NCBI RefSeq assembly: GCF_019649055.1
Contig: NW_026570234.1
Location: 186,001-250,000, forward strand
Reading direction: 5' to 3'
Source: Paramacrobiotus metropolitanus
Taxonomy: Eukaryota > Tardigrada > Eutardigrada > Parachela > Macrobiotidae
Length of the DNA stretch: 64,000 nucleotides
Both the position numbers and the translations under genes were made by a program. Below, piece by piece: positions 1 through 64,000 of this stretch (within the stretch, counting starts at the first letter, position 1; each line of letters starts with the position of its first letter). The notes beneath the pieces are model-generated. The model saw only the letters and a list, made by a program, of their open reading frames with translations, was not told where the DNA came from and did not search any database.

Positions 1-244
1 CATCATCGGACAACGGTCGCTTTAGCCATTTCATCAGTTCTGTGATCTTGTCAGATAAAACTTTAACTGTGGTTACTTGCGGTTGGGTAGAATGAATTCT
101 TGTCGCGTCCTTTACAATAAGATTATCGGCATTGGAGGGGAGGAAGTCGTCGTCCGATCTATTCTGGTTCTTTGGCTCTGGGTCCTGCTTTGCAGACTGC
201 ATATTGTGGATTTGTTCGGCCGGTTCCATATTTGTGTCTTCCAT
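1..244 (-). CDS. 5' end of an unrecognised gene (partial)
   Basis: On the minus strand an ATG at 244 opens a frame with no stop for 81 codons and runs off the window edge. The start of the peptide (MEDTNMEPAEQIHNMQ...) is acidic and rich in Asp, Asn, Gln and Pro with no hydrophobic stretch, so it looks like a disordered cytosolic or nuclear N-terminus rather than a secreted protein. A weak lysine/tryptophan segment (MKWLKRP) lies near the window edge. No domain can be recognised, and a splice site could end the exon anywhere near the edge. It is oriented like the two repeat-protein genes that follow. Confidence 0.45.
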   Translation of the reverse strand, partial: MEDTNMEPAEQIHNMQSAKQDPEPKNQNRSDDDFLPSNADNLIVKDATRIHSTQPQVTTVKVLSDKITELMKWLKRPLSDD

Positions 245-933
245 TTTGTCCTTCCTTTACGTTAGCGTCAAACAAGCGCAATATATAGAATACTTAGAGC
301 GATATCCCGTGATGGGTTCCAGCTGTCAATAATTTTACGGTTTTACGGGCTAATCAACGTTACTCGTTTCTAAAGAACTAAAGGTGACATTCACCAGTAT
401 AGTTTATTGCATTTAACGTTAGAAATTCGTGTAGCCTGGTGATTATAACGAATCTCTACAACTTGGAGCAATCGTCCTTTGGACGGATAAGTGTAATATT
501 CTGTCACCAACAACAACAACCTGTTGCGCATTAAGGCTTATGGTTAGCGATGGAGATTGCAAGTCAAGCTGCTTCAAAGACTGCGACAAAACAGCCACTC
601 TAAGATCACCATTATTAATCGTTAATTTGATATTCGACAAGCAAGTTCGAGAAATAATCCACTAATGTGTCGTGGGTTTAGGTGTGGCCCAATATTTTGT
701 TTATCTACAACCGCATGGGTGTTGAACATCCACGACACTGGGCATCAAGAGATTGCGGTATTAGTAATTGACCACTGGACATCTGTGTACAGTGTTACGA
801 GTAAATGAATCAAGCCGACAAACACAGTACATCGCCGAGCATAACAAGCATTAACAGTGTTTAATTAACCGCAGTAAGTAAATTTAACCACGGCTTTTTA
901 TAAAAGTAATACAGATTACTTTTGGTTTTAACT
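245..933. other. intergenic, no gene seen
   Basis: This stretch lies between the start of the partial gene and the 3' end of the first four-domain gene. Short frames on both strands lack family resemblance, and I see no repeat or RNA gene. Confidence 0.5.
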
Positions 934-3900
934 TTATTTTTGATGGATAGGTTGGAAAGGAACAGCTGCTCCTTTGCGGACAAAATTTCGTCGAGCAACT
1001 TTGGACTTATTGTCGTAGATAAAAGTAGCGGTAAATCCATCTGACCGGAAGACGCCCGTGATTTCGTAATAATTATGAGCGTTGTCAGTCTGGTTGATCT
1101 TGCCATGCAGAATCGGGGTGTTGTCCATCTCGTAATAAAACCATGTTTGCTGCAAGTAAAACCATTTTACGCGGTAGACAAAATTCCCATCATAAAAAAA
1201 TTGTGCTTCCGGTACGACGCACGGACCTCGAGCTTTTTTCCATGGACAGTTAGTTCCTCGGGCTTGCCGAATGTTATTTGACTTTCGTGTACCGGATCTC
1301 CTTCGTGCGTAATTTTTTGAACGAAAGTGCCGTCTTTTGCTTGAGAGAATTCCATGGGCACTTTTCTGGCCATTTCCGGAGCGCCTGCAATACACTTGCT
1401 TAATATCAAAGATCGAAGCAAACCGGAGAAACAAAATTCATGAATAACTGTGACTGTACCTATATGGTTAGCAAACGCCTTGAATTCTTCGTTGAGGTCA
1501 TCGCTCTCGAAAGTCCCAGTTGCGGTTTTAGAGACAAGCCGGCGCATAAACTTCTTGGCAACCACATTGCCTCGTATATATTTCTGCAAAGTATCAAAAG
1601 ACCGATCCAGTGACACAAAAGGCCGGTTGCGACTTAAAGTTCCCCACCACATAGATTCCATCAGGAGCAGCGATTTCCTCAACGATATATTTCTTGTCGG
1701 TGCCGGCAAGTTTCACGCTGGTTTCGAGAATAACGTCATTTTTTCGCCGTTTATGGGCGGTAACGCTAAACTGCAAAAATAATTACCAGCAACAGATGTC
1801 TATTCACTTTTAAATAGTTGATTTCAAACCAATGCAAAAAGCAGTGTTTGCGGAGTTTTAATTACGGTTTTTACCTTATATGTGTTGTTTCCAATCTGAA
1901 ATTCCTCGGGGCTATCTAGTTTAAATTCAAAATCCATTTTCGTTCCGTTCTTGTAGGTTTTGCGAGCGCCATAATGATCACCCGTGCGGTACATGTCCAG
2001 AGTGTGCGGATGATTGTCAAAGGGCAACCTCGAAGAAAGCACTCAAGTACAGGAAACCAACCATAACCCATAAATGTTGGCCTGGACAGATGAAATCCGT
2101 GTGCTTACTGCCGTCTTCGAGGAATTTTTCGTAGTTTTCGGTCATCGCAGGAACCTCTTCGAATTTCCCGTAGAAGAACCAAGGCATAACCCGGCTGTAT
2201 CGACTTTTCACTTCGCCTTTATCAGTCACTATAGTCTAACATGGAAACGAGAGTACATGTCTACATGGATCATATACCGACTGCCATGGGATTAATTGTA
2301 TTTACTCATTAAGCTAGCAACTAGGTACGCTACAAGGAATTATAACTAGTTTAAAGAGACACGGCATACGCAAGTAAATCCCGCGCGGTCGTGGACACAC
2401 GTGTTAACAAAGGTGCCCTTTGCTGACTTGGTTGTAATTCTCACGGTAGTGCTGTTGGGTGTGCTGTTCATAATTTCGTGTTTAGACTCGACTGTTTGAT
2501 TGCCGTGAGTTACAGTTTGTTTCCGGTTTAGATGGAACTCTGTTTTGTAGTACAAAGTGGACATGGGATCCACGATGGCCGTCTCGCAGAATTTGTCGTC
2601 GAAGCGTTCCAGGTGAAATTTGCTGTCCTTAGACCAACTGAATCCTTTGGGAGGAGCTAAAAAACAAGTCAAAGTAATATCGCAGTGCAATGCCATCACA
2701 CTATTTTGCCGGGAAATTTAATCAAGCAATACTCCGAGAGGCAGATGCTTTTGCACTGGTTAATCAATCCTTCTAATAATTCATCTAAAATCATTCAAAC
2801 TCCTGTGCACACACAAAAATGCAGAAAACCAAACATTTCAGGCGGCCCTTGGTCCAAGCGTTGAAAAATACATAGCATAATAAATCTACTGTATATCTAC
2901 TAGCCTCTACTGCAGTAGTTCTATGTTGTGGATCTAGTACTGGATTTTTTGGTGTTGCAATTTAAGAAATTGGGCCACTTACAAAAAAGATTGTTGTAAA
3001 AGTCGATAATATTGGGAGAGCTTTGACTGAGATCCGGCTCGAAAGCGCCGAAAACATATCCAGGCAAAATGCGACGGTAGCTACGTCTGGCTACGGATTC
3101 TCCTCGGGTGTATGTCTAAACACATTCCATTTAACCAGATTTTTCCCACCATATAACCGTTACAGATTTATAATTACCGAAGTGATTCATTGCTGCAGCA
3201 AGCAGTGCTGACTTAAGTGCAAAGAGCAAATAAATTTCGACTCTTTATTATTATTATTTTTGCAGTTAAGTACTCTGTTCAGGTAATTCGGGCACTCGTG
3301 TAATTAAACGGTGCTCGTCTTACAGCATTGTAACCGTTGCTGTCGAAAATGGCCACCACATCAAATTTTCGACTGCCGTTAATTTCGCGGAATGCTGCTC
3401 GAATAGTTGCTCCATGGTTATCGCCCTCAGCAGTAAATTCGTACTGAAATCACATGTAGTTCGGTGTATCGAATGCCGAAACAAATTAAGAGCAAAGAAT
3501 GGGTCGGGTATCAAACCTCAACAACTCTGCCGTTGATTGTTTTATTTTGCTTTCCGTCAAGTTTGAAGGGAATATATGCAGAGTAGAGATGGTCGGCAGA
3601 TATAAAGTACTGACGAAAACTGTCGCCTTGTTTATGAAATCCAGCTAAACTACGATCTCTTTCGTTAACCGCTACCGCTAGATCTGTTGACATACAGAAA
3701 TAATACAACGTTTAATTAGAAAGTAATAGTTTATAATACATTCATCATGTCAGTCTTACTCTAATCGTCATGCTGTCACTTACGGAATATGTGGGTTAAT
3801 TCGTCAAAATGGCTGTCCTCACTTTCTGGTATGGCCTCATACAAACCCAAGACAATTTCCGGCAGGTTGGTCAAAGGAACAGACCTGGTGCAGCTTACAC

Positions 3901-3973
3901 CTGTATATAAAAACTGACATAAAACCAAAGAACAACAAAACCAAAAGAAATGTTTAACAATGCACAAATTCAT
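934..3973 (-). CDS. secreted four-domain FABP/SAHS-like protein, copy A
   Basis: Eleven exons join in frame: 3973-3784, 3683-3517, 3443-3324, 3115-2983, 2656-2370, 2235-2109, 2041-1875, 1770-1648, 1583-1460, 1384-1227, 1149-934, giving 603 residues. A hydrophobic leader (residues 1-28, MNLCIVKHFFWFCCSLVLC...) predicts secretion. Four repeats of about 140 residues follow (about 29-175, 176-316, 317-455, 456-603). Each starts with an FABP-like helix motif (LGLYEAIPE, VFGAFEPD, FYGKFEEVP, ATGTFESDD followed by F..F) and ends with a strand like VVAKKFMRR. Alternating strands in between (MDFEFKL, TVHGKKLEV) suggest a ten-strand lipid-binding barrel. The fold resembles tardigrade SAHS proteins, but these are usually single-domain. 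Several NST sites are possible N-glycosylation sites. An alternative exon 1 upstream, joined to an acceptor at about 3902, cannot be excluded because copy B has an intron there. Ligand and role are unknown. Confidence 0.85.
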
Positions 3974-5418
3974 ATCGTCAAATGATCACGACATTTTATC
4001 AATAAATCTGCTTGGAATGGCGCTTAGGATCGGTAAGTACTCGTACGACAGGTAACACAACTATCTTTGCCAAATGTTTTACTGTAGATGTTCGTGGATG
4101 TACCAAGAAAAAGAAGAAACATGATAGGTCTCATTTTTTTCCTGGTGTTGGAGACCAAATTACGTAAAAAATTACCGGCAGTGCGAAACCAGCTTTACTG
4201 CTGTGCTACCATTTCTCCATAAATTAAGACTGTCGGTGGGCTTGATAAACATGGTATGCTTCACGCTATCAGTCGGTCAATCTCATTGTCAGCTGGCATT
4301 TGGCAGGTATTACTGTAACATTTATAACCTTGTATTCGGCTATTAACGCAGTCTACGGGTGCAACAACAACAACGCGTAACGATGAAATTTTATTTGGGC
4401 ATTGGGTGAAGACACTAGCACCGGAACACGGGTCACCGGCGCAACCGGCCCCGCCGTCCTTGCTAAAACAACCCCCCTCACCAAAGAGGGTGGGCGGGAG
4501 GGAAGAACGACTTGTTACATGCAAACCATCTTTGTTCCAATACGACAGCAACTCAAATGCACTAACAGAAATGCACAATCACTACAAATGCAACGTCCAC
4601 AACCGAAACTGCATTGCTTATACAGCATCGGAATCTGCATCCCAAGGCACACCCTAATGGGTTTTCTTGGCTGGACACTGGTCAACCAAGTCGTCCAGCC
4701 TTGCGAACACCTACGCTGCGTTAACCGGAATTAGCTTCGCTAATTCTATTTTATTTCGGTTCGAATTTCAGCCTTTGTAATTTGGGAAGTGTTGACAATA
4801 TATATAATTATAAGACAAACATCAATATTAACGTGTTCTTATTATTTATAGGTGTAAATGCACATAAAGAACGAAATTAAAATTAACTAATTTTGATCAA
4901 AATAATTACGTGGATCTTGTTTTTTTTTTATGTTTTACTGGATTTTTTATCGCGACATGTATTCGTTATTACCAGCAGCTTGTATAACTGTTTGTAGCTA
5001 ACAAGTACTACTAACTTAAATAAAATTTAAGGTTAAAATATACGAGCAAATACTTCTGGTAAGTCATTTCTATATGGACTTGTGAATTACTGTGGGGTAT
5101 GCATGATCATGAGGCTCAACAGAAAACAATTTATTACATAAAACTGATATCAGGAGTAACTTAATATTTCATAAGCATTTTTTATACTAAAATAAGCGTT
5201 AGAATAAGTTTTGACTGCCGGGTGAATTCGTTCATTTATCTTTCACCTTTAATTTGGAATCAGAATTTTGGTCTTTGCGGTGATAACGTAAACCACGCAA
5301 CATAGATGTGCAGCAGCCAAAAATACAACAGCCCAGAATTAAGCATTTCTTAGGTGCGCTGAAAATACATGTCCAAAGCAGATCGACAACATTTCAAATA
5401 CCGAAAACTGACACTGGT
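3974..5418. other. intergenic between the two paralogs
   Basis: About 1.4 kb between copy A and the 3' end of copy B. A GC-richer patch at 4390-4510 gives overlapping frames on both strands with no recognisable protein. The remainder (4740-5300) is AT-rich with runs of A and T. It should hold the copy A promoter, but I see no clear TATA box. Confidence 0.4.
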
Positions 5419-8400
5419 TTAGTGAGCAGGCTCGAAGGGAACAGCTGCTCCCTTGCGGGTGTAGGTGCGGTGAGCAATCTTGGTGTTGTGATCGTACACG
5501 AAGGTAGCGGTGTAGCCATCGGGACGGAAGATACCAACAACGTCAAAGTAGTTGTTGGCATTATCGGTCTGGTTGATGGATCCACGGAGGACTGGGGTGT
5601 TGTCAACTTCGTAGTAAAACCACTTTTGCTGCAATTACAATTGTGGATATCAGTTACCCGTTCGAATGACTTGAGTCGCAGATGTCCTTTCGTGTAACAT
5701 ACCTCGAGGTGCTTTCCGTGGACGGTGATCTCATCGGGCTTGCCGAAGGTGATGCGGCTTTCCTGAGTGGCGTCTCCTTCAGGGGTCAGCTTCTGGACGA
5801 ACACACCGTTCTCGGCATCGGAGAATTCAATGGTGATCTTCTTGAACAGTTCAGGAGCACCTGATGAAGCAGCAGAAAGTAAGTTTACTGATGTACTGAT
5901 AATGGTCTTGCTCACAGCCTGTGTTCTCAAATTTCTTACCAATATGAGTGGTGAAAGCCTTGAACTCGTCGTTGTTATCAGTGGATTCGAAGGTTCCGAA
6001 CACAGTCTTGGGAAGGACACGGCGCAAGAATTTCTTCGCAACAACACCTTCGCGTTTGTAGGTCTGGAAAAAGTGGTTTAATGCCGGTTAACCAACAAGC
6101 AATGCATAAAGCATAATAATCTGATGCTGTTAATTAATCAACTTCATATATTGAAATACGGCTTTTTAATGAATTAAGTCCAAAATTCCAAGCAAAAAAC
6201 AATGCGCTACTTACCACATACAGACAAACAATGCGCTACTTACCACATACAGTCCTTCAGGGGCAACTTGTTCCTCAACGATGAACCATTTGTCAGTACC
6301 CTTGACCTTGATCTTGCTGTGCATGATCACTTTGTCTCCACGGGACTGGATAGTGACGTTGTACTAAATTAAAAACAAGATCTTGTGATTGCAGCACGTT
6401 AACTCCCAGATCAAGTGATAACTTTGTTAGAAATTGTAAATTCACACATACACAAAAAAATTTGTTACATTATCAGATAAGTGTACCGTACTTTGAAAGT
6501 TTTGCCATTAGCCTGGAATTCCTGAGGAGTGTTCAGCTTGAATTCGAATTCCATAGCCTTCTCTTCACCAAAGGATTTGCGGGCACCATAGTGGTCACCT
6601 TTCTTGAAGATCTCCAAAGTGGCAGGCTGGTTCTTGTGGGCGAATGGGCAATCTAAAACCATGTGGACGAAGTTAAGCAACTTCTTGTTGGAGATAACTG
6701 TACATAGTATTGTTTAAAATGCATAAAATACATTAACCAAATCAATTTTTAATTTTATTAGAAGTTAAAACTAAAAGCAGGCTTAGCCCAGTAGTACTAG
6801 TAATTGATGCGAACGATTAAATTTACAAATCAACCGTAAAGCATATATAAATATTTCAGAGCTTGCGCGAAAAGCTGTTGTTTATGCGTATTACAGCGTA
6901 TATAACTTTGATCATGACGAAATAGTAATAGCAAATTTCTCGCACCTTCTCCCTTGGTGAATTCTTCGTAGTTCTCAGTCTTTTCAGGGACTTCCTTGAA
7001 TTTACCATAGAACAACCAGGGCAGAACACGGTTGTAGCGGGTCTTCACTTCGCCCTTGTCGGACTTAGCGGTCTACAAAACCACACCAGTGAACGGTCAC
7101 CCGAGTGTAAACTACGTCATAAGTAATACCGTACACCCAAAGGAAACCAGGATTTTCTCCAGACATTAACGACATTTTACATACCGAGGTCACTCCTTCA
7201 TGGTCGAAGACGCAGGTGAAAACGAGGGTTCCCTTCTCGGGGCACTTGTAGGTAATGCGCAGAGTGGTGGTCTCCTTTGTGGTCTCCACAACTTCGTAAT
7301 GGTAGTTCACGGTGTGGTTGCCGTGCTGGATGCTGCCGGGCTTGTTCAGCTCGAATTCCACCTTCTCGTAGTAGGTGGCGTCGACGATAAACTTCTCGTA
7401 GAACTTGTTACCGTGACGGCCAACGAAGAACTTGGTGTCCTTGGTCCAGGTCAATCCCTTGGGCAGAGCTGCAATATGTACAACATAATTAATTTCGAAT
7501 TTCGCGGTAAATTTATTGCAGCGGCTGTACGAAAGTACTTACGGAAAAAGTTGTTGTAGAATTCGGCGGTGTTGGGCGAGCTCTTGGTAATGTCCAGTTC
7601 ATAGGCACCGAAAACGTAGAAAGGCAGAGTGCGACGATAGCTAATCTTGGCGACAAGGGCGTCCTTGGTGTAGGTCTGCGGATGTAAAGAAGCTGGTCTT
7701 AACACATGTGACAAGCATAGACGTCCATAGTACAGACATATCGACCAGTTAATCAAAGCAATTTCACATTATAACACCATATTTTGCTGAATATGCAGTA
7801 GTTTTCTTCGTGTCAGGTTATTCTTGATTAACATACCGCGTTGTAACCGAATTTGTCGAAGCGGGTCTCAACGGTGAATTTGACATCACCATCGACTTCG
7901 CGGAGCTTGGCGTGGATAGTGGCGGTGTTATCGTCTCCTTCGGCGGTGATTTCGTACTGCAAAATCAAAAGCAATGAAGATCAATCGGCTTAGAATTCAG
8001 TGACCTATGTCCTATACGCACTTCGATGGTCTTGCCGTTCATGGTGGTGGTCATCTTTTCGCCCAGCTTGAATGGCATGTCAACGTAATAATTCTGACCG
8101 GGGTACCAGAAGTGCTTGTGGTAGGTCTCACCATCCTTGCGGTATGCCACGAAGTTGGGTTCAGCCAACTTGATGTGCTCGGGCATATCTGTAAAAGGTC
8201 GTTCATAAGAAAAGTATTTACTTACGTAGAGTAGTGGACAGAAAAGAACCAGTTTAAGCTGGTAACTGCAGCCTAGCAGCATTCCACCAAATCTTAAGGC
8301 CGTTATTTTTATTCGGCATCAACCCGCTGCATTAGTCTTACCCCTGCGCAGACTTACACCATTTAAAATAATTAAATTTTGAAATTTGAAAAACATCCAA

Positions 8401-8763
8401 AAAATTCCACCAAACGAAATACGTACAGGCCAACACAAACTTTTCGCGAAAAACAATAAAACAATTGGTCACTCACGGAAGGCGGTTTTAGCGAATTCGG
8501 CGAAGTTGCTGCTCACGGTTTCCGGGATTGGCTCGTACAGGCCCAGGACGACCTTTGGCAGGGTGTTGGAAGGGACTGGAGTGGCACAAGCCACGCCTGC
8601 AATGCACAAAAAATCAACAGTACGTAAATTAAATCGGGCTGGCCGCGAGTCAGTCACTACAGTGTTATGTTTATCCATAAAAAACATTTTTTTCAGCTGG
8701 AGTAAATTAACAAAATTGAGGATACGCACCCAGAAGGGCAAGAGCAACGAAGACACGGGTCAT
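5419..8763 (-). CDS. secreted four-domain FABP/SAHS-like protein, copy B
   Basis: Twelve exons join in frame: 8763-8730, 8596-8477, 8188-8022, 7956-7837, 7675-7543, 7468-7185, 7072-6946, 6652-6492, 6363-6244, 6063-5940, 5860-5703, 5628-5419, giving 585 residues. The signal peptide is MTRVFVALALLGVACA. Four domains of about 140 residues follow (about 17-163, 164-303, 304-439, 440-585), each opening with an FABP-like helix (VFGAYELD, FYGKFKEVP, VFGTFEST) and closing with a strand such as TYKREGVVAKKFLRR. Exon lengths and phases match copy A almost exactly (167, 120, 133, 127, 124 and 158 are identical), so the two are tandem duplicates. The sequence is more regular than copy A, with a good TATA box upstream, suggesting stronger expression. 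A lipid-binding or desiccation-related extracellular role is inferred from fold only. Confidence 0.88.
6200..6252. repeat. 29-base tandem duplication of a splice donor
   Basis: A 24-base block at 6200-6223 recurs at 6229-6252. It spans the end of copy B exon 9 and its GTAAGT donor on the minus strand, so two identical donors lie 29 bases apart. Use of the distal donor (6214/6213) would add 29 bases and shift the frame. Confidence 0.85.
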
Positions 8764-8835
8764 TTTAAAGATATTCCGTTAACCAGTGAATCGCCGAAAA
8801 CGCTAAAATTAAAGCTGGAATGACTGCCAAAACCA

Positions 8836-8845
8836 TCTTTTATAG
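8836..8845 (-). promoter_or_regulatory. TATA box of copy B
   Basis: The minus strand reads CTATAAAAG about 75 bases before the copy B ATG. This spacing fits a start site near 8810 and a 5' leader of about 45 bases. It is the clearest core promoter in the window and suits an abundant secreted product. Confidence 0.5.
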
Positions 8846-9727
8846 CCGGTGTCTAGAAGTGACCTTGACGGGGTATCAGCCGCTACATCGAAACTGGCAG
8901 CCATTTCGATTCTTGAAGTTTCCGCTAAATACGCCTTCTTCCATTTTAAAACTGCACAGTCCAATGCAGAATGCAGTATTATAAAACATGTTTATAGAAG
9001 ATGTTACGCAACGCGCCCGTCTGGACCTTGCCGCTAGTATCTGCAGTAGTAATCATTTTGCAAGGAATGGTACCCGTCAAATCATTCAATCGACGTGAGA
9101 CTAGAGTGCCAAAAACTAAAAATTCCGTCGATTTACATCTCAACGGCTGTATGTAACTCATATTAACCGGTAGGAAGCGATCAGCCAGCCATAACGTCGC
9201 AGCGTGAACATTTGCGCGCCTTCCTGAAAAATGCATCAGGCGAATGATCGGGAAAACAAAGTTCAACGAAGCAAACGGAAGTGGACTATTACAAAGCTAA
9301 ATTCCGCAACAAAAGTATGTTATACAAGTAGTAAGACTTTATTTCTTAATCAAACAAAATTAGAAATTCCAAAAAACTGCAGGAATTTAAAATACTTCGC
9401 AGTCACCAAAGCCACCTGCCAACCCCAACTCATCAATAACTGGATGCAAGCCTTGAAATGTTCAACACAGTAAAATATCAGTATTCGTATCCAGCGCAGA
9501 AAGTTTAAGAAAATAACACCCACAAATTTAGCCTTCACGACTGAATGAGGCAAAGGATTTCATAAGACTCTCCTTTTAGCATGTCAGTTGTTTCGCAGGC
9601 AAAACAGTAAGTCTCCAATGCGGCAGCGCTCCTGTTGGGCTCACACGATAGGAGCCAAATTACTTCCGAGCGTACACGACCTCCCAAAATGCGTTACCCT
9701 AAGCGGAGTAATTCATCGCTATCTGCT
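8846..9727. other. intergenic, no gene seen
   Basis: About 0.9 kb between the copy B promoter and the 3' end of FRA10AC1. Short frames on both strands show no recognisable motif. Confidence 0.4.
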
Positions 9728-11701
9728 TCAAAACAGCATGTCCGCAAAATATTGATCGAAATCCATGCCAACAGGTTTATCCTGGACAGCCGGTGCTGGT
9801 TGACCCCAGATGGCCTTTTCTTGTTCCTTGATTTGTTCTTCTGTTGGCACGGCAAGGGACGACTCAGTCGAGCTCGACTGAGTCGGAACATGGCTGGGTG
9901 ACAGAGGCTCTTCTTTTATCACAACAGGTGCGGCTTCGCGAGATACGTCCTTGTGCCTGAAACGGTCCAGTCAGCAGTGTTATTAAAACAGGTGATAAAA
10001 TTTAGCCATACAAACAGATCTGACACGTAAAACGAAGTTCAAGAACTTACGCTTTATTATGGTTTAACTTTCCGGAACAAGAAGGACACAACCCTGCAGA
10101 AGGATGGAAATCATGAAAATTTGAGGTTTGAGTTTCCAGCCGACAGGAAATGTGCATACTTAATTTAATAAGAGCATTTTTCTTAGTTTCGTTTTCCATG
10201 TATCCAAAATTAACTTCCCAGCTTCTAAGCCCCATTTGGTTCGAGCAGTGCTTTGATCCACATATGAATTGTCCTATTTAAGTAAAACAAGACATGTCTA
10301 TTTAAGTAAAACAGATTAAAAATTAGCCATACAAACCCCAGAATAGCTATGCGCAAAAAAGCACAGCTTCTAATTTCATTTCGGGCGCAACTCACCTTTC
10401 CCTTCTATCACTTCTTTTTCTGTTCTCCATCTCATTCCAATTTTATTGTGCTTATAATGATGTAAATCCGCAATGCAGTACTCCTTAAATAATTTGTCAT
10501 AATACTTTTTCGCCAGTTTTTGTTCCCAGCTAAGTTCATCTTCATTCTCCTCATCCCACAAAAATTTGTGATTCTCTCTTATCACATCCTTATCCGTCCG
10601 ATCGCGGCTCCTATTTCACGAAAGCGGATAAACAATCTATTGCTGCGGATCACCTGAATCTCATATAACTGTACAACACTTTGAAAGTAACAAAAAAATT
10701 TTGAAACTTACGTATCACGACGAAGAAGTTTCGTGTCCCCAGGTGTAATTAGAAGATAATCGTTAATCATCTTTTTATGCCGGGAGTAGGCATCCATGCC
10801 GGATGCATGATATCGCACGATGTCCCTCGAATCCCTATGGACAAACAAGAGAAAAAGTGTAAGCAAACCACACACGAAAATCCTTACGAGCGAACTGATT
10901 CCGAATGGTACTGTATCACTCCAGTTTCTGTCTCCCAGAACTCCGGATCGGAGGGTTCAGACAGGTTTTAGAAGAAAATTACTACTTTAACGAAGCAAAA
11001 AGAAAACCAAATCTACAATCTTCAGCAAATCTAAAATTGGAAAATTATAACTGCAACTCTTAACTCACCTAAAGATACACAGCGCACTAAGCAAATAATA
11101 ATTATAAAATAATCAATATACTACAGTAACAAAACAATCGAAAAGTAAATAATACTAAATGTGTATCTCGACAAGCTTATTAAACCACAGTAGTTGCTTT
11201 CAGGATTCCTTTTGGTTGCTCGAAACTTTAATAACTTCGTGGAAACAGTTTCTGTAAATGGCAAGTAAACCACCCTAATTTCTTTCGTCCACGAGCACAA
11301 ACGCTATGAGTAAGGCCACTAAAGAGCGTACTTGTAAAGAGCGTCGGATTTGGTTGGTGGTTTATATCTTTTCGAGCCAACGTTTTCCACCGGAGCTGGA
11401 AGTTCTTTATTGGTTAAGTCATGTCTGCGCTTCCTGAAAAAAAAGCAAATCTAAAATTATAGCTATAACTGGTCCAAACCGTCCAATACACATCTAAACA
11501 TAACTCGTCCCCGTTCTAAGTTTAAAATAATGGAAAAAAGTTGCGGAAAGCGAAACAAGTGTCTCAATCCACAATCAGGGATTTCGAGAAGATTTGTGGC
11601 AGCTGTGATATCATAAGTGATTCAAGTGGTTACCTTTTCTTGTCTGCTTCCGAATCATATTCGAATTCCGAAGAGTAATCGCGAGAGCCCGAAGCGTCCA
11701 T
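9728..11701 (-). CDS. FRA10AC1: FRA10AC1-like nuclear protein
   Basis: Seven exons: 11701-11634, about 11433-11334, 10834-10712, 10610-10396, 10273-10160, 10093-10051, 9956-9728. They give about 297 residues. The conserved core is clear: MDAYSRHKKMINDYLL, then REN-KFLWDEE, then LAKKYYDKLFKEYCIADL, then the EVIEGKG and LRSWEVNFGYME segments, and two Cys pairs (CGSKHC, CPSC) that probably bind zinc. The human homolog is a nuclear protein linked to spliceosomal complexes. The C-terminus is Ser/Pro-rich and acidic and ends DFDQYFADMLF. All junctions keep frame except exon 2, where my exon length is 2 bases short of the expected phase, so its boundaries are approximate. Confidence 0.88.
9860..9885. 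repeat. 26-base perfect palindrome inside FRA10AC1 exon 7
   Basis: The two 13-base halves are exact reverse complements with no spacer, centred on GAGCTC. The segment encodes a serine-rich stretch (TQSSSTESS) of the FRA10AC1 tail. Confidence 0.85.
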
Positions 11702-13200
11702 CGTGCGTTAGGAATCAGGGTGACAATCAAGATGCTGATGGGATATACCACTGGTCCTGGCACTGGAGCTGTCTAGCTCAACCAGTACGAGTACGTCAAC
11801 AGAACAACACAGACATCGAGCCCTATCCCCTTTTTTGTAACAGATTAACTAAACATCTGAATCAAACTCCAGCTTAATCCACATGTATTACGTACAACTG
11901 CAATACTGTACGTATTAAGATCGCCTATAAAAATTCAAGATAAAGACCTTTACAAGCAAAACTCCGAAGACAAAAGTCGCAAAAGTCCAGAAGCTCTAAA
12001 AAACAAGAATGCGAAACCACAACAAAATCACAATCGTATTTGAGAAGTGCTGTGAGCGCACCCCTGTGCGGATGGATAACCGCGGAATTTGAATTATGGA
12101 AGTTTTGCAGTTCGCAGATTTCCCATCACTACTATCAGATATATACGGTATCTGTCGGGTTACTTCATAAATTATAATTACAACCGCGCGGGCTCGAGAC
12201 TGACCAGGTGAGTTCTTCCCGGATGCCCTGTGCTCCTCTGAAAAAGTTCTGAACTTCTTCGCAAGTTTTTGAACAGAATACTGGAGAAAATATTAAGCAA
12301 ATGCACGATTTAATTGCTTCCGGTATTATACTGACAGTAACGTCTAAAAGCGACTTCCGGTTGTCTTCGGTGTATGTATTTATCTTTTTAGGTTGGATTT
12401 TCAACGGAAAAGCACACGAAATATTTTGTGTCGTAGGTTAGTAGCTTTAAACCAGATCCTGCTAGTGTAGATCGCTGGCTTCGCGGCTGTGTTAGGAATA
12501 CACATGGGAACTCATAGGTTGACAAATATTATGGTCAACCTGTGAATTCCCATGTATGCCCCTTTGCCACCCTTTGCATGTTTAATATTTTCGCCATAGC
12601 TGTAAAAATTTGTAAGAGTCAAAAACCAGTTATTCAAGAGTTTGCCAAGCTCTCTCTCTTAGTTATGCTCTCATTAACTGATTTTTCCACAGCAAAAGTT
12701 TAAAATGTTTTCGCTCCGAATCAAGTAGCAAACGTTCACGGTTGCTTATGGTTAGCTTAGGATTAACAATAGCATCGCACAAGCGTGTCAGCGGCGAAAC
12801 AGACAGTCCTGCGCAATCATTGCCGACCGGAGGTCATATCGACCACAACAGAAGGGCGAGGAAAATGGTGATACAATCGACTGCAGATGCCCTAAGTCTG
12901 ACCTGTGGCCTAAATTTGCGGCTGGTGATCAGTTGTTCATTTTAATGTCCACATAGCTGTTAGTGGTTCAGCAGTACAGATAGGCGACAAGTACTGCACA
13001 AATTACAATTGACAACTCAACTAGTCAACTGGGATGATATCTAATTATCTATACTTTGCTACTACTCGTAGCACGTAAATGTACGGTATAATATCACTTT
13101 TCAGCTAAGATTTTCTACATAACCGGCCTGCGTCACTTGTAGCGTTCACAAGAAGGTTCTTCTTGCCTTTTACTTTTTTAGTAACGACATCTTCTCAAGA
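11702..13200. other. intergenic, divergent promoter region
   Basis: About 1.5 kb between the divergent starts of FRA10AC1 (-) and the Ly6-like gene (+). It contains an imperfect hairpin at 12500-12557. A frame at 12742-12945 (+) has no recognisable motif and I do not call it. Confidence 0.4.
12500..12557. repeat. imperfect inverted repeat (hairpin)
   Basis: A left arm starting ACATGGGAA pairs with a right arm ending TTCCCATGT. The arms are about 23 bases with two or three mismatches and a loop of about 10 bases. It could be a small foldback element or a structured RNA, and no target-site duplication is obvious. Confidence 0.6.
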
Positions 13201-13843
13201 ATGTTTGGTCGCAGCAGGTGCAAAATACAATACATGCTGTGCCTTTTGATGTTTATCGTGGCACTTCGGGAAGGTAAGTTTCTTTTTTTCCACTGCTGAT
13301 CGATAATGCACATAAAATGTTGAAGTTCAAATCTGATGACACAGTTCTCTGCTTGCGGTGCTACAACTGCATGAATGTCTGGATGAAAGAAAAGGTCACC
13401 CACAAGGATGGCTCAATATCCTGGGGCAGCACACGAGAGAGCAATCCGGACTGCGGAAAAGGTCGCGATCAGAAATACGTTCAATGTGACGAAACATATG
13501 GACCTTACAAGCAGTACTGCGCGACTTCCGTTCTGATCCAATATCACGACCAAATAGCCATATTAAAAAGTAAGAGCGATTGGTATTTGGTACAGAAACA
13601 GAGCGCATATCTAAAAGATAATTCGCTTCAGAAATTCGACGAAACTGTCCGACTCGCTCTGTTCGTGATAAGTGGATGTACAATCTTCATGCACGAAACG
13701 GGTGCACTCCATTCCGCACTCATCAGGTCATGGAAGGCACCCACCAACCTGCGCACAACTTGACAATTTCCATCAAAGAGCGTTATTGTTTCTGCCCAAG
13801 CGACTACTGCAATGCTGCATCCAAAGATCAACTAGCTGATTAG
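13201..13843 (+). CDS. secreted Ly6/uPAR three-finger protein
   Basis: Three exons (13201-13273, 13345-13569, 13632-13843) give 169 residues. The leader has a hydrophobic core (YMLCLLMFIVAL) and probable cleavage before the mature domain. The mature part has the Ly6 cysteine layout: CLRCYNC near the start, paired cysteines in NPDC and YVQC, YC, then NGC and the terminal CFCPSDYCN signature. The 60-base second intron (13570-13631) can be read through as an open frame, but only its removal restores the terminal CxC...CN motif. There is no hydrophobic GPI-anchor tail after CN (it ends SKDQLAD), so the product is probably soluble, unlike Quiver/Sleepless. It converges on POLR3B with an 84-base gap. 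Confidence 0.8.
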
Positions 13844-13927
13844 AGAATATCTTAAGCACTGTTTTTACTATCATATATTATCACAAAAACGTCGTTGCCA
13901 TTAAGATTCTAAGAAAACTGCTTAAAC

Positions 13928-16900
13928 TCATCCATTTACAGAAGAAACTTTCATTCGCGGAGCAATATTCATACTGATTAACTCCTGAAAAAGCAGTTTA
14001 CACGCGTAAGGCATCCGCACGGCAGATATTTTTCCTGACTGCCGACATGACGTGCAGGTTTCCTTCCATACAAATAATCCACATGTATCGCAAATCAGCA
14101 CTTCGCACTCGTCACTGGCCAGCATGAGCCGTTCGTTGAGCAGAGCGGATACACCGTGAGCAATCATACAGTCTCTCTCCATTTCTCCCATACGTAAACC
14201 ACCATCCCGTGCTCTTCCTTCCGTCGGTTGTCTAGTCAAAGACTGCCGAGGTCCTTTGGAACGTGCATGAATCTTGTCGATTACCATGTGTTTCAATCGC
14301 TGATAGAAAAATGGTCCAATAAAAATGTACGCCTCCAGCATTTTGCCTAAAACAATTTGAAAAAATGTCAAAAACGAAACGTACAGTATCTCTTGGCAGA
14401 TAACGACATCGCACAAGAAGCTGCTTCGGCTAACACTCCTGTAATGGATTTACTGTTTCGATAAAGAAAATACTTCCTTAACTTATGTGACTGTCAGTAT
14501 TTGGAATGTCTGCATACGTTTCAGGCTTCAACAACTGCAAGACAGTTTCTGAAAAAACAATCACATACCGGTTACTCCGTCTGTAAGAATTTCTTTGCCC
14601 GACCGATCAAAGCCAGCTTTTTCCATAATCTGGCACATTTCCTCCAGCCTATCTTCCCCAAAGGCTGACCCATCAAAGATTTTGCCGACAATAGCGCCTG
14701 CCTTACTCCCCATCAACTCCCTTAGCAATCCAACAGTCATGCGACTGGGAATACCGTGAGGATTCATAATGGCATCCGGTCGAATACCGCTCATGGTGAA
14801 AGGCATATCTTCCTCCGGTACAATTAATCCACACACTCCTTTCTGTCCATGGCGACTACTAAATTTATCCCCAATCTCCGGAATCCTCGTTTGCGATGTC
14901 CGCACTTTAATCAGCTGTTCACGTTCACTCTGAGAGATCATGATTTTATCGATATGACATTTATTGGGCTCTTGAAAACGAACGGGTTCCGGTTTATCTC
15001 TGGCTATGCTCCGATTCGGTCCACCCAACGGATTCACCGATAAATCAGTGGGCTGGGCTGCGCCCACCGGTACGTATTTATTAATCATAACGTCGCCACG
15101 TTCCACAGTTTCCCCAATAACAATCAAACCATCTTTATCCAGCTTCTTGTCGGACGGGAAAATTTCGCCGGTTGACTGATTGACTCGCGGAGGGAATAGG
15201 CTTTCTTTCTCCGTGTCCAGTGCTCGCAAAAGCGTTTGATGTTTACGGTAAACTGTACAGCGCTGATATCCTCGTTCCAAAGAAGCTTTGTTTAGTATTA
15301 TCGCGTCCTCAATGTCGTATGCAGAATACGAAACCATGGCCACAATAGCGTTTTGTCCAGCAGGTAACTGGTCAAAAGAGGTAATTCCTGCAACGATTAA
15401 TGTTAAACTAACATTATTTCAGAACTTCGAGCTACCTAAAAAAAAATTAACAGAAATGGAAAAAAGATTAACCTCGCTAAAAGCAAGTGAGCATCAAATT
15501 TCTTACCATAGCTTTTTGACTGGACCAGAGGACGCTGAGGATTCCATGAGCACTGCAGAACAGTGTCAATACGACTCGTCTGATTCAAAGCGATGGCTCC
15601 AATAGCCTGCTTGCCCATAGCACACTGGTAAGTGTTTCGAGGGCTTTGATTATGATGGGGAAAAGGTATAGTTCCCGCCACAACGCCCAAAATGGAAAAG
15701 GGAGCAATTTCCATGTGCGTCGTCTGTTCACTGATCTCAGATTCATCAAGAGCAATAAGACTGTCATTTAGTTCGTTAACATCCAGATATTCAACTGCTC
15801 CTTCTTTAACCAGATCGTCAAAGTTCAAGTATCCATCCCGTACGGCATCAACATATTTCTGCTGCATTAACAATCGTCCTCCTTCCACAATAAAGTATGG
15901 TCTGCACATTCGGCCGCCGTCGGTGGCAAATGTTACGGTACGATGCAGATCACTGTAAAATTGTGTAATTCACTGATACATCGATGTAGTTTCAAACTGG
16001 TCACGTAACAACAATTTTACGATGCATACCTTACGGCAGCTGATATAAACTTATCAATTTTGCCCAATCGTCGAGCTTGCTTGACAGATTTGTGCACATG
16101 GAAGTGGATTTTTAGTAAACCCGAAAATGCTTCCGTTAACGAATATCGTATACACATCTCCCTTCGGATACGTCCAAGGTGATGCGGCAAGTTCTTGAGG
16201 TGTCCTGGTAGCAACACACGATAAGAGTTTTCGTATCTGATCCTCCGGCGACTCCACGGTCAAATCACACAGCAAAGCCAGATTTTTGGTCAAACCACAG
16301 CCTTCACCTTCCGGCGTATCGGATGGGCACACGATTCCATACTGGCTAGCTTGAATGGATCGCGGTCCGCTAACCTTCCGACTTTTTTCGAACTGACTCT
16401 GCAGACGAGACATCATTCCCACCGCAGATACGTAAGATAACCGCACCAATACTTGCGCAACGCCGACACGGTTAATCTTGAAACGGCGAATGTTCAAATT
16501 GCCGGTATCGAGGAAATAATTAAATCCTTTGCTCACCAGGTCGGCTCGTATACTTGTTGTCGGATCATATGGGCTAACTCGGGCGCGCGTTTTCAGATGG
16601 TGATCTGCGCGCTTCTTAATTTCAGTATTGAGCGTTTTTATCACATCTTCAAACACAAATGCCAGAATATTCCCAGCCAGTTGCAGACGTTTGACGCCAA
16701 AATGATCTCGGTCGTCCAGCAAACGGGGATCCTTCTCCGCTAGAATACACCGCCGTACCATGTAACTCAGAAACGCGGCTTTATCGTCAAAGCATCCATT
16801 GATAACGGGAACATGACTGATAAGCGTTCCGACCAAGATCTGCATAACTTCCGCTGTCTTCGGCCGCTTCAATCCCCAACTAACGATGCCCGTTTTCAGT

Positions 16901-18067
16901 TTAGCGGCTAAGTATTGCAGCGCTTCTTCTTTCTTACTAATATCCAAACAAAGAAATTCATCAACAGACAGGGTGAATTTTTCCAAAACGAAGTGTTCTC
17001 GCCCGATCCATCCCAACGCCATGTCCAGATAGTGTATTCCCATTGCGGCAAAAATCATCAGTACTGGAATGTCCTCTCGGAACATGTTGAAGCGCACATA
17101 ATAGCATCCTTTTTTCTTGACCACGGTCGTCCGCGTTTTGTGATCTTGTGAAAAACTGATGACGAAACACGTCAGCTAAAAAAAATATCAAAACCTTTCA
17201 TTTAGTAAATAAAAGATTAAACGCGTCTGTACGAGTCATCCAACTGAACGACCAATATGAGCACTGACCGAAATGTTCGCTACTTCTGAAAAACAATTAG
17301 CAATAAAAAAATTAAGTGTTTTCGAAAAAAATAAAAACCTGGAATTATTGTAGTAATGGCTTAGCAGGTAAGCATAAAAGTTAATGCTACGTCGCTACCT
17401 CTTTTTTTGGATTAAATTCACAGACGATTCGGTCGTTCATCATCTGCTCTTGCATCAGCACAGCTTTTTCGCTTCCTTTGGCAATAAAATATCCGCCGGG
17501 ATCCAGCGGGCACTCTTTCAGTTTCATCAACTCTTCCTCACTTTTCCCGTACAGAACACACAGCTGACTCCGTAGCATTACGGGAATTTTACCAATTAAA
17601 ACATTTTCCTTTCGCTCTTCTTTACCCTGCAAAATGTAGCGAATATCCACGAGAATCGGCGCGGAGTAAGTGAGATTCCGCAGACGGCACTCATTAGGGG
17701 AAGTAGCTTTTACAGGGCCCAGACCATCTTCAACCTGCAACCGATAAAATTAAATTAAAATATTCCAGATTCTGTGATAGTTTTATTCGAAACTTTTATT
17801 GAGAGAGGAGTCTCCAATTACCTGTGGCTGTCCAACGCGTATTCCGTCATACTCCAAATACCAACTCGAGTCTGCATCACTGGTTACGCGTCGATTAGCA
17901 CGCAGAATCTCCGGCATACGCACGTTAATAAAATTGTTGTAGGAATCCAGATGCAGCTTCTCCAGACCATGACTTTTTAGGAAATCCTTAACGATTACCG
18001 ATGTGTTAATCAGCTTCGGACTGCGGCTGTCCGAGCTCGTAGTACCCGTAGTGGAATCTGCAGACAT
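13928..18067 (-). CDS. POLR3B: DNA-directed RNA polymerase III subunit RPC2, with a 1-base frame break
   Basis: Six exons: 18067-17822, 17734-17399, 17175-16030, 15952-15507, 15387-14569, 14346-13928. They encode about 1136 residues, close to the human length. RPC2 hallmarks run in order: [29 protein letters not shown]-type [84 protein letters not shown] and a C-terminal zinc finger (CDTCG...CTSC). RPC2 forms the active cleft of the enzyme that makes tRNA and 5S RNA. In exon 3 the frame must slip by one base at a CCC run (16120-16122, + strand): the family alignment passes from NGSIFG to the other frame (LLKIHF...ARRLGK). Exon phases confirm one extra base. Confidence 0.93.
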
Positions 18068-18347
18068 CTTTGCAGCGAAAATTCCTTGTCAAACCACAAG
18101 GCAAAGTGCAGTTTCATCGATACACTTCAACGCCTCGAAACATTTGCATTAATGATTAATGCATATGATTAATGCATAATCCAAATGCATTACCCCTCCA
18201 AAAGGACTAGAAATCCTGCAAATTTAACATAGAAGTATAGATTATAGTAGCAACTTTCGAGCGAAAAAACCAAAAAATTATTCAGGACTCTGGACTTATC
18301 TGACAGATAAGAAAGTCTTCTTGCTCTCCATGTCGCAACAAAACAGC

Positions 18348-18650
18348 TGCAGTAGCAGCGCGGAATCTACGCCGCCAGGCGGTAGACATACTTACCGGCG
18401 AACTGATAGGCTTGCCGCCACTAGTAGTGAACCTTTCCGGCTATCAGCTATCTTACTCCTGAAAAATTTTCGCATGAAGTAATAAAGTTGATCAAATTTT
18501 AAAATTTTGCATTAGATTCGCGTGCATTATACCTGGGAAGTGGTTCTTGACCGGACATTTTATGAGATAGTTGAAAATCCAGCGGTTTGGGCAAATCTAA
18601 CTTGCCGTGTGTTTCATGACTGCCGTTCTGGGAACTGGAAACCATCTTCA
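18348..18650 (+). repeat. diverged segment upstream of MRPL44, related to 23810-25098
   Basis: Between POLR3B and MRPL44, about 300 bases align with two pieces at 23810-23855 and 24884-25098 at roughly 70-75 percent by eye. They share CTGCAG-AGCAGCGC, the GGCTTGCCGCCA block and a downstream stretch. A frame keeps similar peptides in both copies (TCRVFHDCRS here, SCTLFHYCRS there), so the ancestral segment may have been coding. The rest of 18068-18758 holds no gene and is the divergent promoter region of POLR3B and MRPL44. Confidence 0.55.
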
Positions 18651-18758
18651 CAAGCCATTACATTTTTTCTTGAATGTGTGAACCGAGTACTTAGTACTAG
18701 TACTTGATTTGGAAGTTCGTTTCTGGGCAGCAGTCGTCAGTTTACAACCTTCTACAAC

Positions 18759-20810
18759 ATGTTGAGCTCGAAAACATTTGTTGCTAAAGTTTTGAGCATG
18801 CGAAGGACAGAGCGTCTTATTCAGCAGTTTCTCCGCACTGCGTACGAAAGGCAAGCATGTCCAGGTAAGCAATAAGGGGGAAGTAAGTTGCAGTGCTTAT
18901 AAATTCTAGCACTAACTGACTAACAGTGTAGCAGACTAACACCATTTACAGTGATTTCCGGTTTAATGAGTTTACATTGATCAAAATCGCTTGACACTGT
19001 TAACTATTTGAGCAGTACCGATGTCAACGGAGACCATTCGCAGACACCTGAATACGACAGCACATTTGCATGGGACGGGTTTTACGAAGTCTCATTCCAA
19101 AGCGGCGCACCAGCTCTACAAGTACCGCTTAAAAGCCGGTCCCGAACCCCTTCGCCATCGCAGTATTTGGCAAAACTGGTAGGAAATTCAAGATCGCGTA
19201 TTGGTCTCTTTTTGTTGTACGAAAAATTTGAACAGGAACTATGATGCGGAAATCTACGCGTTTGGACAGCGCTTAGGGGAGAATTTCTCCACTGAAACGC
19301 TGCGGTTGGCGTTCATGCATCCTTCCTATCAGGAACAGGAAATGGCAAAGCGACGCGAACTGATGATTGACGAGCAAATACAAATAGGTTCCATTGCCCA
19401 TCATACTGCCCTTAAAGATGCAGGTGTGTTTTCTAAGTAAATAAATTGGGATTCTAAATCAGCCTCGGAGCTTTGACTTTGTAATTTTTCCGCTGCTGTC
19501 GCCTTTCGCAGTTTCGATCGGCGCGGATCTTTTTTTCGATAGTACTGGATGTTTTTGTGGGGTGTTATTGCGATTTCGCTCAAAATTTTGCACCGGATGC
19601 GTAAATATACGTGAATAGTTACATCAGCTTTGGACAAAAACTCATACACGTTTTTTGTGCGCTTTCTGGTTGTAGACGTGTAAATTACTTGGCTTTACAC
19701 GCAAAAATTGTATATTTCTCGCATCAGTTATATCAGAAGTACGTCGTGCTTCTTAATTCTGCAGATAACTCTCGTTTATCTTCTTTAGGGATGGAATTGA
19801 TGCACAGTTATATCCCGAGCTTCTTGAGATACAATTATCCATTTTTTCCTGAAGAAGGCATTAAGTAAATTGAGTTTTTTTATTTAGTAAGTCGTTTTAA
19901 TAACAACATCATTATTATTTTAATTAGGGGATTGACCAATTTTTTATGTTCGGATGATGTTCTGGCTGAAATCTCGTTTTTCCTTGGTACAAGCGATTTG
20001 ATTATGTGTGCGGTATGTTTCTGGATTACCGTCACGACAGCTCTTTGTTAAGTTGGACTGCGTTTTCACCTCTTGGACGTTTGGTTTTAGGACTTTCCTC
20101 CGGAAAGATCAACCCTGGTGGACACTTTGTACGCCATTGTCGGTGCTTTGGCCAAAGATTCCGGTGTGGAACGCGCCGAATATTTCGTTTTAGATTTTGT
20201 TATTACTCATTTGGCTGATAAGGATGTTAACGAACATCTCCCCATAACAAACCCTATGGGTGTTATTGCGGACATTCTTGAACGGGAAGGCAAAGCGGAG
20301 CCTGAATCGCGACTTCTGCGGAAGACGGGTGAAAGTACTTTGATGGCTGCCTACCTTGTCGGAGTGTACAGCGATAAAAAGCTCATCGGAGAGAGTACGT
20401 ATGATGACTCCCTGACCGTACTGTTCCGCTTTTTTTACACTTATGTGGTCCACGAGAAGTATGGTATAAACTCCCGACTTCTGTTCTTTTCTGTAAAATG
20501 AATCTGTTCGGATGTTATTTACTTGTAGAAGTGATTTGTTGCTGATAATTTAGGTTTTGGAGAAACTCTCCTGATTGCGGAAGAAATGGCTGCACGTGAT
20601 GCACTGATCCGTATGTTCAAAACCGATTTGAAACAGCGACCATTGTTGTGGGGACAGGCCGGACGAAATCTTCCTTTGCAACATTTCTATAATGTGCCTA
20701 ATGTTTCTCTCAGTGATTGGTCCACTGCATCTTGTGGAGAGAATTTTCAGAGGCGTATAAGCTCAGAGGCAGCCAAAGCTGGGAAGCAGAAGAAACAAGT
20801 TGTACAGTGA
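18759..20810 (+). CDS. MRPL44: mitochondrial large ribosomal subunit protein mL44
   Basis: Seven exons (18759-18864, 19016-19178, 19236-19423, 19789-19864, 19928-20012, 20091-20394, 20554-20810) give 392 residues, longer than the human protein. The N-terminus (MLSSKTFVAKVLSMRR...) is basic and amphipathic, as expected for a mitochondrial import signal. The RNase III-like domain includes NYDAEIYAFGQRL and the YPFFPEEGIK segment. The dsRNA-binding part shows INPMGVIADIL, ESRLLRKTGEST, VGVYSDKKLIGE and FGETLLIAEEMAARDAL. mL44 sits on the mitoribosome near the mL45 and tRNA exit side and is not expected to cut RNA. The 3' end and UTR were copied into the downstream block at 25101. Confidence 0.92.
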
Positions 20811-21323
20811 TCTTATTTAGTTTGCATTGACATTTCCTGTGGTAAGGAATTTATTGTCATTTCTGGTTGACAGTGGTTGTAAAGCTACTTGAAACGGGCA
20901 CTGTATATGGTTCCCACTGTGCATTAGTACTTGGGAAAGCAAAAAAGAATTGCTGCAGTCCATTTCGATGGGTTTTTTATTCGGTCGGTGTGTACAAATG
21001 TGGATAAGTATTGTATACAAATGTGTTAAGAATTGTTTTAGTTCGTTTGTACAAAAACATTATATCGAAATCCACACTCGTATAATTATGGTGCAGTAAA
21101 TTTGGAACGCAAATTTGTACTTTTGGATGCTCTTTTGCTCAGGCACCATAAAGAAGCAGTGCCATCATAGCAGCACCAAAAGCTGCTGATAACGGCAGTG
21201 TAATGAGCCATCCCCCTGCGATCCAGCCAAACAACCTCAAGTTGACTTCTTTGCGGCACTGCAGCAGCCCGACAATAATTACAGATCCCACAATGCAGTG
21301 CGTCGTGCTAATCGGTATGCCAG
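20790..21323. repeat. recent duplication, copy 1 (MRPL44 3' end plus SLC20 last exon)
   Basis: About 534 bases match 25101-25624 almost exactly, with roughly 97 percent identity by eye and one 10-base gap. Homology starts at the last codons of MRPL44 and stops abruptly at 21323/25624 inside the SLC20 last exon. Copy 1 holds the true MRPL44 end; copy 2 holds the true SLC20 end. Confidence 0.9.
21139..21322 (-). pseudogene. truncated copy of the SLC20 last exon
   Basis: The minus strand reads about 60 codons from GIPISTTHC to the stop. It is the same protein as the functional exon at 25442-25624 except for the end (LLLYGA instead of LLLYSA). The frame is intact but upstream sequence is unrelated, so it has no start, no acceptor in place and no partner exons nearby. 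Confidence 0.85.
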
Positions 21324-21762
21324 GGATAACACAACAGATATTTTTGCAAATTCAATGGATGATCCCAAGAATGGCGCCCATCCAGATGTTTGACCTCGCA
21401 ACCAGGAACGACTGTTTACACAGGGAATTTTTTGAATAAGAACATCGTCGGAAAGTATGGTGGAGCAAAATGGTTGAAACTGCCGTTGACTTACGTATTA
21501 TTAGCTGTTATTTTCTCCATAGGACTTGTATGCTAACCTCTAACACTAACGCCGTGCACATTTCGAATGGAAACCATCCAGCCGATATCTCACAAGAATG
21601 GAATATCAAACAAATCGTAATGAATAGTAAATAAGACAAGTTCTAGCTATTTCCGGTTTATTATTTTCTGTGCCTGAAGTTTAGTGAGTTTACTAAATGT
21701 TGGTTGAAGATCGAATACAAAGACAACCTTACAATTCACAAAAGAAACATCACATCCTAATA
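21324..21762. other. spacer, no gene seen
   Basis: AT-rich sequence between the duplication breakpoint and the retrotransposon relic. No coding similarity is seen on either strand. Confidence 0.4.
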
Positions 21763-22781
21763 TTAACAAACAGCAGAAACAGGCGGCCGGATTACAGAGA
21801 ACATTTGATCTAAATTAGCCGAGGCCGGTGCCGTTCCCAGGATAGATGCCGCGTTTCCACGTTGAATTTCGATGCTGAACCTGGGGCGCAAAAACTCCGT
21901 TGCACGTTTCTCGCCTGTTTCCTGCCATATCATCTTGCCCACTTCGCTAATCAGCCGGGAGGCTTCCGGTCCACGTGGCCCCACTGTCTCCACGCCGACC
22001 GCTCGGAACAGGTAATCGTGGGTGATGTTCTGGGTATTTCTCGATTGCCGCTGCTGCGCCGGCTTCTGTGGATGTTCCAGCGATGTGGGAAAAGCCATCG
22101 TACACACGCATGTCACATCCCATGTTCACATTTTGCCTCGCTCCCACGGTACTGACTACTAAGGTGACACCGTCAGGGCTTAGGCCGTTGGTTCGCGATA
22201 TTCCCAAAGGCTCGAGTTCAGTCTCAATGGTGGCTGAAGCGAATGCTCGTTAATTTAAGCGTGGCATTTAAGCTGCTATGTCTAGACTTCCGGCCCCGAC
22301 TTTTCTTGCAGCTGAAGTCGTGGTAACCTCGAGCGCCTAACCATTCATTGCAGATACATCGGTGCGGAGTTACGATCGGTGTGCCCAGGCGCAGGCCAAC
22401 AGCAATTCGTAGTGCGGAATCGTTTAAAAGGTTTTCCAGTGATGCAGCTAGTAGAGCATCTAGCCATGCTTCGTTGTCCTTGGTGCTATACCTAGAAGCC
22501 GCGCTTGGCTGGAAATGTCCGACGGCCATTTCAGACAGCGTCTTTACGGTAACTTGCATGACTGGTTCATCCCACAGCTCCTGAAATTTTCGGGCTTCCA
22601 CGGCTGGAAGGTCATCTAGCTGTTTATGTCTCTCACAGACATAGCATACGAAAAACCAAAAAATCAGCTGAAGTTTTGCGTGATAGAGAGCGGGCTGCCG
22701 TTCCCAGGCGGCTGGCCGTGTTGCACAATGCACATCCACGCCGCTGACAATACAAAATCTTCCACGTGCAATAAGGTGCAT
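21763..22781 (-). mobile_element. 3' relic of an R2-type (RLE) non-LTR retrotransposon
   Basis: On the minus strand, three frame-shifted pieces align in order with the C-terminal part of restriction-like-endonuclease retroelements. The first has the LRIAVGLRLGTPI segment and a zinc knuckle (CIC...H...C, then GR..RHSSLN). The second has PLGISR...SPDGVTLV, with PD and a downstream D of the endonuclease. The third has VETVGPRGPE...LISEVG...LRPRFSIEIQRGNAASIL. At least two frameshifts (near 22235 and 22080) and no reverse transcriptase upstream show a dead, 5'-truncated copy. Confidence 0.75.
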
Positions 22782-23622
22782 ACACGAATCTGATAAATGA
22801 TAATACTTATGTTAGTCCCGCAAATTACAGAATCTACACAAACGCCTGATAAAAACAATTACAACGACATTAAATTACTAACGCATCAAAAAATTTACAT
22901 ATCTGTAAATAAGAAGAAATTATCTAAAAGCACAATTAAGAAGATAAAACCACTGCAACTATAGAGCAAGGTACACAAACGATTACCGCAAATAACGGGG
23001 CACTTGCGAGAAACGACCCCTCTACGACATCTCCAATACTTCGATTAAACCTTGGCTGTTTGCAGCGACCAAAATATTGGAGTCCTACAAATACAAAAAG
23101 GGATCAAATTTCAGATTTTTCCACAAACCTGTTTTTCGAGATACTCTTAATTTTGAATTACAGCCAATACCTTCTTCCAAGCAACAGCGCTCAAAAATTT
23201 ACATCCATACGTTTTCCTGAAAGTTTGAGCGAGAGATTCACGTGGTGGTTCAAATTTATACTGAACAACAGGTTTTGGCATTGCACGATGGTAAATGCAG
23301 AGAGAGTTATTTTCGCTTCCTGAAGCAGAATGATACCGTCACCACCACTGACAATTTTAAACTGTGTTGCGCACTAATTTTCACTCAGTATGTAATCAGT
23401 ATTAGGGAAGTGCACCGCTGTTGGCTAGCACTGAAAGACCCAAGCGAAGCGGGAAACAAAATTAAATAAGTAAACACTTTAGAAAGTTTACTTTTTTTTA
23501 AATTTGTCCCTTATAATTTTTTGTGTTCATTAAATATAGTTTCCAACAGTACTTTTCTTTTAAGAATTTTAAAATATGAAGGCGTGACCGACGTGACCGA
23601 CAAAGGTCCCGCTTTCTTGTAC
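22782..23622. other. no gene seen
   Basis: Sequence between the retrotransposon relic and the COP1-like relic. Frames at 23060-23469 have no recognisable domain. Some of it may be decayed element sequence. Confidence 0.35.
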
Positions 23623-23829
23623 TTACATAAAGGACCTTCCGCTTCGCTTCGGTCGATTAGTAATTAGTAGGTAAAAGCTTATTCCATGCTGACCTGTAGC
23701 AATATAATTTCCGGAACAGTCAAGACCAACAAAACTCTTCTCATTTTGATGACCCGTAAAAGTTTTCAGCGTAGCAGGTCCTCCGGCAGCCTCAGACTCA
23801 GTGCAGCACCTCTGCAGCAGCAGCGCCAA
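23623..23829 (-). pseudogene. COP1-like WD40 exon relic
   Basis: The minus strand encodes LKTFTGHQNEKSFVGLD followed by GNYIATGQHG. This matches a WD40 blade of the E3 ligase COP1 (the GH-NEKNFVGL...GDYIACG segment). No other COP1 exon is visible on either side, and the preceding codons come from the diverged repeat shared with 18348. A transplanted or abandoned exon is the simplest reading; part of a larger gene with distant exons is less likely. Confidence 0.55.
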
Positions 23830-23855
23830 ATCCGCGCTCCGAGGCGGTAGATATA

Positions 23856-24881
23856 CAAAGGACGCTCCAAAAGTAAGTTTCCCTATTTTGTATCTCCCAG
23901 CTTGAACGCTTTTAGTTCTTATGAACCATATTTTTAGAAACGTCCTTCACTCACGAACTAAAATAAAATATAACTCTGCCTAACTACAATCAAATGGAGA
24001 AGAACTGCCGAGAAAGCCGTCCAAGGTTTTCGGGGGTTTTACCCTGACAGTTTTTGTTATTTTTCTCAGTCTTCCTGCTCAATTTTCGGAAAGCACCAAA
24101 TATCATCCGATTAGGATTCTTTTCTGTCCTAATTCCAAGAATGAAACAAAATAACTTCTTTGCAATGCTTTTCCAGAAAAGTAGAAACTGTCGATGACTA
24201 GGTGGAAAAACCACAGAGCTGCTCAAGCTGCCAGACGGTAAAAAACCGAAAATTTCTTGTAAAACATTATTGCTCTCGGTACAACTTGAAGTTATTTGTG
24301 TCCAAGACCCTCATGACTGCGCATGAAATTTTCTTTTTATTGATGTTAAGAACTTTCGGGTTCATATCAGCAAGAAGGCTGAAAAGGGGGATTCCGGCGT
24401 CGTGGAGAAAAAAAATGTTTGCTCTCCTCCGTAAATTTTTCAAAGCCTTCTGTTATTGCAGTAATATTAAGAACAGTGACGCGATTGCGAAAACAAGCTG
24501 CCAGCCGTGCCGAATTGAAGCTGCCTGGCGAAAATCTTTCGATTGGTCGGTTTAATTAAAATTAATTAAAGGCTGGCAGCTTGTTTTCGCACATAGTCCA
24601 GTATTTGTAGCTGGTACTTTAAATTTGCTGCCGAAATTACAACAGGAACGGAAGTGGTAATAAAAAGAACGAGCTTCGAAAAAACTCGTGGAAATGAATT
24701 AAATGTATAAGTAGTATTGCTAATTTGTTTTTCGTTTTCCCAGTTCTTCATCAAATCTTTTGATTCTTATTTCTCTAATTAGTTTACATAATTGCTTATA
24801 CAACAAAAAATATATCACATGTCTATTACTTCAAATGGCAGGGAGGCAAAATAGGGAAAGTTACTTTTGGAGCGTCCTTTG
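23856..24881. mobile_element. Tc1/mariner-like element, non-autonomous, TA target site
   Basis: Terminal inverted repeats of about 45 bases begin CAAAGGACGCTCCAAAAGTAA and end with the complement, with one or two mismatches. The element is 1026 bases long and flanked by TA on both sides, the target site of Tc1/mariner elements. Removing it rejoins the flanks so that they align with the uninterrupted sequence at 18380-18430, an empty-site check. Internal frames (24202-24555 +, 23990-24226 -) show no transposase motif. Confidence 0.82.
24486..24591. repeat. internal perfect 21-base inverted repeat
   Basis: The arms at 24486-24506 and 24571-24591 are exact reverse complements starting TGCGAAAACAAGC, with 64 bases between them. 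It lies inside the TA-flanked element and could be a nested foldback element or an internal structural motif. Confidence 0.8.
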
Positions 24882-24883
24882 TA

Positions 24884-25098
24884 TTTATTCGCCGAACTAA
24901 TAGGCTTGCCGCCATTTAGTAAGAGTGGAGTTTTCCGGCTGTCTTCCTTTTAAACTTTCATACTCACACGAAAATGATCGAATTTAAAATTTTGAGAACT
25001 AAAGTTTAATGAGACAACCGAAGACCCATCGGTTCATGCAAAACTATCTTGCACTCTATTTCACTATTGTCGTTCTTGGAGCTGGAATAAACCATCGT
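24884..25098 (+). repeat. diverged repeat, counterpart of 18400-18650
   Basis: This is the right part of the segment split by the Tc1/mariner-like insertion. It shares GGCTTGCCGCC, TTTAAAATTTTG and the block encoding SCTLFHYCRS with the region upstream of MRPL44. It abuts the recent duplication at 25101, so copy 2 looks like the MRPL44 locus with the gene body removed. Confidence 0.6.
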
Positions 25099-25100
25099 TA

Positions 25101-25624
25101 GAAGGAACAAGTTGTACAGTGATCTTATTTAATTTGCATTGACATTTCCTGTGGTAAGGAATTTATTGTCATTTCTGGTTGTAAAGCTACTTGAAACGGG
25201 CACTGTATATGGTTCCCACTGTGCATTAGTACTTGGGAAAGCAAAAAAGAATTGCTGCAGTCCATTTCGATGGGTTTTTTATTCGGTCGGTGTGTACAAA
25301 TGTGGATAAGTATTGTATACAAATGTGTTAAGAATTGTTTTAGTTCGTTTGTACAAAAACATTATATCGAAATCCACACTCGTATAATTATGGTGCAGTA
25401 AAATTTGAAACGCAAATGTGTAGTTTTGGATGCGTTTTTACTCAGGCACTATAAAGAAGCAGTGCCATCATAGCAGCACCAAAAGCTGCTGATAACGGCA
25501 GTGTAATGAGCCATCCCCCTGCGATCCAGCCAAACAACCTCAAGTTGACTTCTTTGCGGCACTGCAGCAGCCCGACAATAATTACAGATCCCACAATGCA
25601 GTGCGTCGTGCTAATCGGTATGCC
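25101..25624. repeat. recent duplication, copy 2
   Basis: Near-identical to 20790-21323. It carries the MRPL44 3' UTR with no MRPL44 body, and the functional last exon of SLC20. Confidence 0.9.
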
Positions 25625-28600
25625 AACCTTCGAGGCCAGCATCACCGTCGACGCCGTACCCAGTCCGACGCAGAATCCACTACGAGAAAGCCAGTTAAAG
25701 GTCACCGTTAACTGGACTACATATTTCAGCTTTAAGTGACGCCTTTAACCAATTAACTTCAATTTAAAATGTATGGAGATTGGCTGCAAACTACCCAGCA
25801 GTATATTAAACACATTCTTCTCGGCTGTCTGTCGGCTCGTAAACATGGTACCTGCTGGGCAGAACAGGTGACAAGGTCGTTCCGATGGTTTCGATGACCC
25901 GACGGCCAAGACAACAAAGGCCAGCGGAAATGCTTAGGCCGCCGAAACACAGGAGCCAGATGTTCGGCTGGTTTTCATCACCGATTCGGTCGTACGTGAA
26001 AATTGCCCAAATCTCAACGAGTGGTCCCACCGTATTACTGCGTATGACAGAAATTCATCGCATTATTGTTCAAAACACGTTTATTCAACTCTTGTGCGCT
26101 TACCACACATCGTTGCCCCCGTGCGCAAAAGCGATAAAAGTGGCAGTTACACTAAAATAGGAAAATAAACTGCCTAAGCGATAAAAGTGGCAGTTACACT
26201 AAAATAGGAAAATAATAATTTTACATTCGCTAACATTTGCAAATAGGAAAATATCGGCGCGGTTTCCGGTTGATCATCGTGGAAAAAGCTGCTGCGACGG
26301 GACACCGGCTGGAAAAATGAAGACAAAATTTTATTTAATAGAAGTATTCATAGGCCACAAAGCTGCCATGTCAACTTATGCGCATGCAGCTAGCAAGTGC
26401 CGTCGATCCCCAATATGAGTGTGGGCACTGGGCACTATTTTGCTTGTGTCTTATGGTTAGCTATTACTCAGTCGGAATTTGAAGGTTCATAAAATAGGTA
26501 TTACGGATAATTGGATTTAAAATAAAAACGCCAAAAGAATTTCGTGGTAATTTCTACTTCATTCATTATTTGAATATGTATGTACCCGTTCTTTTATGCA
26601 CGCGCGAGCATCACTGCAGCAGTTCAGCAGAGGCCTAATTTTGCGGTTATTACTCCGTAGTTGGGCCTCAGTAAGCGTCGTGATGGTGGATTCAGTCTGT
26701 GAAGGTTTCATAGCGAATTCACTTAATGCCTCTGACTCGTTGGCATCCCTTGCATCTGTGTCATTTTTTGCCGCCCCTTCACTGATATTGTCTGAAAGCA
26801 CTTCGATGCTTTCATCCGCAGCGACCGAGGTCAGCATGCCAGTTGGTGTCGGTGATGTCACGGTGACCGCTGAAACAACGGTCATGGTGATGCCGTCGCT
26901 TCTGGCGGAATTCGTTTCCGAATCTTGTCCAGGCTGCGACGGAGACGCTTCCAGAAGCGATGGCATTTTATCACCGGCGTGCAACATTCCCATTTCGGCA
27001 AGAAACTCTTCCCGCTCAAAATCACTGATGCTTCGTAAACTTTTCTTAGACAGCTGTCTGGTACGATGACGATGCCGTTTCAGTGAAGATCTCCTGTTAT
27101 GACTTTGGCGTGACCAACGGTTTACCGCTGCATCGGGACATCCACCAAAGTCTGTCGTAGTGTCACTGGTGGTACTCGGCTCGTCCATGGTTGCTACTTC
27201 TGAACACAGAGCTTCTTCAATGTCGCCCATGGACAGACTGCGCTGGCGTAGTGACACGAATTCTCTTGTCCTGATTTCTATGAGGTGATCTTCTATTTTC
27301 TTCCGCTGCCATGGAACAAAGAAAAAATACACTACGAAGGCTGTTATTAGGCCTAATCCAGTGCTGATTATCAGCGAGCCCCACCAAGGAATTTTTTCTA
27401 TCACGCCTAAAAAATATGAAAACATGTTATGATGTTGTTAAAGTAGTGTTGTACGTAATTACGATGTGCACGTGCGCTTTAAAATTAAATATCAGTCGAA
27501 CACCTTGCACCTTAGCATAATTTATAATGCATCACATGGCAAAAATTAATGATGAACCTACTATCATGCCGTACTTGCAGCCCTGGCTGCATTATAAACC
27601 CTTGAACCTACCGGGCATGAGCTTTCCGTCGAGAAAAAGGCTAGAAAAGTTTATAAAAATGGTAATGCCGTATAAAAACGGCATCGCCGCCAGTCCGCGC
27701 TCTTTTGGGTGATCGGTGCTTATGATGAATCGCTGAATAAGGACATACAAAGCACCGGAAAACGTTCCGGCAAGTAGCGGCGAGATAAACCATGAAGCAA
27801 CAATTCGCAACAGTCGCAACCAATAGACTCCATTTGGACCCACTTTTACCAGCGAAAACCCGACCGTTGCACCGACCATTGCATGGGTTCCTGCACACCG
27901 TAACAGCGTTGAGTTAAGAGAGATAACTGAGCGCTCGTTTACTCGTAGCAACATTTTGCTACAATGTCAGTAGTTTTTTTTTTCTTGGCAGCTTTGCTTT
28001 GATTTTGTAAGTAGCATATTATCAAAGTTAAGTATTTCCCAATTTTCCTTATGCGCCATGTCAGCTCCTGCCATCGGCCCATCGTTTGACAGCGCTCGAT
28101 CTGTTGGTCAGCTATATGCTCAGGTCAGCTGCCAGAGTTCGGTTATCCTGATTAAAGTGGAAAAGTTAACAGATGTTCTGGAGCAAGTATTCAGTTAATA
28201 GACATGTATGTAATATTTTATTTAATAAATACGTTACCAGCTTCTTACACTATTTTTTCGTTGTTTTAGTATTTTTTGTATACTCAGTAGATTCGTGACA
28301 TCATTGAGTAAGTAACATCATCTAGAGATTTTTAATGTTTGTGTGCTTAAATTATAATGATCTGAAATGTGAGCAAATCCTATTTTGTATGCTGTATACG
28401 GTATATAGCATATATGGGTTGTTTTATGTACAGTAACTATGTATTGTCAAACATTTTCCTTGTTTTCGATAGGCCGCTTAAAAAACTTTCGCGACTCCTT
28501 ATTATCACATACCGGACACTGGGATTCTTAGCAGAGTCGCAACGAGCAAAACCATTGCTGTGCCGACCAAGGAACTAATTTCTCCAAAAAGCAGCACGCG

Positions 28601-28963
28601 TTCGTTTCCCCTGTAGACGGAAAGGTCAACGGTGTCCTTCCAGCTCGTCATGTAGGTTCCAAGCAGTATTGCTCCTACAACAGCGTAAACAATAGCTGTA
28701 TGTTTCTGTCTTACCACACCATATATAATTAGTGGACTTTATATGCTTATACCTGATGTTTCAAAAACAATGGCCAGTATGCACGCAGTGCGTAAAGTCA
28801 AGGCACGGGAACCGACAGCGGTACCAAATGAATTGGCCACATCGTTGGCGCCCATCGTAAAAGCCGTAAAAAATGCAACGACGAACGCACTTCCCACAAT
28901 CCATGAATAGTCCCAGTTGTATGATGGACTTGGATTAATTAGTGCTGGATTTGGAGTGGTCAT
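25442..28963 (-). CDS. SLC20: SLC20-family sodium-dependent phosphate transporter (PiT)
   Basis: Eight exons (28963-28753, 28674-28513, 27890-27612, 27406-26586, 26308-26235, 26151-26104, 26037-25852, 25679-25442) give 672 residues, close to human PiT-1. Both inverted PiT signatures are present: [15 protein letters not shown] in exon 1 and HGGNDVCNTVGPL across exons 6-7. Further PiT blocks are [42 protein letters not shown] and [13 protein letters not shown]. Exon 4 encodes the large cytosolic loop, which is Ser/Thr-rich and acidic. The protein imports phosphate with sodium at the plasma membrane. Exon 5 uses a weak GTTAGC donor, chosen because it restores LQIVTATF. Exon 6 has a duplicated acceptor (see 26131-26214). 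Confidence 0.92.
26131..26214. repeat. 47-base-period tandem duplication over an SLC20 splice acceptor
   Basis: Thirty-seven bases at 26131-26167 recur at 26178-26214. On the minus strand each copy carries the TTTTAG acceptor and the first codons of exon 6. Use of the upstream acceptor would read into an in-frame TAG after seven codons. Confidence 0.85.
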
Positions 28964-30432
28964 TTTTGTGTTCAGAGAAAATCAACAGCTGTCGGAAACA
29001 AATGCACGAATGCAGTAGAACCGGGCCACCGCGTTCACTTTTTCCAGAGCCGTTAGGGCAATAAAATACCTATTACTACTACGTTTATTCTACAATGTAA
29101 CGAATAATCCCGATGCGGTAATGCTCAAAATTTTTAGATAGAGAAAAAGCCATACAAAAAGGGCATCGGGCACTGTATATAAATAAAGCTATGCTATCAA
29201 AATCCAGAGGTGCAGTAATTGTTAACAGGATCCTACCGCTAAAAATGATCCACTGTATACGAAGATTTAGCGCAGCCGTGGCAGAGAACTGGGATAATTA
29301 ATATGTGAGGAGAGGTTTTCGACTTAACGAATTTTATTGGGCAAAATATGCTGTAAAATTACTCTGAAATTACTTTCCTCTGAATCGAAATTTCTTTCAT
29401 GAGTGTTCTGCTTCCTTTAAGCAACTGCCTTTGTTTTTCAAAATTTTATGACCTCGTAAAACAGTAAGCGGTAGAAAACTTTAGTCATACTGCGAATTTC
29501 TAATGCAAATCACCGCTAAAGGGCGAAGTAGTGTCATTGCATTCCGGGTTACTCATAAAACCACATTAGTAGAGAAATCTAACTCATAGTCAGTATTTGG
29601 AACTGGTAAGAAGTAATCTTATTACTTTTTGCAATTAAGCATAAAAAATTCCAACCGCGATTGTTTCGTACTGACCAACCATATTAAATTATCTATTCGT
29701 CGAATAAATACTTACTGCAGATTGTATCAGTTTCCGTAAACTTAAATTTGTTTTGTAAAGATCAATTTAGTTCTAACCAGCTTTCAGGTAGGGCTCCGGT
29801 GGGTACACGATTGTTTTATGCATGTACTCAAAAGCACTTACTGTATTGCTGTTACACTGGTGTTAAATATAGATATTAGGAAAAGCAAGAACAGAAAGTT
29901 CACGTTCAAAGGTGGAGCAAGTTTTTAGTCCTGCTCCCGTTACAATAGTTAAACTTTTAAACCTGTGTACGTATTTATTGGTACCGATAATTTTGAAAGT
30001 AACAATAAATTATTTTACAATTAAATTAGGTAACATAAGCTAAAGCACAAGCTAACAAAGATAAGTGCGGTCTGACGTCTCAGCATAATCGTGTAATGGC
30101 TCACTATGGTTGTGATCAACAACACTTATAACAGGCGCAAGTCGCGGAGTGTTCAAAACTTCCCGACGAGTACTTACACAACTACACAGTACACATGGTC
30201 ATACGTATAAAATTATAAAATTAATGTGATATGATCAAATGCAGAATCACGTTCATTTGGGAACTGAAATTTTCCGTTTGAATATTGCATTGAAGAATTA
30301 AGTTTGTTTCAGATAACTGTTTTTCGGTTTTTCGAATTGGGGAATCGTGAGTTGTCCAGAAACGCATTTGAAATCAGTAATTATTATGTCGTGACTTGAG
30401 AGATCATAGATATTCCGTGACACAGTGGCAGA
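28964..30432. other. intergenic, divergent promoter region
   Basis: About 1.5 kb between the divergent starts of SLC20 (-) and WDR11 (+). AT-rich, with no coding frame or RNA gene seen. Confidence 0.45.
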
Positions 30433-33400
30433 ATGTCAAAAGATCACAGTGCTCAACTGAGCGCAGCCATTCCCATTGATTCAGGTGTTGATCCTTTGAC
30501 AAGCAACCCGGAATCCGCGGATGCAGTCCAAACTACCCGACCAGCTGAGCTTCTGCTACCAATTCCGAACGATGTCGACAGCATTGCGCTGCAGTCACCG
30601 AGTCCCATGCCCACGGAGAACGCCAGCAAAATCCTGGTCCAGCCTACAGCCATTCCGGGATGCCTCAATGCACACAACGACGGGGCTTTTGACTGGTTCG
30701 TTACGCTGAATGTGTTTGATGCATAAATGCGAAGGCGAAGAATTTTGCAGGGGTTGGCAGGGATGTCTCGCATACGGAATGCAGACTCTGGTGGTGGTGC
30801 TCGATGCTCGCACCATGTCGAAGGTTCAGGTGTTGGATCTGCATAAACATCACGTCGCTGTGGTGAGTGATTGCAAGCAAACAGTGTGTTTGTGGTTGCT
30901 TTTTGTGAGCTTGCTGATTTTATGTGCTCGTGTAGGTTCGTTGGGCGCGAGAGAATTATTGTCATGGTCCACGTCAGAGTTACAGTTTACGGTTGGCATC
31001 AGCTGATATTCAAGGCTGCATCATCGTCTGGGATGTTTTAAAAGGAGCAGCGCAGTCGAAATTCGGGGAAAGTGAAGGTCCTGTTTTTGGTAGGGTGCCT
31101 TACTGGATATTGAACGCTAATTTAATTTTTAAATTGGAATTTTCATAAAACTCGGACATTTGAATTTTATTTTTGTGCGTTAATTACTGAAAAATATTTA
31201 ATCTGAAGGTTTTAGAGCAAGCGTACTTCGTAATGCTCAGCCCCATTATACTTTTGTATTTCTTTCTGGGGTGTCGGTGGTCGCATAATCAGAACTTCAG
31301 TATGTGGTACCTGCTTTGTGCACATCTGAAAGACATTTTTATTGCCGCAGTTGCTGTCTTTTGACGACTACAGTTATACCGTATCCTATAATGTTTTTGA
31401 ACTGCAGATATGGCATGGCATTGGCATCAGGATGCCACACAGGATTTGCTATTGTGTCTGCACGCTAATTCCTGCTTGGTACTGTGGAATGCCACAACCG
31501 GCACGATGATCTGGAAAAAAATCTTTGCCCGAGTGGATCATCATCTGGAAGCGTTTGACCTGGATCCCCATCAGCCCAATCGTGCAGTTTGTAGGTTCAT
31601 CGTGCTCGTTTGTATTTTTTAATGCCTAATTGTCTGATTTCAAATTGGTACATGTTAGTTATCCATCGTTTTGCTTTCTCTAGTTATCGCTTCTGATGGC
31701 ATTTGGATGATTCAGGATATGTCGTTTTACAAATCCCCTTCACATGATCTGGAGAGGATAAGTTGGTATCTGAATGGCAGACTTACGGGTGTCCATCGCG
31801 AAGGCTTGGCGGGCAAAGATGTGGCAGTATCCCCGACATCCATTCGTTCGGACATTAAGCAGCGTGCATCCAAGCTGCTTTCACGCAATTCACTGGTTGT
31901 TTCCAACATTCCGGAAGTTGACAGCAACAGTTTATTGGAGATATATTTTCATCGAAATATGTATAATGTTCTTATTGCGGTGTATCCGCGGCAGATCTTG
32001 TTCATCAGCATTCGCTATGGTAGCGTGTTTCGGCAGATTAACTCTGAGAAAGCTGCTGTTCCATTCCAGTCTGTGATTCCAGTACGGCAATTGGATGCAT
32101 TCTATTGTCTCCATACAAATGGGTCCATCAGCTTCCGTAGCGTTAGCAAGCCAAGCACTAACGCTCTTATCGTCCCTTGTGATGCTGTAAATCAGCCGGA
32201 GGCCACGCGCCTTCTGAAACATTGCAAGATCTTTGGTTTTGCTGTGGATCCTGTTAGCGAAATGCATTTATCCGTTTTACTCAACGACGGCCGTATTTTA
32301 GCTTGGAAGCTAGATTCTGGCGACAACGAATTACGTATATTACCGTCCAGTTTTATTTCTCCACCAAGAATATTTTTGACATGCATGACCACTCCGTTGC
32401 ATTCTCCACCATTAGTCATCCAGGCCAATCTACTAGTCAGTGAACGGGATCATCTGATTGCAGTAGGGTCGAGCAAGGGGACAGTACAAATCTTTCAACA
32501 TGGAAGTAGTATATTGTTACGAGAATATTTTATCCAGAATAACCCGATTCAGGGATTGGAATGGATTACACCGAGTTTATTATTAATTTATTCGTATCCA
32601 CACACCGGAAGTCCGGCAGCGTTAGTGCGCAGCGAAATTGTTCTTCTAGACTTGCGAATTGGCAGTGTCCGGCTTTTACGGAAGAGTGTGGCTGAAGAGT
32701 CGCCAATTCGGACAGTCAAAGTTTCCCCCGCGAAAGACCATCTTGTAATTGTTTTCAAGAATGGTGTTCCAGAAATCTGGAATATTTTGGAAGGTCGTCA
32801 GTTGGTATGGCACCGACCGCGCTCGGTGCCTCATGCTACAGCTGCCGAATGGGTTGTTGTGTTAACTCCGGCTGTGGACGACCCCGCGACATCTGATGCT
32901 AAAGTCCGAAAGGAACTGATACTGTTTGTCGATCTCAAAGGGCTTTTTCAGGCATTCAGAGTGAAAGGCAATATCATACATGAAGACAAATCATCGGTAT
33001 TCACTACACAGGCCACCATAGGACACGTTACAGCTATGTGCCGTAAACGGAATAAAATAGTCATGGGGGATGTGGATGGTAGCCTGATAAAATGGACACC
33101 ATCGGAAAGCTTAGCGGAGACTAAAAACTTGAATAGAGGTTGGATCAAAAACATTAAATTTGCTCCTAAAGATCGAACAATGTGGGCTGCTGTACTTTTT
33201 TCCGATGGGCTGGACGTGTGGGAAATAGAAACGGTAAGAGAGCAAACGTAAACAAAGTTGCACTTGCGAAAGTTTTTCATTGTTACTTACGTTCTGAACA
33301 ATTATTAATTTTGTAGATGGAACTGATTAATCAAGTTAGACCAAAACTTTACAAAATTAACTCCTTTGATTGGGTGTCGGCGACGCACCTGGCTTTATGC

Positions 33401-35208
33401 TGCATGGATGGATGCATCCGGATATACGACTGTCGCAATTTTATTACATGCTCGTCTATTGTCAATGTGGAACTGCTGCATGGTACGTACTCTACAATTC
33501 AAAAGTACTACCGGATTGCATGCCTATTTGCATGCGTTAAGCATCTTAGTTCGAAATTTGTGAATATTATAGCGTGTTTTCAGCGGGGAAATTACTGTAC
33601 TGTCGCACTGTTAATTCCGCTTGTTATTTCGAAAAGACGATATTGAAGTGTGTGCTCCTTTAAGGATCTTTTTACAGAGGACATAAAAAATCCATATTTA
33701 TTATCGCAAGAAGCGATACGCCAAGAAAAAGCAACTCGTTTAATGCTGGTAAAAGATCATGAGAGCGACGAGGACGCGGCTACTTCCCTCAGGAAGCAAG
33801 AACTGGCAGATTTGCGTCGTAGCTTTTCAATGAAAACTCAAAGTAGTGCTGACCGTTGCTTCCTGACCAGCTTATTTATGGGGGATGAAAGCGATTATCA
33901 TTTCTGGAAAGCGTGTCTTCGATCCTTGCCTTCCGTGCAGAGCGCTTTGAAAGATAAATTAGGTTTACAAGAAAACTTCTTTCTTCTCGATAAAGATTCC
34001 TTGCAGGTAACATGTACTGTTTGCACTTAAAACCGGCGTCTGTTACGGCTGAACTGACAGTCGTTTTACGATGTTTAGGAACACGTTTTTAGCATGACCA
34101 GTATTGTTTTGGACGATTCGACTGGAGTAAGCAATGAATGCACGCGGAAATGCATCCAAGATCTGATCTCAGTTGGGGCTAGCAGCGTTGCTGTAGAACA
34201 CATTCTTGGTTTGGACCCCAACGATCCGAATTATTACACAGATTCTCTTAAGTAAGTCATTAGTTTTTCCTTGTAGTTTTCAGAGGGTTTTCTTGTTTGT
34301 GAGTACCGAATATTCCATCTCGTAGTTTGGCTGTTTTGATCGGCTGCTTTGCTTGACAACTTTTGGTGTGCGTGTAAGACGCGAGTAAAATGCACGGTGA
34401 AGTAAAAGAGTTTTAAAATTTACTGAAATTTTAAGGATTTTGCAAACTTTTTGCACATATACGGTTACCTGCGGAAAGTCTTGCAGGTGAAATCAAGATG
34501 TTTTTTCAGAGCTGCTTTGTTAACGAGTTTAAATGGTCACTCATCGGAAACTGTCCAAAGTACAATCAAACTGGTTGCTACGAGTCTGATCGCGAACACC
34601 ACGATGGCCAGTAGCGGCATTGAGCTTTTGTGTATGATTGGAAAAATGCTGGAAGCTTGTAGATATTTGCAGTCCTGCGGAAAATACACTGATGCGGCCA
34701 ATTTGGCTAAACTCTGCTTATCTACTGTCGAATCGAAAGAGATTATGACGAAATGGGTCGATTATTTGTGTGCTCCTGAAATAAACCAAAAGAGTTTGGC
34801 GTTGTTAATTTGTTTACATGCCGGATTTTTTGATCGTGCACTGGAATTAATGGCCACATCCAGGCAGTTTGAACGAGCAGCCATGTTTCTGCAGGCCTGT
34901 GAAGAAGATGGCATTCTGGAACCGATCTTGCAAGGAAACCTTGCCATGTGTGGTAAATAATTGGCCTTTACATTAGATGGTTTTATCCTTTATAATGTTA
35001 CCACATTTTGCGTTTGATTTTGGAAAACAACGTTAATCTGACCCTTTGGTTTTCAGAAGCAGTTTACCTCGAATATGCCCGGTATCTGCATTCCATCGGA
35101 TTGAAGGACCAAGCAATGTATTTTTGTGATAAGGGCGGCAAAAATGGGCGTCTACTTCGACAAGAGTTTGAAATTTTAAATCGTGATCATAACGTACATT
35201 CGGGATAA
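30433..35208 (+). CDS. WDR11: WDR11 beta-propeller trafficking protein
   Basis: Ten exons: 30433-30695, 30751-30862, 30936-31089, 31408-31590, 31684-33233, 33317-33486, 33649-34006, 34079-34251, 34510-34952, 35057-35208. They give 1185 residues (human 1224). Matching landmarks are LNAHN...DWGWQG, WARENY, IIVWDV, QDATQDLLL, LVLWNATTG, ASDGIW, FWKACLR, TIKLVATSLIAN, ACRYLQSCGKY, WVDYLCAPEINQKS and the terminal YLEYARYLHSIGLKDQA. Two WD40 propellers are followed by a helical C-terminal half. WDR11 works with FAM91A1 and C17orf75 in capture of endosome-derived vesicles at the trans-Golgi and in Hedgehog signalling. The N-terminus has an extra Pro/Ser-rich leader of about 75 residues. The exon 6/7 junction is the least certain. 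Confidence 0.92.
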
Positions 35209-36221
35209 CCTTCCCGTTGCGATCATTCCGGTGTCTTGAATGAACGTGCCTCAAAGCTTGTTTCATGTATGTAATGTGTGTATGTTGATTCTTAAAGAAT
35301 AGAGTAGTCTGTTAGTTTTCGCAATTTTTAATGGTTTTAAAGTTTACTACCCTTTTATAATCCCCGTTCATCAGAATGGCTGTTGACAGATTCTGACGGA
35401 GTATTTCGTTGCTAGATTCTCAATCTTCGCAGCTCATATGGATTAAATTTGTATTGACTCGGAAATTCGCAATGTGAACCGATTCGACGTATGTTTTTTT
35501 ATTTCCTTGGCATGTCCCGGTTAATTTCGCGTGAGAATAGCTTTAACCCAGTTTATGTGTCTTCCAATTTTAAATTTTGTTATGTTAAAAAATTCGAGAT
35601 ACGAAATAATACAGTAAATAACCAGTTTTCATAGCGCTTTGTAATTTGTACATGGAATGATCTAGCGAATGTAAAACCAAAGTCCGAAATCTGAGAAGTG
35701 GACCTTGCTCTTGTATCTCTTTGGAATTAAATAGCGTAAATGGTTTCAGGTTTCAGAAGAAGCGAGTAAAAACCGGTTTTTCTGCTTCTATTCGGTAGTG
35801 CTTACTTATTATCGTGTGTAATACAAGCTTAGCATGGCAAAATACGTGCATGAAAGATTGCCAAGAGCACACATCGCGTTTCAGGGACTTTCTACAAATT
35901 ACACTGAATCAGCTGTCGAGCTATCAGTAGCTGCGGTTTCCCATTATTTAACTCATGATCAGCGCCGTCGGAAGAATGTGCAATTGCATAGCATCTCTTT
36001 ATTTGCTACCAGAAAGGTCATCTGTTATCGCAGCTTTACAACAGGAAATCACCACCACGTTCGATCACAGCATCACGCATGGTTATCTAACTGCAACGTA
36101 CATGTATGTCTGGGATCGGTACTCTACGTCCAACAAGATAAAACCATTAATTCACAAATTTAACAGTTAAGAGGTAAAAGGAACAAAAATACAAAGTTAA
36201 AACGACCGTCCTTAACCCACT
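35209..36221. other. mostly noncoding, with an unexplained frame pair
   Basis: Between the WDR11 stop and the PMCA stop (convergent genes). Two overlapping plus-strand frames, 35834-36163 and 35955-36170, give protein-like but unrecognised peptides (TESAVELSVAAVSHYLTHDQ in the first; LPERSSVIAALQQEITTTF in the second). They could be one decayed gene with a frameshift, or chance. Confidence 0.3.
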
Positions 36222-39200
36222 TCAAAATAGTCGGCTCTTCTTCGCAGATTTCCGTCGAACCGGGATCAAACGAAGGACATGGTACCACAGCAAGGAGCCA
36301 AAGCCAAAAAACAAACATATCATCCACGAATCCAATGTTAAAGGCTGCGTAGAAAACACGTAACCGCCAAATTGCACTACCAAAACTTGTGTGACGACCA
36401 TGACGGTCCACAGTATCAGAAAATACAGATTGCGCTGAATTCCTTGGAAGACGTTCACTTCGTTATGGATACAGCGAGCATTAATTAAGTTGAACGATGT
36501 CATCATCACCAAACAATTGAAGATCATCGTATAGAGGAACGTCGGCTCCCCAACAACATGACCAATTTGGCGCTCTTCATGAACGTCAAAATAGTATGGT
36601 CCTAGAATGATAGCCATGTTAATCAACCGACCAACGAAATGAGTGCAGGCAATACCATTAACTTTTGCTTAAAAGGTCAATCTTACCTAAAAATAACATC
36701 AAGAGCAGTACCACAGTTTGGTACAGTCCTTGTCCGAGAATATTTCGAGCAATTACTCTGCTAATAATCCGTTTCTTTCTGCCATACGGTTTCCGCTTTA
36801 ATAAGGCTTCGCCTGGAGGCTCTGTTGCAAGTGCTAATGAACCCAGGGTGTCCTGGATCATATTAATCCACAGCATCGGAACTGCCTTGAGGGGAGTATC
36901 CTGCAAAAACATTTTAAAATATCAAATTGAGTGTTATTCTTACCAGCTATATTATCCAGATGTTAATTATTTAACTTTTCATGATAAATTTGTTCTTAAG
37001 CCCACTCTTAAAATACACAAATGTTACAACTTACAACAGTTCTTACCCCAATAGCACAAGCCGAAACAATGGCAACACTTAGCGCCGCGACATTGACTGT
37101 CAGCTGAAACTGTAGAAATTTTGCCACGTTGTCGTAGATATTTCTTCCCCACATGCAAGCCTTAACGATGCTAATGAAATTATCATCCGTAAGAATGATA
37201 TCGGACGCTTCTTTTGCGACATCTGTTCCGGCGATACCCTAAAAATGACTGGCATGGAATTTACGCGCAAACAATTTCTAGCATTTCACATCTGTAAATT
37301 TCGGATGGACAGATAATACAATTAATTTTACAGAATAACTTGCACCTATTTTATCACGTTAATGTCTCCTTTGACGTTTATAAGGAACTACTCATTGTTA
37401 GCGAATTTGGTTTATTACCGTAGCGAATTTTGTAACGCCACTGAACTTAGTTCAAACTTAACAGTAATTTCACTTTTTTCGTACCATGGCAAATCCAACA
37501 TCGGCTTTGCGGAGAGCCGGCGCTGTTAAAAATAATACATTTACAATATTTTATAACTATTACGTAACAATAACATATAATAAAATGCCTAAATAAACCA
37601 ACCATCATTTGTCCCGTCGCCTGTTACTGCAACAACCTATAAATATAATGACTGGTTATGTTACAAATTGTTCTTGTCGGCATCCTAAATTTCCCACTAA
37701 CCTCCCGATGTTTGGATATCCTGCTATTGATAATCCCGTCAACCAAGGTAAATTTATCTTCCGGTGTCGATCGTGCCAAAACTCTTAGCTTCGGCCATAC
37801 ACTGTTCAGTCGGCCGGGATCAATCTATTGCGCAATGAGATCAGCACATCAACGATAAATCCATTACGCAACAATCAACTCCACTCCTACCTGTCCATTG
37901 GAATCTCGAATCATGACGTTGAACTGACGACCGTCCAGTACAATGCTGTCATCCTGGGGTGCGATTATCCCGCACTTGATGGCAATCGATCGGGCCGTCT
38001 GGATATTATCACCGGTAATCATTCTCACCGTCACACCGGCGCGCTGGCACTGCCGGATGGCATTAGGCACTTCCGGCCGCACCGGGTCTTCAATGCCGAC
38101 AATGCATAGGCATGTCAGATTGGATATAATGCTGTTTTCGTCATCGAAATCCGGCTGACAGGAAACTTTCTCAACATTAGGAAGGCTATCCACATCGTCA
38201 GTATTCAACAAATAGTCTTTGTAAGCGATACAAATGGTTCGAAGTGCACTGTTTGTCATCAGAGAAATCACGCTGTTGGTGACCATCTGTGACGCATCCG
38301 AACACTCCAACAACGATCCCGATTCGGTTAACATGAAACGGCACCTACAAATAAAATATCTAATTAGAAAACAGCAATATGTGCAAGCGAAAATGCACAG
38401 CCAAGCATATCGACATCTAGTATTTTCCAAGAACCGTCAGATTTATAAATATGGTTTGGACAATGCGTACAAAATAATAATGTACATCGAGATAAAGCAG
38501 ATAATAAAATTCAACTGCGCATTAAATCCCAAAGAAAGTGGCACTAATTTTTACAGTGTCAAAGAAAAACCATGAACTTAAGGAAATCTGCTTACTTGGA
38601 GACGATAATCTCAGCGGCACCCTTAGTGAACACCCTCCAGCCTCCAGGGATTTCAACCACTGTTGACATTGATTTCCGCCCCGAATTGAAGGTATATACT
38701 TTCAAGAGCGATCCTTCAGGATACATTCGTCTCACTTTATGGTAATCCGTTCCCAATGAGGAAACGAAGCTCAATAGGGCACATTCAGTTTTATTTCCTC
38801 TGTGTTCCTGAGGGACTCCATCTTTAGCAGGTATAACATCGGAAGTGTAGTTGCAGTTTACGGCAACAGCAGTACCGACAATTTTCAGTACATTCTGACT
38901 CGCTGCTTTCACATCAGGCAGAGGATCATAAATTTCTCCTATCAGTTACAATCAAAAAAGTCAGCAATAATCACTATTTGTAGAAACGTAGAACTTTTAC
39001 CCGAGCTATGTAAAATAAGAGGTGCGAAATGTATACTGTATAGGCGTTAAAATTTCATATTTCGTGGCTTGAGTATTCAACACAAAATTTCAACAAGTAT
39101 TTCATATTTTTCCGTTTTCGCAGTACAACCTGCAAACCAGTGTGCCAAACTGAACTACCTCGGAAATTCTGAACGACTTGTTGGTTCGACAAAAATGGCA

Positions 39201-42165
39201 TTCACAAAAGGTTAATCCAAATTTCATGTACGATTTTCGGTCAGGCTTACCTCCAAACCACGCCTGCATTACTGTCATGCGGTTTGTAGTGAGGGTTCCC
39301 GTCTTATCTAAAATACGCAGTCAGTCAGAAATATATTCCTCTTTGCACGCACATCTTTTACTGATTAATATTTAATAGAAATTAAATTAAGACCTATGAA
39401 ACAAAGCAATCAGCAAAGGTATTAAACACTACAAACTGTGACCTACAGTATCTATACATATTTTCCAGCATGCAGTTCCTACTTTTCTGTTTCCCTAGTT
39501 AAAGCGAAAAATTGCTAATCTACCTGAACAAATTGTCGTCGCGCATCCCATTGTCTCACAGGCATAAAGGTGCCGGACGAGGTTGTTATCCTGCATCATT
39601 TTCTGAAACATCGAAAACATTTTAATCGTTGTACTCCCTAATTATCTGTATTGCATGCATTAATTTATGTTATGCCAAGTACTTACTATAGTGTGAGGTA
39701 AGTTCTTGGTTATGCATTAATTTATGTTACGGTAACAGCAGTAACTCGTGCAAATATGTACAGACTGCATTGTTATTGGTGTCCTTACAATTTGTTGTGA
39801 TAACAGTTAAGGTTTGTACGATCATAATTATTCAGCCAAACCGATTCAAACAGCGGCAATTTGATTTACTGCAGTTGATCAAACATAAGTAGTAGTAACA
39901 GTACATACTAACAAAATGTAAGCTACTAACTTTTGCCGAAAATGCCAAGGTCAGTGTTACTGCCAGTGGCAAGCCTTCGGGAATTGCTGACACCAGGATC
40001 GTAATTCCAACAATAATACTGTCTAATATTGTAGTGGCATCTTGACTTTTCCAGGAATTTCCATCTATAGCATAGTTCTGTACACAGAACCGAATGATTA
40101 TCACCAAGGATGTGGCGGCAGAAAAAATAAAACCTGCACAAATCAAGAATAAGTCATATGCACAAGATGCCAACCATTTTTCACAAAAAGCAAAATATAC
40201 CAACAAAATTAAACTGACCAAGAATTCCAATCTTGTAAGCTAAAATATTCAGTTTGGACTGGAAGACCGAATGATTGGTTTGCTTTCTTTGTTGGTCCAC
40301 AGATTTCCGGGCAGAAGGACCGTGCAATGGCAAATCAATGCTATCCTCGGTGGAAGCAGATCCATCTTCATCTTCCGCCGGAACAGTTATCCCATTTGGA
40401 ACCTTATCTTTGGTCTTTCCATCTTTTACCGCCCCTAACAGCTTGTATATGGCACCAGTTTGTGAGTTAACTCCCACTGCCAGAACGAGAAATCGTCCTG
40501 ATCCCTCAATCACATGTGTTCCTAAACCAAATAACAAGACATTCTGCAATTCAATACCGGATTTCGGAATTACAATGGCAATTACGCACAATTTCTGGCA
40601 TATTACGGGTATTTCGGCACCACATGCAGTAAATACTTAACAGCAAAGCAAAACATACCCGATAAGATCTGACAGTCATTATCAGGATTTTTGCGCACTG
40701 GATCGGATTCGCCTACAAATTATGAAATAATGGTCATAAAATAATGAATGTGTAAAAACGTTTATTCTCTAAATTATTCTAAACCAACGCAAATAAATAA
40801 GAGCCATCTTTTACAGTTGCGAATCCAGTCGCATACTCAGTAAGCCCAGTACAACCACAAGATGCCACGATAAGCGGTTCAATCATCAGCCATCGTTCGA
40901 TATAGATCAATTTACCTGTTAAGGAACTTTCATCGAGTCTTAGCTCCTGACTTTGCAGCACGACACCATCAGCTGGGATGAGATCACCTGCGCACACAAT
41001 TTCGACGTCATAAAATTCAAAAAAATTAGAATTCAACAACAGTATCGTAATTCAATACCAACCGTATTTGACTTGGCAAATATCCCCAACAAGTAATTCC
41101 TGCACTGGTAGCAGTACAGTTTGGCCCTGACGAATCACAGATATCTTGTGTTCTTCCTGGACTCTAGCTTGTAAAGCCCGAAACTGCTGTTCTTTGCCAT
41201 AGTCATTCGAAGCGCTGACTAGCACAATTATCAAAACACCAATTGCAATCGCTAATCCTTCAATCCACTCGTACGACTCGGTGCCGTTATCAGCTGCAAA
41301 CAAACATTCATCATTGAAGAAAGGACGAAAATGCACACCGCCTTTGCTCATGTCAGAATAGAAGTAGAATCGCAACCCAAATAATACAAAAAATGCGCTC
41401 AATAAGGAAAGGACACTAGGTAGAAAAAGCCTTCAAAAGTAATAAATTTGTAGTAAAACTGTTCTGGGCAAATAGAACCCACCTCCAGGACGGAAAACAT
41501 TCCACACCGCCAAAGCCAACGACACAACTGCAGCCACTTCCAGAATAATCAGTGTTGGTTCTCGCAAAGCTTTCAGCATCAACTGCATGAACGATTTCGG
41601 TTTCTTCATAGGAATAACATTTTTACCAAATGTCTCCTGACGCTTTTGCAGCTCTTGCGCCGATTCATCTAATCCTGTCACAATTCAAGTACGCATTTAG
41701 TATTTTAAATTATGATAATGTACCGATGGTACAAAGTTAATTCATGAAATCCACAATTCCTAACAAAGCAAAGAATTTTTATTTATTAAAAATAGTCTGG
41801 AGATACGAACGTCGCATAAACACTACGTTAGCCGATTACGATATCATTATTATAGTGGATTAACATATCTCGATAAGTTTTCGCAGTTCATCCACTACGA
41901 TCAATTTACCCCGACTAGGCGATGCAAGCAGTTGCATGGATAATCCGGCGAGATCTCCATACAATTCGTCGATCCGCTCCCTCACACCGATTCCCCGCAA
42001 CTGCATCAATCGACACAGATCCTCCGCAGACACTCCATACTCCAGTGCACTGCGCAAAGCAATAGCATCTGCATCCCCATCATCATTTTGGCTGTCCTTG
42101 CGAGATGGTCTCCGAAGGCCAGACGAGCGTCGCGCCTTATCACGGTACGGCTCAAATGGGCACAT
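36222..42165 (-). CDS. PMCA: plasma-membrane-type calcium-transporting ATPase with short C-terminus
   Basis: Seventeen exons: 42165-41910, 41674-41483, 41293-41063, 40987-40916, 40712-40659, 40521-40219, 40133-39931, 39602-39524, 39307-39251, 38938-38596, 38344-37891, 37824-37702, 37636-37603, 37522-37485, 37238-37047, 36900-36687, 36601-36222. They give 1074 residues. P-type ATPase landmarks are [15 protein letters not shown] (actuator), [14 protein letters not shown] (TM4), [11 protein letters not shown] with the phosphorylated Asp near residue 464, TGDGTNDG, and PMCA-specific TM5-TM10 blocks ([31 protein letters not shown]). It exports calcium from the cell. The protein stops after TM10 ([11 protein letters not shown]), so the long calmodulin-binding autoinhibitory tail of animal PMCAs is absent from this model. 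Confidence 0.92.
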
Positions 42166-42654
42166 GGCAAAAAGACTAAAACCACTACCAAATGTAGAGG
42201 TACTGCAACTGCATTATGCTGAAGATGCCGGCCGTTTTACGCAATGCCAGAACATCACGATTCAATAGACCAAGAACAAAAACATCAGATTACAGTACTG
42301 AATCAGCTATAATGCCGTACTGCAATTATCACGCGAATCCATAATACAGCCGTTATCAGAACTCGGAATTATGATCCACTCATCAGCTGTCATATCTCTG
42401 CGATACAAAGGACAAATTCAAATTCTATACCTATCCATATTGCAAGGAAGCAGTTTAAAGTGCAAACTAACCGTCAGTATAGCGCAACACAGCGGTGAAA
42501 GCATGCGGACAGGAATTTCCTGGAGCTATCGGCACGGAAAACGGAAGTACACTATACACACGTACTGTAACTGGCACGCCCGCATAGTCGCATACGTAGC
42601 GTAGGTGCCACAGTTTACTGTACTTGAAAATCATTGGCACTTTTTGGACAGCCT

Positions 42655-42705
42655 GGCCCATCGCCGGACGCCGAAACTTCGGCCCATCGCCGGACGCCGA
42701 AACTT
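42655..42705. repeat. two-copy tandem repeat, 26-base period
   Basis: Twenty-five bases starting GGCCCATCGCCGG at 42655-42679 recur exactly at 42681-42705. The GC-rich unit stands out from AT-rich surroundings. Confidence 0.85.
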
Positions 42706-42762
42706 ACTATTATCCGCTCTGTCAATATAAATCCTCAAATTACGCGTACATTATCATTTCTT

Positions 42763-43128
42763 CTACTGTGTAATCTTTTGATTCGGAAAATCTGAAACCT
42801 GTTTCAGTGTGTTGATAACGGTACTGAAACGTCCATAAGAAAAAGACTTAAAAACAAGCTTCCGGTAAACTGCTGCATATACATATGCGGTAGGTAATAC
42901 GACTACGAGTATATAGAAGGAGAAATTACAAAGGTAGTGAAAGGAAAACCCCGCCCAGAAAACCCAGATTCCAGTTTTTGCAGGATAAACATAATTATTA
43001 GAAGCATTAGAATAAACTGCACTCATTGGAATCCCGGCGAATATGTTGGAATGTAATAAGTGATTATACAGGAAGTTGTCCCCACCCACACCTTTGTCAA
43101 ACCGGCGCTTACAGTAAACAAATCTCAC
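42763..43128 (-). CDS. possible 7TM-receptor fragment (uncertain)
   Basis: A minus-strand frame of 121 codons contains two hydrophobic stretches (GIWVFWAGFSFHYL and FSFYILVVVLPTAYVYAAVY) preceded by an NASN site. The second, ending in basic residues (RKLVFKSF), resembles TM5 of a rhodopsin-like receptor. No DRY-type or NPxxY motif is seen and no other exons are evident, so it may be a receptor relic or a chance hydrophobic frame. Confidence 0.25.
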   Translation of the reverse strand: MRFVYCKRRFDKGVGGDNFLYNHLLHSNIFAGIPMSAVYSNASNNYVYPAKTGIWVFWAGFSFHYLCNFSFYILVVVLPTAYVYAAVYRKLVFKSFSYGRFSTVINTLKQVSDFPNQKITQ

Positions 43129-44110
43129 ACTTACCAGTTACCTTGCCCTGGTATTATTCTGCGCGCGGGCAAATGACTACTGTAGCACTAGAACTTTCAT
43201 AATGTTGTTTTATTTCTCTTTGGTTTGTCACACAAAATAATGAAAATATAATGAATGGTATTTTGCGTCTGCGACTTACAAGTTAGGAATTTCAACATAG
43301 ATGTTTTCGTTCTTAATTTTTGCAGAGCGCACATTAGAATCTGGATGTTTAGTAGCATAGTAAAAAGTACAATTTGCAAGCTGCATTAATACTGATGAGG
43401 AAATTTCAAACAACTCATCATAAACAACTTGCAAAATCTTTCAGGAAGGATTATAGTATTGTCATAAAATGATACATATCATTTCTTGGGCTTGATCTAA
43501 TTACCTCATAGTACACCCGAACCAAGCAGGTGGACTATGACCTCTTGACCATATATACATGACAAATTTTTTAGGTGTGAGATCGAGGGAAAAAGTTACA
43601 GTTATGATTTCCATTTCATACACACGCACTTTCTTACATCCGATATGAATGTTCCTAAATCACTTCAGCAAGAAATTGCTGTATATTGCGTGCCTAGGGG
43701 CACTCTGTCGACTTGACAGGTATAAATGACAATTGACACCGAAGGTCCGCTGCATGGTCCAAGCAAAAGCAGGCCACAGTACCTTCCATGTCTCATCATG
43801 CGCTTCCGTGTAGAACCACACCGCGCGTTTTTGTTATTGCTCATTAACGGCCAGCATCTGTAGAACGCTCGGATGTTTTTGTGACGAATTCTCGCACAAT
43901 AAAATATTAATGTCTCACTCACGGTAGCATACATAGACAGAACGTAACGAAGGTTTTGTTTGAATCCGCCGTTTGTTCTTCATGAATAAGTTAAGTGCGC
44001 AATAATGAACTTGAAGCGGCTGTTAAAAAAATCATAATTATGTGATACTTTTACGCACTATATTTAACAAAAATATCTTAATTCACATACTACGGAATAC
44101 AATCTGGACA

Positions 44111-47100
44111 ATGCTGCCGTCATCAGTTTACTGTTATCTCCATGCGCTGTGGATTATATTACTGCTGGTTGTAAAAAGCAACTGTGAAAGCATCCTGCTG
44201 GGTAGGGATTCCCTTATGAACTTAAAGGTTTAAATTTTATATAGATATTTCTTGCAAAGCATTGCACTTTGTCACTGCGATATACATATGGCTGTATTTT
44301 TGGAACGTTGCACAACTATGCGTATTTCCAGGCTTCTAATGCCGCTTGATAGCCGTAAATAGGATAATATGAATAACTACCAAATTTTAGATTTAATTTT
44401 AGCACTTAAGCAGAAAAGGGAAACATACTACACCCGTAGATAATGCGATTGTATAACTTAATTATTTGATTAACTATATTATCTGCAGATTGTCGAATTT
44501 GGAATTGTAAGGTTTATAACGAGTCTTGCGATAACTCTAGATCTGTTCAAATTTTTTATAGCACCCGAATTTTAAAATGTTGTCGCAAATTGCATGAAAA
44601 CCAGATCGATGGTTATTTGCCAAATTGGCTATACTCGTACTTGTATTCCACCAGATTTTTGAATTAGACCTATTTTAAACCTCCATTTAAATCCCTGTAG
44701 TGCGGTCATGTCAGAGCGCACAAGGAAACGGACGGTGCATCCCCAGTCCGGAATGCTGCAAGCTGGTCGGAGGAGCTGTTGTTACACCAAACGAAGATCA
44801 ACCGTGCGGAAGCCGCGAAGTCTGTTGTTACATCGTGCCGACAGTTCCGGATTCTGATCAATCGTGCTCAGCATGTGCTGTGTTGACCGGTACGTTAAAA
44901 CTGCGTCTTCATTAATACACCTTAATGCTACTGTACCGAATTAATTAAAACGACGGTAGGCGACAATGGCAAATATTGCCCACTCAACAGTTCTGTGTCA
45001 CAGTGCATATATGCAGTGCACGTGTATTGTAGATGGCTTTGAAAACCAGTTAACCTTTTTATTATCTAGTAAAAAAAACCTTTTTATTATCTAGTAAAAA
45101 CCTTTGAAAAACTTTTTACTATCTAGTAATAATACTAAAAAATAGCTCTTTGTGCCATAGCCTTTGACAATACTCAGGAAATAACCGAGCGCATGATGTA
45201 TAGCTCAAAGCTGCCATAATTATGAGCAAAAGCAATGGAAGTGCTACAATTTTAACAACACTTTGTATTAAAATGTCTAGATTACTGATAAAAATTATAA
45301 TTAGTACTAGTAGGATTTTTAAAATTTTATGTTACACAAGCAATCTGTGTACCCAAATTACTTACTAGATGCAATTACTCTTACGTTATATGCATCCTTC
45401 TATATTATGTAGTATACAGTAGTATTCGCTGAATTTAGCGATGCATCTGTTGCATCATACTGCTTTGCCAGAATTTACTTTCGAAACCTTTTTCGGCAGA
45501 TTTAGACTTCGTGCTAACTGTGTACGTTGTGCGAAATTTGTTGGTCAACATATGGTCAACTGTGCCGTTTTTTGCTGTCGTGCAGCAAATAAAACCGGAG
45601 TCATCACCACACCTGCACCATCTGTCGTGAGCGTCGAGAACGCGCTGAATACTGTTGATACAGCATTGCCGGTCGCGGATGACCAAGCCAACCTGATTCG
45701 ATCATTCGGTGGGCCCACCTCCAGGGATGATCTGTCGGCCGGGAGACCACGGCCGGCGTCATCGGTTTCATTCTTCGCCCGAACAGCAGAATCGGGATTC
45801 GGCATACCGTACCGTATTGAACGAACAATCTTCGACAAAGATGCCATGAAAGACACTTACTGTTGGCAGGTAATTGTGACAAGCGACATTTTTCAAGCTT
45901 GATGCGTGAATTAGACTATTATAATCATGGGAAAATTTGGTATAAAGTGTGGTGTTGTAATCTTTGCACGGACACATATAACATCAGATTTTTAAGTAGG
46001 TTGCGCTGGTGGATTCGAGCGGCAAAATTTTCGGTGGCGGCGCACTCGTGGCGAAAAACTACGTTCTCACCGCTGCCCACAAAGTGGCTAAGTAAGCGTA
46101 TTCGCGATTGTATTACTACAATAATTTTGTACGTGCTATGTTGCAGAAAATACTCCGTAACGTTGTCTTACTTTGCCAAAAGTATTGTATCGTGTTTTTT
46201 CGATATGTTTATGCTGGTTCTGGTAATTATTACGCCGTAGAAACATTACATATAAACGGTCCTTAAACTATACGACTGATGCATTTTTGGCTGCTCACTA
46301 ATCACCCGATTGTGAACTGGGTAGTGTCACATATTTTAAAAATATTTCATACTTTTAGTATCCTAACATGATTGCGAACGACAAAACTTACAGAACAACC
46401 TCGTGCACCATGCTGCACTCAAACAACATAACTCTAATGGTATTCATTTCGTGTGTTTTATAGTCGACTTCCTCAGAACTTTCAAGTAGTATTGGGAAAA
46501 TACAACTTCAAGGATCAGGAGGAAGACAGCAGAATAGCCAGTCCACTGGAAGTTATCATCCATGAGAACTGGGATCCAGCTGTATTTGAGAACAATATTG
46601 CGCTGATCCGAATCCCTAACGTAAAATGCAACGGTGCTGAAGTGTGCACTATTTGCCCAAGCAGCAGAGGATTAGATCCGCTTGCCCAAGCACAAGATAT
46701 TTGCTTTGTGACGGGATGGGGATCAACATACACAAAAGGTCCGCTCATTTAATTTAAAAGGATATACTAAGTTTAACTGTGCAGTAGTACTGTTGACGTA
46801 CCGTGGATATATGAAGTTATATAATTAATAAATACAGTATGGTATAAATTAAACCGTATTCAATGGCGTAATCAGTTTTATGAATGGAAGTTTCAGACTC
46901 CGATATAGAAATAACATTACTTCATTCTTATATGCGTTTTTTAATTTGCGTCATGTGTCCATCAAGTATCATATGTATACATAGATGACTCCGTCTGGTC
47001 AGGCAGCATTCGGTATTCATTTTAAACAAGTTTTTTTAAATTTTGCAGGAGAACTGGAAAAGCTGCAACAGAATCAGATCTCACCAATCTCAAATGACGA

Positions 47101-47851
47101 CTGCGTCCGCCGGTTGGCCAGATCTGGTATCGAAGATTTCATCGTACCTTCGACAATGTTTTGTGGCTCCAGTGCTGATCCAGATCACCTTGCTTGTGAT
47201 GTATGTGCGTGATGAAAATATTATCGACAATTACTTAACGGTCTAAAGTAAAATTCTAGGGTTTTCCCGAACAGTAACATCTGTATTAAATGAGGCAGTA
47301 CGTATATAAAAAAATCAACTACTAATTTTGAAAAGTAGTTTCATACGTGAGACTTGACTGAAATGGCACAATCAAACGAAATCGATACCTTGTCATTACG
47401 TTTCAAAAAACCTATAAATTTAAAAAAAGAAAAGCAAATTAACTATTTTTTATAGGGTGACGGCGGTGGACCTTTAGTCTGCATGCAAAGTGGGACATGG
47501 GCGTGGGAACTGCGGGGCTTAGTGGCGCTAGGTGTCAGTCAGTGCATAAACGTCACAGATGCCCCTACGGTGTACACGGATGTCGGAAAATTATCGGGAT
47601 GGATTGCACGCAAGATCCAGCAGCTGGATGCCGAGAAGACGCCCTGGGATCGGTATAAACTGCCCACGACACCGCGCACAACTACCACCACTACCACGCC
47701 GACCACCACTACACCAGTGCCGGTGCCGGTCAACAAGGCGCCCATTCTCAACCGACGAACCTACGACCGTACTCCCATGACTTTTTCATATGTCTTCCCC
47801 TCATTTCTCAGACGTCTTGAGGATAACGCCGATGACTCGCCGACGTACTAG
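44111..47851 (+). CDS. secreted CLIP-type serine protease homolog, catalytically inactive
   Basis: Seven exons (44111-44201, 44701-44889, 45439-45869, 46000-46091, 46464-46738, 47049-47200, 47456-47851) give 541 residues. A leader (LHALWIILLLVV) is followed by two cysteine-knot modules: CQSAQGNGRC..ECC..CG..EVCC in exon 2, and CVRCAKF..CAVFCC in exon 3. An S1-fold domain follows, starting YCWQVALVD without the usual IVGG activation end. Of the triad, only His is kept (TAAH). Asp is Asn (ENNIALIRI, 46594-46596) and Ser is Gly (GDGGGP, 47462-47464). This is the pattern of masquerade/PPAF-type homologs, which act as cofactors in arthropod immune cascades. The C-terminus is a Thr/Pro-rich, mucin-like tail. 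Confidence 0.85.
45053..45131. repeat. short AT-rich tandem repeat in an intron
   Basis: The unit CTTTTTATTATCTAGTAAAA occurs twice in full and a third time degenerate, in the intron before exon 3 of the protease homolog. Confidence 0.75.
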
Positions 47852-48388
47852 TGCGCTGCTTTCTGGATAAATGCAGCGCTTGCGGTTGCGATCATGCACT
47901 GTGCTGATGGTGTTTTACCTGATGGTAGTTTTCAGTGATCCTAATGTTCGTTAAATTTCAAATAGTGACGGTTTTTGTTGGTTGAACTGAATGGTTGCGA
48001 ATATGTTTTGAGATCCAGCTGGTCTGGTCAATGTGCTGTATCATGAATCATGATGATGGTTAAAATAGTACAAAATAAAAGAAGCTGCTGATTCAAGTGT
48101 ACACGTACTCGTATAGTTATATATGTAAGTATTGCACATACTGGTTACGCAAATATCTTGTACAGAAATTTGTAATGTTAAAAGTTGTAATGTCAAACTG
48201 TAACAAAGGCAGATTTATTAATTTTGCAGTAACCAGTTTATTAATAAGCGACCATGCGTTGCTGTACAATTTGAAAGAAATAACTCACAAATGGGGTGGT
48301 AAGTTACAATACATATATTTCAGAACTAACAAAGAGAATCGTATTTTCGCCGATTACTCATAACAAAGGAACCTAAGAAAATTTTTGT
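47852..48388. other. convergent 3' spacer
   Basis: Between the protease homolog stop (+) and the four-TM gene stop (-). No coding feature is seen; a possible AATAAA signal lies near 48074 for the plus-strand gene. Confidence 0.4.
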
Positions 48389-49255
48389 TCACAGTAAGGT
48401 CCCGTTTCCATTACGACTGCTAATCGATGACCGGGGACTGAGTTGGGAACTCGGCGATGTCGTTCGCGATGACACCGGCACCGGTCCATAATCAAAATGC
48501 TGCGCAATGACCGTCCCTGTGATTCCTACAATGATCACGGCGCTAGCAAAGGCCAGCATCATTTGTCCCACCGAGTTATTCATCCGCAAAGCGTTACAGT
48601 GCGGCGCCATGTCGAGAATAAAAGCCGCTGGCCATTTGGGACTTTGGCAGTCTTCGAATGTCGACAGTTCCGGATCGTGGAGGGAATACCGGACTTTGAT
48701 AGCCATAAAGGTCACGCAGATCATAAAAACCACCACCGTGAAAACAACAATAAAGCGATGGAGTTTGGGGTTGTGGAGCTTATGCTGTACTAAACAGGCA
48801 ATACCCAGGATGAGAATGGGCGTTCCTAACCATATTCCAGGCTTGAAATGGTTTTCGAAAAGATTGTGATCATGGAAGATCCAGCTTATGATTTCCGCTA
48901 AAAGCCGCAAAGTGAAGTTGCGCCACCAATAAACAACATGAAAAACTCTCTGTAGTATAGACAGCTTTCTAATCAGATATATCATGCGTTTGGTGTTGGT
49001 ACGGGCATTTTTATTTATTTATACAAGTATATAGACTATAAACTAAAATACACATGTTTTGTATATTTTGATTGATTAAAAAGTATGACTGCGGGATATT
49101 AATTTTGGCTTTAAATGATACAAAATTAAGAATTCGAACAACTTACAAGCACACTGGAGAAGTATTATAATGCTGCCAAATGTTGTGTGACATCCTCCCA
49201 TAATTTTCATCACGTTAAGTCGAACATATTTAAACCAAGAATTTTTACGCGGCAT
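48389..49255 (-). CDS. four-transmembrane protein (MS4A/tetraspan-like)
   Basis: Two exons (49255-49147, 48897-48389) give 205 residues. Four hydrophobic segments are visible: TM1 around MGGCHTTFGSIIILLQCA, TM2 IWLGTPILILGIACLV, TM3 FIVVFTVVVFMICVTFMAI and TM4 MMLAFASAVIIVGITGTVI. Between TM3 and TM4 lies a 50-residue loop with two Cys (FEDCQSPKW, PHCNALR). Short basic N-terminus and Ser/Pro-rich C-terminal tail both face the cytosol. The GIWLGTPILILG turn recalls MS4A-type proteins, but I cannot assign a subfamily. The intron phase is consistent and TM1 would be lost if the second exon were read alone. Confidence 0.65.
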
Positions 49256-50173
49256 GACGTTTTATCAAATCTGGCAGCAAATAACGACTAAAAACGTAAC
49301 ATTTGCGAATGAAATAAAAGTACAGAATGCAAAAGATAGAATAAATAGCAATCCTTGAGGAATATCAGCTCTGTACAAAAACATTCCGACACAAAGTAGT
49401 GAACACCGGGAAAATCGATGAACATGATCTCACAAGACGTTTGTCTTGGATTACGGATTTGGAGCGAGTCTACACCATAAAACTTTAACTACATCCCATT
49501 AAGAGGCGGTACGTAACAAGATAACATTACGGGTTTGTTTCGAATTCTATTTCCCAGGTCTAAATATTTCATGTTCTAGGTTAAAAAAGGACATAATTCA
49601 GATGGTAGTATGTGACCGGATTTTTTTTCGGACAGTAATTCATATTTGTATTATTTAATGTTCGGATTTTTGTTATTCCTAATAAGTACTGTCAAATTAT
49701 GTACAGTACAAGTACTGTATCTAAGTGAGGACCGCTTCTCGCTGTTCGAACTTTTGTCGGTAAGTTTTGTTTTTAAATAGTTGTAAAACCATGCATACAA
49801 GTATTTACTCAATTATGCGTTCGGCATCAGGATTTATGTATACTTCTATAGTATTGTACTCTGTTGCAGTTACTGAACTTAGCCGGTAATCTTTATCAAC
49901 CGGTACTTCTTTATCAATCAGTAATTTCATACTGTCGTCTATTGGCTCTCATTTATTTATTTGTGCTTCAGAACTTTCGGTACCGGTGAGACGGTGAATG
50001 CTTTTAGTTCGAAAATGAACAGAACTATACAAGCAGCTTCCGATCAATACAAAGTATTTGTATTTATTACAGTAGGCTTTAAGTAATCAGTTAAGTTCAT
50101 ATTATCTACATATAACCGAAATGCCGACGAAACCAGTAAAAAAAAGCGTAGGCCATGTAGCCACTTTCCGTTG
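49256..50173. other. intergenic, no gene seen
   Basis: AT-rich sequence between the four-TM gene start and the UNC13-like stop. No coding similarity on either strand. Confidence 0.45.
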
Positions 50174-53100
50174 TCACTCTATGAAGAGAACGTTAAGAAA
50201 GTCCAGTCCTTCCTTCTGCTGTTCCCGGCATTTTAGAACTTCAATTATGTCGGCCAAGATACCCGAAGCTGCCAAATAAAAACAGAACAGTATAATGAAA
50301 TTAATAAAATGCATGCATTACAGCATAGAACGGCTTTGAAAATATGTGATTATTTATACGCACTCATCATCTTAGGATGTAAAAGGGGCATCGTAATCTC
50401 CCTTAGTCCCGAAAAATTTTTGGTCTGCTCCCCTTTCAATCCGGGAATTTTGCAGAGTTGTAAAAAGCCTTCGCCCGCTAATTCGTCTTGGAACATTACA
50501 TCATGGTCCATAAGAGCAAAGTGAATCGCACTGCAGTCTTTGATGCATTTGTCAATTGGAATTGCACTGTAAGTACCATGCAGACGCAGTTAAATCATAC
50601 ATGCTTTCGATTCTTTAAGTAAGAATTCTTACAACTCAAATCTTTCGTCCCACTGTGGATCCAAGGACTTTTTTACAACGGACGTTTTGGCTAATGGAAC
50701 GTTCGAAAATATTCGCATGGGAAGGAAACGAATAATCACAAACGGATCACTTAATCCTGCAACGAAATAATGGTATTGTAATTGCGCCAGGTAAGCTGTA
50801 TAAACTGCTTTTCAAAGCAATGTTATTGGAATTTTCTCATTCTTTTTTTATATTCATTCAAAAAAGTTTTGCTTTTCTTTAATGTAATTAAAACATGTTC
50901 AATATATTTGTAATTGCCCACATACCGTTTGTATCCATTGGAATCACATCTCGGGCGTGAATTACTACGAATAGATGAAAACATCGTAAAATAAGCCTAA
51001 ACTCGGCTGTAAAGATACCGATACTGCCGCACCTTCCAACATAACTTTTCCAGACTTTTTCTCGTAATGTATGCGGATCGTTAAAGTGCCGTATGGTGTT
51101 TTGGTCATTGCAGATTGTATGTTAACCGCCTCCAAAACAAAGGAGTCTATCAATTCTTGAGGCGATAGTTGATAATAGAAAACTTTCCTTTTAACACTCT
51201 GCAAATGACCACAACATAGCTGACAGGTACTAGCTTTGACTCGTAATTTTATCGACTTACGTGGTATCGCTCGCTTTCAATCACATCACTTGGAAGACCT
51301 TTATCTCCAGCATGGAAATACTCAATAAAAATGCTTAAACTCTGGTACAAGTTGATAAAACAGGCTGGTTCTTTCTATAAAAAAGGATAATAAATGATTA
51401 ACTAACTATACTCACGAATTAAGTAATATTCAGGAATCCGCCATGTTCTAAAATAGGCACTAGTGTAGGCTGCAGTATGTGATTTAGCACTGATTTAGTA
51501 CGTTAAAAATGTTAAATTATATAAGACAATATTTATGACATAAGTACAGTACGTACTGTAATTAAATTCACTGTTATATGTACAGAATGAGCTATTACTG
51601 TAAATGGTAAGTATATTAACATTAATCAACCCAAGAAAACCTGTTTTGGCATATAAGTTAGCTAGGTGAGACACACTTGGGAACGAATGTCTGCGTGTTC
51701 AATACGAGCACATAAGATTTACCGTGCGATTCGCAAACGTAAGAGCCATAATTTGGTCTAATATGTTCAGCCACAAGAGCTCCAATGTCCGTAAAAAATT
51801 TGCTTTGAGCATGATACTGTATAAATTCGCCAGTATGGAATCCATAAAATCCACCACAGGTGAGGTAAGGCTTTCCACCGAAACCATCGGAGGACAGATT
51901 AATTTCGCCAAATGCTGCGAAATCTCTGTATTCATCTATAAATAGCAATCCAACTATTAAGCAAGCTTTGGCTTCTGAGAACTTGTGATCGCTATGTGCA
52001 CTTTCGTATACCGTAATAAGATATGCATAAGGAATACCTTTTTGATTAATTTTTCCAGGGCTTTTGTTATTCGTTCTGTCAGCATCTTTTTCCCGTTGAA
52101 TAGAGCCTGAGTCAGTACACCATCGCAGTCATTGGCAAATTTAATCAGAACAGGATCACCGGTGTCCCGCAGCGATTTGGTCATATCCGCCCAGCCAAGT
52201 TGTTCCGGGAAATCCATAAAATGGCACCGTATGGTCTCCAGATTATTCACAGCTATGCAGAGCTAAATCAAGGCCAAAGTGACCTTCATTATTTCATTTA
52301 TTTGTATACAACCTAAAGGGAAAATGCAGTAGCCGCTGTATTAGCTTACGTCATCATTGACTTCTAACAGCTCATGTTCCAACCACCCTGAGTCTTTGAA
52401 AGCACGGTAGGTAATTTCAGAAAAATATGCAACATCCTCCGCAATGTCCTAAACCCAAAACAAAAATATTACATGCTTACTTGTTAGCGAAATTTATTGT
52501 TCCACTGCTTTCATTATCTGTAATATTGAGAATAAACTGAATAACCATTAATTTGTGGCGTAAACGTTAACGGCGCTGCATGCTCATTGCAGCGGGAGGG
52601 TGTGAACGATATAAGGTCATGCAGTACTATGCAGTATCCAGTATGCACTGAACAATATTTGTATGTATACATACTGCAGACTACCTCACCAATTTTGCAA
52701 AATTTTGATATGAATGCAAATAGCAGGAATAAGTTTATTGTATGAATTTATTGCACGCTTTCAAGTCATACACTGATCAGCTTGCACATTAGGATGCAGT
52801 TCTGCTCAGGATCAGGCCATTTCAGATCTTTTATGAAATGGACTATGGAAGTAAGCATGCCGTTTGCTTCTATAACAGAAGTGCTGTAGCGTATGATGGA
52901 TTCGGCTCGTGATATCTGCAAAGAAAATGCTGTAATTTTCTGTGATGACCAACGGCATAATCATCAGCAGTTTTTGGAATATTGTAGGTGTTTCTGTTGA
53001 CACACAGAGAAGCAGCAGCTACAGGCAACGCGAACACATGTTCAGCTTACTTTCTGCAAAAAAGGTCACACAATTATTAAACCCTATCGAAGTTACACAG

Positions 53101-56100
53101 TAAGAACACAAAAAAGTCCCGTAAGGATTTCTACCCACTTTGTCGTTTTCCACCCAAGATTTCATTTTTCGTTTGGCGGCAACTTTTGCGTAAGAAAGCC
53201 ATTGCAATACAAACGGAATAAACGGGGTGTTGTATTCTTTCCATTTGTGCATTAGTTTATCTCTAAAGACAAAGTAAAAACAACCGCATTAATATTTTGT
53301 AGAGAAATTCTGTAATTAGTTTCAAAAAATTGGTCAGCCATAATCATTATCCGTCGGTTTTGTACACAACGAGCAACTGAAAATGTCCCAATAAAATTTG
53401 CACTCTTAGTTTAAAGTTTAAAGTTATGGTTTAAAAAACTTGCGTGCGAACAAAATGTACGTACTCTTCAGAAAGATGCTTTCTCAAATATATGAAGTCA
53501 TTCAGTGCCATGTAAAGAACGAAAATTTCCGCATTCGGCTCCTCTTTGCCCGGCGCCGTAAAGAAATCGTCTTTTAAAATGGCATACGGATCTCGATTAT
53601 TTAAAACGTCCGAAAAATCCGGCATTTGCTGTAAATAGTACTTAGTCTTCGTTTCCATGGTTGGGCCGGTGAAATTTTGCATACATGTACTTACTTGTAT
53701 ATATGCAAAAAAGTGGTGCACTAACCTTGAGGAAAGCAAACCGCTCGAAGTCTCCGTACACGAGTTTATCAAGTTCCATCATGGTAATTGCCAAATATTT
53801 TATCTTGAAATTACTACAAGCAAAAACCTTTTTAAGAAAAGAATTCAAGTAAACAATTTCTGAGCCAGTTTAATCGTACGCAAAAAGTTTGTCAGCTGTT
53901 CGAAATGATCGCCGTAAATCGTAGTTCATGGCAATTAAGGTGTAGGAAAACGATTCCATGCCTTTACTTCCGTCATCATCCTGTAATAACAAATGTCAGC
54001 ACGGACAGAATCGTAATATTTGCCATAACTTCCATTACATAACGTTACGGTTGTTATTTTACCCGGTCATATCGGAATTTCTCCCGGATGGAATGGTAGT
54101 AATCGATAGCGGCGATCTATATTCCAAACAAAGAAAAAGTGAAACATGTGCACGCACAGCCTGAACCATGCATCGCGGGGAGCCTTTATTACAAATTAAC
54201 CGCGAACATTTACGTAGATATTCAAGTAACGTGAGTTGATAACTACTCTAACAAAATAAGAAATGCTTTCATATACTACCATAATTAGCATTATTACATT
54301 ACATCATGTCTTCGGCCGACGGAGCTTAAAAGAGGTACAACTACCGTACCTGAACACCGGCATTATGTATCTCGTTTGCTTACCATAGTTAATGTGTATT
54401 TTAATTTTTGTGCGGTATCTGTTTAATAATTAAAGTTAACAATTTAGTCTACACATTATACTGGCATGTACATAGTTGCTCGCTGCATGCGCTATTAATC
54501 TGTTACGTGAGTTACCTTAATAGCAGCAGTAACTACAGAGTTCATGCTGTCGTCCAAGGGGAAAAATCGTTTGAAAAACTACAAAAAATGGTATATGTTT
54601 GGTGATTATTTGTTAACGAAAAATATTTATTTGGTGTGCGCACCTTGCATTCAAACAGTAGCCGTAAACATTTGAGTAAACTCTCCATCTGCCTTTGGGC
54701 AATGGTGCGATTCATGGGAAAATGGTACCACTCTTTTTCCAAGCACGATAACGCATAGTCTTTAAAATTCCCAACACACTCGGCTGTTATTTCTTCGGCA
54801 TCGAGGCCTAGTCCGTTGGCAACCCAGAGTGAATCCAGATGTTTAAGAGCTTGGAATAACACGAGATAATCCAGCCGGACCACATGGACGTGAATATCAA
54901 TTAGGGCAATCCATGTGCATGCAGCCAACTGCAGGTCAGTGAGGTTGCCTTGGATAGCATGCTGATGCAATATGGTCTGCCATACAAAAATTAGTATACC
55001 ACAATTGTTTTCTGAAGTGATTAGAAATGCACTTATGATTATCTTTCAAGAGAGGCTATACACATATTATTATTGCATATTAATTTATTTTTTCGTCGGT
55101 ATTTGCAACCAAATTTTCGTCGGTATACTTGACAGCAGAATTCAAAAACAACTGCAACGTACCTCGGCCAGCTCATTAAGCTCACCATTCCATTCGATGG
55201 AGGTCTGTAATAGGCACAGCTTTATACAAAATTAAAAGTTTTCTTATAAGCCTGGAAAAAAATGCATTTCATCCTTAAACATGCTTTTCATCGATTTTAC
55301 ACCTTTTATTCAGCAATTGCAGAAAACTTTCAGCTGCAGATACATCTCACATGCCGTAACTGGTGACCATGTAGGCATGCATTCGTGTACAATATTCTTT
55401 ACGCAAACATTCGTGCCTTTAATTTGAAACCTTTTCCAACATAAGTTTTTTTGTAGGTACTTACTTTAAATTTTTTTACTTCGTGTTTCATAAAAGCCGT
55501 GATGATGTCCTTATGTTGCAGAAAATCGGAGCTATATGGGCGGATCAAATCAATAACCATTTAATCGACTTGTCAGTGGTGAGGGAAGGTAGAATGAGTA
55601 GCAAGAGGAAATTACAGATTATTAGTCTGATTTTTGTCTTCCCGGGTTGTTAAGTTCAGCCGCAGGCGTAAACTGCCCTGGACACGGGATTTATTCGTCG
55701 TACGCGAGTACAGATTAAACACTTTATCGATGCCAATGGATGGAATATCCTGCGATAAGGATGCGTAGAGTAGCGGAAGTGACGTCATTTTGCTAAGCTA
55801 TTTAAATTCTCCCGGTAGCGTATGTGCACATACCAGAACACGGATATCGACACACCCCAAAAAGTCATCCACATTATCAGCTGCGCTTTTCCTCGCAGAC
55901 TGGGCGATTTGCTTAAAATATCTGCTCGAAATACATACATACAAGAATGACATACTGTGGAACTATTAGTAAAGGTCAAAATGAAAAGACGAATGCAGAA
56001 GCGACGTGTACCTGTTAAGGCCTTTAATACCCTGCACATTCTTGACATTTTTTACGGCATCCATTACCTGAAAGAGGTAATGAATATATTAACGCGAAGT

Positions 56101-59100
56101 TGCGCACAACACTGAGTTATTGTTCGCGTTACAGTCGTGGCATTTGAAATGAACTTTTATTATGATTTTCTTTACATGCAATGGTGACGCTTCGTTAGTG
56201 ATTAGTGTTGTACAGTATATCGTGATGCAACATATGCTGTAGAAGTAATGCATACGGACTTGCAAATATTATATTCTTTGTACTCACTTCGTACTCTTCA
56301 TCATGGTCAAAAATATCCAGATGGAGAATATCTTCACTTGGATCGTCCACCGGCCTATAACAAACCCATCAATGAGAAAAATTTTAGAAAAATTTTAGTC
56401 TGGAATAAATATATATGTTGGCCGATTATAAACTTATTACAGCTGGAATGTTTCGTTCCATTGCGGATTCAGGGTGGCCTTTTTGACCGTGGTGGTACGG
56501 ATAAATTTCGCCGGCAGTTGTTCCAAAATATCAGAGTTGTAGTCTCGTCTCGATTTGGTACGATTGTGTCGGTACATGCTGCTCTTTTTTGAACGTGCTT
56601 CTTTAACATCTTCCGGAAACGTTTCGGAAGATGGGGTAGATTGTAGAGCTTCTACTTGTCGTCTGGATCTATTTCCGATAAGTCCTTCGATAAGAATGGC
56701 ATATTTTAATTTGGGTATTTGACATTCAGAATAGGCCTTAAATCTATCAGACAGAATGTTATGCCAGGCATGCTCAATGGGTTAATTTCCTACCCAGCAT
56801 GCAATAGGGATCGGAAAACCCGTTGGGATCTTTTGCTTCTAAATCCCGTCCTTCAATCACGGCCACGTTAAGTACCACTTTTGGAGGCTGAAATGATGAT
56901 CATGTTCAAATTTATTATGCGGACACTACTACGAGTATTTTACTTCGTGTTGTATTTTAAAATCAACAGTTCATTATTTGCCCTTGCATTATGTTTCCCT
57001 TGCGACGTAATGTTCTTGTGTTGTGTGTTACACGATAAACATGCGATGTAACGCAGTAAACAGACCGAGTGTTAAGTGCTATAAATGTAAATAGTTAGGT
57101 GAATTTGGCAGGTATTGTATAAAAGCCGTTACAATAGCACAATGCAAAACACTAAATCAAAATGTTCAGCCAGACGTTAGTGCAGCTTGACTAGATACCA
57201 TTAACACTACTTCTATGACTAACATATTTATAACTTTTTTTAAGCTTAAATTGGTAAAACAGCAAGTGAAAATCATGTTCGTCGCATCAACATTCTCAAA
57301 TCTCATTCGTCGCATCAACATTCTCAAATCTTTCTCAAATTATGCTTTCAAGAATAACCTTTAACTTTTCATGTGATCTGTAAAAGTGAAACATGCAAGT
57401 GCGCTGTACATTTTATCTTCTCTCACGATTCCAGTGTGAATTCATTATTCATTATTCATGGACTTTTTATGCTTGTGGATCCCTTTATTAGCAACAAGCA
57501 TAAAACTACACTCTGAGAAAAATATAGCTTTATAAATGTCATGGATATTCTACATCTACCATAAATCAAAGTATAAAGTTTTTACCCGGACATGCAATCT
57601 TGGAAAAACCGATATTTTAGAGCTGAACACCGAAGTGCATTTTTCTGATTTTTTGCTGGAAAACCACACCGCATAATGTGTTTTCCTGTCCATACCTATT
57701 GTGCAAAATAGAAAAGCATATATTGTTGCAATTATCCTGAACAGGATAAGCCGCAGTAACCAGATGCCGCATGTAATCCAGCAAATAACGCGCCATTAGC
57801 AAATGCAAAAAATCGATCCACCGCTTGATCGGTAGTGACATGTATGCCAATCAGCCTCAAGGCGCGGTTTCTGGATTCCAATTTATTTCATTCGGTGTGC
57901 AACACCCCGACGCAAAAGAGAGCCGGACTGTTGTTATCTCGGTTGTATTGATCGTTAACTAATTGTTGAGGTCTCGTCGTTTAGCCCCCATGAAAATGCC
58001 TCTCTAATTGAAGTGAAGTTTATCCTGACTGGTCTCAGCATTTTGTTTAGAGCGATCACTATAATCGTGTACAAAATGAATATTTTATGCAAATATAAAA
58101 AGGAATTTTACATCGACAGGGCATAATGGTAGCATAAGGCAAAGGTTCACTGAATTGTGTGCGTGAAAGATGGTTAAGCGCGCTTTTTATTTTCTTTAGA
58201 TAAAAATATTTTTGAGATCGTTATTGCAAAATAAGTGTACCTAATCGGTTCTATTGATCGGCTCATTTGATGTATCATTTACGGATTGCAGCTGTTCAAG
58301 CTGCGTATTAAGTGACTAACTACGCCAAATGAAATGAAAAATATTGTTCCGCCTTACTTTTTCCTGGTTTGCTTTGGAAAACAATCGATAATGACGGGCG
58401 CTGTCAATTCCAAAAGCGGCCTGGGCATAATCCAAAAGCTCATCATTGTAAGCCAGATGTTGGTAGGGATCAGTTTGGCCGATTTTATGCTTAATTGTAT
58501 ACAGTACTAAAAAAATACCACATCATATTATTGTATTGCATGCGTACGTTTAGTGCTTTGCTGTGCATAGTATTTAACCCTTTATATAGTTAATAAAAGT
58601 AAATGAACACAAAAATTAAAATTGCGAAGATACCGCGCAGCACATCGATATCCTGTCTTTTCAACATTAAAGAGCAGCAAAATATTTAAAGCAGTATCAT
58701 AAAATGCATATATCGAACGGTCAAGAAGTATAAATCCGCGATTACAAAAATGTACTGCATTGGAACTTATGCTTTTTTCTGCACCAGATAAATATAATTA
58801 TTTTATCGGTGCAACCACATTTGAGGACACCAAGTATTTCCGTAGCCTTAGTAAGGATAAAGCCAATATTATGCTAGATGTACAAGACATTTATTAGGAT
58901 TAACGATGCACTTTTACGCATCGTTGCAGGGCACTTATCCCGCTTTAAACCATTATCTTTGCTGCTTCCAGGCCTATAGGCTTTCATAGCGCACCATAAT
59001 CGTGCACTACATGAATGCTTTCGTGAGAATCTCTCTAACAAACTTATCCTTACCTTCTACATAAAGTTCCTCTAACTGTAAAAGGAGTTAATAGTAATAT

Positions 59101-59781
59101 CCATCAGTAATATGTAACGCTTGCAATATGGCAACGTACATCATCTTCGACATTGGTCACACTACGCCGTCTGCTTCCTGCATTAGACGAGTTCATTGTA
59201 CTTCCGGGCAATTTGAATGGCAGACTTTGTTCTTTTTCGGCCTATCAATTAATGTAAACTTTTACATTTTGTTTGGAGCTGGTGCTGATCAGAATGTGAC
59301 TCGACGTTCGACATACGAGATTCGAAACGTCCTTCTGCAAGATTGCGGCTAATTAGGGAGTCATGATGTGCCTTACCTCTTTATCGGCACGATTGCGATA
59401 TTCAAGTGCTCGGGAAGAGAGTCCACTAAAGCGTTCAAAAAAGTCATCTCCAATATTGTCTCTGAAATAGAACGTACATTCAGACAACACAGAAAACAGT
59501 GATCATTTTCCCAGGAACTATACCTTGACTATACGTGTGCTCTCAGATACGCATGATTTTAGTACAATCTTTATACATCTTTTTAAGCAGATAATTATTG
59601 AGGTCCGCAATCTTAATACGATATTCCTCAAAATATTTACTTATTATTCTGTATAGGTACGTATCAGTAATTGCCAATCACTTCTGCTGTTGGTAACCAA
59701 CCTGATTCTCATAGCAATCTCAGGAGAATTAACCCCTGAGGATGAACTAAAAACCGAGCTTCTTCTACGTCCCATAAACAT
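50174..59781 (-). CDS. UNC13D: Munc13-4/BAIAP3-type exocytosis priming protein
   Basis: Twenty-eight exons: 59781-59702, 59461-59377, 59075-59054, 58506-58358, 56887-56794, 56684-56441, 56354-56288, 56067-56012, 55921-55834, 55749-55616, 55531-55465, 55204-55163, 54976-54644, 54116-54063, 53980-53880, 53813-53726, 53628-53465, 53262-53139, 52915-52772, 52448-52350, 52262-52038, 51935-51723, 51374-51261, 51198-51033, 50964-50926, 50756-50633, 50566-50364, 50268-50174. All phases agree; 1137 residues. C2A has [36 protein letters not shown] and [12 protein letters not shown]. The MUN region has [27 protein letters not shown] and CIAVNNLE. C2B has [32 protein letters not shown] and [18 protein letters not shown]. 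Both C2 domains keep the calcium-loop aspartates. Such proteins prime secretory or lysosome-related granules for SNARE fusion. Confidence 0.9.
57278..57331. repeat. two-copy tandem repeat in the largest UNC13-like intron
   Basis: Twenty-six bases starting TTCGTCGCATCAACATTC at 57278-57303 recur at 57306-57331 in the 1.47-kb intron between exons 4 and 5. Confidence 0.85.
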
Positions 59782-62578
59782 ATTGGCCGGGGCTGGGCGT
59801 GCAATTACACAATGCAGAGAAATATGATTATCATACGAAAATACTGTACATGATCACAGGGAAAAGAAAAAGAGATCCCGTTTCGCTTCCCTACAATGCC
59901 GCTGTCGGTTGCCTCAGCAGTCGCAGGCAAACAAGCCGACCCATTTGGGGTCATTAAGTGTAAATCACAGGAAGTGTTGATTCGAGACTGATTCGCTGGG
60001 TAACGAGGGAAAACATGGGGGTCTGCTTATGGCTGATTTCCTGCCGTGTGCGCCATTGTATAAGGTTTCTTTTCATCAGTCCCTTCAGTGATCCCGTGTT
60101 TCGGCATGTTGTATGGAAAGTCATTGACAGAATGACTGGGAGCCAACTTTTTGTTTCTGTTACAAAACCGGGTAACGTACAGGGACATCCGCCCTTGTGC
60201 AACTGTATGTATATATAGATATCTGTCTATATGTACATATTGGCAAAAGCCGGCCCGCTTCCGTTCAACATTGGGTGCAAAAGTGTGAACACAATTTTTG
60301 CGTGCGTGCCATATGTCGTTTATCGGATCACTGCGTGCGTCGCCAGCCTATTTGCATGGCGCGCTCTCTCCGCAACGTAGTGTTTTCTGTGTATATACGA
60401 TAAGGTACATTTCGTACTTCCGGTACTCCCTTGCTTACTCTATCCCGAGTACTAATCATGGATTTCTGTTCGTCGGCATCGCACCGCCTACACAAGCGCA
60501 CGTGTATCAATGCAATCGGGAAGCAGGCGCTAATGCAAAAAAATCAGGAAAACGACATCCACTCGCTGGTTTTTAGTGGAATTTGAGTGATTCAATTTGC
60601 AATATTTCATTTTGCATTTTATCCTTCGCTAAATTACAGAAAAAGCTCAGTCAGGAGTAAGTTGTGGTGTAATTTCTCGAAAAAAACGATCTTGATATGC
60701 TAGCATTTATGTGCTAGATGAATCAAAGGACTTTTGCTTCAATAGCTGACCCGGTTCTATTCGAGAAAAAAGCGCCCATGTCTTCTTCATCCAAAAGATG
60801 TCCTTTGGATGGTTGTTTTTTGAGTTTCAAAAAGCCATAATATAGTTTCGTAGACCATGTATATTAGACGTGTAAATGTACATAAAAAGGGGCTCCATAA
60901 GTATACTGAAACATGCCGCTCTAAAGACGGCGTGTTGTGCTCCGACGATGTCTAAAGCACGTCAAAAAATTGCTTGCCGTAGAACCGGGTGACATAATTA
61001 TATGCGTGACCTTTCAAAACAATTTTGTATGGGGAGGCAAGTAATGGATAAATTCTTGCCGCTTGTTATGGTTTTCTGAAAATTTATGAGCAGTAGAAAT
61101 TACCATGGCAGTTTTGTTACCCAAGATGGCTCGTAAAACGTGCAAAAGGGAAGTGTTATCAAGTTTAGCGGACCTGGGTTTGTAGTGAGTACTAGTGACT
61201 TATACCATAATATTATGAAACACACAGTCAGCTTAGTAATATTATGTTTATACCATACAACTGATATCAGTGACTCGGTAAGTACTGTAATTACTGTATG
61301 ACCTTTCCGGTGTATGAACTTATAACTGCTTGCGGTGTTATGGTTCGAAGATACGGTACGAGAACATCAGCACCTCAAATCATACTCTAGCTCATTATAG
61401 GACGCCGGGTTGCCGACTTTTACAAGCCAGAAAAATTGAATTTTTTGTGATGATCTATTTGAGATGGCTGCAAACTAAATACATGTACTCTTATTGACAT
61501 TTCAAGCTACCATTTTACGGGGCACTGGAATTCTTTCATTCCACCTGTAGCTCCGTACAGCAAAACTCAAAATATATGCAGTATGCTAGTTTAAAGGATT
61601 TGGCGAAGATCGTTTTGACACGGATCCAGACTTCTACGATTTTTTTCAAATTTTAAAATGAATTTTAAAATTTTAGAAATTCATTTTAAAATTTGAAAAA
61701 CATGGTGGAACAGTGGATCCGTGTCAAAACGATCTTCATGGTTATGTGCATTTACGTGCAAAGTTCGAAAGGGATCGGTCCATAATGAGACTTTTGGTAC
61801 ACCTGAATGCATTTAAACTTTTTGGAATTTTGTTACCCTCATAACTCCGCAACCGGATGTTGCGCGCGAAAACGGATTTCATGCCTATGTACACCAATCA
61901 TTTGGCTACACCATGTCAAAAAACAATCCAAAAAAGTGTTTGAAAGTGCGCGAAAGCGAATATTCCCGTCAATGTACACGATTTTAGCGGTATATACCGG
62001 GCCAAATCCCTTAATATAAAAACATTGTGTCAACAGTCATCTCAATATCTTAAAAATACGACCTTTATTGCGATTTCGTCCCTATTCATATTACACATCA
62101 GGCTGGGTTGGGTTTCTACATCTGCAGGAGTGGACAGGCCGATTTTTTGCTTAGCGGGAAGTAAAGAATACTACATATGCATTTTTTTGTCTACGTCTAT
62201 GCTCGTTTTTTTATTATATTAATAATAAGTCTCCCCGGCTAACCAAAAACCCGCTACCTATCTATTGTTGAATACATGTTTTAACATTTACTGTTAATTA
62301 AGTTAGATTTTAAAAAATTTTATTAAGTAGAAATTTTTGATAAAGGAAAACAAAATAAACCCGGGAAAAAAGGAAAGTCGGGGAAACTTTAGATTATGGC
62401 CTGTCCAGACTTTGCCGCAAACCAACCCACTTAACACGGAAATAGCTAAACAATCGCAATAAGGTAAGGTGTAACGGAACATCAATATCACAACAACATC
62501 GGTGGACAACATGAGCATCAGTGTAGGACAGCATCGTTATCGACCGTGCTGAGGTCGACCGGCAAGGAAAGTAAACGG
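59782..62578. other. 2.8 kb without a recognised gene
   Basis: Upstream of the UNC13-like start. Frames at 59954-60576 and 61807-62222 show no motif. The region holds the foldback element at 61605-61737 and presumably the UNC13-like promoter just above 59781. Confidence 0.4.
61605..61737. repeat. 133-base foldback (near-perfect inverted repeat)
   Basis: The two ends are reverse complements over about 61 bases each, starting GAAGATCGTTTTGACACGGA and with about ten mismatches in one internal patch. The loop is about 11 bases and AT-rich. It looks like a MITE-type foldback or a long hairpin source. No clear target-site duplication. Confidence 0.8.
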
Positions 62579-63094
62579 CTAACGTAAACAAGACGTGAAC
62601 AACTTATTCGGACCTGGGGCAATCCAGTCCTTGTTAGATTTATTAAGGAAAATAACATAAGTACAGTTTAACGCAATAGCGGCCAAATTTTTAAACAAAG
62701 GCTTAAGCTGGAGAGTTTTAGTAGCTTGTCGGATGGTGGTGGCAATTCTACTAATGTTTGTCATAGCATCACGGGCGACCATTCCCCGCGAGCCTACCGC
62801 CAGGTGATAGTACTCGGTCCGCCATCCGGCATTGTTTAATTCAGTTATTAGGGAGGCGTAGCGTGTACGTTTCCTGGCTTCCGCATTGACGAATCCGTTA
62901 ACAGTCTCAAAGGGAACAGTCAGCTCAGCTAAAACAATACGTTTCTCATGTAAATACTGCGTCAGCCGTTCTTCCTGCCGGATTGGACGGGCGTTACTTC
63001 GGGTGGAATCACTCATGGTTAAACAATCCGGTGATGTTGTTGATGACAAGATAAAGGTTCCGTATTTTGGTAGATGAAATACGGCAGTTTTCAA
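62579..63094 (-). mobile_element. RLE-type retrotransposon C-terminal relic
   Basis: The minus-strand frame contains AELTVPFETVNGFVNAEARK, then KRTRYASLITELNNAGWRTE and VGSRGMVARDAM. This is the endonuclease-domain layout of R2-type retroelements (E-T-P-E, K/R-Y..L, GW, VGSRG). The frame is open for 171 codons but there is no reverse transcriptase in the sequence that follows to the window edge. It is a different lineage from the relic at 21763-22781, judged by sequence. Confidence 0.6.
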
Positions 63095-64000
63095 AAGAAA
63101 ACGCCAGATTTTAGTATAACCGCTGTGTAAGGTGTACTTTACACAGCAACTCGGTCAGCCAGCTCAGAGCAGCATTCGCGAGTGAGCAGCATTCGCAAGT
63201 TTTGTGCCAATAAGACGTGGCACATGAAGTTAACCCTAATTGACCGCAAATTGAACGTCTCCAACATTTAACCCCGGAATTTAAGTAAGCATTTGCTCTG
63301 GATTTCGAGGGCCATGCTTGCTTGCATCGCTCAATGTGACTTTTTACATGGTATTTCTCGCAGCATCCCAATAAAAAAAGTGCAGAGCACCCGTTTATCA
63401 AACAAAGTGTTAGATTAAACTTTTTTGGTTGCAGAAAAAATTGAGGTTGTGGAAATATATTCGATCAAATTAAAAAAAACTTAGCGCCGTATTCTTAGCG
63501 GCTACTCAATAAAAGTATCTGCTCAATCGTAGAGACAACGAAATCCACGCACATTTTCATTGTGTTGCTCCAATAAATGTGCTGCAGTAGTTAGACCTCT
63601 TCAGCAAAATTAAGTATAAAATATTCTTGTAAGTATTTTGAAAGCATCTGTATTTTATACTTGTAAGTATAAAATACAGATGCAATACAAAATACTGTAT
63701 TTGATATCTTTATTATACGCGACCTTCTACAATATGGTATTTCATAACAGTTTCTTGAAAACTGAAGTAACTGCGCACAGTAATTTATTTCTTGAATACG
63801 CATTTTCACGTTTCAGTCATCGTTTTGGGGACGCTTGTTGTTAGGACGGCCCTCACATCTGATTGACACAAAAGTTGCCCGCGCGAAAGTTTTAGCAGCG
63901 TCTTGCGGCAGGAGTACTAGGCACATTTACGATGCAAAGCTACAGCCTACGAGTCTGTACAATACAGAGTCGTTGTGTATTTTTCAGTGGTGTTAATAAA
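63095..64000. other. window end, no gene seen
   Basis: A minus-strand frame at 63111-63401 has scattered cysteines but no recognisable motif; it could be upstream sequence of the retroelement relic. The palindrome at 63644-63683 lies here. Confidence 0.35.
63644..63683. repeat. 40-base perfect hairpin
   Basis: Nineteen-base arms starting GCATCTGTATTTTATACTT are exact reverse complements around a two-base centre (GT). A neighbouring imperfect copy of the AAGTATAAAATA motif lies at 63612. Confidence 0.85.

What the first reader, a model, noticed from the sequence alone, without database searches (positions are those of the whole stretch)
934..8763. Tandem pair of secreted proteins made of four FABP/SAHS-like domains each
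Each gene encodes a signal peptide plus four consecutive barrel-type repeats of about 140 residues (603 and 585 residues in total). Known tardigrade SAHS proteins and animal FABPs are normally single-domain. A four-module secreted beads-on-a-string version would be a distinct class of extracellular lipid-binding or desiccation-protective protein.
Basis: partly seen in the sequence, partly recalled or inferred. Interest (0 to 1): 0.82.

Follow-up and report, generated by a model that had tools for sequence, protein, structure and literature searches.

The report
Secreted four-barrel SAHS-like tardigrade proteins
Two neighbouring genes, apparently of a tardigrade, each encode a probably secreted protein built as a chain of four small modules related to lipid-binding barrels, whereas the known relatives (fatty-acid-binding proteins and the tardigrade drying-protection protein SAHS) consist of a single barrel; what the chains do is not yet known.

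Summary
On the minus strand, gene A (8763-5419, 12 exons, 585 aa) and gene B (4134-934, 12 exons, 589 aa in my model, not 603) each encode a signal-peptide-like start and four ~140-residue modules. All six module junctions lie inside exons, so on these models the modules are not separate genes. The modules are homologous to each other and, as a set, to tardigrade SAHS1 (E 9.7e-13) and more weakly to FABPs; evidence is strong for modules 1 and 3, fair for 4, mostly indirect for 2. A third, diverged four-module gene (C) lies 8 kb beyond B, outside the window. In a small tree, single-domain SAHS group together (99/98) apart from all 12 modules: relatives of SAHS, not SAHS proper. Three SAHS1 pocket residues are absent in all 12; the fatty-acid-site Arg plus Tyr/Phe remains in 7 of 12. 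Best reading: a secreted multi-cavity carrier or buffer of lipid-like molecules. Function, expression and induction by drying are untested; no structure could be predicted. Literature searches found no multi-domain FABP or SAHS.

The parts
5419..8763 (-). Gene A: 12 exons (8763-8730, 8596-8477, 8188-8022, 7956-7837, 7675-7543, 7468-7185, 7072-6946, 6652-6492, 6363-6244, 6063-5940, 5860-5703, 5628-5419), 585 aa, four modules
   Evidence: all introns GT-AG, one stop
934..4134 (-). Gene B: 12 exons (4134-4104, 3900-3784, 3683-3517, 3443-3324, 3115-2983, 2656-2370, 2235-2109, 2041-1875, 1770-1648, 1583-1460, 1384-1227, 1149-934), 589 aa, four modules; exon 1 donor and the 2109/2041 intron are the least certain
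   Evidence: all introns GT-AG, one stop
8730..8763 (-). Gene A exon 1, first part of the predicted signal peptide
   Evidence: hydropathy only
4104..4134 (-). Gene B exon 1, first part of the predicted signal peptide
   Evidence: hydropathy only; weak donor site
7628..8561 (-). Module A1 (aa 24-163)
   Evidence: SAHS-only profile E 1e-9
7025..7627 (-). Module A2 (aa 164-302); no intron b; two Cys
   Evidence: SAHS-only profile E 0.00076
6016..7024 (-). Module A3 (aa 303-438)
   Evidence: SAHS-only profile E 4.2e-10
5422..6015 (-). Module A4 (aa 439-585); no intron c; Arg-x-Tyr kept
   Evidence: SAHS-only profile E 0.00035
3068..3865 (-). Module B1 (aa 23-161); Arg-x-Tyr kept
   Evidence: SAHS-only profile E 8.4e-7
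2188..3067 (-). Module B2 (aa 162-301); no intron b; weakest match to SAHS
   Evidence: SAHS-only profile E 6.5, not above shuffles
1536..2187 (-). Module B3 (aa 302-440)
   Evidence: SAHS-only profile E 1.8e-6
937..1535 (-). Module B4 (aa 441-589); no intron c
   Evidence: SAHS-only profile E 3.1e-5
7543..7675 (-). Junction exon of A, end of module 1 and start of module 2
   Evidence: junction 48 nt into the exon
6946..7072 (-). Junction exon of A, modules 2/3
   Evidence: junction 48 nt into the exon
5940..6063 (-). Junction exon of A, modules 3/4
   Evidence: junction 48 nt into the exon
2983..3115 (-). Junction exon of B, modules 1/2
   Evidence: junction 48 nt into the exon
2109..2235 (-). 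Junction exon of B, modules 2/3
   Evidence: junction 48 nt into the exon
1460..1583 (-). Junction exon of B, modules 3/4
   Evidence: junction 48 nt into the exon

Best explanation
Genes A and B (and C outside the window) encode probably secreted proteins (mature A and B about 65.6-65.8 kDa, with an assumed cleavage site) in which four FABP/SAHS-type modules follow each other with only a few residues between the last strand of one and the first strand of the next (inferred from the alignment). They arose from a single-domain SAHS-like gene with FABP-type introns: one fusion of a last exon to a first exon without its signal peptide, then in-frame duplication of a block of exons bounded by phase-0 introns, and later duplication of the whole four-module gene. 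Most likely function: an extracellular carrier or buffer that holds several lipid-like ligands at once in non-equivalent cavities. Shown by sequence: four homologous modules in one frame, homology to SAHS and FABP, shared intron positions, collinear order in three paralogues, purifying selection between A and B. Inferred: secretion (hydrophobic start only), the duplication route, the barrel fold of each module (by homology; weakest for module 2), ligand binding, and the multi-cavity role. Confidence about 0.93 for the identity and about 0.4 for the function.
For: Profile of the eight A/B modules hits SAHS1 5xn9 (E 9.7e-13 over 132 positions), SAHS4 (3e-6) and gastrotropin/FABP6 (4.9e-5 and 6.3e-5) among 177,635 PDB sequences; position 1 alone hits SAHS1 at 1e-7, position 3 alone at 1.2e-10. 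A profile of six single-domain SAHS genes of the same genome scores 10 of 12 modules above all 12,000 shuffles. Intron positions a/b/c with phases 1/0/0 in the modules, a and b also in a C3 SAHS gene and a, b and c in the C78 SAHS gene, as in the four-exon/three-intron plan of most FABP genes (PMC7193176, passages; exact positions not compared with vertebrate genes). Order 1234 is the best of 24 permutations for A-B, A-C and B-C. A-B: pN 0.276 against saturated pS 0.81 over 580 codons. At the positions of SAHS1 R161 and Y163, Arg with Tyr/Phe stands in 7 of 12 modules, and a basic residue at 161 in 9 of 12 (Lys in A3 and B3); these two residues lie at the putative fatty-acid site of SAHS1 (PMC5916119, part 1 of 3 read). 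TATAAAA upstream of A's ATG, and GC3 0.69 in A against 0.43-0.49 in three neighbouring stop-to-stop ORFs, hint at a highly expressed gene.
Against: No transcript, protein, ligand or structure data; no structure could be predicted. Position 2 alone gave 2,448 PDB matches of which the 60 shown hold no SAHS or FABP; nearly all are named as antibody light chains or Fab parts (best E 5.7e-7), and A2 has a sub-threshold match to the Pfam model bCoV_NS8 (E 0.0085; 16.9 bits against a cut-off of 27). B2 and C2 do not stand out with the SAHS-only profile (50 and 3 of 12,000 shuffles as high). Position 4 alone finds only FABPs at E 0.45-0.53 and one unrelated chain. The 8-module profile also hits cytochrome c2 at E 0.0054, level with FABP 8wkh (0.0059), and a carbonate dehydratase at 1.1. 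His72, Asp139 and Lys150 of SAHS1 are absent in 12 of 12 modules, and Arg161 is replaced in A1, A2, A3, B2 and B3. A1 also has a sub-threshold match to Pfam NEAT (E 0.006). The lead of the order 1234 is small for A-C (451 against 422) and B-C (384 against 345). B, with average codon use and weak splice sites, could be poorly expressed. Codon bias is only an indirect hint of expression.
Confidence: 0.6

Rival explanations
1. Desiccation protectant: a concatenated SAHS-like protein that, like single SAHS, protects membranes and secreted material as water is lost, with no need for a ligand; chaining four modules raises local concentration.
For: Nearest solved relatives are SAHS1 and SAHS4. SAHS proteins are reported to protect biological structures in drying and to have variable cavities (PMC11127935, title and passages). 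Gene A has raised GC3 as does the C3 SAHS gene (0.69 and 0.59 against 0.43-0.49).
Against: The modules group apart from SAHS (99/98) and lack three SAHS1 pocket residues; no induction data; seven SAHS-like loci on C3 may already supply the usual SAHS.
Confidence: 0.25
2. Egg or body-cavity nutrient protein: a maternally made lipid store or lipid supplier, like the secreted nematode nemFABPs of perivitelline fluid, enlarged by concatenation.
For: Secreted FABPs of nematodes sit in perivitelline fluid (PMC6646235, passages); large size and codon bias of A would fit an abundant product.
Against: No expression data by sex, stage or tissue; no sequence test made here separates this from the main reading.
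Confidence: 0.2
3. The modules are separate single-domain genes in a cluster, wrongly joined by the reader and by me.
For: SAHS-like loci do occur as a tandem array elsewhere in this genome (C3:446-467 kb); no transcript was available.
Against: 6 of 6 junctions in A and B lie within an exon, 48 nt from its start, with an open frame and no signal peptide or stop there; the model of C has like junction exons; the order 1234 is the best fit in three paralogues.
Confidence: 0.03
4. Module 2 is an immunoglobulin-like domain, so that the protein is a mixed-domain protein.
For: Position-2 profile hits antibody light chains; weak match of A2 to the Pfam model bCoV_NS8, a family that I recall as Ig-like; an antibody chain also appears, insignificantly, in the search with whole A (E 0.57).
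Against: Position 2 aligns end to end with position 1 (E 4.1e-16) and position 3 (2.3e-8); profiles of the other positions recognise A2, B2 and C2; C2 has all three introns a, b and c. In the 60 rows shown the Ig match covers columns 13-88 at most, and such chains share one constant domain (recalled), so their number is not independent evidence.
Confidence: 0.04

Closest known systems
SAHS (secretory abundant heat soluble) proteins of eutardigrades, e.g. RvSAHS1 (PDB 5xn9) and RvSAHS4 (5z4g)
   Same: Signal-peptide-like start; homologous over nearly the whole module (E 9.7e-13); introns a and b (and c in one SAHS gene) at the same places and phases.
   Different: Four modules instead of one; modules group apart from SAHS; SAHS1 pocket residues H72, D139 and K150 absent in 12 of 12 modules.
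Intracellular FABP / iLBP family (e.g. FABP6 gastrotropin, liver FABP)
   Same: Detectable homology (FABP6 4.9e-5); three-intron plan; Arg with Tyr/Phe at the carboxylate site in 7 of 12 modules.
   Different: iLBPs are cytosolic (PMC6646235, passages) and single-domain (recalled); these genes encode a signal-peptide-like start and four modules.
nemFABPs, secreted nematode FABPs (As-p18)
   Same: Secreted FABP-type barrels; PMC6646235 (passages) names nemFABPs and tardigrade SAHS as the only FABP-family proteins with secretion signals.
   Different: Single-domain (recalled); not compared by sequence here.
Dinoflagellate luciferase (tandem repeats of a lipocalin-superfamily barrel)
   Same: As recalled, several homologous barrel domains in one chain; PMC4532494 (passages) lists a dinoflagellate luciferase repeat within the lipocalin superfamily.
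   Different: An enzyme of protists; not compared by any test made here. The tandem arrangement is recalled, not read.

Membership tests
FABP/iLBP superfamily (calycin-type barrel) | Significant sequence homology to members of known barrel structure | tested here: met
   8-module profile: SAHS1 9.7e-13, SAHS4 3e-6, FABP6 4.9e-5. By position: 1 and 3 met, 4 only FABPs at 0.45-0.53, 2 none in the 60 rows shown of 2,448 but through its sister modules.
FABP/iLBP superfamily (calycin-type barrel) | Ten-stranded barrel with helix-turn-helix lid in the structure | not testable with these tools
FABP/iLBP superfamily (calycin-type barrel) | Three introns at conserved places (four-exon plan) | tested here: met
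   Introns a/b/c, phases 1/0/0, near module residues 26-29, 79-85 and 121-125; b absent in module 2 and c absent in module 4 of A and B; C keeps both. Compared with SAHS genes of this genome, not position by position with vertebrate FABP genes.
FABP/iLBP superfamily (calycin-type barrel) | Arg-x-Tyr carboxylate-binding motif in the last strand | tested here: inconclusive
   Arg with Tyr or Phe in 7 of 12 modules, Arg with Tyr in 5 of 12; Arg replaced in A1, A2, A3, B2, B3 (Lys in A3, B3). Some, not all, FABPs conserve it (PMC5916119, part 1 of 3 read).
SAHS proper | Groups with SAHS in a tree | tested here: not met
   5 SAHS rows are one side of a branch, 99/98, excluding 12 of 12 modules and the FABP (18-row tree, midpoint root for drawing only).
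SAHS proper | SAHS1-type ligand-site residues (H72, Y117, D139, Y141, K150, R161, Y163) | tested here: not met
   H72, D139 and K150 in 0 of 12 modules; all seven kept in the C3a SAHS gene (control) but only two (Y117, K150) in the C78 SAHS gene, and RvSAHS4 differs too, so this is a weak criterion.
SAHS proper | Single SAHS domain with its own signal peptide | tested here: not met
   One predicted signal start for four modules.
SAHS proper | Secreted, heat-soluble, abundant | not testable with these tools
   Only a hydrophobic N-terminus was seen; no protein data.

The most novel reading that the evidence does not exclude
A separate branch of the FABP superfamily, sister to SAHS, in which a secreted chain of four non-equivalent barrels acts as one multi-ligand particle; the four-module plan was already in place before at least three paralogues diverged, so the chain itself, not the single barrel, is the unit under selection.
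Probability: 0.5. Interest if true: 0.7.

Novelty: new variant of a known kind. Interest (0 to 1): 0.57.

Why it matters
FABP-family proteins are known as single barrels (recalled), and secreted ones were reported only for nematodes and tardigrades (PMC6646235, passages). A kept chain of four different barrels under one signal peptide would be a new architecture for extracellular lipid handling, would give a tractable multi-cavity scaffold, and would make the open question of what SAHS cavities are for testable: each module can be expressed alone and in the chain and assayed for ligand and for drying protection. It also warns that counts of SAHS genes that assume single domains may miss or split such loci.

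Tried and rejected
Pfam-A finds no family above its cut-off in whole A or in the four A modules, but neither in a true SAHS of this genome used as a control, so that silence means nothing; B and C were not scanned with Pfam, and B and C alone were not searched against the PDB. Separate mRNAs for the modules: rejected on exon structure. Ig-like module 2: considered, judged unlikely. Membership in SAHS proper: rejected by the tree, though 18 short rows, long branches (C2, FABP), a midpoint root and mostly one genome limit it; of 15 inner branches 5 carry starred support (the A/B pairs of positions 2, 3 and 4, the SAHS group and one split within SAHS); C4 joins A4/B4 at 92/88; A1, B1 and positions 1-3 of C are unplaced. 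A SAHS-like Milnesium sequence that branches below other SAHS in PMC10799326 (passages) could not be included. Prokaryote genome collection: no relative (two peptide patterns, 43 pattern matches, none confirmed), as expected for an animal family. Other eukaryote genomes could not be searched, so how widespread the gene is remains open.

Literature: five searches for multi-domain or tandem FABP or SAHS found no such report. A search for SAHS and tardigrade found 47 papers, 40 listed, of which I saw passages of six and part of a seventh. Word checks: 'tandem' 0 and 'domain' 0 in PMC10799326 and PMC11127935; 'multi-domain', 'domains' and 'tandem' 0 in PMC13006486. The library holds open-licence papers only; figures and supplements were not seen. 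PMC13006486 counts 13 SAHS-like sequences in P. metropolitanus (passages) and I cannot tell whether A, B or C are among them.

Matches taken as chance: cytochrome c2 and carbonate dehydratase, two antibody chains with whole A, an Affimer and a phycobilisome linker, YajQ, 2q30, and the sub-threshold Pfam matches.
Full report
The sequence. The window is G000:C14:186001-250000 of a genome of 169,799,020 bases in 533 contigs. It fits the tardigrade Paramacrobiotus metropolitanus (assembly 170,483,395 bases, 684 scaffolds; PMC8277472, passages), and the genome holds a set of SAHS-like loci, of which the one compared matches RvSAHS1 at E 1.6e-49; the species itself is an inference from size and content, not a sequence match. 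Both genes lie on the minus strand. Gene A runs from an ATG at 8763 to a stop ending at 5419 in 12 exons, all with GT-AG introns, and encodes 585 aa. Both proteins begin with a hydrophobic stretch of signal-peptide type (hydropathy only).

Four modules. Cut at the recurring motif that precedes the first conserved Gly, each protein gives four modules of 136-149 residues. Same-position identity between A and B is 44, 54, 53 and 65%; between positions 14-28%. Homology between positions was tested by leaving one position out: profiles trained on the other three recognised all 12 modules of A, B and C, E 1.5e-27 to 2.3e-07 in a database of 9,003, real scores 30.3-95.8 bits against a best shuffle of 11.9-20.5 bits per test. 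Profile-profile alignment agrees: position 2 against 1 E 4.1e-16, 4 against 1 5.1e-14, 2 against 3 2.3e-8, 4 against 3 2.7e-8; the pairs 1-3 and 2-4 were not run.

One gene, not four. All 6 module junctions of A and B fall within an exon, always 48 nt after its start; the model of C has like junction exons. No stop, start exon or signal peptide stands between modules in the models. No transcript was available.

Family. The profile of the eight A/B modules finds, among 177,635 PDB sequences, 7 at E up to 10: SAHS1 (9.7e-13), SAHS4 (3e-6), gastrotropin/FABP6 (4.9e-5 and 6.3e-5), cytochrome c2 (0.0054, taken as chance), another FABP (0.0059) and carbonate dehydratase (1.1). Whole gene A alone finds SAHS1 (8.5e-7), SAHS4 (5e-5) and two antibody chains (0.57, 0.82). 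By position (A, B and C together, E up to 1): position 1 gives 14 hits, SAHS1 1e-7, SAHS4 0.0035 and FABPs from 0.014 on; position 3 gives 21, SAHS1 1.2e-10, SAHS4 3.9e-8, FABP6 0.0024; position 4 gives 6, liver FABPs at 0.45-0.53 and one unrelated chain; position 2 gives 2,448, of which the 60 shown hold no FABP or SAHS and are nearly all named as antibody light chains or Fab parts, best 5.7e-7. A profile of six single-domain SAHS of the same genome puts 10 of 12 modules above all of 12,000 shuffles; B2 (50 shuffles as high) and C2 (3) do not stand out. Against that SAHS alignment hhalign gives 1.6e-13, 1.1e-6, 5e-13 and 4e-9 for positions 1 to 4. So modules 1 and 3 are FABP/SAHS-like directly, 4 less strongly, and 2 chiefly through its sisters and its intron pattern.

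Introns. Modules carry introns a, b and c with phases 1, 0 and 0 near residues 26-29, 79-85 and 121-125. A and B lack b in module 2 and c in module 4; C has both, and has one extra intron in module 1. The single-domain SAHS gene on C78 has all three with the same phases, and a C3 SAHS gene has a and b. Most FABP genes have four exons and three introns (PMC7193176, passages). The exon block between two phase-0 introns can be duplicated without breaking the frame, a simple route to the chain (inference).

A family of three. Searching the genome with A (26 matches) and scanning fetched loci revealed gene C, minus strand, C14:175442-178713, 8 kb beyond B. Its first exon was not found and the start of its second is a choice; the model covers 581 aa. 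No module matched at E up to 1 in a further 8 kb fetched beyond C (L007), and in the window 21 ORFs lie above the inclusion line, all in A and B, with 3 elsewhere below it at E 1.3-7. The order 1234 is the best of 24 for all three gene pairs: 1,586 against 1,073 for A-B, but only 451 against 422 for A-C and 384 against 345 for B-C. The plan therefore very likely predates the split of C from A/B, with less certainty at positions 2 and 3.

Single-domain relatives. A C3 SAHS protein used as a query gave 29 matches, including seven SAHS-like loci on C3:446-467 kb, one on C78 and weaker ones on C13, C41, C16 and C59, besides two in gene A. Two genes I modelled (C78; C3), and four more were spliced by eye from ORF listings. 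In the loci fetched, each of these six shows one set of exons; the C3 loci between 450 and 457.5 kb were not fetched. An FABP without signal peptide (138 aa, one exon) lies at C14:1066177.

SAHS or sister? In an 18-row tree the five SAHS rows, RvSAHS1 among them, are one side of a branch (99/98) that excludes all 12 modules and the FABP; the FABP falls on the SAHS side of the next branch at 82/84, on a long branch, so the root is unsure. 'Sister to SAHS' is thus the likeliest reading, not a proof. At the seven ligand-site positions of RvSAHS1 (PMC5916119, part 1 of 3 read), H72, D139 and K150 occur in 0 of 12 modules, and R161 with Tyr or Phe at 163 in 7 of 12: B1, A4, B4 and C1-C4; with Lys allowed, 161 is basic in 9 of 12. 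Within A and B the motif is lost in positions 2 and 3 of both and in A1. The cavities, if all are cavities, are therefore not equivalent.

Selection and expression hints. A and B differ at 81% of synonymous and 28% of nonsynonymous sites over 580 codons: synonymous change is saturated, and the protein is held by purifying selection. GC3 is 0.69 in A, 0.48 in B and C, 0.59 in the C3 SAHS gene and 0.43-0.49 in three neighbouring stop-to-stop ORFs. A has TATAAAA upstream of its ATG, seen in the sequence printed. I read this as A being strongly expressed and B perhaps not; expression was not measured. Possible N-glycosylation sites: 4 in A, 10 in B.

Mechanism. I favour a secreted multi-cavity carrier or buffer for lipid-like molecules (about 0.4), ahead of a SAHS-like drying protectant (0.25) and an egg or body-cavity nutrient protein (0.2); these overlap. 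Shown: the chain in the gene models, its homology and its conservation. Inferred: secretion, the fold of each module, ligand binding, role.

Novelty. PMC6646235 (passages) states that nemFABPs and SAHS are the exceptions with secretion signals in a family otherwise confined to the cytosol. My searches found no multi-domain FABP or SAHS in print; they cover open-licence papers only, and database annotations of this genome were not seen. I class it as a new variant of a known kind.

Noticed in passing
G000:C14:175442-178713 (L002, outside the window): Third four-module gene (C), diverged, minus strand; first exon not found; extra intron in module 1.
   Followed up: partly
4380-4740: Repeat of about 360 bp between A and B: 43 matches genome-wide, itself included, at 72-100% identity (88 candidates, 40 scored); probably a mobile-element remnant.
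   Followed up: partly
G000:C3:446-467 kb (L005 and L012 cover parts): Tandem array of seven SAHS-like loci, all on the minus strand.
   Followed up: partly
14561-17175: RNA polymerase second-largest subunit gene, minus strand (Pfam Rpb2 domains 2, 3 and 6).
   Followed up: no
31659-33251: WDR11-like WD40 protein, plus strand.
   Followed up: no
37864-38436: Borderline Pfam HAD hydrolase match (26.0 against a cut-off of 26.4); by eye a P-type ATPase piece, with more at 40181-40636 (not tested).
   Followed up: no
Module 2 of A, B and C (A2 at 7025-7627): Position-2 profile matches antibody light chains (best E 5.7e-7), probably chance; not explained further.
   Followed up: partly
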